Shown here in pieces: positions 1-64,000 of a stretch of DNA of 64,000 bases. The notes under the pieces are model-generated. The model was not told the origin of the DNA, did not search any database, and worked only from the letters and a program-made list of their open reading frames with translations. Position 1 is the first letter of the stretch. Every line of letters begins with the position of its first letter. The translations under genes and the position numbers were made by a program. Source of the DNA: Halichondria panicea (lineage: Eukaryota; Porifera; Demospongiae; Suberitida; Halichondriidae); the NCBI RefSeq assembly GCF_963675165.1, contig NC_087390.1, positions 4,783,301 through 4,847,300 of the forward strand. The letters run 5' to 3'.

Positions 1-113
1 GCTCACCTTCCAGAGTGTGAGTGAGGAGGACCTGGACTACTACCAGTGTGAGGTGAAGGAGGCTGGGAAAGTGGTCCTCACTGTCTATAGAGCTCTCTAC
101 AAAGATACACTCA
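1..113 (+). CDS. Partial Ig-like domain exon, 3' end
   Basis: The reading frame starting at base 2 encodes the last strands of an Ig-like fold: the DLDYYQCEV motif has the Tyr-x-Cys of the F strand, followed by a G-strand-like KVVLTVYR. The exon ends at 113 before GTAAGT with one leftover base (phase 1). The rest of the gene lies upstream of the window. The next exon, 227-334, is also phase 1 and joins in frame, so this looks like the extracellular or linker part of an immune-type receptor. Whether it joins the CARD-TIR exons 3.5 kb downstream cannot be shown; Ig-TIR receptors are known in demosponges, which makes it plausible. Confidence 0.6.
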
Positions 114-226
114 GTAAGTTCTGTACGTACATGTGTCGACCTTCTGCTTATGTGCTTCTTACCAATCACTTACGTATAATTATTATAACTATAACGCTTA
201 CATTTTCGCATTACATCCTTCATCAG

Positions 227-334
227 TGAGTGAATCATTGCTAGGAGAATGCTCAGGAGCAGCTGATCAGAAGAGAAGACTGTCAGCTGGGGAGACGTCC
301 AGTGCAAAACGCCCACAGTCAATATCTCCTCAAG
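227..334 (+). CDS. Ser-rich linker exon, intact copy of a triplicated exon
   Basis: A 108-nt symmetrical phase 1-1 exon between an AG acceptor (225-226) and GT donor (335-336). It joins in frame to the Ig exon and encodes a 36-residue low-complexity stretch rich in Ser, Gly and Lys/Arg. No transmembrane segment is visible. Being a multiple of three it can be skipped or repeated without breaking the frame. Two more copies follow at 520-620 and 795-870, both damaged. Function unknown. Confidence 0.5.
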
Positions 335-344
335 GTGTTATTAG

Positions 345-880
345 GTGCCCTCCATGATCATTAGCAGTATTTGAATGGAACCAAAACCATACCAAGTTTG
401 TACCCTATTCCTAGAGTCTTACTATTCACTGTGTGTGTCTATAACCCCTAGCTTTCTACTTTAGTGACTATTGTTCCTGGTAGGGGATCACTTTGATCAG
501 CTTATTATTGCATCATTAGTGAGTGACTCATTGCTATAGGAGAATACTCAGGAGCAGCTGGTCAGAAGACAGCTGGGGAGACATCCAGTGCAAAACGCAC
601 ACGGTCAATATCTTCTCAAGGTGTGTTGTTCAGTGTTCTGATTATTGAATAGAACCAAACCTTACCTGGAGTTTACTATTCACTGTGTGCGTGCGTGTGT
701 ATAACCCCTAGCTTTCTACTTTAGTGACCCTTTTCTATTGTTCTTGGTAGGGGATCACTTAGATCAGCTTATTATTGCATTACATCTTCATTAGTGAGTG
801 ACTCCTTGCTATAGGAGAATGCTCAGGAGTAGCTGGTCAGAAGATAATGCTACCAGTGCAAACTCTCAAGGTGTGTTGTT
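345..880 (+). repeat. Tandem duplication of exon plus intron, copies 2 and 3 decayed
   Basis: The linker exon and its upstream intron recur with a period of about 270-290 bp. Shared intron text (CTAGCTTTCTACTTTAGTGA) sits near 447 and 710, and exon copies start at 520 and 795. Both later copies contain an extra TA (GCTATAGGAG instead of GCTAGGAG), which creates an in-frame TAG, and both carry internal deletions. They therefore look like decaying duplicated exons; the shared TA insertion suggests copy 3 came from copy 2 or the reverse. Confidence 0.7.
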
Positions 881-904
881 TGGTGTCCTAATCATTATAG
901 TACC

Positions 905-1110
905 ATAATTATAGCGGGAAATGTTTGCGAGTGCATGCAAACTTTCGCTATATTTTGGTCTCAGAAGAATTGTAATAAAGAAACCACACCCACCAATAGC
1001 GTGAAATACTAGTGCGTGGGAGTTTCTCCCAGTTTTAATTTTCGTGTTAACTGCTCTGCCCTTGAAAAACAGACCTCACGAACATTTCCTGCTGTACGGT
1101 ATAATTTATA
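905..1110. mobile_element. MITE-like inverted-repeat element
   Basis: TAGCGGGAAATGTTT near 914 faces AACATTTCCTGCTGTACGGTATA near 1081-1102. The ends resemble the TACCGTATAGCGGG family seen more clearly at 29756-29942 and 47415-47612. No coding content. Confidence 0.4.
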
Positions 1111-1490
1111 GATGTTAGTAAATTTTTTATTAGCGTTCTAATGTTGGGATATGATCATACAAGTAATAGTTGTGACACCTCCACGACTGCCACATGGGAT
1201 ATATTGGCTCAGTGTATAGTGACGTAGCCGCGGCACTCAGCACCATCAACTGTCCAATATGGTATATATTGGCACACTGGATCTTTGAGGTCAAACTGCA
1301 ACAAGAGTGTGTTATTGCACCTCTCATTACATACTGTACGTTGCTCAACAAGTCGAATCTCAGGAAATCCTATAAAAACACTTATCCTGTTTTGACAATG
1401 TATATGTCGATGCGATAGAATTAACCTATGCATGGCGAGCAAATGATATCTGGTTGCCTCCTAGCTATGATTAAGTATTTGATATCTGAA

Positions 1491-1591
1491 GCTCTCACCA
1501 GCAACACTCAAGCAGGGCCTTTCTAGATAATATGTTAGTAGCTAGAACTGAAGAAAGAGAATTGCTGACCAAGTTTGAGTACTTATATAAA
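1491..1591 (+). other. Possible exon, unassigned
   Basis: Between candidate acceptors near 1490-1503 and a GTGAGT donor at 1592 lies a short open frame ending ELLTKFEYLYK. It could be a further exon of the Ig/TIR gene, but its phase does not link unambiguously to either the linker exon or the CARD exon. The rest of 1111-3577 shows no supportable gene apart from the two inverted MITE copies. Confidence 0.2.
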
Positions 1592-2034
1592 GGTGAGTAT
1601 TTGTTTGCTATTATTAGCAGCTCGTTTGAATGATACCAAACCTTAGTTTGTACCTTATTGAGTTAGAAAGCCCACTGAAAATCATTTTTACTACGATTGA
1701 CAATCTTTGCCCACCCCCTACCTTATTTTGTTATATATACCCTTCAATCAAACACACATGCACACACACAGAGCTATACAGAAACAATCGACAGCAGAGC
1801 TGATGCTAAATCCGCTGCCTGCATAGAAGGAAAAGCTTGGGCAAAGCTGCCTCAAGCAATAGTATTAAGATCTAATTCTGGATTATTTGACAATGTGGAG
1901 CCCATATTTCTTTCTCTCAGTTAGATGTTGAATGTACATGCCAGTTTTGTTGTTTGGAAATTACCCTTGTATCTTTAATCAAGGAACTCTAGTATATCAG
2001 TAATATTCAGACATGTCTCTGTACATGTCATCAT

Positions 2035-2185
2035 TGTGGGATGGGGGTAGCCTCCTTCGCAGCCTCTCCTTTTTCTGTTCTTTGTTACACGGTCAATAAG
2101 ATAAAATACGGTAAGAATTGGAGGAACAAAGAAAGAAAGAACGAACCGTTAAGAAAAAGGAGAGCCTGCCTCGCTAAGTCGCGTG
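2035..2185 (-). mobile_element. MITE copy A, inverted relative to copy B
   Basis: About 150 bp with inverted ends (AGCCTCTCCTTTTTC ... GAAAAAGGAGAGCCTGCC). Its reverse complement matches 3258-3420, including the central AATTGGAGGA(A/G)CAAAGAAAG block. Non-coding. Confidence 0.55.
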
Positions 2186-3257
2186 ACGGTGGCACAGTGG
2201 TGGCACAGTGAAAATAAGCGTGGGCTTTCAGTAGATGGGCGGAGCCTGACAGGCAACAAAGCCACAGGATGCCTACGCATATATGGCATTGCAGACTTTA
2301 ATACTAGCATAGTGAAGTCTGAAGACTAAAGGTCTATCTTTGAGCCTATCCTCAAGCCTCAAATTGAGAGGCTTGAGTTATTATTATTATTATTAAGCAG
2401 TAGTCTAGTCTAGAAACAGAATGACATGACAATGTTGCAAAGTTGTGATCTCATGAGTACTGACAGAGTGAGACTAAACCATACTAATTTGTGTGCATGA
2501 GACAGTTTTCACAGGGGCACGAGCACCAATGTCGAATTTTCCCTTAGTCCGTAATAGATTGTAGATCGATAGGGTCCAGTCAATTCCATAGTCGTGCAAT
2601 CCTATTGTAGTAGTTTTAGAGGTTCTGCTCCTTTTGGAAACTTTGTGGCAGTAGAACCAGCTCTATATATAGTGGATACGGAAATAATACCTGCAGATAA
2701 GCACTCAGTCTGCTGTAATTTGAGACACTCGACTAGGTCGAACCTGAGGTCTTGAGAGTGGGAGCACATTGAGTTTGATAAGGCGAGTCTTGTAGTCTGT
2801 AGTTCTGCTGTAGTTCTACTGTAATTATCCGAGGATAAAATTGGTTGCCCTTGCTTCTAGTTTGGATAGTGTGATTGTGCCAGGGCAATCTATATATAGC
2901 TTCTTCTTCTTTATATGACTTGGACTAAAACATTCCTTCTGATGACATGAAGGGATCTGTAGGATTTTTCAATTTTGGCAAGTATTGCTGTGAGTTGTCC
3001 AGGATCTGGGATAGGTTTCTTCTTTGCCCAGGTCCTTTTGTCAAGGGCTATTATCAGAAACAGTAGTACTCTAGCCTTTCTTGCTTCATGTTGTAGAGCT
3101 AACTTCTACATACTGTTCTGTAGCTTCACACTGCTTTGCCTCTAGTTCCTGGTAAATACGCTCCTAGTACTGTGTCACAGTGTGTGGGAGGACAGATATT
3201 GCGGTTTACTCTTGCCCACGCTCAATTAAATTTGGCTACGTCAGTAGCAGATCACAA
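2186..3257. other. Stretch without a supportable gene
   Basis: AT-rich DNA with a TTA microsatellite near 2380. Read on the minus strand, 2550-2760 has scattered short coding-like stretches that could be an old retroelement 3' end, but stops interrupt every frame and I cannot assign it. Confidence 0.4.
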
Positions 3258-3420
3258 GACTTAGCGGGGCAGGCCTTCCTTTTTCTTAGTGGCTTTCTTT
3301 TTTCTTTCTTTGCTCCTCCAATTATTCCCGTTCGGTGTTAATATTGTGACAAACAACAGAAACAAAATTATAACTGAAAAAGGAAGGCCTGCGAAGGAGG
3401 CTAGGATGGGGGTGGAAGTG
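3258..3420 (+). mobile_element. MITE copy B
   Basis: The opposite-orientation partner of 2035-2185, with ends GGCAGGCCTTCCTTTTTC and GAAAAAGGAAGGCCTGC. The two copies lie 1.1 kb apart in inverted orientation and could form a hairpin in a transcript. Non-coding. Confidence 0.55.
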
Positions 3421-3580
3421 AGTTTGGGGAAATGTGTGGAGGAATGTAGGGGTTTTTCCCTGCTGAGCTCAAGAACCATTGCAAGAATCTTCAATAATTA
3501 GCTTTGTGTGTTAGCTAAGGTGTGTTGAAGTGCACAGAGTCAGCATTACACATTTCAATATCCCCCCCCCCTCACAGCAG

Positions 3581-4418
3581 ATGACTACTGGTACCCCTGA
3601 ATACAAAGCCATCTGTAGCTGCAGAGTGGAGCTGACAGAGAAGCTCTCTGCATGCATCCAAGATGTAGCTAAATACTTACGTCAGAGTGGAGAACTGACT
3701 AACAGCCAATGCCAGACAATCATCCATCATGAAGACGGTGCTGAGAAACTCATGGATATGATCATTGTCGACGTCAAAGAGCCAAAAACCACATTGGATG
3801 CTTTTACCGACTTAGTGACAGCAATAAAAAACAGTGGGAACAAACACTTCCTTACATTTGTCAAGGATGTGATTGAAGAGAAACGAAAAGAGTTCTATAG
3901 GGAATTGCTCACAGTTCCACCAAGTATGTGATATAAATAGTTATTAATGGTGATCATTGAATTTTCCTATGTTCACAGATTTCCCGGCATCTCAGGAATA
4001 CGACGTCTTCATCAGCTACAGCCGTGAGGTTGGAACTATGCGCACAGTGGACACTCTTTTGCGTCCTCCACTGGAACAAGAAGGCCTCACCGTGTTTGTA
4101 GACAGAGATGGCGTTCGTCCTGGGGACAGATGGCGATCTGAGATTGCCTCCGCTATCAAAACTTGCAAAGCCTTTATCTGTGTACTCACTAAACGCTACA
4201 TGAGGTCTGTCTACTGCAATGGAGAGTTGTACGAAGCAGAAGCTCTTCGCAAGCGTATGTTCCCAGTGGTGTGCGAGAAGGGATGGGAAGATGTACCTGG
4301 AGGTGCTCCTGTGACGGAGATAGTGAAGGAGGTTGAGTATGTCTCTCTAGTGGCAGAAGACAGCGAGACACAACTGACAAAACTGGTGGAAAGTATCAAA
4401 ACGTCAGTCAGTGCGTAG
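3581..4418 (+). CDS. CARD-like / TIR domain protein (innate immune adaptor or receptor tail)
   Basis: Two exons, 3581-3923 and 3979-4418, joined across a 55-nt GT-AG intron at phase 1, give 260 aa. Residues about 14-105 look like a helical CARD-type death fold (KLSACIQDVAKYL, GELT, HFLTFVKDVI). Residues 120-250 are a TIR domain: box 1 YDVFISYS (122-129), a box 2/BB-loop region RDGVRPGDRW, and SVYCNGELYE with Glu197 where SARM1 and plant TIRs carry the catalytic NADase glutamate. Known TIRs either bind partner TIRs or cleave NAD+; the glutamate makes enzyme activity possible. An acceptor ends at 3577 or 3580 just before ATG 3581, so this may instead be the 3' end of the upstream Ig gene. Intact, no frameshift. 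Confidence 0.85.
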
Positions 4419-4763
4419 TACCTGAACTAACTGCACCGTTACACTGTTTATAGGTATAGATCTATTTAATAGCAAACTGCTGTATTAGTAAAACCAGTAG
4501 GTTTTACATAGGATTGGCAGTGGGTTTGCCCGTGTTTCAATTATTTTGACTCATGTTCAAACTGTTCTATCTCTGCAGGGAAAGGCCACATCAAGGAACT
4601 GGCTGGACAGATAGTTTATTTAGCCTTTTCTCTCTTTGTATCTCTCATTTCATAATCCATGAACATTTTAATGAATGAATATTGTCATTTTAAAAATTGC
4701 ACTATTTCGAAGTTTCACCGCTCTTTGTCTGACACCATAAATTTATTATAGATAGTCTGACTT
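4419..4763. other. 3' flank of the CARD-TIR gene
   Basis: AT-rich sequence without an open frame of interest; nothing specific seen. Confidence 0.4.
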
Positions 4764-4890
4764 AGCCTCGGTCCCAGGCCGAGTTTTCGCTTTTATAACG
4801 GTTAGGCGAACAACTAGGCCTGGTACTAACGGTTAGGCGAACAACTAGGCCTGGTACTAGTTGTCTGCGCATGCGTCGATTACCGCGGTA
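4764..4890 (+). mobile_element. Transposon left end with AGCCTCG terminus and subterminal tandem repeat
   Basis: AGCCTCGGTCCCAGGCCG matches the terminal inverted repeat of the MITE at 27001-27599 (AGCCTCGATTCCAGGCCG) and the tiny element at 59765-59818. It is followed by two tandem 31-bp units (AACGGTTAGGCGAACAACTA...) and a GCGCATGCG motif also present near the MITE ends. It lies 215 bp before the start codon of the DUF6589 gene, so it is plausibly that element's left end. No matching right end was found. Confidence 0.6.
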
Positions 4891-4978
4891 TCTCCGCGTA
4901 AAAATAATCATCATACAGGTGTTGTACACGAAAATTCACAGTATACAAGTTGCACATGGTTGTGCATAATAGTATATT

Positions 4979-7900
4979 ATGTCTGAAGTAGAGAGTTGCA
5001 GATTGTGCTGCAGCACAGTAATAGTGTCCCAGCATAACTTCAGGGTGGTATTTAGCACTGAATGCCTCAAGGTAGATTTTGCAGGAAGGCTTAGCAGGCT
5101 GCTGAACCTTCCAGTTCTTCAATCTGATGGACTATCCGAGTATACTTGTGCAGATCTTGCTTGAGAAAGGTTGATTCTCTTGAGGCCTTTAAGTGTCTTG
5201 CACGACAGAGCTACCAGAAACAACGCTTGAATAAGCAGATACACTCCAGTCCTGTAAGTAGGGCAGGTAAAAAAAGACCTAAGGACACAAGTGGGAATGA
5301 AGCCTCACCTCACACTGTCCAGTCTCGCCCGTTAGCAAAGAGGAGCACTGTTGGAACAGCTGGAAAGAGATTGGTCTTTGCTCCTATACAAAGTAGGCAC
5401 TCTATTAATACATACATGCACGTACACTATACATAATAATACATATACATAATTGAAAAAATTTGTTACATAACAGGTGAGCGTTGTGGTCCCGAAGATA
5501 CTTGTAGCCAGTCGTCTCCTGTGTTAGAAGTACTTCCTGTTCGCACTGTTGGTAGTCAAACAGATGTTGACATATCCAGTGTAATGGTAAGCAATACACT
5601 ATGTAAAATACATGACAAAGTACTATACCAAGGGCGTATTAAAAAGAGAGGGCATGCAACAGCTTGCGAGCAAAAAACTAAAGGGGGTGGTGGAAAAGTA
5701 CTGTAATACCTAAAAATAAATTCTATTAATAGATACTTATTATAACTTACAGATCACGATAGGCCCAGTGAAGAGCGTGGTGGATGAAAACTTGCACAAG
5801 GTTGTGCAGGCAATAGCAACTTGTAACTGTCCCTCTGTAGCTGAGGCTGTGATGGCCGAACCTTCTCTCAAAAAGGAAGTACTGATCCGTGTTGCTAGAG
5901 TGTTGGACGACGAGTGTAGCAACATGTGCAAAACAACACCACCACTGTCACTTTTCCGGAGGTTTCTATTGTTTGAGAGAGAGTTGTTCTCATACAGTAA
6001 CTGCATAACAGAGCTTCAGACAAAGTGTCCAACCCTATACCAGCTTCTATGGACTGTTGTAACCAGGTCTGACAAGAGGAACACTGTGAAATGCACAAGT
6101 CAGCATTATCCCGGCATGTGCATGGCTGTTGCTCTCGTCTTGAAAGAACGAAATCAGCACATGACAGGGCTCCAGACCTTTCTCTCACTCGTTTTGTTCA
6201 ATTCTAATGTACAAAAAAAGGTTGGTATAATTATATGCACACACGGATATTAGATATCGAGTGTCAGTAGTGTGCGTGTGTGTGTGCATTGTCTTGCTGA
6301 TTGTAAAAGCCAACTTATAATTACACAGGTGCTTACAAGACTAAACCACATGAATGTAACTATCAGTTACACAGCAGTGATGAAACTAATCACCGGCATA
6401 AGTGAGCAACACAAGGCACCAATTGAGAAATGGGTCAACGAGGGAATAATATTTGAATTTGTAGGTGACAACGTGGACAAGACAGTGGGAGTGCGAGACA
6501 TAAGAACAGACCACAGAAGCACATTAGTACACATGTACAGCTTACTTGCTGTACGAGCCAGAGTTGATCCTCCACCTCCCATCTTTGACTTCATTCCCCC
6601 TGATTTAACCAAGATTGCGGTATCCTACTTCCTGCCAAATCAAGCAGATATAGATGCTCTGAGGTCCAACTTGCAAGTGATTGTCTCAAGGGTTCTCGCT
6701 GACTACATTGAAGTTTTTAAGCCTCAAAAACGAAGAGTAGTGGCTCACATTCAGCATGCCCACAGCAAGGAAATGAAAGAGAAATCAGGAGTTGTGGTAC
6801 TGGATGTCCTACACAAGTGTGAGACAAAAACAACGGACATGATCGATATCATGAGAGAAATGATTTCTTACCTAGGAGACAGCGCTAACACATGTTTGTC
6901 GGTGGGTGACCTACTCACGAAGGAGAGGCAGGACGGAAGCAAAAGACACGTTATTTGCTCTAACACGCCCTCTGGTCGTCTCGATCACCTAGAGCCATGT
7001 ATAGCAGATTGGCACTGTCTCCTCAATTTCTTGATGGTATGGACTGCATGGCTAGTAATGTGACCTATAGGGTGTTACTTTAATAGAATAAAATAGACAT
7101 ACGCATCCTAATGTTACATGTACATAAAACTGCAGGTAACCGGTAGGTTTGGCTGAGGTACGTACGTATCTTACTGTAACTATGTTACTGTACGTATACT
7201 ACACACATAAGTATACCGTTTATAATACATCTCACCATTGCAGCTTGTTTGGAAACACCTCTTTAAGACCAGCCCAAGAGATCACGGCACACTTCGACAC
7301 CTACTGCACAAGATCGGTCGACTCCCTGACGCAAACAAACCAAAGAAGAATCTCCACGCATGCTTAGATGGTCTTCTTACAGCGTTTTATGGGCATCTAG
7401 TGGAAGCTGCTCGTTTGGAACTTGGCATAAAGAGTGTAGATGACTTTCCACTTGACAGCACTGGAGCTAAGGTTAAAGTCAAACTTTCAGACGTTGCCAG
7501 TGCAATTGTTGACAAGTGGACTATAGTACCAGAAGCGATTCTTGGACAGCCCCTTAATGACAGTAGTGATGGTGTCAACAATTATGCGCATGTTCTTTGT
7601 CACTTTGCTGCTCTTGTTTCAGAGTTCTACGATGGTTGGCACGAAGGTGATGGACTACGAATGCTAAGATGTTGGAAAATCTTAATGCTCCACTTCTTTG
7701 CGAATAGGAATACGAAGTACGCACTCGAATCGCTTAAGCTTCAATTTCAACTTGCTTCTCTGCCACCTGACTTAGTCCACCAGCTCACATGGGGTCGTTT
7801 TGTGAACACACGTGGAGGGGAAGGTAACAACATCCCATGTGATCTGTATAATGAACATATCAACCATCTGTTTAAGGAGATAATGGGTTCCAACTTTAAA

Positions 7901-8269
7901 GAACAATCTAGTACTAGGGCTGCTAGATGTGTCACTACCTTGTCATCAATCGCTGAAACATTTGATAAACTCACAGGGATACATCCAGAGTCTACGTCTC
8001 ACACAACGTCATCGAATCGTGACGATGTCCTCTCAATTGCTACTGTGGTTCAATCCTGTGATATCCTCAAAATTAAAAGTGATAGAAGTCACGCTAATTT
8101 TCCAAGTTTTTCTGCAAGTCCTCTGACCTCTCTCAATCGTCAACGCCTGGAGACATGGATATTAGAAAAGACTAGACAATATACATGTAATCAACACAGT
8201 GACGAACAAGATAATGGAGACGATGGCACAGGCAGTAATGCGTCGGAAAGTGATGAATCGGAGTTATAA
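4979..8269 (+). pseudogene. DUF6589-type transposon gene with N-terminal C2-C2 zinc module, one frameshift
   Basis: Exons 4979-5392, 5477-5586, 5753-6220, 6329-7036 and 7244-8269 splice in frame with good GT-AG sites. The N-terminus has a ZAD-like pattern, CRLC about 50 residues before CRSCLRKV, but the two halves are in different frames, with an indel near 5150. The later exons match my memory of DUF6589 proteins (fungi, cnidarians, sponges): DLLTKERQDGS, then ADWHCLLNFLM/LVWKHLF across the last intron, then a long helical region ending in an acidic tail. Family function is not established; a role as transposase or replication protein of a mobile element is inference. The stop lies 24 bp from the convergent helicase gene. 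Confidence 0.6.
5618..5700 (+). repeat. Intronic repeat shared with 22808-22884
   Basis: CAAGGGCGTAT followed by GAGGGCATGCAACAGCTTGC recurs nearly unchanged in another gene's intron at 22808-22884. Probably a fragment of an old dispersed repeat. Confidence 0.5.
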
Positions 8270-8293
8270 ATACGTGTACACACACATACACTA

Positions 8294-9747
8294 CTAATAC
8301 TTACCACATTCATGAAGATGTTTGGCCTCACAATTGTCACAACAAAAACTCTGATCGCTTGGAGCCATTAAACTGGGATCAAAATATTGGAGCAAATGTT
8401 GCCGCCTGCACTCCGTTGTCAGTAAATACCCCCTTACAATGTCCAGCTCAATATTACGAGGATTACTTTTGTTTTTCCTATTGGGGACATCTGATGGTGA
8501 CCAGTATATGGTAGACGTGGACAATTCTCCTCCTCTTCCAGCCCGACCACTTTCTTGAAAGTAGTCTTCAAGTGATCTTGGAGCTCCATAGTGGACAATA
8601 GAAGTCAAATCCTTAAAGTTCACACCCATACCGAGGGCCATAGTAGCGAACACTACTCTCACAGTTCCTTGTGGGTGAGACAAACTGCTCAATATAACAG
8701 ACTTGTTGTAGTCATCCGTCTTTGCATGAAACATACCAAACAATCTGTTGTCACTTGTGTTATCAGCACCAGTAGGGAAATAGATAGCATCACCAAGCTT
8801 CGAGTGAAAGTGAATGTATAGGTTGGCACAGGTATCGAGCGACTGACAATACACAATCGTACGAATTGCCTTGATGTTATTGGCCAACAAATCAGACACT
8901 AAAACGACAAGTCTTTGCCTCTATGTCACAGATCCACTTCTTCTTCTCCATAGAGTAAAATATATTGGGCTTATTGGGAGACACATTAACAAATTCGCAC
9001 CCTCGCATGTCAAGAGTTCCGACAATCTGCCTTCTCATCTTCTCTGTTACTGTTGCAGTGGCTGCAAGCATCGGCGTACCCGGTGGAGCATAGGCTCTCA
9101 AGTCACAAATACAACCATAACAGGGACGGAAATCAGAACTCCTATTGTGGTGTATGTGTGTGTGTGGTTTGTAATCGTGACGTATACTAATTAAAGCACT
9201 ATACATGTATAATTATTTTCTTACCATTTGTAAACACAATGAGCCTCGTCTACAGCAATAGCAACCAAAGTGTTGCAGACAGGAGGAGACAGTAACACTT
9301 TGGTCCAACTCGAACCATGATCACCAACTATAGAGCCTCAGGGGCTGAGTAAAGAATCCTATAGCTCCCACTGCCAATACCACAGTCAGTAGCCACCAGG
9401 CTACGGTCTATCCCTCTGTTGGAGCTGATAATGGCAGCACCAACTCCTTTAGCTCGCAAACTCTTCACTTGGTCCACCATCAGAGAAACCAACGGCGACA
9501 CTACCAGCACAACACTCTGATCAACGCTTGGAGATTCAGATCTACCTAGCAGCCTATCAAACACAAATGGGAGCACTTGATAGCATATGGATTTGCCATA
9601 GCCAGTCGGGAACCACACAAAGACATCATGACCTTGAGAAAGCAGCTTTATAGCCTTTACTTGCTCTGACTTTAGAATAAGATCTCCAAGTTTCAGGGAA
9701 GATAGAGCATCAGCTATAGCACTGTCTAACAAAAATGCAGTAGCCAT
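8294..9747 (-). pseudogene. RecQ-type ATP-dependent DNA helicase with two frameshifts
   Basis: Read from 9747 down: exon 9225-9747, an 83-nt intron, exon 8294-9141. All superfamily-2 helicase motifs are visible: motif I FPTGYGKSICYQ, Ia VVSPLVSLMVDQV, II VDEAHCVYKW, III LAATATV, IV TIVYCQS, V FATMALGMGVNF, VI QESGRAGRGG, then a RecQ-like zinc site (CRRQHLLQYF ... CCDNC). Two indels break it: after SAPEAL near 9327 (TAG reached) and after DIEAK near 8910. A GTAAGT at the last codons (about 8296-8302) suggests a further exon may once have existed. RecQ enzymes unwind DNA 3' to 5'. The tail-to-tail position 24 bp from the DUF6589 gene suggests both belonged to one mobile element. Confidence 0.8.
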
Positions 9748-9831
9748 TCCAAATTGATAAACGGGATACTGACTGGTATATACGATAGTACGCGAATATA
9801 AATGTCACAAAAGTGAACGAGAATATCCATT

Positions 9832-10475
9832 AGTAGTGAAGTATAGTCAAGTAGTTGGGTATAGTCAAGTAGTTGGGTATAGTCAAGTAATTGGGTAGTT
9901 GGGTATAGTGAAGTAGTTGGGTATAGTGAAGTAGTCGAGTAGTTGGGTAGTCAAGTATAGTGAAGTATATAGTCGGGTAGTGAAGTAGTCGGGTATAGTT
10001 GGGTAGTCAAGTAGTGAAGTAGTTGGGTAGTGAAGCAGTTGGGTAGTGAAGTAGTTAGGTATAGTGAAGTAGTTGGGTAGTGCAGTAGTCAAGTAGTTGG
10101 GTAGTGCAGTAGCTATAGGTAGTTGGGTAGTGAAGTAGTTGGGTAGTTGCCAGTGGGTAGTGAAGTAGTTGGGTATATAGTGGGGTAGTGAAGTAGTGAA
10201 GTAGTTGGGTATAGTTGGGTAGTGAAGTAGTTAGGTAGTGAAGTAGTTGGGTAGTGAAGTAGTCGAGTAGTGAAGTAGTTGGGTAGTGAAGTAGTTGGGT
10301 AGTGAAGTAGTTGGGTATATAATGGGGTAGTTGGGTAGTGAAGTAGTGAAGTAGTTGGGTATAGTTGGGTAGTGAAGTAGTTAGGTAGTGAAGTAGTTGG
10401 GTAGTGAAGTAGTCGAGTAGTGAAGTAGTCGAGTAGTGAAGTAGTTGGGTAGTGAAGTAGTCGAGTAGTGAAGTA
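9832..10475 (+). repeat. Minisatellite, GTAGTTGGGTAGTGAA-type units
   Basis: About 640 bp of imperfect 8-20 bp units built from GTAGT, TGGGTA and GTGAA, with variants containing TATAG or TCGAG. It separates the helicase start from the PHD-finger relic and may have replaced the right end of the transposon. The long minus-strand open frames inside it are repeat artefacts. Confidence 0.9.
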
Positions 10476-11460
10476 ATTGTACGGGAGCTCTGTGCTGCAC
10501 TTAGTGACAAACAGATCTCAATCACTATGCAAGACTTTCAGAAGAGAATTGCCAACTTCCCTTTGAACACTGTCAATCCCCAATGGTTCCTAAACAAAAC
10601 AACTGACAGGACTACGATTCCATCTAGCTAGCATCCATGCATGCTAAGCAAAAGAAGTGCTCGCAGATCTACCAGTCCAGCTTTGACGAGTCTTTTCTCA
10701 AAAAGTTGGAAGCTGGTGTACGTAATTATAATAATTATAACATTCATCAATATTCATGCTAAAATTATTCCGAGCATAGATAGTATATGCAGCATGCATA
10801 TAATTATAATCATACAATTTTGTGTCCTTTTATAGCTATACATGGAGAAGAGGTGTGTTCAGCTAGAGGAAGTTGACAAGGACTCCAGTGGCATTTGGGG
10901 CGGGGACAGTCAGACTCCTTCAAAGGAAACCAGTGTGGAAAGAGAGACCCCTCCATCATCAGACACTCCTCATGTGGTAGAGACCCCTCCATCAAACAGC
11001 AGTACAACTCCTCCTTTGGTAGAGACCCCTCCATCATCAGACACTCCTCACGTGGTATAGAGATCCCTCCATCAAACAGCAGTACAACTCCTCCTGTGGT
11101 AGCTGTAGAGACCCCTCCATCAGACAGTGGTACGAACAGAGATTCAGCGAGCAGTGGTAAAGCCGTGACAAAACAACTAAAGCGTGCTCTTACACTTTGC
11201 ACTGAAGACAATACTCCTGTGTTGAAGCGCAGCAAACGGATGAAGGGGAGACACAGTACCACCCCTGTGGTGAAACGCAGACGCATGAACAAAAAGATCA
11301 ACAAAAAAATCGACACAAACATTTGTCAGCAGTGCCAGCAGGCAGGAGACGAGGAGAATTGGGTGGGGTGTGATTACTGTCCACGTTGGTTCCACATTAA
11401 TTGCGTGAGGATTGACCAACATGCATGACATCCGTGAACAGTGGAAATGCTCAATATGTT
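10476..11460 (+). pseudogene. PHD-finger protein gene, 5' end lost and frameshifted
   Basis: Coding-like segments at 10476-10626, 10655-10717 and from 10836 form a chain: an open frame ending TTIPSS, a second ending FLKKLEAG, and an exon of tandem ETPPSS/TTPP-type repeats, then a basic stretch and a PHD finger (CQQCQQAGDEENWVGC, DYC, WFHINC). The last zinc pair, WKCSIC, is present but out of frame (indel near 11427). Another 2-nt insertion lies near 11058, and a stop plus frame change at 10627-10650. PHD fingers read histone tails. The minisatellite abuts the first segment, so the true start is missing. It could belong to the DUF6589/RecQ element or be separate. Confidence 0.55.
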
Positions 11461-12082
11461 AAACAGATCGTTCTAAGTTTCTGAGCTATCACTTACGTTT
11501 TGTGTTCACCTACAGTAGACTCTCGTTAATCAGCTTTGTCCTCTTTTCAGAGGTTATCCTCTTGTGGGAGGTTCATTCAATTTATAGCTCTATCAAAAAA
11601 TTAGTTCACAGTTGGATAGCCACCGTACCTACTTGTACGTGTTTTAGTTAAATATGCATTTCGCATTACATCATAATATTGAACAGGAAGAAATTTGTTA
11701 GAAAGTTCTAGTTTCTTTAGCTCACTTTTTTTGGGAGCGGTGCGATCATTTCAAAGAGAAAGAGAGGTAGTAAAAACATCTAACTCTTCATGATTGTAAT
11801 GGTACAACTCCTAGCTCTTGAAGGTAAGTAGGGGAAAAGATATTCTTTCTTGAGTATTGTATACTGTACTTTGTGGTTTTGTACTAGTGTTTTTGTAGCT
11901 GTGCAAAAACCCAGTTCCCAGTAATTTTAGCAGGTCATGTTTGTCAGGCTTAGACAGCATAGGTTGAGTATTACATTAATACATTTTATAATTTGTGATC
12001 TAATACGCATAAAAAGTTATACCTTCATAAAAAGTAGGTGTGTAATTGCTCATTTTGTATGTACAGAGTTCCACGATTCGTA
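11461..12082. other. Intergenic, with one pogo/Tigger-like terminal motif
   Basis: ACAGTAGACTCTCGTTAATC near 11512 matches the same motif at 17824 in the same orientation, on the other side of the giant ORF. Such CAGTAGA...CTCGTTAATC motifs resemble pogo/Tigger-type element ends. Otherwise AT-rich with no gene seen. Confidence 0.45.
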
Positions 12083-15000
12083 TTAGTCTAAGTCCATATC
12101 CTCTGTCTCTTCTGCAGATTCGTTATCGGTGTCTCTGTTGTCTCCAAAAACATCTCGCATTATATCGTCTACCTCAGAATCGCCAAATTCATCTTCAGAT
12201 TCTGAAGAGCTCTCTTGGTCGAGGTTAAGTTCGTGACTGGTCTGAGAAGTTTGAGGTACATTTGTGCACCCTTGACATTTGCATCCAGGACCACAATCAT
12301 GCTTGTCTCTTCTGCACTTGCAACGATTTGTTTGGCAGCCTGTTTTGCAACCACATCCCTTTTGAAGCAAGGTGACTCTGTCTCTGATCACCGAAACATT
12401 GCTCTCACTGTCCCAGTCGATGGCCAATGTACTTGTGTCAACCTGTTTCCATCCGTTTCCGTCTAGTACTGGGTAAGTGATATTGTTGGAAGTTGCTTGA
12501 CTCCACACACATTGTACCCAACAGGACCGTTTCCAATGTCTGTCAAGTGCGTCATAGGAGGGGATCATTTCTTCTTCATACTTTATACGGAGCCAGATTT
12601 TCTCCCTCATCAGAGAAAGCCATGCACTGTGGTGTACTTGGGCATGCTGTTTGCTATCAAGAAGTGAGTTAAATAGTGACATTGGTGTTGGGAATGAAGG
12701 TAGAAATACTGATTTGTGCTTTCTGAAGTAAGCACATCCAACCAGCCTAATGAAGGAGAGGAATCCATCAGCGTCTGGTTGAGATAGCATTCCTGGAGTT
12801 TGAGCAGTACTATCGCAGATAAATTGTGAATATTCAAACAGTGTAGCCATAAATGTTGCCTTTCCTATTCCGTTAAAAAATGAAACGAAATCACATCCTG
12901 TACTTATGTATAGCATCTGCATAACTGCTGGTAGTTGTTCAATTGCAGCGAGACTAGGATCATTCTCGAACGCTGTGAGGAGTGCCTGTATGTCTAGGAA
13001 TCGATGCTCTGTTGAGTTGAACAGGCTCAGTCGAACATTACATTCAAGCTGTGTTCCAGCAACCAGTGGTAAGCCTACGTGATACACATCTGTATCAGGA
13101 CTGAGTACAAGCTTCCTAGTGCCTACAGAATTGATTACATGTAACCAAATTCTCGTGTCTGACTCTTCTGCATTACAATATAGAGAATCGTCAACTTGTG
13201 GTTGTGGTGTGGATCCAGTTACAAACAGGCATTTGTTTTGCAGATTACTGCTGAACCCTCCAGCTGTAACAAATTTTTGTTGTAGAGCTAGCTTGCGCTG
13301 CACTTTCTTCAAGAAGTAAGTTGAGAGAAAAGTAACAAGGTTTCTCTTGCATAATCTACAACTCAAAATATTTTTTCTCCACATAGGAGGGATCACCATG
13401 TCTGCTGCAAAAGTTGTGCACTGGTGATCGTCATTCAAGTGTGCTGTCTTGTCGCGATGCAGTCGTTCAAAATATTTGGGACTTAGCTGGACACACTCAG
13501 GATCGTCGAAAAGTAAGTGTACTTCCTGTGATCTACTTCTAAAGTATGGATAGATATGCTGTCGGATTAAAAAGTCGGCATAATCACCTATGTTTTTATG
13601 TGCACTCCATGGTGTAATATTTATCAAAAACATTCCCTCGATTATGACAGCATCTGGTATCCATCCAGGTTTTAATGACGATGCAATAATAGCAGCATTT
13701 GCCTTCTCATACCGTTTTTGTAGCACATTGGTAGTGTTTGACTTGGCTCCTTTAGTTGGTGTGCCATCAATGTTTGCAATCGCTCTGGGTAGTTCCAAGC
13801 ACTGCTCATAACTTTTGCTTAGGTTTGTTCCTGTGATTGTAGCATGTGCAACTCTCCTTTTCCATAATTCTATCTGAATCTTTCTCTCTCTTTCGATTTC
13901 TGAGCCCTTTTTTCGTCGTCCGAGTTTTTCTGTAAATGTTAAAAGTCTCTTTCGGTGTTTTGGTGGTTTGACACTAGGAGTTTTCAAGATGTAGTACTGC
14001 ACACGGTTCCTATACTCTGTTTCCCCTATGGATCTAAAATTGATGAGGTCATGTTCTTGTTGGGGAGTTAGTTGTTTTTTATTGAAAAGGTGACATAGAG
14101 CATCGTTACAGGTGCTTGTGACAAGGCTACATGACTCTAACTTGTTCACTTGTTTCTTAATGTTTCCTTCCAACTTTCTGCTCTCGTTGTCATTGCTAGT
14201 AGCATACAGTGATTTGATTGGTGTTATATCAATCTTTTGCTTCTTAAAAAGCTGTTGCTCAATGTTTTTCATTGCTTCTGCTCTGATAGGTAAGAAGAGT
14301 GAGATTCTGGTGATAGTTTCAGCAGACGGTCTGCTAACGAACTCCTTGCATTCACGATTAATGCACATCTCATGTGCCTCATCGATTCCTATTGAGTGGC
14401 CTGGCCTACCAAGAAGACTCACAGTGAAACCACCTTTTTCGAGATTTGCACGAACATCACCTGGTAAGTTATACATATCTCTTATGTGTTGAGGAATCAA
14501 TTGCTGGTACCTGGGTCGATCAAATGCAGTGAAAATTGGCACCATTAATTTAATAGCAGCCATTCTTAAGTCCCATTGACCAGTTCTCACAGCACAGTAG
14601 AGTGCTATGTATCCCACACAGGTTCTGAATATGAATTCAATCCAAAACTTCACTGTTTTGTTTTCCGACTCTCTCTTCTGGATGTACTCGTCAAATAGTT
14701 GAAGTACATTGCATTTCTCTTGCAGGTCTTCCAGCAACTGGTTGATGTTCCTCAGGGCACTTTCTTGGGTTTCAGAAGGAGGAAGATTTTGGACCATTTC
14801 TGATGCGGTGTGAAGAAAATCTGTTGGGACATTCCCCTTCTCCAAGAAAATGGAGAACAGGAGCCGATACATGGATTCCCACGCTTCCATTAGAAAATGG
14901 TGAGTCCTCTTAAAGTTAGAGGTGATGGAATTGGGGGTGTTGTACCCACTACACTTCCCAATATCCACTAGGCCTGCATCAAAGTAGATTTTGACCAGTA

Positions 15001-17269
15001 CCTCTTGGTAATTCTTGAGAATATGCCAATCTCCTGGGAATGGAATGAGCCATGCTAAATCACTCCCATACTCTGCCTTAAGAGATTGTATGCGGGCATA
15101 TGTTACTTGATCCCCTTCTAGGAAAATTAGTGCTTGTTTCTTTGTAGCAATGAATTTGTTGTACAGGTCGTTTATAATACTAAGCACAGTCTCGTTATCG
15201 TCACATTTTTGATCTAGAACGTTGTAATAGATTATGTTGGACCTTTCTACACTGCATATATTGCTAGATAGACTGAAATAGGCCTGGAAGTCGATCAATG
15301 GTGTGGCATGTGCTGTACAAGCAACTTTCAGCAGAATATAGTTACCAGCAATATTTTGAAATTTTTTTAGGGCACTCTCTTCGTTAAGTTTCAGCCCAAA
15401 GTCATTCATGCTTAGCGGTGTTGTTTCAGTACTCTGTACATGGGTGTAGATTGTATTGGAACTTTCCTCGCTTGCCGATAGGGCTCTGATCGCTCCTGTT
15501 CTGCTCCTTCTAAGTTTTTTCGGTTGAGGGGACTTAATTGGTGATCTTGTTGAATATACTCTCTTTGTGAGCATGCGGTTCCCAATTAAGTCTGTATTGG
15601 TAGTTAGTGTTAGTGGCTTGGGTTGGGCGATTTGTACTGTTGTGCCATGCCAACTTAACTGCTGTTTTCCACAATATACTCTGGCATAATGGTGTATATA
15701 GTCAATATTATCGGCTGATGCGATCATAAAACAGTTACTTGGGTAGCTTTTCATTATTCCCTCACTCGCTCGTTTCTCAATACGGTATTGAACATACCTC
15801 AAAGCAGTTTCAGAGCTTGCACAAATGCCTAAGCGATTGAACATCCTAACCAAGCGTATAGAGCCTCCACATGTTTCAATTGCTTCTGTCAATAGGGTAT
15901 GTATTGGGAAGGAACACTGGTTGTTGATAGTGAAAAACAGTACACACACACAAAAGAACCTCCGAATAGTTCGTACTTGTGACGTGTTCTTTATGGCTTT
16001 CTTTGAGAGAGGTTTGGTTAGCAATGAAATAGCTCTCCAAATGTCTGGATCAAGTTTATTAATGAACTTGTTAATGTCAATGCTCTCTATATTATGTGGC
16101 TGTCCAGAATCTTGTTCAATCAATTCATTAATTGACTTGTGACATTTTTCATTTAGAGTGAGGCATACCTCAGACAATTTGTCTTTTGTTTCGTGACGTC
16201 TGCAGTGACCTAGAGCAACACTGAGGGCATAGAAAATGTCTCCTCCATGGCGGTACAGAATCGTACCTATCCTCATCACTGAGCATTTGTAAGCCATATG
16301 ATGTTCTAGCATATTTGAGAGCTCACTTCTTAGCCAAATTGAGTTTGGAAAGTCAACAGTGATGTTCATCTCTGAAGCCATTTTTGATAGTTTAATCTTA
16401 AATGTCTCATACACTTCAGGCAATAACAGAGCTGTTTGTTTCAAAATCGCTTTGCCAACATGTATGGCTGACAGACTAGATACGTATGATAGGACCTCAT
16501 CCGATGTTCTGACATTAGATAATATGGGTATATCGGATTCAATCTTATCAAGTAGCAATTGAAGGTCAGAGTCTGTGCTTTTGACTGACCCCTTTAGTCG
16601 CTTCAGTAAATAGAGATGGGATTTGTAGCACGTAAAACACACTCGGTCACTAGATGATATGCTCTCATTACTACTAGTGACAGTGTTCTCTGAGAGGAAC
16701 GCCTCTATTATGTCAGGCTCTGAGACAACTCGGCTTTTTGTAAAGTCTGATATGTGTTTACTACACGTTTTGCATTTGAGGTGGGACGGGTTCAATTTTC
16801 GATATAGGACGCCGTAGTGGTATGTACAAAGAGGTATGCCATCAGTACCTCTTGGTGTTTCAATGCGTTCTATATTCATATCAAACAATGAGCATAGTGT
16901 TGCTCTATCAGCTAATGTGGTACTTTTGCATTCACATTCATTGCATTCTGAAACATAACACTGTTGCTCTTTTTCATTCTCATCATTTATTTTTCTCCAT
17001 CTAGGTACAAAACTACTCTCGCCAATGGAACTCACATCTTGCCGGCAATTTCTGCAAATGCAGCTATCTGGATTGATGCCAAGAGCTGGTTCAAATTCTT
17101 GAAGCTTCTTGAGAAGTGAGCCATCCTTCCATGACTTTGGATGGAAATACTTCGACATATTACCTCGTTTGCAGAGGATGCATGGTTGACAAGGCTGCCC
17201 TTGGTGAACACTTGAAATAGCGGGTCGCACATCAGCTCCGCTCCCTCTTGTGGCTCTATGCTGACTCAT
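12083..17269 (-). CDS. Giant intronless protein (1728 aa) with PIN/FEN-like nuclease signature and CXC domain
   Basis: One uninterrupted frame from ATG 17269 to the stop at 12083. Residues 27-75 form a first Cys cluster (CQPCILC ... CICRNC) and more Cys pairs follow to about 230 (CNECEC, CKTC, CFTC). A long helical middle is unassigned. Around residues 1365-1460 come EESDTRIW, SPDTDVYHVGL and TGCDFVSFFNGIGK, an order like the C-terminal half of PIN/FEN nucleases, with metal-binding acidic residues and then a helix-hairpin-helix. A CXC/tesmin-like domain (CGCKTGC, RCKCRR, CGPGCKCQGC) lies near 1637-1672, then an acidic tail. Animal repeat families with EADTRI, SPDTDV and TGCD motifs are, to my memory, transposon-like. 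Lack of introns and an intact frame suggest a young or domesticated element. Nuclease activity is inferred. Confidence 0.7.
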   Translation of the reverse strand: MSQHRATRGSGADVRPAISSVHQGQPCQPCILCKRGNMSKYFHPKSWKDGSLLKKLQEFEPALGINPDSCICRNCRQDVSSIGESSFVPRWRKINDENEKEQQCYVSECNECECKSTTLADRATLCSLFDMNIERIETPRGTDGIPLCTYHYGVLYRKLNPSHLKCKTCSKHISDFTKSRVVSEPDIIEAFLSENTVTSSNESISSSDRVCFTCYKSHLYLLKRLKGSVKSTDSDLQLLLDKIESDIPILSNVRTSDEVLSYVSSLSAIHVGKAILKQTALLLPEVYETFKIKLSKMASEMNITVDFPNSIWLRSELSNMLEHHMAYKCSVMRIGTILYRHGGDIFYALSVALGHCRRHETKDKLSEVCLTLNEKCHKSINELIEQDSGQPHNIESIDINKFINKLDPDIWRAISLLTKPLSKKAIKNTSQVRTIRRFFCVCVLFFTINNQCSFPIHTLLTEAIETCGGSIRLVRMFNRLGICASSETALRYVQYRIEKRASEGIMKSYPSNCFMIASADNIDYIHHYARVYCGKQQLSWHGTTVQIAQPKPLTLTTNTDLIGNRMLTKRVYSTRSPIKSPQPKKLRRSRTGAIRALSASEESSNTIYTHVQSTETTPLSMNDFGLKLNEESALKKFQNIAGNYILLKVACTAHATPLIDFQAYFSLSSNICSVERSNIIYYNVLDQKCDDNETVLSIINDLYNKFIATKKQALIFLEGDQVTYARIQSLKAEYGSDLAWLIPFPGDWHILKNYQEVLVKIYFDAGLVDIGKCSGYNTPNSITSNFKRTHHFLMEAWESMYRLLFSIFLEKGNVPTDFLHTASEMVQNLPPSETQESALRNINQLLEDLQEKCNVLQLFDEYIQKRESENKTVKFWIEFIFRTCVGYIALYCAVRTGQWDLRMAAIKLMVPIFTAFDRPRYQQLIPQHIRDMYNLPGDVRANLEKGGFTVSLLGRPGHSIGIDEAHEMCINRECKEFVSRPSAETITRISLFLPIRAEAMKNIEQQLFKKQKIDITPIKSLYATSNDNESRKLEGNIKKQVNKLESCSLVTSTCNDALCHLFNKKQLTPQQEHDLINFRSIGETEYRNRVQYYILKTPSVKPPKHRKRLLTFTEKLGRRKKGSEIERERKIQIELWKRRVAHATITGTNLSKSYEQCLELPRAIANIDGTPTKGAKSNTTNVLQKRYEKANAAIIASSLKPGWIPDAVIIEGMFLINITPWSAHKNIGDYADFLIRQHIYPYFRSRSQEVHLLFDDPECVQLSPKYFERLHRDKTAHLNDDHQCTTFAADMVIPPMWRKNILSCRLCKRNLVTFLSTYFLKKVQRKLALQQKFVTAGGFSSNLQNKCLFVTGSTPQPQVDDSLYCNAEESDTRIWLHVINSVGTRKLVLSPDTDVYHVGLPLVAGTQLECNVRLSLFNSTEHRFLDIQALLTAFENDPSLAAIEQLPAVMQMLYISTGCDFVSFFNGIGKATFMATLFEYSQFICDSTAQTPGMLSQPDADGFLSFIRLVGCAYFRKHKSVFLPSFPTPMSLFNSLLDSKQHAQVHHSAWLSLMREKIWLRIKYEEEMIPSYDALDRHWKRSCWVQCVWSQATSNNITYPVLDGNGWKQVDTSTLAIDWDSESNVSVIRDRVTLLQKGCGCKTGCQTNRCKCRRDKHDCGPGCKCQGCTNVPQTSQTSHELNLDQESSSESEDEFGDSEVDDIMRDVFGDNRDTDNESAEETEDMDLD

Positions 17270-18630
17270 TAATGACCTATTTTAATGCATTTGACATGCC
17301 ATAATTTGCATAATTTGTTTCAATTCACCTTGTAAATAATAATAATTATTCGCAGCAAAGTTGATTCAGTGGACCTCAGGATGACCACATGGCCTTGTAA
17401 AAATCAGCTGTAAATTTATGAATATATGTGGGAACAGCCAGATTTTTTTTGTTAAATAAATGATGGGCATTGGTCCACAGATCTTCAAAAAATTTAAGCA
17501 AAATAATGCTGGGAACTGGATTTTTGCACAGCATGAACACGTGCACTAATTTTGTGTCTGAAAATGTATGCTGTGGAAGAATCAGGACACACACAAGAAA
17601 CAGGCTTAAGCTGTTAATTGGTGGGTATCATTAGAATGTAGAAAGGCTACTAAAGAGCTCTGTGCTTGTTAGAAATTGTTAGCATAGCTGTAGAGGACGT
17701 CAGGACCACTCAAAGTTGAAGTAGAAACTGGAAGTCAAAAACCGCAGAGCTCAGGAAGACCGGAAGTTCAACCATGATTTTAATTAAAAAGGCACCTTGG
17801 CCATTAGACTGTTCATACCGGTGTACAGTAGACTCTCGTTAATCCGGTCAGGCCTTGGGACCATGCAGCTTGGCCGGAATAGCGAGGTGGCTGCAGCTCA
17901 GGAAATAGCCGCGGCTTAAAAATGACCTTACCTCGAATCTAATGACTACTTTTGCGGTTTTTGTCTCAAGGATAATGTAGGATAATGATGATTTTATTTG
18001 CTAAACCACACCCAAAACGTCATATCCGGCCGTAATACACGTATAATGAAAACCTTGTTAATATGTTTGGCTCAGCCGCTGGATCCAAAAGAACGGCGGC
18101 TGATTCATGAGACTAGTTTGGGACAGCCAGCACTGGCCGGTAACCGGAATAGCGAGTGGCCGTACTTCAGGGTGAGTTTTGTGCAGTAAACATATACCAT
18201 ATATGTATATGCTTGATCAGGAGCCGCGGCTACTAAATGTTTCATTTTGCTGCTACAATTCAAGAGAGGCTTACTGTTCTAGAGCGGCGTTTATTAGCTC
18301 CAGATAATTTATCAAAAGTTGCTTTCACCTGCATAAAACTTGAACTCTGCCATGAGAAAGTCTTTGTGAAGCACTAACAAGCTGCTACTTGTAGCTACTA
18401 CATGCTAGTAATAATTTTTTTGGCTGCCACGTGCAGAAATGCTAGAGTCAAGTTTACTGAGGCTACTATTAAATTTTGAGAGCGGCTACTAAATGTTTCA
18501 TTTTGCTAGCAAGGGAGGCTACTATTTGAGTGCGGCTTTTATACAAGAGCGGCCTCTGATCGAGCATAATACCTATCCCAATATGAATTGAATTATGCAC
18601 CACGGGTGCTGACATGATGCCTCGGTGGGG
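17270..18630. other. Intergenic repeats, no gene seen
   Basis: A CAGTAGACTCTCGTTAATCC terminus starts at 17826 (preceded by TA), with GGCCGGAATAGCGAG variants at 17870 and 18137. From 18210 to 18560 a motif like GGCTACTAAATGTTTCATTT recurs at 18227 and 18484. No convincing open frame; probably stacked MITE fragments. Confidence 0.5.
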
Positions 18631-19564
18631 TATGGGAGGTGATCACCGCCAAAATTAGCAGTAAAAAAATGATGCTGTTTAAAATGATGCTCTTTTTTTA
18701 CAGAAGGTTTTAAAAAAATGGTGCTGTTTTAAAATGATGCTGTTTTTTTACAGAGGATTTTAAAAAAATGGTGCTGTTTTTTTTTTTTACAGGGGTGTGT
18801 TTTAAAAAATGGTGCTGTTTAGGTGGATTTTTTCAGAGAAGTGCAATTTTTGGAGAGGTGCGTTTTTATGAGGTGCCATTTTGTCCAACTCCTCTTTTCA
18901 TCTAGATGGTCACATGACACATGATTTTGCTCTCTCTTTCGACAAAGTTGAGTATGAGTTCATGGTCAAGACAAGCACTGAACAGAGTGATTTCTGAAAT
19001 GCAAGTTCTGCAAGATGGCAGGTTGTTATCTAGGGATGTGCTAGAGTCATGCCTTCTGACTTTAGAGTTGGTGTGTAGGGAATTTGTCACACAGAGCAGT
19101 ATAGGTAAACACATTGATGGAAACCACAAGCAGAACTTGCATTTCAGAAATCACTCTGTTCAGTGCTTGTCTTGACCATGAACTCATTACTCAACTTTGT
19201 CGAAAGAGAGAGCAAAATCATGTGTCATGTGACCAAATCATGTGACCATCTAGATGAAAATGATTGGGAGGAGTTGGACAAAATGGCACCTCATAAAAAC
19301 GCACCTCTCCAAAAATTGCACCTCTGAAAAAATCCACCTAAACAGCACAATTTTTTAAAACACACCTCGTAAAAAAAAAACAGCACCATTTTTTTAAAAC
19401 CCTCTGTAAAAAAAAACAGCATCATTTTAAAACAGCACCATTTTTTTTAAACCCTCTGTAAAAAAAACGGCATCATTTTAAAACAGCATCATTTTTTTAA
19501 AACCCTCTGTAAAAAAACAGCATCATTTTTTTACTGCTAATTTTGGCGGTGATCACCTCCCATA
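18631..19564. mobile_element. Foldback element (934 bp) with TATGGGAGG ends and 6-bp target duplication
   Basis: The two halves are long inverted repeats: TATGGGAGGTGATCACCGCC at the left and its complement at the right, with T-rich ATGATGCTGTTT arrays facing A-rich AAACAGCATCAT arrays. Farther in, a copied single-copy-like stretch (about 18905-19010 versus 19135-19250) is also inverted. The flanks are GTGGGG at 18625-18630 and 19565-19570, a likely target-site duplication. The loop, about 19012-19134, carries a coding-like frame (see findings). No transposase: non-autonomous. Confidence 0.8.
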
Positions 19565-20290
19565 GTGGGGATGTGTCAAAGCTACGCCAGGGAAACTTAA
19601 AGAGTGGGAAATGATCGAGATTGTTGCTAAAAACGACGAAAGTACAAAGTCTATGGCTACTGCATCTGTAGAGCCTTGCAGCTCAGCGCAGCCTCTATTC
19701 TCACTCTTGCAGCTACCAATAGCTAGCGTTCTAGTGCAGAGCTAACTACTAAGTAGAGTAGCAACACTCTGTGGAGAAGTTTTGCTACACTCTTCTGAAA
19801 GGCATTCCAAGTAAGCAATATACTACAGTGGAACCTCCATTAACGACCACCTCCAAAGAACCACACACTATATAACGGCCAAGAGCTCAGGTCCGGATTG
19901 AAACTACAATGACTTCAATGTAAATGAAAGCACCGCAGGTGCTGATGCCTCGGTGGAGATGCCAAGCTATATAACATGAAGCTACTAATAGCTTTTGTAC
20001 TGATGAACATTTTTGCTTTTGCTGCTGCAAACTCAAAGAGTGGGTAATGATCGACCATGATTGTTGTTAAAAACGATCAATGCCAAAAGTTCAAGTCTAA
20101 AATTAATGGATGCCATCAACAGAGCCTTGCAGCTCTCTTCCTCACTCTTGCAGCTACCAATAGCTAGCGTTCTAGTGCAGAGCTAACTACTAAGTAGAGT
20201 AGTAACACTCGGTAAACAAGTTTGGCTACGTGCTCTTCTGAAAAGGCTGCAATGGCATTCCAAGTAAGCAAAACTAGGCATAACTCGAGA
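19565..20290. repeat. Duplicated about 250-bp segment
   Basis: 19600-19820 and 20035-20275 share long stretches, including GCTACCAATAGCTAGCGTTC and the following CTAGTGCAGAGCTAACTACT. The second copy lies inside the pogo-like element, the first just outside it, indicating related elements inserted side by side. TGCCTCGGTGG motifs near 18618 and 19942 support this. Confidence 0.55.
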
Positions 20291-21827
20291 ACGAAGCATT
20301 ATTTTGCAAATCCACACAAATACCAAGCCAAGAAAACATGACTAGAAGCCTATAGAAACTCTTACTTGCACTTCATTGATCCTTGAGCAGCTGTAGCGGT
20401 CTACACACACAGACACACAAACACACTACCGTATACCTCGCTTGCGCATGCGCACCGAGGCATAATCAACCTCTCAGGAGCGACCACCTCTCTACTCCGT
20501 ATAACGAGCAGCTTTCTAGTCCCTAACTAGCTTTAGCAATGGCAAATAACTATGGAGGGCCATTTGGGTCAAAAATAAGGGAATATAAACTCATGTCAAC
20601 ACACGGCTAAAAGACACGCTCAGGCAACACACGCTCAGAAGACGCGCTCAGGCAACACGCGCTCAAAAGACGCGCTCAGGCAACGTGCCCAGGAAACGCG
20701 CTCAGGCAACACACGCTCAGAAGACGCGCTCAGAAGACGTGCTCAGGCAACACGCGCTCAGGCAACACACGCTCAGAAGACGCGCTCAAAAGACGTGCCC
20801 AGGCAACGCGCTCAGGCAACACACGCTCAAAATACGCGCTCAGGCAACACGCTCTGGAAATACGCTCAGCCAGCACACGTTCAGGAGACTCGCTCAGGCA
20901 ACACAGATTCGGAGTATCTTGACCTTTGTACCGGTTATTTTTCACCTTTGTACTGTGTACTGTGTACTATATGGAGTAGAGAAAATCGTGTAAAAATCTC
21001 AAAGACACAAGAACTGAACACGTGCACACATTATAGAACTATAGCTACACAAAACAATGAGGTAATCATTAGCAGATTTGACCATTGCACTTGAACATTT
21101 TACTCTAAATAAAGCCCTTGCACTTTAACCTTTTGCTCTAAATGAAGTGTATTACTTGAGCGTGTGTTACTTGAGCATGTGTTCCCTGAGCGTGTTTTCT
21201 AACCGTGTATTGTCTGAGCGCGTTGCCTGAGCACGTCTTCTGAGCGCGTTGCCTGAGCACGTCTTCTGAGCGCGTTGCCTGAGCACGTCTTCTGAGCGCG
21301 TTGCCTGAGCGCGTCTTCTGAGCGTGTGTTGCCTGAGCGCGTTTCCTGGGCACGTCTTTTGAGCACGTATTTTGATCGCGTCTTCTGAGCGTGTGTTGCC
21401 TGAGCGCGTTGCCTGAGCACGTCTTCTGAGCGCGTCTTCTGAGCATGTGTTGCCTGAGCGCGTTGCCTGAGCGCGTCTTTTAGCCGTGTGTTGACATGAG
21501 TTTATATTCCCTTATTTTTGACCCAAATGGCCCTCCATAAATAACCTCCCAGAACGGACAGCCACACCCAGAATTAGCAGAAAATTATTGCTGAGATAGC
21601 ATTATTTTGCACAATCGTGAAAACCTGGCTGTAGCTTGTCTCTACAGCCTTTTCAAAGCTTGTATGAGCTAAAGAAGCAGTTAGCAAAGCCCCAAGATTC
21701 ATTTGCAGCAAGAAATTACTCATAGAAAATACATAGCTGGCAATCGAAACCTCCCAAGGAAGACCACCTCTCTATAACGGCCAAATGGCTGTTCCCCAAT
21801 GGTGTCCGTTTTATGGAGGTTCCACTG
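19826..21827. mobile_element. Pogo/Tigger-like non-autonomous DNA transposon with TA target site
   Basis: Inverted ends CAGTGGAACCTCCAT (19826) and ATGGAGGTTCCACTG (to 21827) are each bordered by TA (19824-19825 and 21828-21829), the Tc1/mariner-superfamily signature. The 2002-bp body contains no transposase frame and is itself interrupted by the foldback element at 20551-21539. Confidence 0.75.
20551..21539. mobile_element. Nested foldback element with minisatellite arms and 6-bp target duplication
   Basis: Ends TATGGAGGGCCATTTGGGTC and its complement enclose inverted arrays of about 11-28 bp units (ACGCGCTCAGGCAACACACG on the left, the complement on the right). AATAAC flanks both ends (20545-20550 and 21540-21545). 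The start TATGG and the 6-bp duplication match the foldback at 18631-19564, so both belong to one family. The Gln/Arg-rich open frames within are repeat artefacts. Confidence 0.8.
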
Positions 21828-22172
21828 TAGGCATAACTCGAAAACGAAGCATTATTTTGCAAATCCACATGACTAGAAGCCTGTAGAAGCTTTTACTCAT
21901 TGATCCTCTACACAGACAGACACACAAACACGCTACAGTATACCTCGCTTGCACATGCGCACTGAGGCATAACAAGTGAAGAATCGCCAACTGTAATATA
22001 AAGGCGAGGCACCTAGGTTCAAATGAATAGTACAAAACAACCCCTAAAACAGACATGACTTTGTTCTCCAACTGGGTTCCATGCATTCTTTCCAGAGCCT
22101 ATACATTGTTACCTTCAATTGTCAATTGCCCAAATCAATTCGGCAATGGTGCTTTTCTGGTGTTCAATACAG
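21828..22172. other. Stretch without a supportable gene
   Basis: Contains a second copy of the ATACCTCGCTTGC(G/A)CATGCGCAC motif (21939; first copy near 20434), i.e. more of the flanking repeat family. No exon supported. Confidence 0.4.
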
Positions 22173-24790
22173 GTGTACTATGATCATAGTAGGATAGTGC
22201 ACTCTGATCACACCTCACGACAAAAGCAGTATCAGTCAAGATCTCCTGGAGATGAAGCAGGTATTGTAACTCCATTGTCACATACAATGTAACTTTCAGT
22301 TGTTGTACCTTTACCTTATATGGTGGTTTCCTGGTTCCCTGACATAACTCAGACTTGATGTCTGGGTATTTGTCCTTATGAATTAGGGAAACCTCTCGTA
22401 ACAGTCACCTAGCTCTGACTAAAGGCCAGACCACCCAGGTTCCAAAAATGATCTTTTTGCACTTGTACACTCTTCATAAATAAGTACATGTAACAACCAA
22501 AACTTTGGTATAATGAGGGTTACACTTAATCAAATCTTGGCTATCTCCATATCCTACATACATAATATACAATATACATCCTACAGGTAGACTATGCTCC
22601 ATGGCTATTGAGGTGGTGTGTGGGTCGAAAGCCATTCGAGCTGAGGTCAAGAGCAGAGTGGTGTCAGTACAGGCCAGCAAAACAGAGACCCACAAGAAAA
22701 CCTCTGATGCTATCTCCAGGAATATGCAGGAGGCCAAATCTATGTTTGTGTGTGTGTGTTAAATTCCACAATTAGCATAGTAGTTCCACAAAATCCTAGT
22801 GTGCAAGTGGTATAACAAGGGCGTATGAAGGAAAAGAGGGCATGCAACAGCTTGCGAGCAAAAACTGAAGTGGGCAGTGGAAAAAACATTTGCTCGCATG
22901 TAGGGTTGATAGTCCGTTGTATGTCCTCTTCTCCTTTATATCACTTGTTGTACCCTATTTCCACACATAGTACTAGCACAATTTATTTACTAGCACGCAG
23001 TAGAGCCCCTTTAATCTGGCCTATCACAGTTGTCCTTTTTCAGGGGTGGCCGTTCGGCAACTGTAAATTCCTCAGCAGTCCGTTCGCCATGATTGTTTTA
23101 ACAATTTATTCAACATACTTTATAAAGCTTGAGTAATTCATTAACTACATCTGTTCAAATACTGTACAGAGAGACATGATATTGGAGAGAGGTCAAGTGC
23201 GTCTGGCCCAAAACTCTACACTCCACCAACAACACGGAGAGGAGATTGCCCTCGGCATTGCACTGGGACCAGTCTCAGACAAGCACTGGTAAACCCATAA
23301 TAATTATAGTTATTGGGCATCAATCTAGTGGTTGTGTATTACGATTATTAGACGGGTCAGCCATGATTTCACTAGTCTCCTTAGATATACCATTAAACTG
23401 TAGAGTACCTCATTTTGGGGCTTTTCCCAATGTGTAGGGTTTCTATATTCTCACTTTCCCTAGTGTACATGTATCCATTCAGCTTATAGCACTTATAGCA
23501 GTGGATTAACTGGCTTCCACTAGGTCATAATTATTGAGGTTGCCTTAGGAGTGCACTCTTGTGTATCCTAGCTCAGATGGTCCATTTCCTGAATGACCCC
23601 ATTACCATGTGTGTACACTGGAGTGGCACACCCATGCACAGTTGGTATCATGAGACCCTCTCTTAGCTATTCCCTTGGCTTTTTTCAGTCTTTAGGGAAT
23701 TAGATATGATTATAATTTTGTATGTATTGGGCAATGAAAGTGCTTATTGTTGTTTATTCAGATTGGTTGCTGTGGTATCCATGTTCTATGATAAAAATTC
23801 CAGCACCAAAATTAGATAACAAATCTTTTTACCCTGTTACATCATTCTGGTACGTAGCTTTATTTGTTTATTTATAGATGTGTGTAATGCATGCACTTGC
23901 ACATGCTTATCCTTTTATCTTTGATACGTGTACAGTACTACTTATAATACGGTGTACACTGCACCCCCCTTATAATTTTGGTGCATGAACTTATAAACAC
24001 CATTCTCCAGAATACACGTCCATATACATGTATCACCCTGCTCCCCTGCAGGTCAGTGTCTGAGAAGGTGGAGCGACCACTCTCCCAGATGAGACCAGGC
24101 TCTGCCGCCGAGGAGAGAGAGAACTTCAGACAAACAAAACGAAAGCTCACAAGGTCAGCATGAGCCATGCTATGTTTGGGAGTGCATTACAATCATTGTG
24201 TGTAGTCACATGTCATCGGCTGGTCAGCCACTAATTGAGACAGTGATGTAGTGGCACTGTACTGTACATTTGTAACTGACAGGTACACATATACACTGGG
24301 GCTCACCATTAATAGCTGTAACTGACATGTACACTGGGGATCACCATTGATAGCTGTAACTGACATGTACACTGGGGCTCACCATTGATAGCTGTAACTG
24401 ACATGTACACTGGGGCTCACCATTGATAGCTGTAACTGACATGTACACTGGGGCTCACCATTGATAGCTGTAACACTGGGGTTCACCATTGATAGCTAGC
24501 TGTAACAAAATTAAAAGTGCTATAATTATACATGTAGCATAGGACAGTGAGGTTGAAGCGGATGCCACAAACATACTAGTTCTTTACTAGAGTGATCACA
24601 ATAGACAAAATAATTTCACTGATTCGAGTATTGTCTACTCCATGCACAGACAATTGTCTGCATCAAGTGAGCGAGCCTCTCTGGTGAACTCCACTGACAA
24701 GAGACTGGCCAATCAGCTGAGAGAGGGCTCACAGAGTGTCTTCCTTGACTCTCAGACCCTCAGAGTTAGGAGAATGTCCCTCGATAACAG
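22173..24790 (+). CDS. Coiled-coil protein, partial, possibly tektin-like
   Basis: Exons 22173-22260, 22587 to about 22747, 23170-23288, 24052-24153 and 24650-24790 join with consistent phases (1; ambiguous at the second donor; 2; 2). Landmarks in the conceptual protein are EVVCGSKAIRAEVKSR, DMILERGQVRLAQN, SEKVERPLSQMR, NFRQTKRKLTRQL and SQSVFLDSQTLRVRRMSL. The heptad-like, charged helical character and the VERPLS and QTLRVRRM stretches recall tektin-type ciliary proteins, but I cannot confirm that family. The first and last exons are not identified. Host-like: no stops or indels in the accepted frame. Confidence 0.45.
22808..22884 (+). repeat. Intronic repeat shared with 5618-5700
   Basis: A near copy of the intronic segment of the DUF6589 gene (GGGCGTAT, then GAGGGCATGCAACAGCTTGC). 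Source element unknown. Confidence 0.5.
24270..24505 (+). repeat. 38-bp tandem satellite, about 6 copies
   Basis: Units of TGTAACTGACATGTACACTG plus GGGCTCACCATTGATAGC, with end units diverged or shortened. It lies in the intron between exons 24052-24153 and 24650-24790 of the coiled-coil gene. Confidence 0.9.
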
Positions 24791-26134
24791 GTGCAATAAT
24801 TATGCTTGCTGTATTATGTGGATGTATGCATTATTATATTAGTCTCAAAGCTGTACAATCATGTGTAGGTTGCTACTGTACAAGTATTGACACTTGTTTT
24901 GTTCCACAAGAATTCAAAGCATATTATTTTAATGGTGCTCATCCAGATGAGGTTGGTCACATTTCAACGGAGGAATGTGCGTGCACGGAGAAAAAAGAAA
25001 AGATATACGGAAACTTACAGAGAAAGCATGAAAAGTAGCTATCCTAGCTAAAGCCAGAAGGCTGCAAACGATACTAGTAGCAGATGATGCTAATAATACC
25101 CAGTCACACTAAAAAGTGAGTAGCATAGTCGTACCGAAGCAATGAGCCAGAAACTAAGTTAATCACAAACTTCCAGCTTGATTCTTTGACTCCTGTCTTA
25201 ATGTAGCAGGTATGGCAATGATAGGCTTACACTAGCTACTACGATTCATAAACTAACAGGAGATGTAATACAAGAGAGATAACATAAGATAAATGCTCAG
25301 GAATGCAAAACGAGACAAAAGTGCTGACTCAGCGGATTGAACACGGTTGGAGGTAAATTCGAGGCCAAACATGGTTTGCATAACACTTTTCGCCGCGGTT
25401 AAATCGTGACCAACCTCCTCTGGTGCTCATCCATGTTTATATAATTGCTGTTTCTAAAATTGCAGGTTTGGTGCAGTGACCTCTTTGGCTTGACTGTGAA
25501 CATTCTTACAAACTTGGTGTATATTTACATATCAACTGGCTTATAGTTCTGTGTTGCATATACTTTGTGTCATTGTGTACATTTATGTATTTTATCAAGA
25601 GTTTATAATTATAATTATAATAGAGCATGAACTCTTGATTTTATCCTTTATGAGAGTCTATGTTATAGGCTGGTTCATGAGACTATATGTTTCTGTCGCT
25701 GAATCTGTTGACAGCTAGCCTAGTTGCGTTTGGTATCTGTGATGGTTACTGGACCTAACCTTAACCCTATCAATATGAGGAAGGAAGTGCATGATCGATG
25801 ACATCATTCTGTTTTACAGTATAAATTGAGATGTATCAGTCAATGGTTGATTCAGTTCATATGCATACATGCATGTACAAGCTTAAAAAAGTGTTCTAAA
25901 ATTGAGTCAGCAAAAACGTAAAAGCAATTTGGCTTGGAATGTCAAAGGTCATAATTTTATTAGTGAAAGTTCAAACAAGGGAAATTCCTTATTTGTAGCT
26001 GTGTATTAGATCTAGTACATTTTAGCGTTTGTTTTTGGTGTTCATTTTAATACAAGATACAAGTAGCTAGCTAAGCTCGCAGTTTACTGTCTAGATCTAT
26101 TGGTGTGTCAGCAAGTCCTTTCCAGGAACTTACA
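24791..26134. other. Intergenic or unresolved 3' end of the coiled-coil gene
   Basis: An open stretch at 24911-25038 ending in a Lys/Glu-rich tail could be the last exon, but its splice phase could not be confirmed. 25040-26134 is AT-rich and without recognisable genes. Confidence 0.3.
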
Positions 26135-29100
26135 ATGGACGAACACGACGGTGCTTTACCGCTGAATGTTGAATACAGAGCCTTTCAGCAAATGTGCGGC
26201 ACTTTGCACATTGGTATTCAAGCTGGTCTGTCGGATGTTGTCAATGAAGTATTCGCTAAAGGACTCATCTGTTCATCCACTAAGAGTGTAGCTGATAATG
26301 CAAGCATTGGAGAACCTTCTCGAGCATCTACACTGCTGAACTCGATGCTGCATAGGACCAAAATATGTCCGAAGACATTTACCTTGTTTGCAGAAGCACT
26401 GGACTCCATACCCTCATTTCAGTATCTTTCGACTGACATGAGGAGTAATTTGACTGCACTCGAAGAACAAGAAGCCAAAAGAAGGAGGGAATTGCAACAA
26501 GAGGTGAGTGTACGTTGAAAAAATAGAGCCAGTTTACATGTTTCAAAGCCGAACGTGCTACATACAATGACAAAACTACCCAAAGTACGTTATTGATATA
26601 CTAGCTAGTTCCTTCGTTTATATATCTACAACGGTGGCTTTTATTCACTCTGCCATAATTATACTATACAGACTGAGAAACAAGAGCGTAAGAGGCAAGA
26701 ATTACAGCTGCTTCGAATCGTGCAGAAGCCCAAGTGCTCAGAGCCAGTGCATGTGGTAGCACCAGACTCCTACACCTCTCCCAGTGGTAGCACCGTACGT
26801 AGGATTGACATACCACACCCCCAATCTCCCATAGTTCATGACTCAATGAAAAAATTCAACCACCAGAACTCAACACCTGGACTTGACCCTAATTCAAGGT
26901 GGGTACACTATAGTACTAGGTATACGCACACGCATGAATAGCCTCGCGCAGAGTTATATCTAAGTACTACTTTTTAAGTTTTAGTAGAAAGAAGGAGAGT
27001 AGCCTCGATTCCAGGCCGCATTAAAATACGGCCTGGTACCTATTGCAGGGGTGATAGTGCGCATGCGCTTCAAATTACCCAGAATATGGGTAATCGTACT
27101 ACGAACGTAAAACCTTAGTAAATTACACAGGAAATTAGTCCGTTTACTAAGAATATGTTCCGTAATACTTTATCTCTATGACTGAGCTCTGTAAAGCTGT
27201 GGCTTATGCCGTCTATTGTGTTGGTCTAGAAGGCTTGAACACTAGTTTTAAGACAGAAGAGGCTCTCATCTACGTCTAGGATGGTCCTATAGCCGGGTTG
27301 TCTTCGCAAGTAGCAGTTTGAAGCACCATACACTTCCCATAGCCTGTACAGATCCAAGGTAAGACATCCTGACCATACAACCGTCATAGAGGTAGATGAG
27401 AGCCTCTTCTGGCTTCAGACTAGTGTGAAAGCCTTCTGGAACAACGCAATAGAGAGCTAAGCTGATGTACAAAGATAGAAAATAGATGAGAGAAAGAAAA
27501 AGGGGATTCCCCAGATTTTGGAGAATAAACTAACGCATGCGCACTATCACCCCTGCAATAGGTACCAGGCTGTATTTTAATCGGCCTGGAATCGAGGCTA
27601 GAAGGAGAGTAAACTTGCTAGAGAGTATAGAGAATAAGTTATGGAATAGCAATCATAGAATCAGAACTCTTTCCATGAGTAGTAGTGTGGTTGTTGGTCA
27701 TGTGAGACTCTTATATAGCTACAGGATCTATATGGCTATACAGCCGGCCTATATGGCTAGCTTTTCCGGCTAGATGTATATAGCTTTATTCTTCGTGTAT
27801 GCGTGTATCTAATGTATGCCAATAGTAGATCAGTTAGGAGGTAATAAAGATTAACCGAATGTAGCCACACCCAATTCCGCATTCTGAAGCGTGACATCAA
27901 GAGTTCACTTATCAAGAGTTCACTAGTGAACTCTTGGTGACATACATACATACATATATACATACAAAAGTTTTCTGAGATAAGATGCAGTATTAGTTGT
28001 AAGGCGCTCGGCAATTATATACAACAGTAAGTGTTGTAACTATTTTTTACCTGAACACCCGTGTATAGCGCACATACCTTACCTTATAAGGAATATGTGA
28101 TACGAGAGCATTCAGCTAATTGTATGGGTGCATGCATGTTTAAAGGAAGTGGTAACTTTCAGTTAGGATGTTTTAATTCAACAGTTATCAAGAAAGGGCT
28201 GACCGTAGAAACTGGATTATTAGCGCTTACACGATTATAAGCGTATCTTTATTTTAAGCGTGGTTGAGGTTTTAATTCAGTTCATGCATGGGATATTCTT
28301 TTTTGTGGCTACGTGTACTACAGGTAAAGGTGATCATTCGTGGCTAAAATATTCATGCTCAGAAATTCAACAAGAAAATGTTGCCCCCCCCCCCTGAAAT
28401 TACCGCTATACGGTACTCGCGAGTGATTAAAATTAATATTCATATAATTATATAGCATTTAGTGTTTCCCCCCAAAATATGCAATTTTCTCGTTACTCTG
28501 CAGTGTTGTCTCAACTCCGACTGCCAAAACGGTCCGACTGACTCCTGACACTACTACCAGACCAGAACTGGGCTATGTGGTAGCTGTGGCCGTTGAGAGT
28601 CCCGGCCGTGCTGTTATCACTGGTCAGAAAGCAGCGTTGGTATATCCTACTGCAAGCTACCCGATGCCTACACGAGCTAGTATCCATGGGGGGACAGCAA
28701 CAGCAATGATGATGCCAGCCCCTTCCCCTTCACATTCGGCACCGTTCACAGTACAGCATAGCTTTTCCGACAAGCAACTACCTCTTCTATCAAGTTCAGC
28801 ACCTTCAAAGATACCTCTCTCCGATATAGCCATCCTTCGATATCCTAGTACCTTGTGTGTAGAACCATACACTAAACAAGATGGCGAAACAACTTTAGAA
28901 GTTCCTACTGCTTCTGTTATTCCTCCTACTCCAAGCAGTCCCAAACCTTCAATTGATGCTCGCATACAACAACAATCAGATTTTGACGATTCAGACGATT
29001 CAGGATTAAATCTTAAAATTGGAGAAACTATGAGGTCATTGTCAATTGAAAGTTCGAGTAGTTCTTGCTCTCATGATTTTCATTCTTTGGAATCTGATTC

Positions 29101-29575
29101 TGAGGAGGTTGTTCAGGAGTCTGACAGTACACACGATGGCACAAGCGGCAAAAAACTGCACCGCTCGGTATCTTGTGAAAAATGCTTGAAAAAGATGTTA
29201 CGCAAGAGAAAGGAAGAGATCGACGAAATGGAAATTGAGAAAAGTCGTGTTCAACTTGATTACGATCTACTACAGGCAGCTTGTAAGAGTAAAATCGATA
29301 AACTTTATAAAGACTCTTCAGCGTTACAAAATGAAGTTTATGAATTAACTATAACTCTTCAACACTATGGAACTGAAAATAATGAATTACATCAACGTAA
29401 CAGCAATCTTTTGGCGACAAATACTGCCCTTAAAGATGAGAACTGTCAATTAAAAGATGATCTGAAAGGAGTAAAAGCTGATGCGTATGATATGACTGTT
29501 GCTCTGAGGAGTGAGAGGTCAAAGTCTCACCGCTGTCCCACTTGTGAGTCTGAATTTACATACCGTTATATATAA
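26135..29575 (+). CDS. CARD-like / coiled-coil protein with C-terminal CxxC (555 aa)
   Basis: Exons 26135-26503 (phase 0), 26672-26898 (phase 2) and 28504-29575 join in frame. Residues about 15-105 have the helix spacing of a CARD/death-fold domain (GLSDVVNEVFAKGLI, ASTLLNSMLH, FTLFAEALDSI), then a Glu/Arg-rich helix. The middle is Ser/Thr/Pro-rich and disordered-looking with acidic Ser clusters (SDFDDSDDSG). From about residue 415 a CEKCLKKMLRKRKEE segment begins a long coiled coil, ending HRCPTCESEF near the stop; the CxxC pairs may bind zinc. This architecture suggests a signalling scaffold that oligomerises through both ends. Function inferred only. The second intron holds the RecQ-derived MITE. 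Confidence 0.75.
27001..27599. mobile_element. MITE with AGCCTCG ends, 11-bp target duplication, inverted RecQ fragments
   Basis: Ends AGCCTCGATTCCAGGCCG and CGGCCTGGAATCGAGGCT extend into about 65 bp of imperfect inverted repeat. AGAAGGAGAGT flanks both sides (26990-27000 and 27600-27610). The left arm holds a plus-strand frame starting at ATG 27177 (TELCKAVAYAVY ... TSFKTEEALIYV). The right arm holds the minus-strand counterpart (YCVVPEGFHTSLKPEEALIY), continuing into DVLPWICTGYGKCMVLQ, a damaged Walker A like the RecQ helicase at 9.6 kb (FPTGYGKSICYQ). Two inverted copies of the start of a RecQ-type gene thus sit inside matching transposon ends. Confidence 0.8.
27913..27936. repeat. Perfect 24-bp palindrome
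   Basis: CAAGAGTTCACT followed directly by its complement AGTGAACTCTTG, with a further half copy just upstream (27898-27910). It lies in the second intron of the CARD/coiled-coil gene. Could be a cruciform or a protein site; no function assigned. Confidence 0.7.
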
Positions 29576-29618
29576 TTACTGATCCTGTATATATAATGTG
29601 TGTAGATCTGTAATGTAT

Positions 29619-29624
29619 AATAAA
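29619..29624 (+). terminator. Polyadenylation signal AATAAA
   Basis: AATAAA 44 nt after the stop of the CARD/coiled-coil gene, followed by T-rich DNA. A well-placed 3' end signal for that gene. Confidence 0.55.
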
Positions 29625-29755
29625 TCTGTTTTAATTTTTTTATAATTTATATGATCACGACATAATTATATTGAATTCTTTTGTGAAATTAAACACACTT
29701 TGCACAAAATAATAAAAGTTGGCGATAACAAACAATCATGCAACATGATCAAAAG

Positions 29756-29942
29756 TACCGTATAGCGGGTAATTTTCGGGGACAAAATATTCGTGGTTGA
29801 ATAGTTTAGTCATTTCGTGGTTGCTGCTTGCACTGCAGGCAAAGGTAGGCAAGGTCGCTTCATTTGTGGGTAAAATATTTGTCGTCATGCAGACCTTCAA
29901 CCACGAATATTTTGCCCCACGAAAATTACCCGCTATACGGTA
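29756..29942. mobile_element. MITE, TACCGTATAGCGGG family (187 bp)
   Basis: TACCGTATAGCGGGTAATTT at the left and the complement, AAATTACCCGCTATACGGTA, at the right, with an internal inverted repeat around ATATTCGTGGTTGAA. TA borders fit a Tc1/mariner-type MITE. Relatives lie at 47415-47612 and, as fragments, near 28330-28420, 48240 and 905-1110. Confidence 0.8.
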
Positions 29943-30042
29943 ATTGAAGAAATCAAGAGATCATTATAATATTAATTCGTGCATAATTTATGGTGCTTGA
30001 TGAACAAAGATGACGTGCTGTGTGTGAGAATTATGTAGACAA

Positions 30043-33000
30043 CTAAATATGAGATGTCAGAAAATCAATAACAGTTTTGACCTGCAATCGCGACGTCTTT
30101 TCGAATCCCACAACTTTAATTTCAGTATGGCTAAAATCAAACGTGAATTCCACCTCTCTCTTTTGCCCATTGTCAGCGCACGGCGGTAAGTCCACCATCA
30201 GTTCTCCAATTTTCACTGCTCCTCCGCTGTCATCGCCATCTGTGTACCATATCTCCCGAGCATTTTCTAGAGAACTGAATATTTCAATGTGTACGTTCAT
30301 TTGATCAGAACTGACTGGAACGCTAGTGCATAAGTACACGTAATCAGGGTTTATGACTTCACCGATTTCTATGATAGTTTGGAAGAGATTTTCACATAAC
30401 GCTCTACCATTCGAGTCAGTTAATTTCCGTCGAGCATCATGAATGAAATTATCGAAAGGCCTGATAACAGATTTTCCATACGTTGCATCAGCTCGTCGAG
30501 CTTGTATAAATGATGGGTTAAAGTGGAACAAAGCTGCTCCTTCTACGACTGCCAGCTCAGGATTTGGAGGGACTATTATCTGACACTGACCACTAAACGT
30601 TTCTTTAATTCTCATGTACAAGTACGGGCATCCTCCAAATCCACCAACCAAATAAATCACTTGAACAGCTTCTAACAAACGTCTCAAATGTTCGGACAGC
30701 AGCGTTATTATCCCCTTTACTACAGGTGTAAAGAATACCTTCATTTGAGACGCTGATATCCGAAGGCTTCTTCTTTCCAAAGTAACTTGCTCTTTGAGAT
30801 CTTCGCTTAATGCAAGATTGTCGATAATTGCCTCCCGGTAAATCTCCAGAAAAGAAGGAGGAAGCCTTATCACAGTATCTCGTTGTGACGACTCATCTAG
30901 GCGACCAAACGTCTGTTTCTGTTCTTCAAAGCTTACGTTGACAATTTCGTCTAGCTCGCATTTATTCATTGCATTCATCTCTGGGTCAGTAGTCTTAACA
31001 TACAACGAGAGCTCTGAGTCTCCAGTTAGCTTCTCGAGAAAACTCAAGAATTCTTGATTAACCCGAGTTCCACCACAGTAATTGCCAACCGGTTGATGCA
31101 ATTCCTCCACGACAGGGTATACTTTGACTGATACAATTTTATGGGACGACACATCGACTGTGCCACCTCCGATATCTACAATCAGATAAGTGGAACCCAG
31201 AGTTTTCTTGCGTGGTGCTTCACAGTGAGGAGCCACAAGTCCTCTTCTGAGCATCTGATGACAGTACAGAGAGGCAGATTCAGGCTCCAGAGCTAGCAAC
31301 AATTTTTCAGGTGAAGACTCCTGTGGAGGAGCTAGAGGCTGTGCTGATGTGACTTTGAGCCTCCCACAAGTTTCTTTAGAGCAGAGACCAGCCTGTAATA
31401 ATGATACAATGGGTTCTTGAGTAAACAACGTTAATCCACAAAACAGAATCTTTCTAGCTAGCCAGCTACACTTAATTAATTCTTTATAACACGCAACCCT
31501 AGTAGCTGATTCATGCAGCCATATGCAATATTCATTCTCTGTCTCAAATACCGCGGAACAAAAACGTACATAGTATTCACGTGAAACCCATGCAACCACA
31601 AGTGGTTGACGACCCAACTACCCTCTGGGGTCATTTAGGCAAGACTTAATAGTGTAATTATTGCTTGTCCTACGTATTCACACAACCAATGTGAAATATA
31701 ATTAAGCGAAAGGATTAAATAGAACTAGATGGGCCTGGCCCGTCCCCTCCAAAAAAGGGACCGGTAGGGTTTCATCTAGTGAAGGGGGGGGGGGGAAGGG
31801 TGAACCTCCCCCCCCCCCAAATATTGTAGAATAATAACATCATTATTCTACAACTTATATGTAACTATAGATCAACTGTAATGCACTAGCATATAAAAGG
31901 GGTTGTGGTCAACAAATGTAGGAGTGGCCAAACCTATTGCGATGTGCTTACACACGTCCAAACTCTCCCCTAATCCTAGATGAAACCCTGACTGGTCTTC
32001 GAGCTTATAATTATCTCTCACAGATCTGTTTGTTATTATTGGGGCGAGCGAAGCGAGTCCCTTAGTTAGTCATGAACGTGGTCCGGGTGGTGTATGTATG
32101 TATGTAGTGGGCCGGCAGGCCGGCATGGACCAGCATACGATATTTGCTTTTGTGACTCGTGATCCTTTACCAATTTCTACGTGAGTCAACTGATAACTTT
32201 AGCTTGATAAAAATATGAATAGCGACAAAACTAGCGATAAGGAGGGAGCGGGAGCGACAGGCAAGATCCCCAGAAACAGCTAAAAAGAGGGAAAGGAGGC
32301 TTGCTAGACCCAGAGAAAGATACAGGGCACACAGGAAGTGAAGGTAACTAACTCAAACGGTTCTGTAAAAAAATGTTGTGTAGAAAGTGCACAAGCCAGC
32401 AGAAAACAGCGTACTTACTGTGGGTTTTGCCTATAGACTTCAGGGCACCAGACTATTAAGTGGCCAAACATTATTAAACGTTCATTACACTTACAGAGAC
32501 TCCAGAGGCCACACAGGCACGCTTGGAAGCAACACATGCAGGCAGAGGCATACAGAGTGAATCCCGATATGCCTCTATTCGAACAATCTGCTGTTCAATC
32601 CAAGATGCTGTTTATATCTGCAGTCATGCCAATAATGTCCATCTTATAGATTACCATTTGGACAATATGAATACGCAGGCCATGTCATCAACCTGCCACA
32701 AGATGTGGTGTCATTTGCACAATATCTTTCAGCAAAGTTGGATGCGTCGCTTTCCCCATGGCGCTTGCGTCACCCTAGTAATTATGTGGTGTAGTTCCAA
32801 GAAGTTTGGTACGGTTGAACCGAAATTAACTCATTGAACTCTCACAGATTTGTTTGCTTATGATAGTTCATCAAGCATTCGTTCTTCTGAATTGAGTATA
32901 ACTATATGAAATTGTTAATTTTGGCAGCGCCTTTAACCAGAGCTTAGCTTGCTGCAGCGAAGGGGAGGAGCTAGGACGCCAAAAAAAGGACCTAGGGCCA

Positions 33001-33877
33001 TGCAATCTGATTGGTCTTGCAATGCATTACTGCAGTAGAACGAATACTTGATAGGCTTGAAACCCGTCCCCCTTTTTGGGGGCCACGCTCATCTACAGAT
33101 ACACTGAGTTTTATAGTTACCTTGTATCCAGCCTCCCTCATTATCTGTTTGCCCTTGGCCCTCCAAATTGCAGGAACTGTGATGACCCAATCGAAATCAG
33201 AAGCTTGAAAGGAATGACCACTAGGCTGAAGATGGTCTTCAATAAATGTAAGCTTCAGGTGCTTCAGAATTTGAGCAATCACGTCAACCAAATAACACTG
33301 TTTGCCATTGGAAGCACACACCTGCATCTCACGGGAAATTTCCTGCATAATATCACAATAGCACTGGTGACTCAACATTAATAATTATAGTGGCAACAAT
33401 TATCATGCGTGAACACAATACAATGCAGCATAGTAATACAACTTTCACCAGTGCCATCTTGCTTTTACATAAGATATTATAATCAGTAATACGTACCTGC
33501 TCGTGATTCAAATTCATCTTAATCTCCTCAAAATATAAATACTGTGAATACTCTATGTCTAGGAGGTTTCCAAACAGTCTTCTGGCGTCATGACCAAATG
33601 CAAGCACATGACCTTCGGGGTTGAACAAAATTGCCGTGGGAACTCGGAGAAACGTCCCGTTTAGTGGTAGTTTGGGAACACCTGTTTTCATAATGTTTGT
33701 AGTGTCGTTTTCAGTGATGTATGCGAGAGAACAATTCTTTGTACCGAAATCAATGGCTGCAATATTTTTGGATGGGCTGAATGTCCTGGATCCCTTTCGA
33801 ATAATTTTCTTTGCTCTTTGCACTCCATTTTGTTCCACTTTTACTTCAGAACTAGCAATCCACTTGGACAAACTCAT
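30043..33877 (-). CDS. HSPA12-like Hsp70-family protein (650 aa)
   Basis: Exons 33497-33877, 33121-33342 and 30043-31392 splice at phase 0, giving 650 aa, close to vertebrate HSPA12A/B (about 675-690). The actin-like ATPase signatures are present: phosphate-1 IAAIDFGTKNCSLAYI, phosphate-2 TYLIVDIGGGTVDVSSH and adenosine motif VYLVGGFGGCPYLYMRI. VITVPAIWRAKGKQIM is typical of HSPA12-type proteins. The C-terminal part is short and lacks a canonical Hsp70 substrate domain, as in HSPA12. Role: ATP-dependent chaperone or signalling ATPase; the substrate is unknown. Head-to-head with the MIEAP-like gene. The second intron (1.7 kb) contains mobile DNA. Broken pieces recur at 51.2 and 59.4 kb. Confidence 0.88.
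31740..32000. mobile_element. Inverted-repeat element in HSPA12-like intron
   Basis: CCGGTAGGGTTTCATCTAG near 31761 and CCTAGATGAAACCCTGACTGG near 31975 form inverted ends around homopolymer G and C runs (about 31785-31820). Non-coding MITE-like unit. Confidence 0.5.
32225..32570 (+). pseudogene. Relic of a mobile-element ORF with Arg-rich repeats
   Basis: Plus-strand fragments read SPETAKKRERRLARPRERYR and, after a gap, ETPEATQARLEATHAG. Such Arg/Glu-rich blocks with ETPE and ARLE motifs occur near the start of some large mobile-element proteins in invertebrates (Helitron-like in my memory, uncertain). Stops and indels interrupt it. It lies in antisense orientation in the second HSPA12-like intron. 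Confidence 0.35.
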
Positions 33878-34108
33878 GATGAACAGCAGCAGTCAACAAG
33901 TACGTACGTAAGTACAGATGAACTGGTGAAGCAAATTACAGATTTGACTAATACATAGTCGAGTCACAGTCCACTATGGTCCACTGGGTCAAATGCTGAA
34001 TAATGCAATATGCAATGTGGGTGGACTAGACACATCACATGGTCTATTTGAGGTTGCAAGGTTTGCAGAAATTTTCATACCAATTCTGATTTCTCAACAG
34101 TCTGTGAC
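33878..34108. promoter_or_regulatory. Shared 231-bp promoter gap between divergent genes
   Basis: The HSPA12-like start codon (33877, minus) and the MIEAP-like start codon (34109, plus) are separated by only 231 bp. No clear TATA box. A shared bidirectional promoter is inferred, so the two genes may be co-expressed, for example under stress. Confidence 0.5.
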
Positions 34109-36573
34109 ATGGCAGCAAGATTTTTGGACAATGAATGTGAGGGTGTGTCACTGCAAGAGCCTTGTGTGAATCCTTACTGTCAGAGAAAAATTAGACAACT
34201 TGAAGAAGAGCTTCACAGGTAGATCTACTCACTAGCTAGGTCTACCTAGTACCTAGGTATCAATGCTAGTCTGCATGGCCACACCCTCCACAACATTTTT
34301 GTGGGGTAGAAGACGATATCGTATGGGGGTACGGTATACCTGCACAATGCATATAAACACACTATTTTTGAATGTGGGTTTAGAGCCACTTGAGATGCAT
34401 GTTTTACACACAGAATGACGTTCTTCTTTCGTACTTCTTTCACAATTCCCTTACGTGGTCTGTATGAGTGAGTTGCCTATACTTATTCATATCCTGATAA
34501 CACACGTGACTCAGTGTTGATTGTATAATTATGGTTGTCTGCTTGCATTAGCTGATACATTAAAGATACCGTGTCAGACTCGACTAAAGTTGGATGTCAA
34601 AGTTGGATGTCATGCATCGTCACAAGGCTGTAATGGAATTATAAGTATAATTATAAGACACCTATTAAATACATAAGACACCTATTTATTATATAGGACA
34701 CCTAGGATTCAATTTCCTTGTGAAAATGTGGGATTTTGACTCATTTGGCCCCCCCCGGCATGATATCAATGCTAGGTCTAAACTGTCACTTAATTGTGGT
34801 CTAGCAGTAAAGGTAATATATTATTATAGCGGTTAAGCTTGTACTTTAACAGGCTGCATTTTTACAACAAAGTGCATGCTATGTACGTATAGACTCTATG
34901 GTACAAGTACAAATTGAAGTGTTTAAGCCGTAAAAAATGATTGCCAAGTGTAGTGGGTGGTGGGAACATCAATGTTCACTAGGAAAATATCGTGGACTCT
35001 CGCTATTCCGGTTCTCTGAAGTACGGCTACATTGATATACCGGCCATTTCGCACTTATATACCACATGCATGGAGCACATTAGAAACCACACATAATTTT
35101 AAGACTTTGTGTGCTGAAGACTTTGTGTGTCGGAAAATTGTATCTATATATAAGGGTGCCGATCAATAGAGTTTGGCAATTACATATACAGAGCTATTTA
35201 CTTTGCATGCAGGGTGAAGAGCGTGGGATACGACATGCTCAAACAGAGGGGTGGCTGGCAGGTGCTCGGCAAAACTCCATCAGACAGCAGCCTGGACTTC
35301 AACAACCTCTTTGACCATGAAGTAGAAGATCTCTCCAAGAGTCTCACAGATGATGTTGGCATGAATGAAGACAAAGCTCGATTGCTGGCTTGCAATGAGT
35401 TTCAGGTCGGTGACGGTTTAATATTAGTTTTCCTGCTCAATCCTAATCCGTTACAAAATCTCACTTTATAAGTTTTCTGCACTGAAAAGCCTCTCCTTGC
35501 CCGCCCTAGAAAGCACAGTTGGCAGATACTAATAATTCTTTTGTTGCAGAGAATTTACGGTTCGCTGAAGAGTACCATATTTAAAAAGCTGGTTGAAACG
35601 TTACACAAAGTGTTTATGATTGGCTCTGGGGAAGAGAGTGAAGAACAGTCTTACGACATATGCCGAGCGTATGGACTTCTGCTGAATGCATCGGCTGTAA
35701 CTGCAAAACTCCTGCACGAGGAAATATCAACACAGGTGCGTTCACACTGCATATTGTGATTAGAAGTGCCTGCATGCTTAGTGCTACATACATCTGTGCA
35801 CAGGTATTCATTCATGCATGCACATTCATCGTAATTTGATCGCAGCGAAAATTCTGGTAATGCTATCAAATTGATATACGGGTTCGTATTATGGATGAAT
35901 GGAATTCACGAAGCTAAAATGTGTTTGTTTGCAGACAACTACGTCCTTGTTGAATGAACACAAGTCACTTTCAGTGTCAGCAACGAAAACGTTTGCCACT
36001 AAATCAGCACAACTCTCATGGGACTTGTTGACCACTATCCCTCCGTTGCTTTCCATCACACCACCTACTTCTTACTTCAGGGAATGGCACGAGAAAGAAC
36101 TAGCCCCAACATGGAATAAAGAACTCGTCAACTACGATCTTGTGTACTATAGACCTGTTCTTTTCATGAGTTGTGAGGGAATGGTGGCAAGGAAAGGATG
36201 GGTTGGTAACACCGAAGCAAGCAATCACAGCCCCAATGACCTAACAACAGATGGTCCAAATATTACTGCTCAGAATTGTTCGTTCTTATCAGTTGAACGT
36301 CATGACTACAAAACATACTTTCAATCGAGTGCTTCCCATCACGACATTCCTCACCCAGTACCACATCACATTATGAGGTTCCCAGCTGCAAGGTCAAGAA
36401 CGTCCGTTAGGGCTGATGAGTCCGATAGAGGATCACAATTTATAAACGAAATTGATCAAGAAACTACATCCAAGTTTTATCCTCAAACTATGGGCGTTGA
36501 TACCTCAGGCTCGAGTTCTGTGAGAAGTCAAAAGTGCTTGGAAAATTGGAGTGTCACGAAATCGTTAATGTGA
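34109..36573 (+). CDS. MIEAP/SPATA18 C-terminal-domain-like protein (375 aa)
   Basis: Exons 34109-34218, 35213-35405, 35550-35735 and 35935-36573 join with matching phases (2, 0, 0). The N-terminus has a short coiled coil (CQRKIRQLEEELHR), followed by a helical region (KARLLACNEFQRIYGSLK). The region AQLSWDLLTTIPPLL through YYRPVLF and EGMVARKGW resembles the C-terminal domain of mitochondria-eating proteins (SPATA18/MIEAP), which act in mitochondrial quality control. That family call is from memory and moderately sure. The last about 120 residues are Ser/His-rich and unassigned. It is the intact parent of many fragments at 39.8, 48.8, 49.2, 51.5, 52.5-53.1, 56.0-56.6 and 59.8-60.9 kb. Confidence 0.65.
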
Positions 36574-36818
36574 ACGTGAGTGTTGTATATACTTGATTTA
36601 CATATCTATAGTATATATTTTAATTTATTGGTCACTCGTGTGCATACTGAAGATCAATCATTTGAATTATGAAATAACGTGATTCTCAGTTTGATTATCG
36701 GTCTCTTCAACTCATCACCTAGTTGAGCATCTCTATAGCCGATATTCTAATACAAGGTTTACAAACTCTTATCTATTATCCTGATTTAAATTATAGCATA
36801 ATTATTATCAAGTTTGTA

Positions 36819-37116
36819 CAGTAGAACCTTGATTATCCGGGCCTCCATTATCCGGAACCTCGATTGCATTCGGCTTAGCAATTTTCAATTCAGAAAATGT
36901 GTGTGTCTCTTAAATGCGCATGCGCATTGGAGTTGTTACTATGGAGACAGGCCTGCGTATCTTCTGCGCATGCATGCGCAGACAACCATGTGGCACTGCA
37001 TGTGTATCAATAAAGTGTGTGGATCAAGATGTGGTTTATCTATTCGATTATCCGGCATATTCGGTTATCCGGCCTGCCTCTAAAACCAAGGCGTCCGGAT
37101 AATTGAGGTTATACTG
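36819..37116. mobile_element. Pogo/Tigger-type MITE with TA target site
   Basis: CAGTAGAACCTTGATTATCC at the left and the complement of CAGTATAACCTCAATTATCC at the right; TA at 36817-36818 and 37117-37118. Extra ATTATCCGG repeats lie just inside both ends. About 298 bp, no transposase. Confidence 0.85.
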
Positions 37117-37335
37117 TACTTATGCAAGGTTATACTGTACTAGCTTATGCAAGGTTAGAGTATAAAGGTGGCTATAATTAACACGGTCATGTCCACCCCC
37201 TATATAGTGCACTCAAGCAAGTACATGTGTGTGAACAGCATGCTCAGCCTGTCGGTCGACTCTATATAGGGCTTTCCTGTTAACCAAAGATGGTCCATTA
37301 GGTTCGGAATTGACCACAAAGTCATAATCACAACT

Positions 37336-37348
37336 CCTTTTTATAGAC
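37336..37348 (+). promoter_or_regulatory. TATA-like box of membrane-protein gene 1
   Basis: CCTTTTTATAGACGG about 135 bp before the start codon. Equivalent CCTTTTATATAGGG boxes precede genes 2, 3 and 4 at similar distances, so the element is conserved with the family. Confidence 0.45.
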
Positions 37349-37474
37349 GGGTAACTTTCTACTTAACACCACATCCTGCCCTAGGGCATACCCAGATTGA
37401 AGTTTGTTGCATGCATGTCAGTGCTAGCTACTGCGTTGAATATCTAAACGAATAAAAACATTTGATTCAAAAAA

Positions 37475-39550
37475 ATGAAGATAGATACCGTGCTATTTTG
37501 CATTTCATTAGCACTACTAACTACTAATGTACAGACAGCAGTCTCTGGTGAATACAATCTAGTTGTAGCTTCTAGCAATTCTTCTACACAGTGTCAACAA
37601 TTGTGCTTTTGTCAAAATGATGTCTTTGATTGCAACTCCACTCACCCTACTGTGCTAACAAAGAAAGGAGAGAAGTTCGCACTAAGTGTTGCAGTTGTGG
37701 ACCAAGTGGGCAAACCAGTCAATGCCACTATAATCACTTCACTCAAACTAGACCCTGGTGAGATTGGATCGCTTAAAGGAGGCCAGCAAAAGCGACAAGT
37801 AGACGACAGATGCACGGAGTTGGAGTACACAATTTACTCTAGTAATGACTATCGCGCTGTGATGGAGATTAATGCTGATAAGAGCACTTTCATGAAAGAA
37901 GTGAATGTTACGTTTCTTCCGTTTACGTGTCCAATCGGACTTGAACCACACTCCAGGGTTATTGATTACACATGTGTCTGTGATAAACAAATAAAACAAT
38001 ATGTCAGCAAATGCTCATTAGAAAACGGCACCTGGTCGATTGAAATGAACTCAGAGCTATTTTATAAGTGGATCAAGTACTCATATGCCAATATTACCAA
38101 ATCATGGTTTCTCATAGCTGCATCATGTCCTTATGAATATTGTCAGAAACGTCCACTCAACATCAGTCTTGTTGGTTTAATTGAAACAGACGAGCAGTGT
38201 GCCTACAATAGGTCTGGAGTATTGTGTGGTGGGTGTCCTCAAGGACTTAGTCTTGTGTTTGGCAGCTCAAAATGTGTGCAATGCTCGAACTACTACCTTC
38301 TCTTGATTGTACCGTTTGCTCTGGCTGGTATTGTACTCGTGGCATTCATTCTTTTGACTAATATGACTGTTGCAACAGGGACTATCCATGGGCTCATCTT
38401 TTATGCGAACATTGTTGCAGTAAATCACACCTTTTTCTTTCCATTTAAAAATCCGAATTTTCTTACTGTGTTCATATCGTGGTTAAATCTTGACTTGGGA
38501 ATTGAAACCTGTTTCTACGATGGAATGGACTCGTATGGAAAACTGATGCTCCAACTTGTGTTTCCAGTCTATATTTTTCTACTGATCCTTGCGTTTATGG
38601 TTTTGCATGATCGTTCCCAAAAAGTTGCTCGGATAATTGGTAAAATGAACCCTGAGGCAACACTTTACACGCACATACTTCTCTCCTATTCCAAATTAAT
38701 TCGAATTATCATTGCAGCTTTACAGAATGCGAACTTTGCATATCCTGATGGTAGCCATAAGTTTGTCTGGTTTTACGATGGCAATGTGTCGTACTTTGCG
38801 TTTAGCCACATTCCACGATTCCTTGCAGCCTTTATCATCACTCTCTTTGCTGCTGTGTACATTGTAATGCTTTCTTGTGGGCAGGTATTTAGCCGTTACT
38901 CCAAATATAAGCTCTTCAAATGGACCACACACAAGTACTGTATTCACTTTATGAATGCACATCATGCTCCCCTCAATAATGACCATCGCTACTGGGTGGG
39001 ACTGCTCCTGCTAGTAAAACTTGTTTATTTCCTACTCTCAACATTGTTCTATGCTAATATTGAGACTGTGGGAATATTTTCTGCTTGTTTGGCATTTATC
39101 ATGCTACTTTTCAAGCTTTTGAACAGAGCATACATAAAAAGTTTTACTAACTACCTTGAGGCATTGTTTTTCATCAATTTATTAGTGATTTCCATTATAG
39201 TTGCAAATTCAAGGACTTTAATAAGCAAAGATAATCATTTCATTTTGGCTTATCTATCAATGTCTATCGTCTTTGTTTCGTTTATCGTTATGACGGTATT
39301 GCACACTTGTGGGAAGAGTTTGAGCAAAACCTATGCAACGATTCGAATGCAATTTGCTAATAGAATTTCGCAGCAAGAGGAAAGGGAACATCTTGTTGAA
39401 GACGTCAACAATGATACACCTGATGATCAGCTGAGAGAGCCGGCACTGGACATTCTGATTCCAGTACAGCCGGAAGACTACAACACACCTTCTCTACCGT
39501 CCCCTACGATACAAACCAGACAGATGACTACATTTGTCGATATTAGGTAG
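37475..39550 (+). CDS. Cys-rich multi-pass membrane protein, gene 1 (691 aa)
   Basis: Intronless. A signal peptide (1-24) precedes a Cys-rich ectodomain with N-glycosylation sites (CQQLCFCQNDVFDC at 40-53; CGGCPQGLSL and CVQCSNYYL near 251-275). Hydrophobic segments follow near 272-298, 357-378, 398-417, 440-470, 506-526, 530-550, 560-578 and 590-612: about seven or eight passes. The cytoplasmic tail is acidic (DQLREPALDILIPVQPEDYN) and ends FVDIR. I recognise it as a family common in sponges and cnidarians but know no function; a receptor or channel is possible. First of four tandem copies, and the copy attached to intact HSPA12-like and MIEAP-like neighbours. Confidence 0.75.
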   Translation: MKIDTVLFCISLALLTTNVQTAVSGEYNLVVASSNSSTQCQQLCFCQNDVFDCNSTHPTVLTKKGEKFALSVAVVDQVGKPVNATIITSLKLDPGEIGSLKGGQQKRQVDDRCTELEYTIYSSNDYRAVMEINADKSTFMKEVNVTFLPFTCPIGLEPHSRVIDYTCVCDKQIKQYVSKCSLENGTWSIEMNSELFYKWIKYSYANITKSWFLIAASCPYEYCQKRPLNISLVGLIETDEQCAYNRSGVLCGGCPQGLSLVFGSSKCVQCSNYYLLLIVPFALAGIVLVAFILLTNMTVATGTIHGLIFYANIVAVNHTFFFPFKNPNFLTVFISWLNLDLGIETCFYDGMDSYGKLMLQLVFPVYIFLLILAFMVLHDRSQKVARIIGKMNPEATLYTHILLSYSKLIRIIIAALQNANFAYPDGSHKFVWFYDGNVSYFAFSHIPRFLAAFIITLFAAVYIVMLSCGQVFSRYSKYKLFKWTTHKYCIHFMNAHHAPLNNDHRYWVGLLLLVKLVYFLLSTLFYANIETVGIFSACLAFIMLLFKLLNRAYIKSFTNYLEALFFINLLVISIIVANSRTLISKDNHFILAYLSMSIVFVSFIVMTVLHTCGKSLSKTYATIRMQFANRISQQEEREHLVEDVNNDTPDDQLREPALDILIPVQPEDYNTPSLPSPTIQTRQMTTFVDIR

Positions 39551-39784
39551 TTTAGTGAACATTATAATGTTTATAGCCAATAGACTTAAGCTATTTAGCT
39601 GTCTAGAATTTTAAATGGCAGATGTGGGCCTATAACAGATGTGTTTATCGCTGAATCCATTATCTATATGAGGTTATTATGCGGTTGAATTATGTTTCTG
39701 CATGCATGAAATAGATACTACTTGATCTGAGCAAAATAAATTCTGATAATGCTAGTCAGATTACACCTTTGTATGTTATGTACA

Positions 39785-39880
39785 ATCATACGTTTGTACT
39801 ATAGATCTGTTCTCTTTACGAGTTGTGGGGAAGGTGGCAAGGAAAGGATGGATTGGAAATACTTACTGCTAACAGGTTAT
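39785..39880 (+). pseudogene. MIEAP-like last-exon fragment
   Basis: GTACTATAGATCTGTTCTCTT and GGAAAGGATGGATTGGAAA match the YYRPVLFMS/ARKGWVGN part of the intact gene near 36148-36205, with indels. The following homologous half is missing here but present at 48795-48850, after the ParB/DUF7869 block. Confidence 0.65.
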
Positions 39881-40126
39881 GACCTACAGGTTCCCTTTAT
39901 GAAATAGGTTCTAAGATGCATTTTAGGACAGCGGAATAATAATAGTTTTACAGATGTTAAATATCGTTCTTTTTTAACTGCTGTAGTTAGTCAGAGTCAA
40001 CTTTTTCCAGGAAATCTTGTTTTGAAGCACCTTCTTCAAAGACTGCAACTAAATTGCGCCCTGATTTCACAGCAGCCATTGATCCTGGAAATTGTTGGAA
40101 CGTATTTAAACATTGTACAAATTTGC

Positions 40127-40335
40127 ATATTTGCAAATTGTACAAATTTGTACAAAATTTGTTCAGTACATTTTATGTACAAATTTGCATAACCTTAAAA
40201 TTTGCAAATTGTACAAATTTGTACAAAATTTGTTCAGTACATTTTATGTACAAATTTGCATAACCTTAAAATTTGCAAATTGTACAAATTTGTACAAAAT
40301 TTGTTCAGTACATTTTATGTACAAATTTGTACACT
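40127..40335 (+). repeat. 71-bp tandem repeat (3 units) built on GTACAAATTTGTAC
   Basis: Three units containing TTGTACAAATTTGTACAAAA, TTTGTTCAGTACATTTTATG and ATAACCTTAAAATTTGC. The palindrome GTACAAATTTGTAC recurs in the satellite at 48435-48690, on the other side of the ParB-like/DUF7869 genes. Confidence 0.9.
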
Positions 40336-40709
40336 TCATGATAATTATGCATGGCTGTCTAATGATAAGTTATAATACTTATCGTTATAGTTATACATCA
40401 GCTTACCTAACCTTGATACAACTAGCTAACAGTCTCAAAAACTATTGTAAACGAATGAAATGATTGTGCATATAGCTTGTATATAGCCAGTGCTAAGCTT
40501 CTACCTCTATGCAACAACTTGTCCAAGCTGAGAGCCCCACCCTTTTTCCAGTCCTGTGTTTAAGCAAGTTTTAGCGAGCCCATGCATGCACCTATCATGC
40601 ATGCCCTTGCCAACAAGTGCATGTCTATAATTATATAGACTGGTTATACCTTCTATTTGGCTATGTATAGATCTAGTATAAAATCAGTGTGCCCTCAAGG
40701 CAAGAGAGT
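40336..40709. other. 3' flank of the ParB-like gene
   Basis: AT-rich sequence with no open frame of interest; nothing specific seen. Confidence 0.4.
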
Positions 40710-43700
40710 TTAGGAATGCAGAGTCGCTATGATACAGAGGAAGTGCGGCCTAGTTGGAATCAAAGCTAATGAATACACTCCTGCATGTGAACTGCTTGTA
40801 ATTGCCATGTAATAATCCTTATGATAATTATATAATTATATAGCTGTACACATTATACAGCTGTACACACTTACCACTTTCAGTAGCATCAAGGACTGTT
40901 TGTCCACTGTATGTGAACGTCTCCACGATACTTTCTGTCAATGTTTCGTCGTCTAAGCCATTGTGGCAAAACACGTTGTGGCGACATTTCTGGTGATCAC
41001 GCAAGAGTTTGCCACTCTGTGACCAATGGCCGATGACGATTGCTTCTAAACAAGGAGTTAATCCTACTTTCCCATCACGGACACTCGGTGATTCTGAACA
41101 TTTATAACACTGATTATTATCTTGTATATATAATTATACAAGTCCTTACCTGGTTTCGACTTGTCATAATGATAAGCAATTTCAGCTGAGTCAAAACATT
41201 TCATTAGACCAGTCTTGACCATCTCTGCCTGTTCAAGCTTGCAGAGTACAGCCACATGAAAGTATGACAATGCTGTATTTGTTGAGTTGAGTTGACGGCA
41301 AGTGTAAGCCATCTTTGACATGGCGTCTGGTGTTATATCCTGTTAATAGATAAATACTCTGTGATAATGATTATACATGTACAATTAAACACACCTTAGA
41401 GCAAACAGCAATGGTCAGACTAGCACCCGAGAACGCTGGGATCTGTGAATCCATCACACTTTGGCAGTAGGTTTTAAATGCATCTGGGGCTGAATGTCGA
41501 AAGTCGAGATGTGCAAACTTCTGTAATTTTGCCATTGTTGTACTCGTTGGGTACTTTTGCTGAGCCTCTCTCCAAGAACCAGTGTTGGTTAAACGAACAA
41601 ATGATGCTTTGACAGCTTCGGAGCTTCGAAATGCTGTACACGAAGTCTTCAACTCCTTTAGGGAAACTTCTAGACATGTTATATCTTCGTCAAAATGTTG
41701 ACCTGGAAGTCAGGCTTAAGATGGTGCAGCGGCTGAAGGAGGTGTTGTTTGAATTCTGGAGCGGCTGTTATTTGTTGTTTTTTAAGCTTCTGCTCTTTCA
41801 ATGCTCCTTGTTCAAACATGTCCATTGTTGTTTGGACCAACTCCCACACCTTTTTGTCAAAGGTAGATTGTGCAAAAATGTTTTCCCTTTGAGTTCTAGA
41901 AAAACTCTGTAGGATAGATTTAGAAAACTGCATGTGTGACCTGCCACCCATAATTATTTTGTATATACCTCTGGAAGAATACACCTAGCACAGGTCCTCT
42001 TCCAATCAGCAGTTGGAAGAGGTGTCTCATCAACTGTTGAATCTTGTCCATTCACTCACAAACAGACGCTCACGGCATGCTTCTACCTGTATAACAAGTT
42101 CACTCCTCTTAATACATACATAGCTATATACACTGTTTCAGAGGTGTCTATATAATAGTTAGACACTGTTTAGGAAGTTTCTACATGATTTAGAAGCCCA
42201 AAGGGCTGGTTGTAGTATCCCGAACGCAGTGAGGGTTCTATACTAGCCCTGAGGACTTCTAAATCATGTGGAAAGTTCCTAAACAGTGTCTAAGCATTTT
42301 AGATCATAGCAACCATGAAGTATTTAGCCAATCAGATTTGAATGTTCTTATCTAATCTTTGCTACATGATTTTCTAAGTGAAGTACATGATTTTCTAAGT
42401 AAGTGCATGATTTTCTAAATAAGTACATGTACATGATTTTCTAAGTTGGATAGAACACTTCATTTAGCCAATCAAATTGCAGTATTTATGGCAAACATGA
42501 TCTAAGATTATTTAGATCATGTTTGTCATAAATACTGCAATCTGATTGGTTAGAGGAAATGTTCTATCCAATTTAGAAAATCATGTACTTCTACTTCAAT
42601 AGAAAATCATGTACTTTACTTAGAAAATCATGTAGCAAAGATTAGATAAGAACATTCAAATCTGATTGGCTAAATAATCATGGTTGCTATGATCTAAAAT
42701 GCTTAGACACTGTTTAGGAAGTTTCCACATGATTTAGAAGTCCTCAGGGCTAGTAGAACCCTCACTGCGTTCGGGATACTACAACCAGCCCTTTGGGCTT
42801 CTAAATCATGTAGAAACTTCCTAATCAGTGTCTAACTATTATATATATGGGATTTAGAAGCCCAAAAGCACTGATTTAGTATCCCACAATATTAACCAAC
42901 AAAACAGTGTCTAGATACTATAGTGTGCAAACCTTGCCCTCGAGGTTTGACTATATTACTAAATAAGTTGCATGCATAGGCCCATAGTAGCTATAGAGGC
43001 ACTTTTCCTACGTATATCTTATCAACTAGTGTCTATAAAGCTTGTGAGTCAACTCCTAATAATATGCACGGTGACTTAGAAGCTCAAAAATTATTACTAG
43101 TATAAAGTATACGTATACTATAATTATAATAGCTGTAAGCCTGCATGTAACTTACATAGTGACGGTGGGTCATAGTGTGGTGAAAGTGTCCATTGGCATT
43201 ATGACGGGATGCCAGCCATAAGGCTTCTTCATTGGTAAGACCAGCATATACATGGCATTGTACATATTCGTAGTTGTGCCCCTCCTCATTAAGCTCCTGT
43301 CTTGCTCGTACCCCATGAAGCCCACCGTGAACTTCATAGCGGTAGACATCCTTAAGCCTCTCCTCATACACAGCAACTGACCCAATGCCTTTGCATACGA
43401 CAGCAAGAGGTGGAATGCCAATACCACTGCTGTCTTCAATGAGCCTCTCCTTCAGGGATGTGACAAATTGCTTGTCCACCTTCCTCAGCAAACGATCTTT
43501 CGGTGGCTCGTCACAGTTTCTAATAAGAATGTGCTTTAAACCTGCAATGAATTTAATTTAACAGGACAGTTCTCCATAGTAATACATCATGTTATCTGTC
43601 ATTGTAGTCAAACATACCAATTTTCTTCACATCGATTAGTGCTCCCATTTCTTCATCTTCCCTTTTCTTCCTCTGTGCACCATCGTTTCTTTTTGTCCTT

Positions 43701-44310
43701 TTAGGACTTGGTGCTTGAATGTCTCGGTGTTCTTCTTCTAAGGTGGTGGCCTTTTTCAGTGATATTACCTCACTCAACTTAATTGTTATCCTCAGCTGGG
43801 TCACGATCTTCTTCATCAGTCACGGTGACCATCACTGCTTCCTCAATCGTATTGTAAGTAGTGAGCTCTTGGAATTTGTTAACAAACTCAGAGGCACTGT
43901 TAAGACTGAACTGGAAGTTCTGTGAGAATGCTGTCTTGCTGGATTCAAAGGAAGCACAATTGACAATTCCTTTCCCACGGTTTTTGAACAACACCTGCAT
44001 AATTTATACATGATTCTATATAATTTCATGTAGCAATACAGCGTAAAAGTACTCGTCAAGTGTTATAATTATGGGAATGCATTTAATTTACCAGTAGCGC
44101 TTTTTCGGATCCTTTGGCATGCTCTTTCTCTGTCGTGATATCTCTCACAGGTCCCAATTTTATGCCAGCAAATGAGGATAACTCTTCTCCATCTCGAAGT
44201 AGTTTACCCCTAGTTTCGAGAAACCATGGTCGCACTTGTTGGAGATTTGAGTGGGGCCGCGGTGCCGCCTTCAGTTTAGATGAAGCTGATCCTGACTTTG
44301 GCCGACTCAT
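40710..44310 (-). pseudogene. ParB-like / methyltransferase-like transposon gene, several frameshifts
   Basis: Read from 44310 down: exons 44092-44310, 43618-43994, 43156-43541, 41395-42086, 41150-41339, 40875-41093 and 40710-40780, all with GT-AG sites. Exon 3 has a ParB/sulfiredoxin-type fold signature: LLRKVDKQFVTSLKERLIED, IPPLAVVC, YRYEVHGGLHGVRARQEL and AGLTNEEALWLASRHN. The last exons read DETLTESIVETFTYSGQTVL then DATESG/VYSLALIPTRPHFLCI, resembling the end of an N-4/N-6 DNA methylase (motif I D-x-x-x-G-x-G degenerate). Exon 4 has three or more frame changes (near 42050, 41960 and 41685), and one more, or a 51-nt intron, lies near 43790. ParB-like domains bind or cut nucleotides/DNA. 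The pairing with a DUF7869 gene suggests a mobile element. Confidence 0.55.
42149..42843. mobile_element. Near-perfect 695-bp palindrome (foldback) in an intron
   Basis: TATATAATAGTTAGACACTG at the left faces CAGTGTCTAACTATTATATA at the right, and the arms stay complementary almost to the centre near 42505-42515. A related shorter pair lies at 42849-42920 and 52175-52285. No open frame. It sits between exons 3 and 4 of the ParB-like gene. Confidence 0.85.
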
Positions 44311-44768
44311 TTTCCACTTGCAGGAAGAGTATCTAGTTGCAACCGGGTACCAAAATTGCACTGTACGTTCTCAGCTAGTTTGCTTGAGCTATATCTAGGG
44401 ACTTCTGCCAGCTGCATTCATGGTACATGGTGTTGCTAGCTTTATTATGTTCCAAGCTTGTTCTCTACATCATGTAGCTAGGAACATGCAGCTGCTGCTT
44501 GTATAGCTAGCTAGACTTTTAAATAACCAAAAGTTTCTTTTCTACTTGCTGTCAGCACTGACCATTCAGAGAAGGTATGTTAAAATGTAACTCTAGCTTT
44601 TTACTTTATCTTATGCTGCGTGGGTGGCTCATAATCGGTCATAGCTAGCTAGCTAGCTATAGTGAGGGGGTAGATGATAATGATGATAATTATAATACTG
44701 ACTCACTAGCACTGCAGACTGCAATTTCTAATTTTCTCCTCTGTTTGCAGTGTCCCAAGCTAACTACA
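44311..44768. promoter_or_regulatory. Divergent promoter region of the ParB-like and DUF7869 genes
   Basis: 458 bp between opposed start codons (44310 minus, 44769 plus). A TTTGCAG acceptor at 44743-44749 before the plus-strand ATG suggests a 5' non-coding exon. CTAGCTAG repeats occur near 44505 and 44645. Shared control is inferred from geometry. Confidence 0.4.
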
Positions 44769-47369
44769 ATGGCTAACAAGTCAATTGTTTGGAATGACTT
44801 TAATTCTTCCATAGCTACCTCTGCACAAGAATCACCATGCAGCAGCTGCCAGCAGTCGTTCTTTGTTGAAGATTCTCCCTTGTCAACCTTTGTCCCAAAT
44901 TCTCCCATCCATCAATCAACCCCTATTGGTAGTCATCTTGGCAAAAGATCTGAAATTTCCGATAGTAGTCTCCTCTTTAATGATGTAGAGCTGGACGCAT
45001 CTTACACTCCAACGTCGCCAGGCAATTTTATTCAGACGTCGAGTACAAGTCAGCTCAGTAGTGTACTCAGTGTCACTTGTTGTGAGAATAGATGCCTTGC
45101 GAGCTTTAGTCTGCTCGAACTGGAATCATCCCAAAAATCATTTCTGAGCTGAAAGAAGGTAGACCAACAGCAGTTTTTACTCGATGCAGTCATAGCCACC
45201 TTTCATTGACAGACACAGCATTTTGCATGCTATCAATTGCTGGGAAGAAGGTTTGCAAAGTGGCATTTGGCAACATATTTGGCTTGTCAGCAAAACGAAT
45301 GAGAAGGGTAACCAGTCTCCTTGTTGAAGGTAAAATGATTATAATTGGCACACAAAAACATGCATGCGTAAATACATATAATGTACCCTCTTATTACATG
45401 TATAAATCAAATTCATTTGTACCGCTCAACAGGTGGCACAATATCACTATCTCCTCTGAAACGCATTAAAGCCAGATCAACCAAGTACATGACTGCATAT
45501 GCTTGGATGGATCGGTTCTTCAACCGTATTGGAGACAAAATGCCACACCAACAAAAAATCCATCTACCTCATTTTATGTCTCGAAAGATGGTCTATGACT
45601 TGTTGGTTCAGGATATTATGGGACAAGGATTTAGCAGGCAAGACATCATATCCGGATCACATTTCTATGCTTTGTGGAGAGATAAATTTCAATTCTGTAC
45701 TATTCCAAAGGTACGTCTGTTTTTATTAAAAACTGTATGACCATGCATGCACAGACTATATATTAATTTTGCATATTTATCAAATTACAGCACAGTTTGT
45801 TCAGCAAATGTGATACTTGTGTGAAATTTGCAAATGAAAGGCTTAAAGTTGCTGGAGATAAAGCGGCTAAAGAGAAGCTGAGTCAAGAGTACAAGCAACA
45901 CCTGGAATTGGTTACGTAAGTCTCCTTTTCTCTCAGTTATCAATGATATAAATGTATATAGGCCTCATGATAGTGTTCTGTATATAATTATGTGAATTAA
46001 TAAAAGATTTATGACTCTGTGATTTCAAATCAGAAGAAGCATATAATTATTGCAATTAATTGTTTACTCTCAGATCTGAACCATCGTGAAAAGGCAAGGA
46101 GCAAGCCATCCAAATATCTCAGTGTCATTATTGATGGCATGGACCAGAACAAGACAAATGTGCCACATGTTACCCAGGAAACAAAGTCCACTCAAAATCT
46201 TTGGCGTCTACGTAGCCATCTAACAGGAGCCCTGGTTCATACCAAATCTGTTAACGGGAAAGTGGTGTTTGCTTTCTTTGATCTCATGCAGTGGCCCCAT
46301 GATTCCAATCTTACGATAGCAGTTCTAAATTTGGTACTTGTCACACTCCAGCAAGCTATTTTTGATCACCCACTACCACCTGTGTTGTACGTCCAACTGG
46401 ATAATACTGCTCGCGAAAACAAAAACAAGTATGTCTTCTCTTATCTTGCCTTGCTTGTTCAGTTGAAGATATTCAAGAAGGTATGTTGAGCAATAATACC
46501 AGGCACTACTTTAATTTCATTTCCATTGTTACTCCAGATCCGAGTGAACTTTTTACCGGTGGGTAACACCCATGAAGACGTTGATCAGTTCTTCAGCAAA
46601 GTGTCCACCCAGCTCAAACGCTTGGGAACAGAGACTATCAGCGGTAAGTAAAAGAGATCATGCATGCATGCATTATTACAATAACAATGCTCAACTCTAG
46701 ATTCTGTAAGAACATTATCATAATTATTCACATACTTTGCACATACATGACCTTATGCTGTATCTTAATATTCACCCTATATATAGACCTGCACAGTGTA
46801 ACAGAACAGAGCTTCACACCTGAGCCAATAACAGCCCAAATTCAGGCAATACATGATGTTCGATCCTGGCTCATCCCTCATATTGAAGATCTTCATGGTC
46901 ATAGCCAGCCTCATGCTTTCGGTTCACCTTAAACAAAGAGGGTATTGCCGAAATGCACTTCAAGACCTGGAGTACGGACAAGGCTTGGTCTAAGGAAGGT
47001 CTTCTGTTGTTAAAAGTAATGATAATTATACCAACATAATAATATTATATCGTGTGAAATTTAAAATATTCACCCCAGGGAGTGCCTCAAGGATCTCCTT
47101 CCCTGTGTATCCCTTCTTCTGAGAAACAGGATTTGAATCTCTTGCGAGCTGACATACGCAAGTGGCGTCAGTGGTTGTCAGATGACTCTTATTTTGAATG
47201 GGAACAGTTTTTAGACACAGGAATCGAAGAATTGGATACAGTACCAACCTCCCCTCCTCAATTTGCTCTGACAACGCTTCAGCAGGCACATGCAGATACT
47301 ACTTGCGAAAATGATGACAGCTATGAATCACCCACACTGCTAGTGAAAAGGGACATTCAGGTATTTTAA
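44769..47369 (+). pseudogene. DUF7869-type transposase-like gene with frameshifts
   Basis: Exons 44769-45329, 45433-45710, 45791-45915, 46074-46480, 46538-46643, 46787-47015 and 47079-47369. Family landmarks, from memory of DUF7869 proteins: CDTCVKF, YLSVIIDGMDQNKT, LYVQLDNTARENKNKY and VNFLPVGNTHEDVDQFFSKV. The D...D...E/H pattern fits an RNase H-like transposase fold, but this is inferred. Indels near 45124 and 46915 shift the frame, and the exon 3-4 junction is out of phase, so it is not functional as read. The N-terminal exon is Ser/Thr-rich with CSSC and CCENRC. The last exon ends in a Glu/Ser-rich tail. Confidence 0.65.
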
Positions 47370-47414
47370 ACACCTATATAATTATATTATGTTATGGAAC
47401 AGCTTTGAGGGTAA

Positions 47415-47612
47415 TACCGTATAGCGAGTAATTTTCGTCGGGTAAAAATTCGTTCAACTCGAAAAACAGTGGTATTCGTGAGTAAAAATTTTGTTTATTC
47501 TCGTTGCTTGCACTGGTAAGCCATGCCTACGGTAAAATTTCGTGGAGGTCAGCTTGCCCACGAAAATAACGAATATTTTACCCCAAGAAAATTACCCGCT
47601 ATATATACGGTA
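47415..47612. mobile_element. MITE, TACCGTATAGCGGG family (198 bp)
   Basis: TACCGTATAGCGAGTAATTT at the left faces AAATTACCCGCTATATATAC plus GGTA at the right. Same family as 29756-29942. Confidence 0.75.
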
Positions 47613-48434
47613 CTCTGCATGCATGGCTATTTTTATATTATATAGATTTGTTTATATTAAACCCCACTACTCGAGGCCGTAGCAAGCAGTCAGGTTTTGG
47701 CCTGACCACTTTTTTGAGCTAAGTAGGTAAATATTGTCATTATTGAAAATTACATAATGGTGTCCTGTTAATGGTCAGCAATAATAATTGTAATATCAGG
47801 GTATTAAATGAACCCCACCAGGAATGCTCATTTAAAGGTGTTACATGCAGCATGTTGTCAATAATAATTATATGGGAGAATTGTTAATGAGAGCATTAAT
47901 TGTACAAACAACATACGAATTGTATAATAAATTGTACAAACATCCATAATTATAAATAATTATTGTTCAGTTACTCAGAAATAGGTAAAAAAATAATTGA
48001 AAGTATCAACTGATCATGAAGAGCTCCTTTTAGATCCATTAATGACTATAATTATACAGATGATGAAACAGTCGTAAGTGCATCTGCAATAAGAAGTTAT
48101 TACATACATAAATTAATAATAAAAGTATAAAGACGAGTCATAGTATTGGTAGAAATTATTTTACCGCAATAGATTTAACGCCAATATCCCGAGCTGAAAA
48201 TTTGCACCAACGACGTTGTTATGGTAAACAAGGGTGTAATACCGTATAGCACGAAATTATCGAGGGGCTTAATTTTCACTGTTTTCATGGGTTAGCAATC
48301 CTATACACGAAATTCCACAAAAGTTGTTCTAGTTATCTGCTAACGTGCAAAGATTATAAAGGCGTGGCTTCCGGCACATATGCAGTCAACCATGCAACGT
48401 ATAGAGTATATATTTATTGTGCAAATTAATCAAT
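47613..48434. other. AT-rich stretch with no gene
   Basis: Contains TTGTACAAAC motifs near 47898 and 47932 and a partial TACCGTATAGC MITE end near 48239. No open frame with coding character. Confidence 0.5.
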
Positions 48435-48690
48435 TTGTGGAAATATACAAATTTGTACACTCAAGATGATGCTTTATAATATCATACAAATTTGTACTCT
48501 TAAATAAATGTACAAATTTGTACAAATCTAGAGTGTACAAATTTGTACAAATTTGTACACTTCATATAAGTGTACAAATTTGTACACTTCATATTGTGTA
48601 CAAATTTGTACACTTCATATGTACAAATTTGTACACTTTATGTAAGTGTACAAATTTGTACAAATTTGTACACTTATAATAATTTGTACA
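48435..48690 (+). repeat. Satellite of GTACAAATTTGTAC palindromes
   Basis: About ten copies of GTACAAATTTGTACA spaced by TTCATAT-, TTAAATAA- or ATAAGT-type linkers. Same core as the array at 40127-40335. Confidence 0.9.
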
Positions 48691-48794
48691 GGTTTCATGC
48701 TCCCTCCAGGTCTACACAGGGAAACGAAGAGCTGCCCAACCTGAAGCTGACCTATCTTTGGTCAAAACTAGAGATCTTGTTGCCATTCATCATA

Positions 48795-48850
48795 TCAATT
48801 GAACGTCATGACTACAAAACACACTTTCAGGGGAAGCTGCACCTAATACT
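48795..48850 (+). pseudogene. MIEAP-like last-exon fragment, second half
   Basis: TTGAACGTCATGACTACAAA matches 36293-36312 of the intact gene (VERHDYKT). The preceding half is absent here but found at 39785-39880. Confidence 0.6.
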
Positions 48851-49139
48851 GTCAATCACCGTGATCAATACAACGTATATATGTAGGATGTAGTCACCCT
48901 ATTTGTTTGCATTGCAGTAGGGTGGAATACTGCAATCCCCATTAGGTAATCAGCAATAAGTAGGTTATAATGCCATGCCCTCATGCTGTACTGCTAATAC
49001 AACTCTTAATGTGTTCGCTGTACATCCCTCTTACATGAGATAACCTATAGTGCTAGATATTTATTCAGTAAAATTCTGATAATGCTATAGTCCCGATTTG
49101 ATACAAATTACACCTTTGTATGTTATGACGATCATACCG

Positions 49140-49310
49140 TGTGTACTATAATTATATAGATATGTTCTCTTCATATGAGTTGTGGGGAATGATGGAAAGG
49201 AAAGGATGGATTGGAAACACTTACTGCCAGACTTTTTACAATAATAAATTCATATCAATTGTGAACGTCATGACTACAAAACACACTTTCAGAGGAAGAA
49301 CACAAAATAT
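49140..49310 (+). pseudogene. MIEAP-like last-exon relic
   Basis: Both halves are present (GTACTATAATTATATAGATATG..., AGGAAAGGATGGATTGGAAA, then GAACGTCATGACTACAAAAC), with stops and indels. It marks another degraded cassette copy. Confidence 0.65.
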
Positions 49311-50141
49311 TTCAAAGTAATAATAGAGATTAAGTTCGTAACCTCACTGACCTTATCAGTACTCCTCAAACCAGAAATAATGAACCACTGCTAAAGTTGC
49401 TCTGCAAGCAGCTAACTTGGCTGGAAGGCACAGACTGTAGACAGAAGCAATTTTGTGAACTTGGCTATTTGTCTCTCTGCCAACTGGTTATGGCAGTCAA
49501 GTCCCTTTGCTTTGCCCTATCGCCAGCAATATTTGATGTTCCAGCGGTATCATTGCCACAGGCAGGACAAGAACTCGTTACATCCAGCTATCTCCAGACT
49601 TAGACATATTTTGCAGCAGTTGTGATTGATTTTAAGTTTGTGTACGTACGCAATGAAGACGAGTCGTTGATAGTCACCTGGCCAGTCTCTTTCCTTACAG
49701 AAAGGGGCGTGGTTTCCAGTCTAGTTTTACACATGTACCCAGACTGTTTGAAGTTATGGCTCACACAAATTTAAATTCATTTGCCTCTTTTTGTGGGCGT
49801 AAAATGCGGTTATGTTTGCCTAGTGGTGGTTATTTTTGTCTAGAGGTGGTTTACCACCAACCAACGCCGATCATTGTGGGCACATCCTTGACTGTATAGA
49901 CTTAATTCTGTTCTGTTGGGTAGCCTAAGTCTGCAGCCCCTCCCCCCTTGGAATGCCTATAATTATACCACACTTACGTCACCGCTAATTGATCTCGTTG
50001 GTCAACAGCTATAGAAAAATAACATGCAGCCTGATGCACAGTTTGCAAGCTGTTTTTTAAGTTTTTCATTTGTTCAAGAAAATAAGAAGAGAAAGGAGCC
50101 CCATGCTTGAGGATACTAAGACTCCAAAGCGACAGCAGAAA
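49311..50141. other. Stretch without a supportable gene
   Basis: A 68-aa open frame at 49397-49603 has no recognisable motif. The rest is AT-rich. Confidence 0.3.
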
Positions 50142-50208
50142 CACGGAAGCTGCTCTCCAACAAGATTGATGGCTAAGCCATGTATCTTGTTGGAGAGCAG
50201 CTTCCGTG
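50142..50208 (+). ncRNA. Perfect 25-bp hairpin, miRNA-precursor-like or insertion foldback
   Basis: 50142-50166 is exactly complementary to 50184-50208 (arm CACGGAAGCTGCTCTCCAAC... ), with a 17-nt loop that can add a further 5-bp stem (ATGGC/GCCAT). The size and fold resemble a small-RNA precursor, but it also sits exactly at the start of the membrane-protein relic, so a breakpoint foldback is equally possible. Confidence 0.35.
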
Positions 50209-50985
50209 ATGAAAATACAATCTAGTCGTAATTTTTAGCAATTCCTCTTCACAGTGTCAGTAATTTTGCTTTTGTCAAAATAATGTATTTGATTGCAACT
50301 CCACACTGTGCTAACAAAGAAAGGAGAGACGTTCACACTGAGTGTTGCAACATTTTTTTGCTGATCCTTCTATTATGGTTTTACATGATCGTTCACAAAA
50401 AGTTGCTCGGATAATTGGCAATTGAAAATGAACCCTGGGCCAACACTTTATATATGCATATTCATTATTTTTTTTATGTGGAATGACGCGTGGCCAACCT
50501 CCTAGACTGTGAGTGTTGTTTTGTTGAGTAAACTGTGGTCTGTGGTTTGTAACACTGACCTTTGTTCAGGACCTGCATAATCGGAATGTGTGATTTCTGG
50601 GAAGTGCTGCTAACATAACAAGTCACTATTAATATTATTAAGTGATGCCGCATTGTGAGGCAAATGCTGTTATTATCAGTACACTCTTACTCTCGAGTGT
50701 GGCTTATCTATCAATGTGTCTATTATCTTAGTTTCATTTATCGCTATGACACTATAATTATGACACTATTGCGGAAAGAGTTTGAGCAAAACCTATACAA
50801 CGGTATGAATCTTTGCAGCAAAAGGAAAGGAAACATTATTTTTGTTACAGTGAGACAGCTGCAAGATGACCAGCTGAGAGAGCCGGCATTGATTCCGGTA
50901 CAGCCAGAAGACTACAACATACCTGATCCCCTGTCCCCTATACGATACAAATCAGCTAGACAGATGACAAATAGGTAGTGAACAT
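50209..50985 (+). pseudogene. Relic of the multi-pass membrane protein gene
   Basis: Three blocks keep family order: the N-terminal Cys region (50209-50350, matching 37548-37690), the TM-region block with ATGATCGTTCACAAAAAGTT (50355-50440), and the C-terminal tail (50700-50985, including DDQLREPAL and CCAGAAGACTACAACATACC). Large internal deletions and stops make it dead. Confidence 0.85.
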
Positions 50986-51210
50986 GTATTTCTCTGGGTT
51001 TGCTGCCAGTAGACTCGAATCTTAAAACTAGCTGCCTAGCTGTATATCATTGTGGGCCTATAATTATTGTAACCTTTTGTATTGCTGAATCCATAGTGAG
51101 AGATCAAACACATGAGGTGCTTGTGATTATGATACTAGCTACTAATGTTTCCTGTTCTGGGGACTCCAAGTTACTAGGTGATGAAATAATCGAGCTTGTA
51201 TAAAATTACA

Positions 51211-51370
51211 GTGGAACAAAGCTGCTCTTTCTACGACTGCCAGCTCGGGATTTGGAGGGATCTGATACTGACCTCCAAATATTTAATTCTCATGTACAAG
51301 TACGGGCACCCTCCAAATCCACGAACTAAATAAATCACTTCAACTACTTCTGACGATTGTCTCAAATTCC
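51211..51370 (-). pseudogene. HSPA12-like fragment
   Basis: GTGGAACAAAGCTGCTCTTT and TACGGGCACCCTCCAAATCC match the intact gene at 30521-30680 in the same orientation (minus-strand coding). Deletions and substitutions destroy it. Confidence 0.8.
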
Positions 51371-51444
51371 CAACCGTATAGTGTTATTATTCCCTTTACT
51401 ATAATTAATAATTATGTACACATGACGTAAATTATATAATTATA

Positions 51445-51785
51445 GATATCCAAAGGCTTCTTGAGTATCATATTCAATTGAAACGTTGCACAAAGATGAT
51501 TTTGATTGGCTCTGAGGAGGAGAGTGATGAACAGTCTTGCGATATTTACTGAGTGTACGGGTTTCTGCTAAATGCATCACCTGTACCTGTAAAATCCCTG
51601 CAAAACAGGTGCGTTAGCACTCCATATATATTGCGCATGTGGTGCCTGCTACACCTGTGCACATTAATTAAGTGAGCAAAGTTTTAATGCCCAAACGATT
51701 TACACCTTGTACATAATAATTTGTTCTTATAATTATACGATCTTGTGTATATGAGACCAGTTCTCTTTTTGAGTTGTTAGAGAAC
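51445..51785 (+). pseudogene. MIEAP-like exon 3 and exon 4 fragments
   Basis: 51445-51610 matches exon 3 of the intact gene (TTTTGATTGGCTCTGAGGAG; GGGTTTCTGCTAAATGCATC), with a stop and indels. 51730-51785 matches the YDLVYYRPVLF part of exon 4. It follows the HSPA12 fragment in the parental order. Confidence 0.8.
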
Positions 51786-52174
51786 GATGGCATGCAAGTA
51801 AAGAGTATATGCTTTATGGTACAAAAAGGTTTGTATATACGCATAAGATACTATTAGTATCAAAAACGATGGCAAGTATAAAAAAAGGTAGCCACAAAAA
51901 ATGAATAATGTAGATCGAAAGCTAACATGAAGACACCAAATCTTAAAACAACAAATTAGCATAAAAAACGATGGCAAGCATAACAAGGGTATATTAAGTT
52001 GAGATTGAGATTGAAAGCTAATTTATAAAACAACACAATTAGCATCAAACTGTAGTCATTGTCTTGTAACACCTATTGTAAAGTTGTGTCTTAAATATTA
52101 ATTACACATTGACAATAGTAGATACAAGGGATAAACCTCGAGGCAATTAGGTTTGCGCTTACGCACTAGTATCT

Positions 52175-52285
52175 AAATGAGTTTGACACTGTTTTGGCGG
52201 TGTCCACGCATGTGATACTGAATCATTGCCTTTGGGCTTCTAAATCCCATAGAAACGTCCAAAACAGTGTAAACTATTATGTAAT
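52175..52285. mobile_element. Small inverted-repeat element related to the 42-kb palindrome
   Basis: TTTGACACTGTTTTGGCGG faces CGTCCAAAACAGTGTAAAC, with GGGCTTCTAAATC inside as in the 42149-42843 palindrome. Confidence 0.55.
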
Positions 52286-52309
52286 GGCTTTATCATAATT
52301 GGAAACTTC

Positions 52310-53100
52310 GCAAGAATGTGGTCAATATACCATTATGGCTGATCATGATAAATTACCCAGGGTGTACATGAAATAGACATGAAATGTACTTATCTGAGTA
52401 AAATAAAATTAGTCCCGATTTGAGATTACACCTTTGTATGTTACGATCATGCATGTGTACTATAAATAGATATGTTCTCTTCATGAGTTGTGGGGAATGG
52501 TGGCAAGGAAGGACAGGTTGGAAACACAATAGACTTTTCACGATAATACATAATTAAATTGAACGTCATGACTGCAAAACACACTTTCTGAGGAAGCTGC
52601 ACCTGGTACACTGAGTTTTTGTAGCGGTGCATGCAGTACATTGACAGGATGTAATGATTAAATTCCACTGCGACACGAAAACATGGCTATAGTCACTAGA
52701 TATATACGTATAGATAAAATACTTCAAACCCCCTTAATAAAGATAAGGTTTGTAACTCAACCACTAAATAGATTGAAATTTTTGCTAACAATTAGCATCA
52801 AAATCACTCATTGCCTCGTAATACCTTCTATTTCGGTGTGTCTCTTAAGGTTTTAAATGTAACGGTAATGGCTTTATCATAATTGGAACTTTGCTGACCC
52901 AATATGTATAGACTACAACTAACTATAAATTACAGCTATTAGCTCAAAACTTCTGCTAGACTAGGGCTAATGAGTCCGACAGAGGATCACACTGTACAGA
53001 CGATATTGATCGCATATATCAAAATGCATGCGTATCTCTGGCTCAAGTTCTGTGAGAAGTCCGTACAAGTGAAAACCCTAAACTGGAGTGCCAAAAAAAA
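52310..53100 (+). pseudogene. Cassette relic upstream of membrane-protein gene 2
   Basis: 52455-52610 matches the middle of MIEAP-like exon 4, and 52955-53095 matches its 3' end (GATGAGTCCGACAGAGGATC in the parent; GGCTCAAGTTCTGTGAGAAG here). The whole stretch to 53535 is repeated almost identically at 55845-57086. Confidence 0.75.
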
Positions 53101-53424
53101 TTGCTACATGAACGTGTACTTATATAATTTTGATGTTGCTATAATTGTTACTATATATTTTTATCCTTTGATTATGAAAAATTGCCTCTTCCAGATCCAC
53201 TCATCATCTAGTGTACTACATTTAATTTCAAAGCTATAATTAATCTCATTCAATTTAAAAATCTGATGATATGGTGTTCTAGTTACCTTCCCCAAAGTCC
53301 ATGTGCGCTCAAGCAAACATAGCAAACATCCTGTCTGTCAGCCGTCTCTATATAATAGAGTACCAAAAAGATTCCCTTGTGTTGTTTTAGGTTTGAATTT
53401 TCATTATCAAAATCATCAGATTCC

Positions 53425-53436
53425 TTTTATATAGGG
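53425..53436 (+). promoter_or_regulatory. TATA-like box of membrane-protein gene 2
   Basis: CCTTTTATATAGGG about 100 bp before the start codon, conserved in genes 3 and 4. Confidence 0.5.
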
Positions 53437-53535
53437 TGTTAAAGAGCAAGTTTGGCTGCATACATGCATATCAGCTATATAGTGCTAGCTAGTGTACGTG
53501 TTGAATATCTACACGCGTATATACATTGACTCGGA

Positions 53536-55617
53536 ATGAGTATAGTAGTACTATTGTGTGTTTTGTTAGTCCAACTAACTACTGGTGTACAGACCATCTC
53601 TGATCACTACACCGTAGCAACAGGTTCTAGCAATTCCTCTACACAGTGTCAACAATTGTGCTTTTGTCAAAATGATGTCTTTGATTGCAACTACACTCAC
53701 CCTACTGTGCTAACAAAGAAAGGAGAGACGTTCGCACTGAGTGTTGCAGTTGTGGACCAGGTGGGCAAGTCAGTCAATGCTATGATCATTAGTTCACTCA
53801 AACTAAACCGTGGTGAGATTGGATCGGTTAAAGGAGGCCAGCAAAGACGACAAGTGAAAGACAGATGCACAGAGTTGGAGTACACAATTTACTCTAGTAA
53901 TGACCATCGAGCTGTGATAGAGATTAATGCTGATAACAGTTTTTGCTGTGACCAAACAACTTTAATGAAAGAAGTGAATGTTACGTTTCTTCCGTTTACG
54001 TGTCCAATCGGACTTGAACCACACTCCAGGGTTATTGATTACACGTGTGTCTGTGATAAACTAATAAAACAATACGTCAGCAAATGCTCCTTACAAAACG
54101 GTACCTGGTCCATTGAAATGAACTCAGATCTATATGATCACTGGATCAAGTATGTGTATGCCAATATCACTGGATCATGGTTTCTTGTAGCTTCAGTGTG
54201 TCCTTATGAATATTGCCGGAAACATCCACTCAACATCACTCTTGTTGGTTTAATTGAAACAGACGAGCAGTGTGCCCACAATAGGTCTGGGGTATTGTGT
54301 GGTGGGTGTCCTCAAGGACTTAGTCTTGTGTTTGGCAGCTCAAACTGTGTGCAATGCTCAAACTACTACCTCCTCTTGATTGTACCGTTTGCTCTGGCTG
54401 GTATTGTACTCGTGGCATTCATTCTTTTGACTAATATGACTGTTGCAACAGGGACTATCCATGGGCTCATCTTTTATGCAAACATTGTTTCAACAAATCA
54501 GACCCTTTTCTTTCCATTTGAAAATTCGAACTTTCTTACTGTGTTCATATCGTGGTTAAACCTTGACTTGGGAATTGAAACCTGTTTTTACAATGGAATG
54601 GACTCGTATGGAAAGCTAATGCTCCAACTTGTGTTTCCAGCATACCTTTTTCTACTGATCTTTGTATTTTTGGTTTTGCATGATCGCTCACAAAAAGTTG
54701 CTCGAATAATTGGTAAAATGAATCCTGAGGCAACACTTTACACCCTCATACTTCTCTCCTATTCCAAATTAGTTCGAATTATAATTGAAGCTTTACAGAG
54801 CGCATACCTTGGATATCCCCAAAACAAGTTTGTCTGGTTTTACGATGGCAATGTGTCGTACTTTGCGTTTAGCCACATTCCACGATTCCTTGTAGCCTTT
54901 ATCATCACTCTCTTTGCTGCTGTGTACATTGTAATGCTTTCTTGTGGGCAGGTATTTAGCCGTTACTCCAAATATAAGCTCTTCAAATGGACCACACACA
55001 AGTACTGTATTCACTTTATGAATGCACATCATGCTCCCCTCAATAATGACCATCGCTACTGGGTGGGACTGCTCCTGCTAGTAAAACTTGTTTATTTCCT
55101 ACTCTCCACACTGTTCTATGCTAATGTTGATGTTGTCGGATTATTTTCTGCAAGTTTGGCATCTATCATGCTACTTCTCAAGTTGTTGAACAGAGCATAT
55201 ACAAAACGTTCTACTAACTTCCTTGAGACGTTGTTTTTCATCAATTTATTTGTGATTTCCATTGTAGTTGCAAATTCAAGGACTTCGATAAGCAAGAATA
55301 TTCATTTCATCTTGGCATATCTATCAATGTCTATCGTCTTTGTTTCGTTTATCGTTATGACAGTATTGCACACTTGTGGAAAGCGTTTGAGCAAAACCTA
55401 TGCAACAATTCGAATGCAATCTGCTATTAGAGTTTCACAGCAAGAAGAAAGGGAACATCTTGTTGAAGACATCAACAATGAGACACCTGATGATCAGTTG
55501 AGAGAGCCAGCACTGGACATTCTGATTCCAGTTCAACCAGAAGATTACAACATACCAGAACCACCGTCCCCTACAATACAAACCAGACAGATGACTACAT
55601 TTGTCGATATTAGGTAG
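53536..55617 (+). CDS. Cys-rich multi-pass membrane protein, gene 2 (693 aa)
   Basis: Intronless paralogue of gene 1 with the same signal peptide, Cys pattern, passes and tail (FVDIR end). It differs by an added CC pair in the ectodomain (SFCCDQ) and by a two-residue shorter extracellular loop (LGYPQNKFVWF, where gene 1 has AYPDGSHKFVWF). Its upstream 1.2 kb is nearly identical to that of gene 3, so genes 2 and 3 arose by a recent tandem duplication of about 3.5 kb. Frame intact. Confidence 0.78.
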   Translation: MSIVVLLCVLLVQLTTGVQTISDHYTVATGSSNSSTQCQQLCFCQNDVFDCNYTHPTVLTKKGETFALSVAVVDQVGKSVNAMIISSLKLNRGEIGSVKGGQQRRQVKDRCTELEYTIYSSNDHRAVIEINADNSFCCDQTTLMKEVNVTFLPFTCPIGLEPHSRVIDYTCVCDKLIKQYVSKCSLQNGTWSIEMNSDLYDHWIKYVYANITGSWFLVASVCPYEYCRKHPLNITLVGLIETDEQCAHNRSGVLCGGCPQGLSLVFGSSNCVQCSNYYLLLIVPFALAGIVLVAFILLTNMTVATGTIHGLIFYANIVSTNQTLFFPFENSNFLTVFISWLNLDLGIETCFYNGMDSYGKLMLQLVFPAYLFLLIFVFLVLHDRSQKVARIIGKMNPEATLYTLILLSYSKLVRIIIEALQSAYLGYPQNKFVWFYDGNVSYFAFSHIPRFLVAFIITLFAAVYIVMLSCGQVFSRYSKYKLFKWTTHKYCIHFMNAHHAPLNNDHRYWVGLLLLVKLVYFLLSTLFYANVDVVGLFSASLASIMLLLKLLNRAYTKRSTNFLETLFFINLFVISIVVANSRTSISKNIHFILAYLSMSIVFVSFIVMTVLHTCGKRLSKTYATIRMQSAIRVSQQEEREHLVEDINNETPDDQLREPALDILIPVQPEDYNIPEPPSPTIQTRQMTTFVDIR

Positions 55618-55844
55618 TTTAGTTTGAGTTTAGATCCAGTAGACTTAGCTGTCTATATATATATAGCTAGCATTTTAAACGGCAGATGTGGGCCTATACA
55701 GATCTAATTATTCTTTGTATTGCTGAATCTATATATGTGCATGAAGTTTTGATGCGATTGTTTTATGTTTTCTGCATATACCTCCACCTAACATAACAAT
55801 ATTATTGCTAGAATTTTCATTTTGGGTACTATATTATATCAAGA

Positions 55845-56830
55845 ATGTGGTCAATATACCATCATGGCTGATCATGATAAATTACACAGGGTGTACATGA
55901 AATAGACATGAAATGTACTTATATGAGTAAAATAAAATTAGTCCCGATTTGAGATTACACCTTAATTTTTGTATGTTACGATTATGCATGTGTACTATAA
56001 ATAGATATGTTCTCTTCATGAGTTGTGGGGAATGGTGGCAAGGAAGGACAGGTTGGAAACACAATAGACTTTTCACGATAATACATAATTAAATTGAACG
56101 TCATGACTGCAAAACACACTTTCTGAGGAAGCTGCACCGGGTACACTGTGAGTTTTTGTAGCGGTGCATGCAGTACATTGACAGGATGTAATGATTAAAT
56201 TCCACTGCGACACGAAAACATGGCTATAGTCACTAGATATATACGTAACTTCAAACCCCCTTAATAAAGATAAGGTTTGTAACTGAACCACTAAATAGAT
56301 TGAAATTTTTGCTAACAATTAGCATCAAAATCACTCATTGCCTCGTAATACCTTCTATTTCGGTGTGTCTCTTGCGAATATACACAAGGTTTTAAATGTA
56401 ACGGTAATGGCTTTATCATAATTGGAACTTTGCTGACCCAACATGTATATAGACTACAACTAACTATAAATTACAGCTATTAGCTCAAAACTTCTGCTAG
56501 ACTAGGGCTAATGAGTCCGACAGAGGATCACACTGTACAGACAATATTGATCGCATATATCAAAATGCATGCATATCTCTGGCTCAAGTTCTGTGAAAAG
56601 TCCGTACAATGAAAACCCTAAACTTGAGTGCCAAAAAAAATTGCTACATGAACGTGTACTGATATTTATCGTTATAATTTTTATGTTGCTATAATTGTTA
56701 CTGTATATTTTTATCCTTTGATTATGAAAAATTGCCTCTTCCAGATCCACTCATCATCTAGTGTACTACATTTAATTTCAAAGCTGCTATTATTATAATT
56801 AATCTCATTCAATTTAAAAATCTGATGATA
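55845..56830 (+). pseudogene. Cassette relic upstream of membrane-protein gene 3
   Basis: Near copy of 52310-53270, with the same MIEAP-like exon 4 fragments at about 55995-56145 and 56500-56640. Differences are a few short indels. Confidence 0.75.
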
Positions 56831-56982
56831 TGGTGTTCTAGTTACCTTCCCCAAAGTCCATGTGCGCTCAAGCAAGCATAGCAAACATCCTGTCTGTCAG
56901 CCGTCTCTATATAATAGAGTACCAAAAAGATTCCCTTGTGTTGTTTTAGGTTTGAATTTTCATTATCAAAATCATCAGATTC

Positions 56983-56995
56983 CTTTTATATAGGG
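56983..56995 (+). promoter_or_regulatory. TATA-like box of membrane-protein gene 3
   Basis: CCTTTTATATAGGG about 100 bp before the start codon; identical to gene 2. Confidence 0.5.
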
Positions 56996-57086
56996 TGTTA
57001 AAGAGCAAGTTTGGCTGCATGCATGCATATCAGCTAGTGCTAGCTAGTGTGTTGAATATCTACACGAGTATATACATTGACTAGGA

Positions 57087-58985
57087 ATGAGTATAGTAGT
57101 ATTGTGTGTTTTGTTAGTCCAACTAACTATTGGTGTACAGACCATCTCTGATCTCTACACCGTAGCAACAGGTTCTAGCAATTCCTCTACACAGTGTCAA
57201 CAATTGTGCTTTTGTCAAAATGATGTCTTTGATTGCAACTCCACACACCCTACTGTGCTAACAAAGAAAGGAGAGAAGTTCGCACTATGTATTGCAGTTG
57301 TGGACCAGATGGGCAAGTCAGTCAATGCTACGATAATCAGTTCACTCAAACTAGACCCTGGTGAGATTGGATCTCTTAAAGGAGGCCAGCAAAGACGACA
57401 AGTGAAAGACAGATGCACCGAGTTGGAGTACACAATTTACTCTAGTAATGACCATCAAGCTGTGATAGAGATTAATGTTGATAAGAGTTCTTGCTGTGAG
57501 CAAAAAACATTCATGAAAGAAGTGAATGTTGCCTTTCTTCCGTTTACGTGTCCAATAGGACTTGAACCACACTCTGGGGTTATTGATTACACGTGTGTCT
57601 GTGATCAACAAATAAAACAATACGTCAGTAAATGCTCCTTACAAAACGGTACCTGGTCCATTGAAATGAAATCAGATCTATATGATCACTGGATCAAGTA
57701 TGTGTATGCCAATATCACTGGATGGTTTCTTGTAGCTTCAGTGTGTCCTTATGAATACTGTCAGAAACGTCCACTCAACATCAGTCTTGTTGGTTTAATT
57801 GAAACAGACGAGCAGTGTGCCTACAATAGGTCTGGGGTATTGTGTGGTGGGTGTCCTCAAGGACTTAGTCTTGTGTTTGGCAACTCAAAATGTGTGCAAT
57901 GCTCAAACTACTACCTCCTCTTGATTGTACCGTTTGCTCTAGCTGGTATTGTACTAGTGGCATTCATTCTTTTGACTAATATGACTGTTGCAACAGGGAC
58001 TATCCATGGGCTCATCTTTTATGCAAACATTGTTTCAGCAAATCAGACCCTTTTCTTTCCATTTGAAAATCCGAACTTTCTTACTGTGTTCATATCGTGG
58101 TTAAACCTTGACTTGGGAATTGAAACCTGTTTTTACGATGGAATGGACTCGTATGGAAAGCTAATGCTCCAACTTGTGTTTCCAGCATACCTTTTTCTAC
58201 TGATCTTTGTATTTTTGGTTTTGCATGATCGCTCACAAAAATTTGCTCGGATAATTGGTAAAATGAATCCTGAGGCAACACTTTACACGCTTATACTTAT
58301 CTCCTACTCCAAATTGATTCGAATTATAATTGCTGCTTTACATCTCGCATACCTTGCATATCCTCAGAACAAGTTTGTCTGGTTTTACGATGGCAATGTG
58401 TCGTACTTTGCGTTTAGCCACATTCCTCGATTCCTTGCAGCCTTTATTATCACTCTCTTTGCTGCTGTGTACATTGTAATGCTTTCTTGTGGGCAGGTAT
58501 TTAGCCGTTACTCCAAATATAAGCTCTTCAAATGGACCACACACAAGTACTGTATTCACTTTATGAATGCACATCATGCTCCCCTCAATAATGACCATCG
58601 CTACTGGGTGGGACTGCACCTGCTAGTAAAACTTGTTTATTTCCTACTCTCCACACTGTTCTATGCTAATATTGAAGTTGTAGGATTATTTTCTGGAAGT
58701 TTGGCATTTGTCATGTTACTTCTCAATCTGTTGAATAGAGTATACAAACAACGTTCTACTAACTTCCTTGAGGTATTGTTTTTCATCAATTTATTTGTGA
58801 TTTCGATTGTAGTAGCAAATTCAAGGAATTTGATAAGCAAGAACGTTGATTTCATCTTGGCATATCTATCAATGTCTATCGTCTTTGTTTCATTTATCGT
58901 TATGACGGTATTGCACACTTGTGGGAAGAGTTTGAGCAAAACCTATGCAACGATTCGAATGCAATTTGCTAATAGAATTTCATAG
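57087..58985 (+). CDS. Multi-pass membrane protein, gene 3, tail removed by nonsense codon (632 aa)
   Basis: Same architecture through all membrane passes, but the codon after ANRIS is TAG where the other copies have CAG (Gln), a single C-to-T change. The coding text continues past it (EEREHLVEDINNETPDDQLREPAL at 58986-59060) and then breaks down through a deletion before the normal end. The truncated product lacks the acidic cytoplasmic tail. It could still reach the membrane without tail-mediated signalling, or be an early pseudogene. Confidence 0.75.
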   Translation: MSIVVLCVLLVQLTIGVQTISDLYTVATGSSNSSTQCQQLCFCQNDVFDCNSTHPTVLTKKGEKFALCIAVVDQMGKSVNATIISSLKLDPGEIGSLKGGQQRRQVKDRCTELEYTIYSSNDHQAVIEINVDKSSCCEQKTFMKEVNVAFLPFTCPIGLEPHSGVIDYTCVCDQQIKQYVSKCSLQNGTWSIEMKSDLYDHWIKYVYANITGWFLVASVCPYEYCQKRPLNISLVGLIETDEQCAYNRSGVLCGGCPQGLSLVFGNSKCVQCSNYYLLLIVPFALAGIVLVAFILLTNMTVATGTIHGLIFYANIVSANQTLFFPFENPNFLTVFISWLNLDLGIETCFYDGMDSYGKLMLQLVFPAYLFLLIFVFLVLHDRSQKFARIIGKMNPEATLYTLILISYSKLIRIIIAALHLAYLAYPQNKFVWFYDGNVSYFAFSHIPRFLAAFIITLFAAVYIVMLSCGQVFSRYSKYKLFKWTTHKYCIHFMNAHHAPLNNDHRYWVGLHLLVKLVYFLLSTLFYANIEVVGLFSGSLAFVMLLLNLLNRVYKQRSTNFLEVLFFINLFVISIVVANSRNLISKNVDFILAYLSMSIVFVSFIVMTVLHTCGKSLSKTYATIRMQFANRIS

Positions 58986-59384
58986 CAAGAGGAAAGAGAA
59001 CATCTTGTTGAAGACATCAACAATGAGACACCTGATGATCAGCTGAGAGAGCCGGCATTGATTCCAGTAAGACTATAACATACCTGATCCCCCGTCCCCT
59101 ATCAGACAGATGACTACGAATAGTGAACATGAAACATGATATAAAATTATGTTTCTCTGAGTTTAAAGTTATAATAATTATAAAAGCTAGCTGCCTGCTG
59201 AATATTATACAAATTTCTTGGGCCTTTATAGATATGTTATATATGTATGTATTGCTGAATCCATATTCATTTTTATGTGAGGTCAAACACATTCTAGGTG
59301 CCTGTGATATGATTGGTTCTGTTACTGCACTAAATTTATATGTTTCCTATTCTGAGACTTGCCAAGCTATAGCAAAGTCGCGCC

Positions 59385-59735
59385 TTCTATGACTGCCAGC
59401 ACGGGATTTGGAGGGACCATTACCGTAGTAGTGCTAGAAATATAACGTGCGTATAAAATACTGCTATTTGGCCAATTTTAAGGCCACGAATACTATTATT
59501 TTATCAACGCCACAATTTCTATGAGGATTGTACAAAAAGGCCAGTAAGTGTGCGATACGTGATATGATAAGCGCTCGCAAAAATAGCATTAGTTTGTACC
59601 ATGCATGCAGTTCTAGATAATTATAGTACCACGCATGCAGTTCAAGCACTTATATACAGTATCTGATACTGACCACCAAACGTTTTTTCTTCTCGTGTGC
59701 AAGTATGGGCACCCTCCAACCAGCTTCTGTCAACC
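59385..59735 (-). pseudogene. HSPA12-like fragments
   Basis: 59385-59425 (CTATGACTGCCAGCACGGGA) and 59655-59735 (GATACTGACCACCAAACG; GTGCAAGTATGGGCACCCTC) match the same part of the intact gene as the relic at 51211. An insertion of about 230 bp splits them. Confidence 0.7.
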
Positions 59736-59764
59736 TATACACGTTTTAATTCAGGTTTTTAAAT

Positions 59765-59818
59765 AGCCTCGACTCCAGCCCCTTGAATAGTCTTTCTCAG
59801 CGGCTTGGAATCGAGGCT
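59765..59818. mobile_element. 54-bp mini-MITE with AGCCTCG ends and 10-bp target duplication
   Basis: AGCCTCGACTCCAGCC and GGCTTGGAATCGAGGCT enclose almost nothing else. GTTTTTAAAT flanks both sides (59755-59764 and 59820-59829). Same terminal family as 4764 and 27001-27599. Confidence 0.8.
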
Positions 59819-59829
59819 AGTTTTTAAAT

Positions 59830-60330
59830 AGAAAAGCTTCTTGAGTATCATATTCAACAGGCTGCATGGTTGCATGGAACATTGCACAAAGTGTTTATGA
59901 TTGGCTCTGAGGAGAAGAGTGATAATCTCACGATATTTGCCGAGCATATGGATATCTGCTGAATGAATCGGCTGTAACTGCAAAACCCTAGCTTGCACGA
60001 GGAAGTAATTAATTATCAATTATCAACACAGGTGCATTAACTATAGGACATTTACCGGGACAAATATTATTGGGACAGAAGTTGGAAATTTTGACTCTAC
60101 CGTAATACCTTTTCCATGTTGGCACTCTATAATTATAATGGTTAAAGTTCCTGCTATACACATGTATGTGCTTGGATTTGATATGAGATATTGCTAGTCC
60201 CAAATTGTACGGACTACATGCACCTTTGTATAATTAACTGTAATTATACACAAGATCCTACATAATTTTGTACAATCTTGTGTATACAAACGACCGGTTC
60301 TCTTCATGAGTTGTGAGGCTAGGAAAGGTA
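59830..60330 (+). pseudogene. MIEAP-like exon 3 and exon 4 fragments
   Basis: 59880-60025 matches exon 3 (TTGCACAAAGTGTTTATGATT; ATCGGCTGTAACTGCAAAAC; GCACGAGGAAGTAA). 60265-60330 matches the YRPVLFMSC part of exon 4. Broken by stops and an insertion. Confidence 0.8.
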
Positions 60331-60689
60331 TATGTTTAATTGCCACAGTAAATGTGAAGGTTTGTAGATAGATTGAAAGCTATTGATCATGAAGAGACAC
60401 TAAAATTAATAATAATAACGAACTTATGACAATGATTAGCATCAAAACTATACTCATTGTCTTGTAACACCTTCTATTTCGGTGTCTCTTGAATACACAT
60501 GGGATACAAGGTTTCAATAAATCGAAACTTAGAGTAATAAGCTTTATCATAATTGGAACTTCGTTGACACTATCAGTAGTGCCCTATAACCATAAAGGAA
60601 CAGACCCCATTATAATTATCTTTTCTAACCCGGGCACCCAACTATGTATGTTATGCTATTAGATTACAGCTATTAGCTCAAAAATGTCT

Positions 60690-60880
60690 GCTATAGGGCT
60701 AATGAATCCATTAGAGGATCACACTATACAGACGAAATAGATGAAGAAACTGTATACATGTACATGCATGTATATCTATCGATATCCCTGGCTTAAGTTC
60801 TGTGAGAAGTCCGTACATGTCAAGTGGAACTCTGGAAAGTTTGAGTGCCAAGAATACTACGTGAGTGCATGTGTAGATAT
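60690..60880 (+). pseudogene. MIEAP-like exon 4, 3' fragment
   Basis: GGCTAATGAATCCATTAGAG, GACGAAATAGATGAAGAAAC and TTAAGTTCTGTGAGAAGT match 36410-36550 of the intact gene in order, with indels. Confidence 0.75.
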
Positions 60881-61254
60881 AGTGGGACATAATTATGTGC
60901 AAGCATGCATTAAATGCGTTTTAACCAACTTTTCATCTACAGCTATATATATAATTAGTAATTATATAGTGATGTGCTCAGAATTTATACTTATCACACA
61001 AATTTAATACCAGTTATTACCAGTATATAATTATTGTCTAGTGCATACAAACCACCACTGACCATACTAGCAGTGACCATGCAGCTCGGGCATATCCCAC
61101 AGAATGATTCTCAGCACTGTATAATTGTTTTTTCCCAAAATTATATTTTCGATCTATCTGAAGCGCTAGCATAAAATGTCCAAACAGTGAGAGCAATACA
61201 CGCAGCCCGATAAACTCTGATGCCATGCAAAGATATATAATAGTAAGACAACTG

Positions 61255-61310
61255 ATACCAGCAGCTGAGAGAGCCAGTACCTGTAACATATACCAGATCC
61301 TCCATCGCAA
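61255..61310 (+). pseudogene. Short relic of a membrane-protein tail
   Basis: CAGCTGAGAGAGCCAGTACC and AACATATACCAGATCCTCC match the C-terminal tail (DQLREPA ... YNIPDPPSP) of the family. It shows a further lost gene copy just before gene 4. Confidence 0.6.
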
Positions 61311-61655
61311 AAGCAATGAGCAAGATATGCAGCTGGTGAAGTTTGTTGACACTAATTATGCTAAGTGTATATGCATGTGATCGTGAACAGGTGAAGCCAA
61401 TGTTATACATTTCATAACTTCTGTTAATTCACAGTCATGTTAAAATGTTAAAGCTGCTATTCGTGTAGAAATATTGGGCACTTTTAATTCATCAGTTTTT
61501 TGAAGCAGTAAAGTATAATTATGTTAAGCAACGCAAACATCCTGTATGTGAATTGCTCAGTCTATCAACCGTCTCTAAGGGCATTCTCGTCAACTAAATT
61601 AGTCCCTTTTTTGTTGTATAGGTTTTGAATTTACCACAAATTCTTATTGTCAGGA

Positions 61656-61669
61656 TTCCTTTTATAGGG
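61656..61669 (+). promoter_or_regulatory. TATA-like box of membrane-protein gene 4
   Basis: TTCCTTTTATAGGG about 85 bp before the start codon, matching the boxes of genes 2 and 3. Confidence 0.45.
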
Positions 61670-61748
61670 TTTTACAAAGCTTGCATGCATATCAGTGCTA
61701 GCTATACTGAGTTGAATATCTACACAAGTAAAAGAATTGACTTAAGGA

Positions 61749-63827
61749 ATGAGTATAGTAGTACTATTGTGTGTTTTGTTAGTCCAACTAACTACTGGTG
61801 TACAGACCATCTCTGGTCACTACACTGTAGCAACAGGTTTTAGCAATTCCTCACAGTGTCAACAATTGTGCTTTTGTCAAAATGATGTCTTTGATTGCAA
61901 CTACACTCACCCTACTGTGCTAACAAAGAAAGGAGAGACGTTCGCACTGAGTGTTGCAGTTGTGGACAAGGTGGGCAAGTCAGTCAATGCTACGATCATT
62001 AGTTCACTTAAACTAAACCGTGGTGAGATTGGATCGGTTAAAGGAAGCCAGCAAAGACGACGAGTTAAAGACAGATGCACCGAGTTGGAGTACACAATTT
62101 ACTCTAGTAATGACCATCGAGCTGTGATAGAGATTAATGCTGATAAGAGTTTTTGCTGTGACCAAACAACTTTAATGAAAGAAGTGAATGTTACGTTTCT
62201 TCCGTTTACGTGTCCAATCGGACTTGAACCACACTCCAGAGTTATTGATTACACATGTATCTGTGATAAACTAATAAAACAATACGTCAGCAAATGCTCC
62301 TTACAAAACAGTACCTGGTCCATTGAAATGAACTCAGATCTATATGATCACTGGATCAAGTATGTGTATGCCAATATCACTGGATCATGGTTTCTTGTAG
62401 CTTCAGTGTGTCCTTATGAATATTGCCGGAAACATCCACTCAACATCACTCTTGCTGGTTTAATTGAAACAGATGAGCAGTGTGCCTACAATAGGTCTGG
62501 GGTATTGTGTGGTGGGTGTCCTCAAGGACTTAGTCTTGTGTTTGGCAGCGAAAAATGTGTGCAATGCTCGAACTACTACCTCCTCTTGATCGTACCGTTT
62601 GCTTTGGCTGGTATTGTACTCGTGGCATTCATTCTTTTGACTAATATGACTGTTGCAACAGGGACTATCCATGGGCTCATCTTTTATGCAAACATTGTTT
62701 CAACGAATCAGACCCTTTTTTTTCCATTTGAAAATTCGAACTTTCTTACTGTGTTCATATCGTGGTTAAACCTTGACTTGGGAATTGAAACCTGTTTTTA
62801 CGATGGAATGGACTCGTATGGAAAGCTAATGCTCCAACTTGTGTTTCCAGCATACCTTTTTCTACTGATCCTTGTATTTTTGGTTTTGCATGATCGCTCA
62901 CAAAAAGTTGCTCGGATAATTGGTAAAATGAATCCTGAGGCAACACTTTACACGCTCATACTTCTCTCCTATTCCAAATTAGTTCGAATTATAATTGAAG
63001 CTTTACAGCTCGCATACCTTGGATATCCTCAAAACAAGTTTGTCTGGTTTTACGATGGCAATGTGTCGTACTTTGCGTTTAGCCACATTCCACGATTCCT
63101 AGTAGCCTTTATCATCACTCTCTTTGCCGCTGTGTACATTGTAATGCTTTCTTGTGGGCAGGTATTTAGCCGTTACTCCAAATATAAGCTCTTCAAATGG
63201 ACCACACACAAGTACTGCATTCACTTTATGAATGCACATCATGCTCCCCTCAATAATGACCATCGCTACTGGGTGGGACTGCTCCTGCTAGTAAAACTTG
63301 TTTATTTCCTACTCTCCACACTGTTCTATGCTAATGTTGATGTTGTCGGATTATTGTCTGCAAGTTTGGCATTTATCATGCTACTTCTCAAGTTGTTGAA
63401 CAGAGCATATACAAAACGTTCTACTAACTTCCTTGAGACATTGTTTTTCATCAATTTACTTGTGATTTCCATTGTAGTAGCAAATTCAAGGACTTTGATA
63501 AGCAAGAATATTCATTTCATCTTGGCATATCTATCAATGTCTATTGTCTTTGTTTTGTTTATTGTTATGACAGTATTGCACACTTGTGGAAAGCGTTTGA
63601 GCAAAACCTATGCAACAATACGAATGCAATCTGCTATTAGAGTTTCACAGCAAGAAGAAAGGGAACATCTTGTTGAAGACATCAAAAGTGAGACAGCTGA
63701 TGATCAGCTGAGAGAGCCAGCACTAGACATTCTGATTCCAGTTCAACCAGAAGATTACAACATACCCGATCCACCGTCCCCTACGATACAAACCAGACAG
63801 ATGACTACATTTGTCGACATTAGGTAG
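61749..63827 (+). CDS. Cys-rich multi-pass membrane protein, gene 4 (692 aa)
   Basis: Intronless and intact, closest to gene 2 (shared SFCCDQTTLMKEV, AYLGYPQNKF and VDVVGL stretches). Signal peptide, Cys-rich ectodomain, CGGCPQGLSLVFGSEKC, about seven or eight passes and the FVDIR tail are all present. One ectodomain residue is lost near the start (SNSSQCQQ versus SNSSTQCQQ). Scattered differences from gene 2 are mostly in the ectodomain and loop regions, while the long stretch FSRYSKYKLFKWTTHKYC is invariant in all four genes. Confidence 0.78.
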   Translation: MSIVVLLCVLLVQLTTGVQTISGHYTVATGFSNSSQCQQLCFCQNDVFDCNYTHPTVLTKKGETFALSVAVVDKVGKSVNATIISSLKLNRGEIGSVKGSQQRRRVKDRCTELEYTIYSSNDHRAVIEINADKSFCCDQTTLMKEVNVTFLPFTCPIGLEPHSRVIDYTCICDKLIKQYVSKCSLQNSTWSIEMNSDLYDHWIKYVYANITGSWFLVASVCPYEYCRKHPLNITLAGLIETDEQCAYNRSGVLCGGCPQGLSLVFGSEKCVQCSNYYLLLIVPFALAGIVLVAFILLTNMTVATGTIHGLIFYANIVSTNQTLFFPFENSNFLTVFISWLNLDLGIETCFYDGMDSYGKLMLQLVFPAYLFLLILVFLVLHDRSQKVARIIGKMNPEATLYTLILLSYSKLVRIIIEALQLAYLGYPQNKFVWFYDGNVSYFAFSHIPRFLVAFIITLFAAVYIVMLSCGQVFSRYSKYKLFKWTTHKYCIHFMNAHHAPLNNDHRYWVGLLLLVKLVYFLLSTLFYANVDVVGLLSASLAFIMLLLKLLNRAYTKRSTNFLETLFFINLLVISIVVANSRTLISKNIHFILAYLSMSIVFVLFIVMTVLHTCGKRLSKTYATIRMQSAIRVSQQEEREHLVEDIKSETADDQLREPALDILIPVQPEDYNIPDPPSPTIQTRQMTTFVDIR

Positions 63828-64000
63828 TTTAGTGAATGATTTAATGTTTCTCTGAGTTTTACAGCCAGTTAGATCTATAGACTATCAATGTCAGAATATA
63901 AAGTTAGCTGTCTATAGCTGAATTCTATATGGCAGATTCTTTTGTCTTCGTATCTATCATATCATGTAATCCTTCTGTATTCATGTATTGCTATAGATCT
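63828..64000. other. 3' flank of gene 4
   Basis: Partly homologous to the sequence after gene 2 (GTTTAGT, CAGTAGACTTAGCTGTCTAT-like text). No further gene. Confidence 0.5.

What the first reader, a model, noticed from the sequence alone, without database searches (positions are those of the whole stretch)
40127..48690. ParB-like/methyltransferase-like gene divergently paired with a DUF7869 transposase-like gene
The minus-strand gene combines a ParB/sulfiredoxin-type domain with a C-terminal segment like the end of an N4/N6 DNA methylase; the plus-strand gene is DUF7869-type. They start 458 bp apart. In bacteria and phages ParB-like domains and adenine methylases are often fused; an intron-bearing animal version paired with a transposase suggests a transposon that marks or protects its own DNA. 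Both genes carry indels, so this copy is dead.
Basis: partly seen in the sequence, partly recalled or inferred. Interest (0 to 1): 0.82.

Follow-up and report, generated by a model that had tools for sequence, protein, structure and literature searches.

The report
Transposon with a ParB-methylase-like gene
This is a dead copy of a jumping gene that pairs a probable transposase with a protein resembling a bacterial-virus ParB-methylase; better-preserved copies in the same genome suggest that the protein was kept for handling the element's ends rather than for methylating DNA.

Summary
Observation confirmed, coordinates extended. The window holds a decayed copy of a TIR DNA transposon at 39871-48790: left end complete, right end with its TIR deleted. 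Two genes diverge, 458 bp apart: ParB/methylase-like (minus) and DUF7869 (plus). In this genome 9 of 15 ParB-exon loci have a DUF7869 exon in the same divergent order. One copy of the youngest family (9.8 kb) has an open, hand-spliced 11-exon, 758-aa ParB/methylase-like gene, and both genes show purifying selection. Ends read AACA...TGTT, with 4-bp target duplications in 5 of 8 copies. The methylase similarity is good at motifs X/I. The ParB similarity is weak but falls in one register. No methylase row keeps [DNS]xP[YFW]; 6 of 6 phage controls do, so 'marks its own DNA' is not supported. Family-specific palindromes (TGTACAAATTTGTACA here) cluster inside both ends and survive in an internally deleted relative. 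Best reading: DUF7869 cuts and joins, and the other protein is a catalytically degenerate DNA-binding factor at the arrays. The first part is likely, the second inferred. Nine searches of the open library listed no paper describing such an element.

The parts
39871..48790 (.). Transposon copy: left end complete (AACAGGTTATGACC...), right end truncated by a deletion that took about 490 bp of the element including the right TIR
   Evidence: Host stretches without the insertion; relative L027 starts at the same base with 4-bp TSD CTAA and continues past the window's breakpoint
39987..44310 (-). ParB/methylase-like gene, broken (frame changes, internal deletion in the methylase part)
   Evidence: tblastn with the 758-aa relative hits exon by exon; start and stop
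43153..43542 (-). ParB/sulfiredoxin-like exon (GG-x-H)
   Evidence: 42% identical to the young-family exon; register agrees with sulfiredoxin, phrog_1033 and actinophage ParB, all weak
40867..41067 (-). Methylase-like exon with motif X/I (FTYSGQTVLDATESG)
39987..40091 (-). Last exon (5' edge approximate): methylase C-terminus after motif I (GSMAAVKSGRNLVAVFEE...), stop at 39989-39987
44769..48790 (+). DUF7869 gene (probable transposase), frame broken and truncated at its 3' end
   Evidence: Pfam DUF7869 E 4.6e-33 for one exon; DN..NKN block invariant in 5 of 5 aligned relatives
40139..40333 (.). Left palindrome array: 4 exact copies of TGTACAAATTTGTACA, in a 71-bp tandem repeat, before the last exon of the ParB/methylase-like gene
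48444..48672 (.). Right palindrome array: 9 copies (8 exact), before the presumed last DUF7869 exon
42149..42845 (.). Nested inverted-repeat (MITE-like) insertion inside the ParB/methylase-like gene; related sequence sits in the young-family element

Best explanation
A two-gene TIR DNA transposon. Shown: TIRs, ends reading AACA...TGTT, 4-bp target duplications, divergent genes, several copies and families, purifying selection on both genes of the young family, family-specific palindrome arrays inside both ends. Inferred: DUF7869 is the DDE/D-type transposase that cuts at the ends and inserts with a 4-bp stagger. The second protein descends from a phage/bacterial ParB-adenine-methylase fusion. 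It has lost the methylase catalytic motif and acts as a DNA-binding accessory factor that recognises the palindromes (a parS-like role) and helps to bring the two ends together. The window copy is an old, truncated, inactive member.
For: Pairing: 9 of 15 ParB-exon loci have a DUF7869 exon in the same head-to-head order (lists paired by me). Young family: copies mostly 98-99% identical, TIRs matching at 31-32 of 33, TSDs AAGA, ATAT, CTAT; other families TTAA, CTAA. Selection against c8a: ParB/methylase-like gene 7 syn/3 nonsyn in c8b (P 0.0018), 8/4 in c3 (P 0.0013), 3/1 in each of three partial copies; DUF7869 open segments 7/3, 6/3 and 4/1 three times. Methylase: A2 finds M.RsrI at E 0.0032, a PHROG methyltransferase in 3 of 5 members, and aligns with 6 phage methylases at E 5.6e-9. 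Arrays: the most repeated 12-mer palindrome occurs 14, 6, 4 and 10 times in four elements, reached by 0 of 100 shuffles each. Ends and arrays are kept in the 1.4 kb internally deleted L027.
Against: Nothing here shows which protein binds the arrays. c11 and c12 (99.93-99.98% identical to each other) share a deletion of ParB exons 3-5 and half of 6, so the second protein is not needed in cis. L025 and L026 carry DUF7869 without a ParB-like gene. 6 of 15 ParB-exon loci, among them L010, L023 and L019/L024, have no DUF7869 match nearby. Every single ParB test is weak (best E 0.0039 to DUF6551, 0.0063 to phrog_1033; profile-profile E 0.018, probability 2.6%). DUF7869 found no solved relative. TSDs fail in 3 of 8 copies. 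c8b and c3 have gaps inside exons, so only c8a was seen with an open ParB/methylase-like gene. The 12-mer test is negative for L005 and L010. No RNA data.
Confidence: 0.6

Rival explanations
1. The second protein is an active N6/N4 methylase that marks the transposon's own DNA to protect it or to control transposition.
For: Homology to beta-class methylases at motifs X/I; gene under purifying selection; transposons with methylase genes are on record (Mariner elements of large viruses, PMC3627910, passages seen).
Against: No [DNS]xP[YFW] in any methylase row; 6 of 6 phage controls have it. At the place expected by eye for motif IV the lineages read ADIPV, TGLPE, TSHSE, LDTPE; no alignment program placed that motif.
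Confidence: 0.1
2. The palindrome arrays are subterminal binding sites of the DUF7869 protein, like the subterminal repeats of some plant transposons (recalled), and the ParB-methylase-like protein does something else, such as countering host silencing.
For: Arrays persist in L027, which has lost most of both genes. L024 has arrays but no DUF7869 gene was found in it, as either model predicts for an element mobilised in trans.
Against: Two DUF7869-only loci (L025, L026; one sequence type, ends not mapped) have no repeated 12-mer palindrome.
Confidence: 0.25
3. The ParB-methylase-like protein serves maintenance or segregation of an excised circular form, like plasmid partition.
For: One copy (C3) is circularly permuted with its two TIRs joined with 1 bp between; the junction pattern occurs at one place in the genome.
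Against: A single permuted copy; repair or assembly events could also give it; no ParA-like gene was noticed by eye among the open frames (not searched for).
Confidence: 0.08
4. A chance neighbourhood of two dead genes, not one element.
For: The window copy alone is decayed.
Against: Nine divergent pairs, defined ends, TSDs, selection on both genes.
Confidence: 0.01

Closest known systems
Phage and bacterial ParB-methylase fusions (halovirus phiH ycdA; Gordonia phage Stormageddon gp207, Arthrobacter phage Shambre1 gp1; Bacillus cereus Bce_0392 named in PMC5512222)
   Same: ParB-like domain followed by an N6/N4 methylase domain; C-terminal motif X/I region alike
   Different: Here an 11-exon transposon gene with a long extra segment between the domains, no [DNS]xP[YFW] in the methylase part and no Arg directly after GG-x-H
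Sola2 DNA transposons
   Same: AT-rich 4-bp target duplications and short TIRs (PMC3627910, passages seen)
   Different: No Sola2 transposase sequence was available for comparison, so kinship is untested; that paper's main text has no occurrence of ParB
DUF7869 loci without partner (L025/L026 type)
   Same: DUF7869 domain
   Different: Long single ORFs, no ParB-like neighbour, no repeated palindrome in 8.5 kb
parS/ParB partition sites (recalled)
   Same: Short palindromes in clusters next to a ParB-like gene
   Different: Arrays sit inside both transposon ends; binding by the ParB-like protein is not shown

Membership tests
TIR (DDE/D-type) DNA transposon | Terminal inverted repeats | tested here: met
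   Matches over 33 bp: 32 in c8a, c12, c11; 31 in c8b; 33 in L005 and L024; 20 in L006; 23 in L027. The window copy has lost its right TIR
TIR (DDE/D-type) DNA transposon | Fixed-length target site duplication | tested here: met
   4 bp in 5 of 8 copies with both ends; absent in c8b (one-base offset), L024 and L006
TIR (DDE/D-type) DNA transposon | Empty site in related DNA | tested here: met
   Four similar host stretches lack the insertion at 39871-48790
TIR (DDE/D-type) DNA transposon | RNase-H-fold transposase with acidic triad | tested here: inconclusive
   Only the DN..NKN block is invariant in 5 of 5 rows, other acids by eye; no PDB relative; single-sequence fold pLDDT 42.6
Kolobok | TTAA-only target duplications | tested here: not met
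   TSDs AAGA, ATAT, CTAT and CTAA as well as TTAA; the TTAA rule is recalled
Sola2 | Sola2-type transposase | not testable with these tools
   No Sola2 sequence held
ParB/sulfiredoxin superfamily | Profile similarity over the fold | tested here: inconclusive
   6 of 7 PDB profile hits are sulfiredoxins, best E 1.3; phrog_1033 E 0.0063 in 1 of 5; profile-profile with actinophage ParB E 0.018, probability 2.6%, against 0.34 for A1 with DUF7869
ParB/sulfiredoxin superfamily | G-x-[H/R]-R active-site motif (motif recalled; a conserved active-site Arg is named in PMC5512222 passages) | tested here: not met
   GG-x-H is invariant in 5 of 5, the Arg directly after it is absent in 5 of 5
Beta-class N6/N4 DNA methylase | Motif X/I region at the C-terminus | tested here: met
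   M.RsrI E 0.0032; profile-profile E 5.6e-9; Pfam PF01555 E 0.011 for one fragment, below its cut-off, none for three other queries
Beta-class N6/N4 DNA methylase | Catalytic motif IV [DNS]PP[YFW] | tested here: not met
   Strict and loose forms absent in 5 of 5 rows and 3 extra fragments; in phage controls loose form in 6 of 6, strict in 3 of 6

The most novel reading that the evidence does not exclude
A eukaryotic DNA transposon lineage captured a viral or bacterial ParB-methylase, dropped its catalytic activities, and made it a partition-like protein that clamps parS-like palindrome arrays at both ends, pairs the ends and helps an excised circle survive and reinsert. Each family carries its own palindrome and matching protein.
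Probability: 0.2. Interest if true: 0.88.

Novelty: new variant of a known kind. Interest (0 to 1): 0.7.

Why it matters
If right, a ParB-type protein, known for segregating bacterial DNA, works inside a transposon of an intron-bearing genome, with arrays that look like its binding sites. A young family, with one copy whose ParB/methylase-like gene is open, makes it testable: which protein binds the palindromes, whether methylation occurs, whether excised circles form. It would also suggest a function for DUF7869, a domain still labelled unknown in Pfam.

Tried and rejected
Scans of viral contigs and of one genome per prokaryote species with the ParB alignment gave 21 and 26 pattern matches, none confirmed. 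TIRs were sought in the window copy alone and not found; L027 explained why. Structure predictions of two window exons from single sequences were useless (pLDDT 42.6 and 38.1) and no fold search was run. A2 against the mixed ParB-methylase alignment A5 gave E 0.43, no better than the controls A3-A5 0.93, A1-A3 0.34 and A3-A4 0.40; most A5 rows lack the methylase, so A4 was used. NCBIfam gave a DNA methyltransferase in 2 of 5 members at E 0.011, with an unrelated family slightly better in one (0.0083). Nine literature searches listed no title or abstract start describing such an element. I saw passages of three papers and opened no other. L024's arrays were considered as proof that the ParB-like protein binds palindromes, and rejected: a non-autonomous copy must keep its cis sites anyway. 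Kolobok was rejected by the TSDs.
Full report
What is there. The window is G000:C14:4783301-4847300 of a 131 Mb genome. A ParB-like exon and a DUF7869 exon lie on opposite strands, with 458 bp between the start codons. DUF7869 is firm (Pfam E 4.6e-33).

Ends of the window copy. Similar stretches beside tandem host gene paralogues lack the insertion: host sequence stops at 39870 and resumes near 48790. Locus L027 on C3 is a 1.4 kb internally deleted relative (larger stretches 89-96% identical). It starts at the same base, has TSD CTAA, and runs about 490 bp past the point where the window copy breaks off. So the window copy has a complete left end, and a deletion removed the right end and, by comparison, roughly 20 bp of host target. 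Both genes are also broken inside. The copy is dead.

Relatives in the same genome. Searches with the two exons gave 17 and 19 matches at E 0.001; the tool scores best candidates only. Two ParB pairs of matches lie in one locus each, leaving 15 loci. Nine of the 15 have a DUF7869 exon on the opposite strand in divergent order, 1.7 to 10.7 kb away; 6 have none nearby. Three further DUF7869 loci (C11, C12, C1:7050894) belong to the young family and have lost ParB exons. DUF7869 also occurs without the partner (57 exon matches in all; L025 and L026 read).

The young family. Seven loci, mostly 98-99% identical; full element 9.8 kb with TIR AACACATTCACTGTTAAAAGTTCC.... In copy c8a the ParB-methylase-like gene, spliced by hand at GT-AG borders without RNA data, has 11 exons and gives an open 758-aa product. 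Against c8a, c8b shows 7 synonymous and 3 non-synonymous differences (P 0.0018), c3 8 and 4 (P 0.0013), and c1_967, c12 and c11 3 and 1 each over partial coverage. These comparisons share sites and are not independent. The open DUF7869 segments show 7/3, 6/3, 4/1, 4/1 and 4/1; the c3 copy has one premature stop there. c8b and c3 also have gaps inside exons, and c3 is split within exon 8 by its permutation, so intactness is shown for the c8a gene only. c11 and c12, 99.93-99.98% identical with different flanks and TSDs, share a deletion of ParB exons 3-5 and half of exon 6: the second protein is dispensable in cis.

Ends in general. With both ends in hand, 5 of 8 copies have a 4-bp TSD (AAGA, ATAT, CTAT, CTAA, TTAA); c8b, L024 and L006 do not. 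Seven of 8 start AACA (c8b: ATCA) and 8 of 8 end TGTT.

Palindrome arrays. TGTACAAATTTGTACA occurs 13 times (at most 1 mismatch) in the window, all at 40139-40333 and 48444-48672, expected 0.00. Genome-wide the exact form lies at 33 places, 12 in this copy and 3 at the L006 element; the reversed control has none. The young family has ACCTAAATTTAGGT: 23 places, 17 of them in its seven loci; control 1. L005 has a near-palindrome, 6 copies on each side by the pattern used, and L024 has TTGAAATTTCAA 10 times. The most repeated 12-mer palindrome exceeded all of 100 shuffles in the window (14), young (6), L006 (4) and L024 (10) elements. It did not in L005 (imperfect palindrome), L025, L026, L010 or a 30 kb window control; L023 had one palindrome twice, also above its shuffles. 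In the window, young and L006 elements the left array lies before the last exon of the ParB-methylase-like gene. L027 keeps both arrays while losing most of both genes, so arrays and ends are probably the cis-acting sites.

Methylase part. Alignment A2 (5 rows, partly hand-joined; see Tried and rejected) finds M.RsrI first in the PDB (E 0.0032) and a PHROG methyltransferase in 3 of 5 members (best 1.7e-4). It aligns with six phage methylases at E 5.6e-9, probability 95.9%, over the X/I region only. Those six were picked from tblastn hits of one member (150 records at E up to 10, best 3e-4), so that test is not independent. Pfam N6_N4_Mtase was reached only weakly (E 0.011 by one of four queries; 0.032 by 1 of 5). 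No methylase row has [DNS]xP[YFW]; all 6 phage rows do, 3 of them in the strict form; one loose match lies in the L005 ParB exon. The L010/L023 row is a mixture and the window row has this stretch deleted, so the firm absences are young, L005/L021, L006 and L019.

ParB part. Signals are weak but fall in one register: sulfiredoxins are 6 of 7 PDB hits at E 1.3 or worse; phrog_1033 'ParB-like partition protein' E 0.0063 in 1 of 5; DUF6551 in 3 of 5, best E 0.0039; an actinophage ParB at E 3; profile-profile with nine actinophage ParB proteins, some fused to methylases, E 0.018, probability 2.6% (controls 0.34 to 0.93). The order ParB then methylase is that of phage fusions such as phiH ycdA and Stormageddon gp207, which supports both assignments together.

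A permuted copy. The C3 copy holds a whole unit permuted: its two TIRs are joined with 1 bp between, and its outer borders lie inside a ParB-methylase exon with an 11-14 bp sequence at both borders. The junction pattern occurs once in the genome. A circle that re-inserted would explain it; repair of a tandem pair or a misassembly cannot be excluded.

Mechanism. Likely: DUF7869 is the recombinase, because it is the gene shared with other repeated loci, and its conserved block recalls DDE/D enzymes. This is inference; there is no fold evidence. Less sure: the other protein is a degenerate ParB-methylase used as an end-binding factor at the arrays. PMC5512222 (passages seen) reports a bacterial ParB-methylase with nicking activity. 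PMC3627910 (passages) reports methylases in viral Mariner elements and 4-bp TSDs for Sola2. PMC10045372 (passages) was used for background on TSD lengths. The absence from print rests on listings only.

Noticed in passing
37466-39550, 53530-55614, 57081-58982, 61746-63824: Tandem host genes with open frames of 634-695 aa, 87.7-89.3% identical DNA to the first; stretches beside them gave the empty sites.
   Followed up: partly
L013+L003+L014 (G000:C3:1889200-1907199): Circularly permuted full-length copy with a TIR-TIR junction.
   Followed up: partly
L024 715-9375 (G000:C1:15651000-15660999): Element with AACACC...GGTGTT ends, inverted arms of about 1.7 kb at 100% identity, a ParB-methylase-like gene and no DUF7869 gene found.
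   Followed up: partly
L006 7963-10408 (with L031): A nested element with its own inverted repeats and open frames resembling an IS630/Tc1-type transposase (by eye).
   Followed up: no
G000:C6:2289861-2289976 and C11:5123548-5123638: Other clusters of the window palindrome with 25-bp spacing; the C11 cluster lies beside a matching right end.
   Followed up: partly
G000:C13:5635424-5982395: Six one-strand matches to the young-family end (1-2 mismatches) within 350 kb, possibly short derivatives.
   Followed up: no
L005 7796-8260 and young element DUF7869 last exon: The last DUF7869 exon looks like a small Tudor/chromo-type barrel by eye; Pfam gave no convincing match.
   Followed up: no
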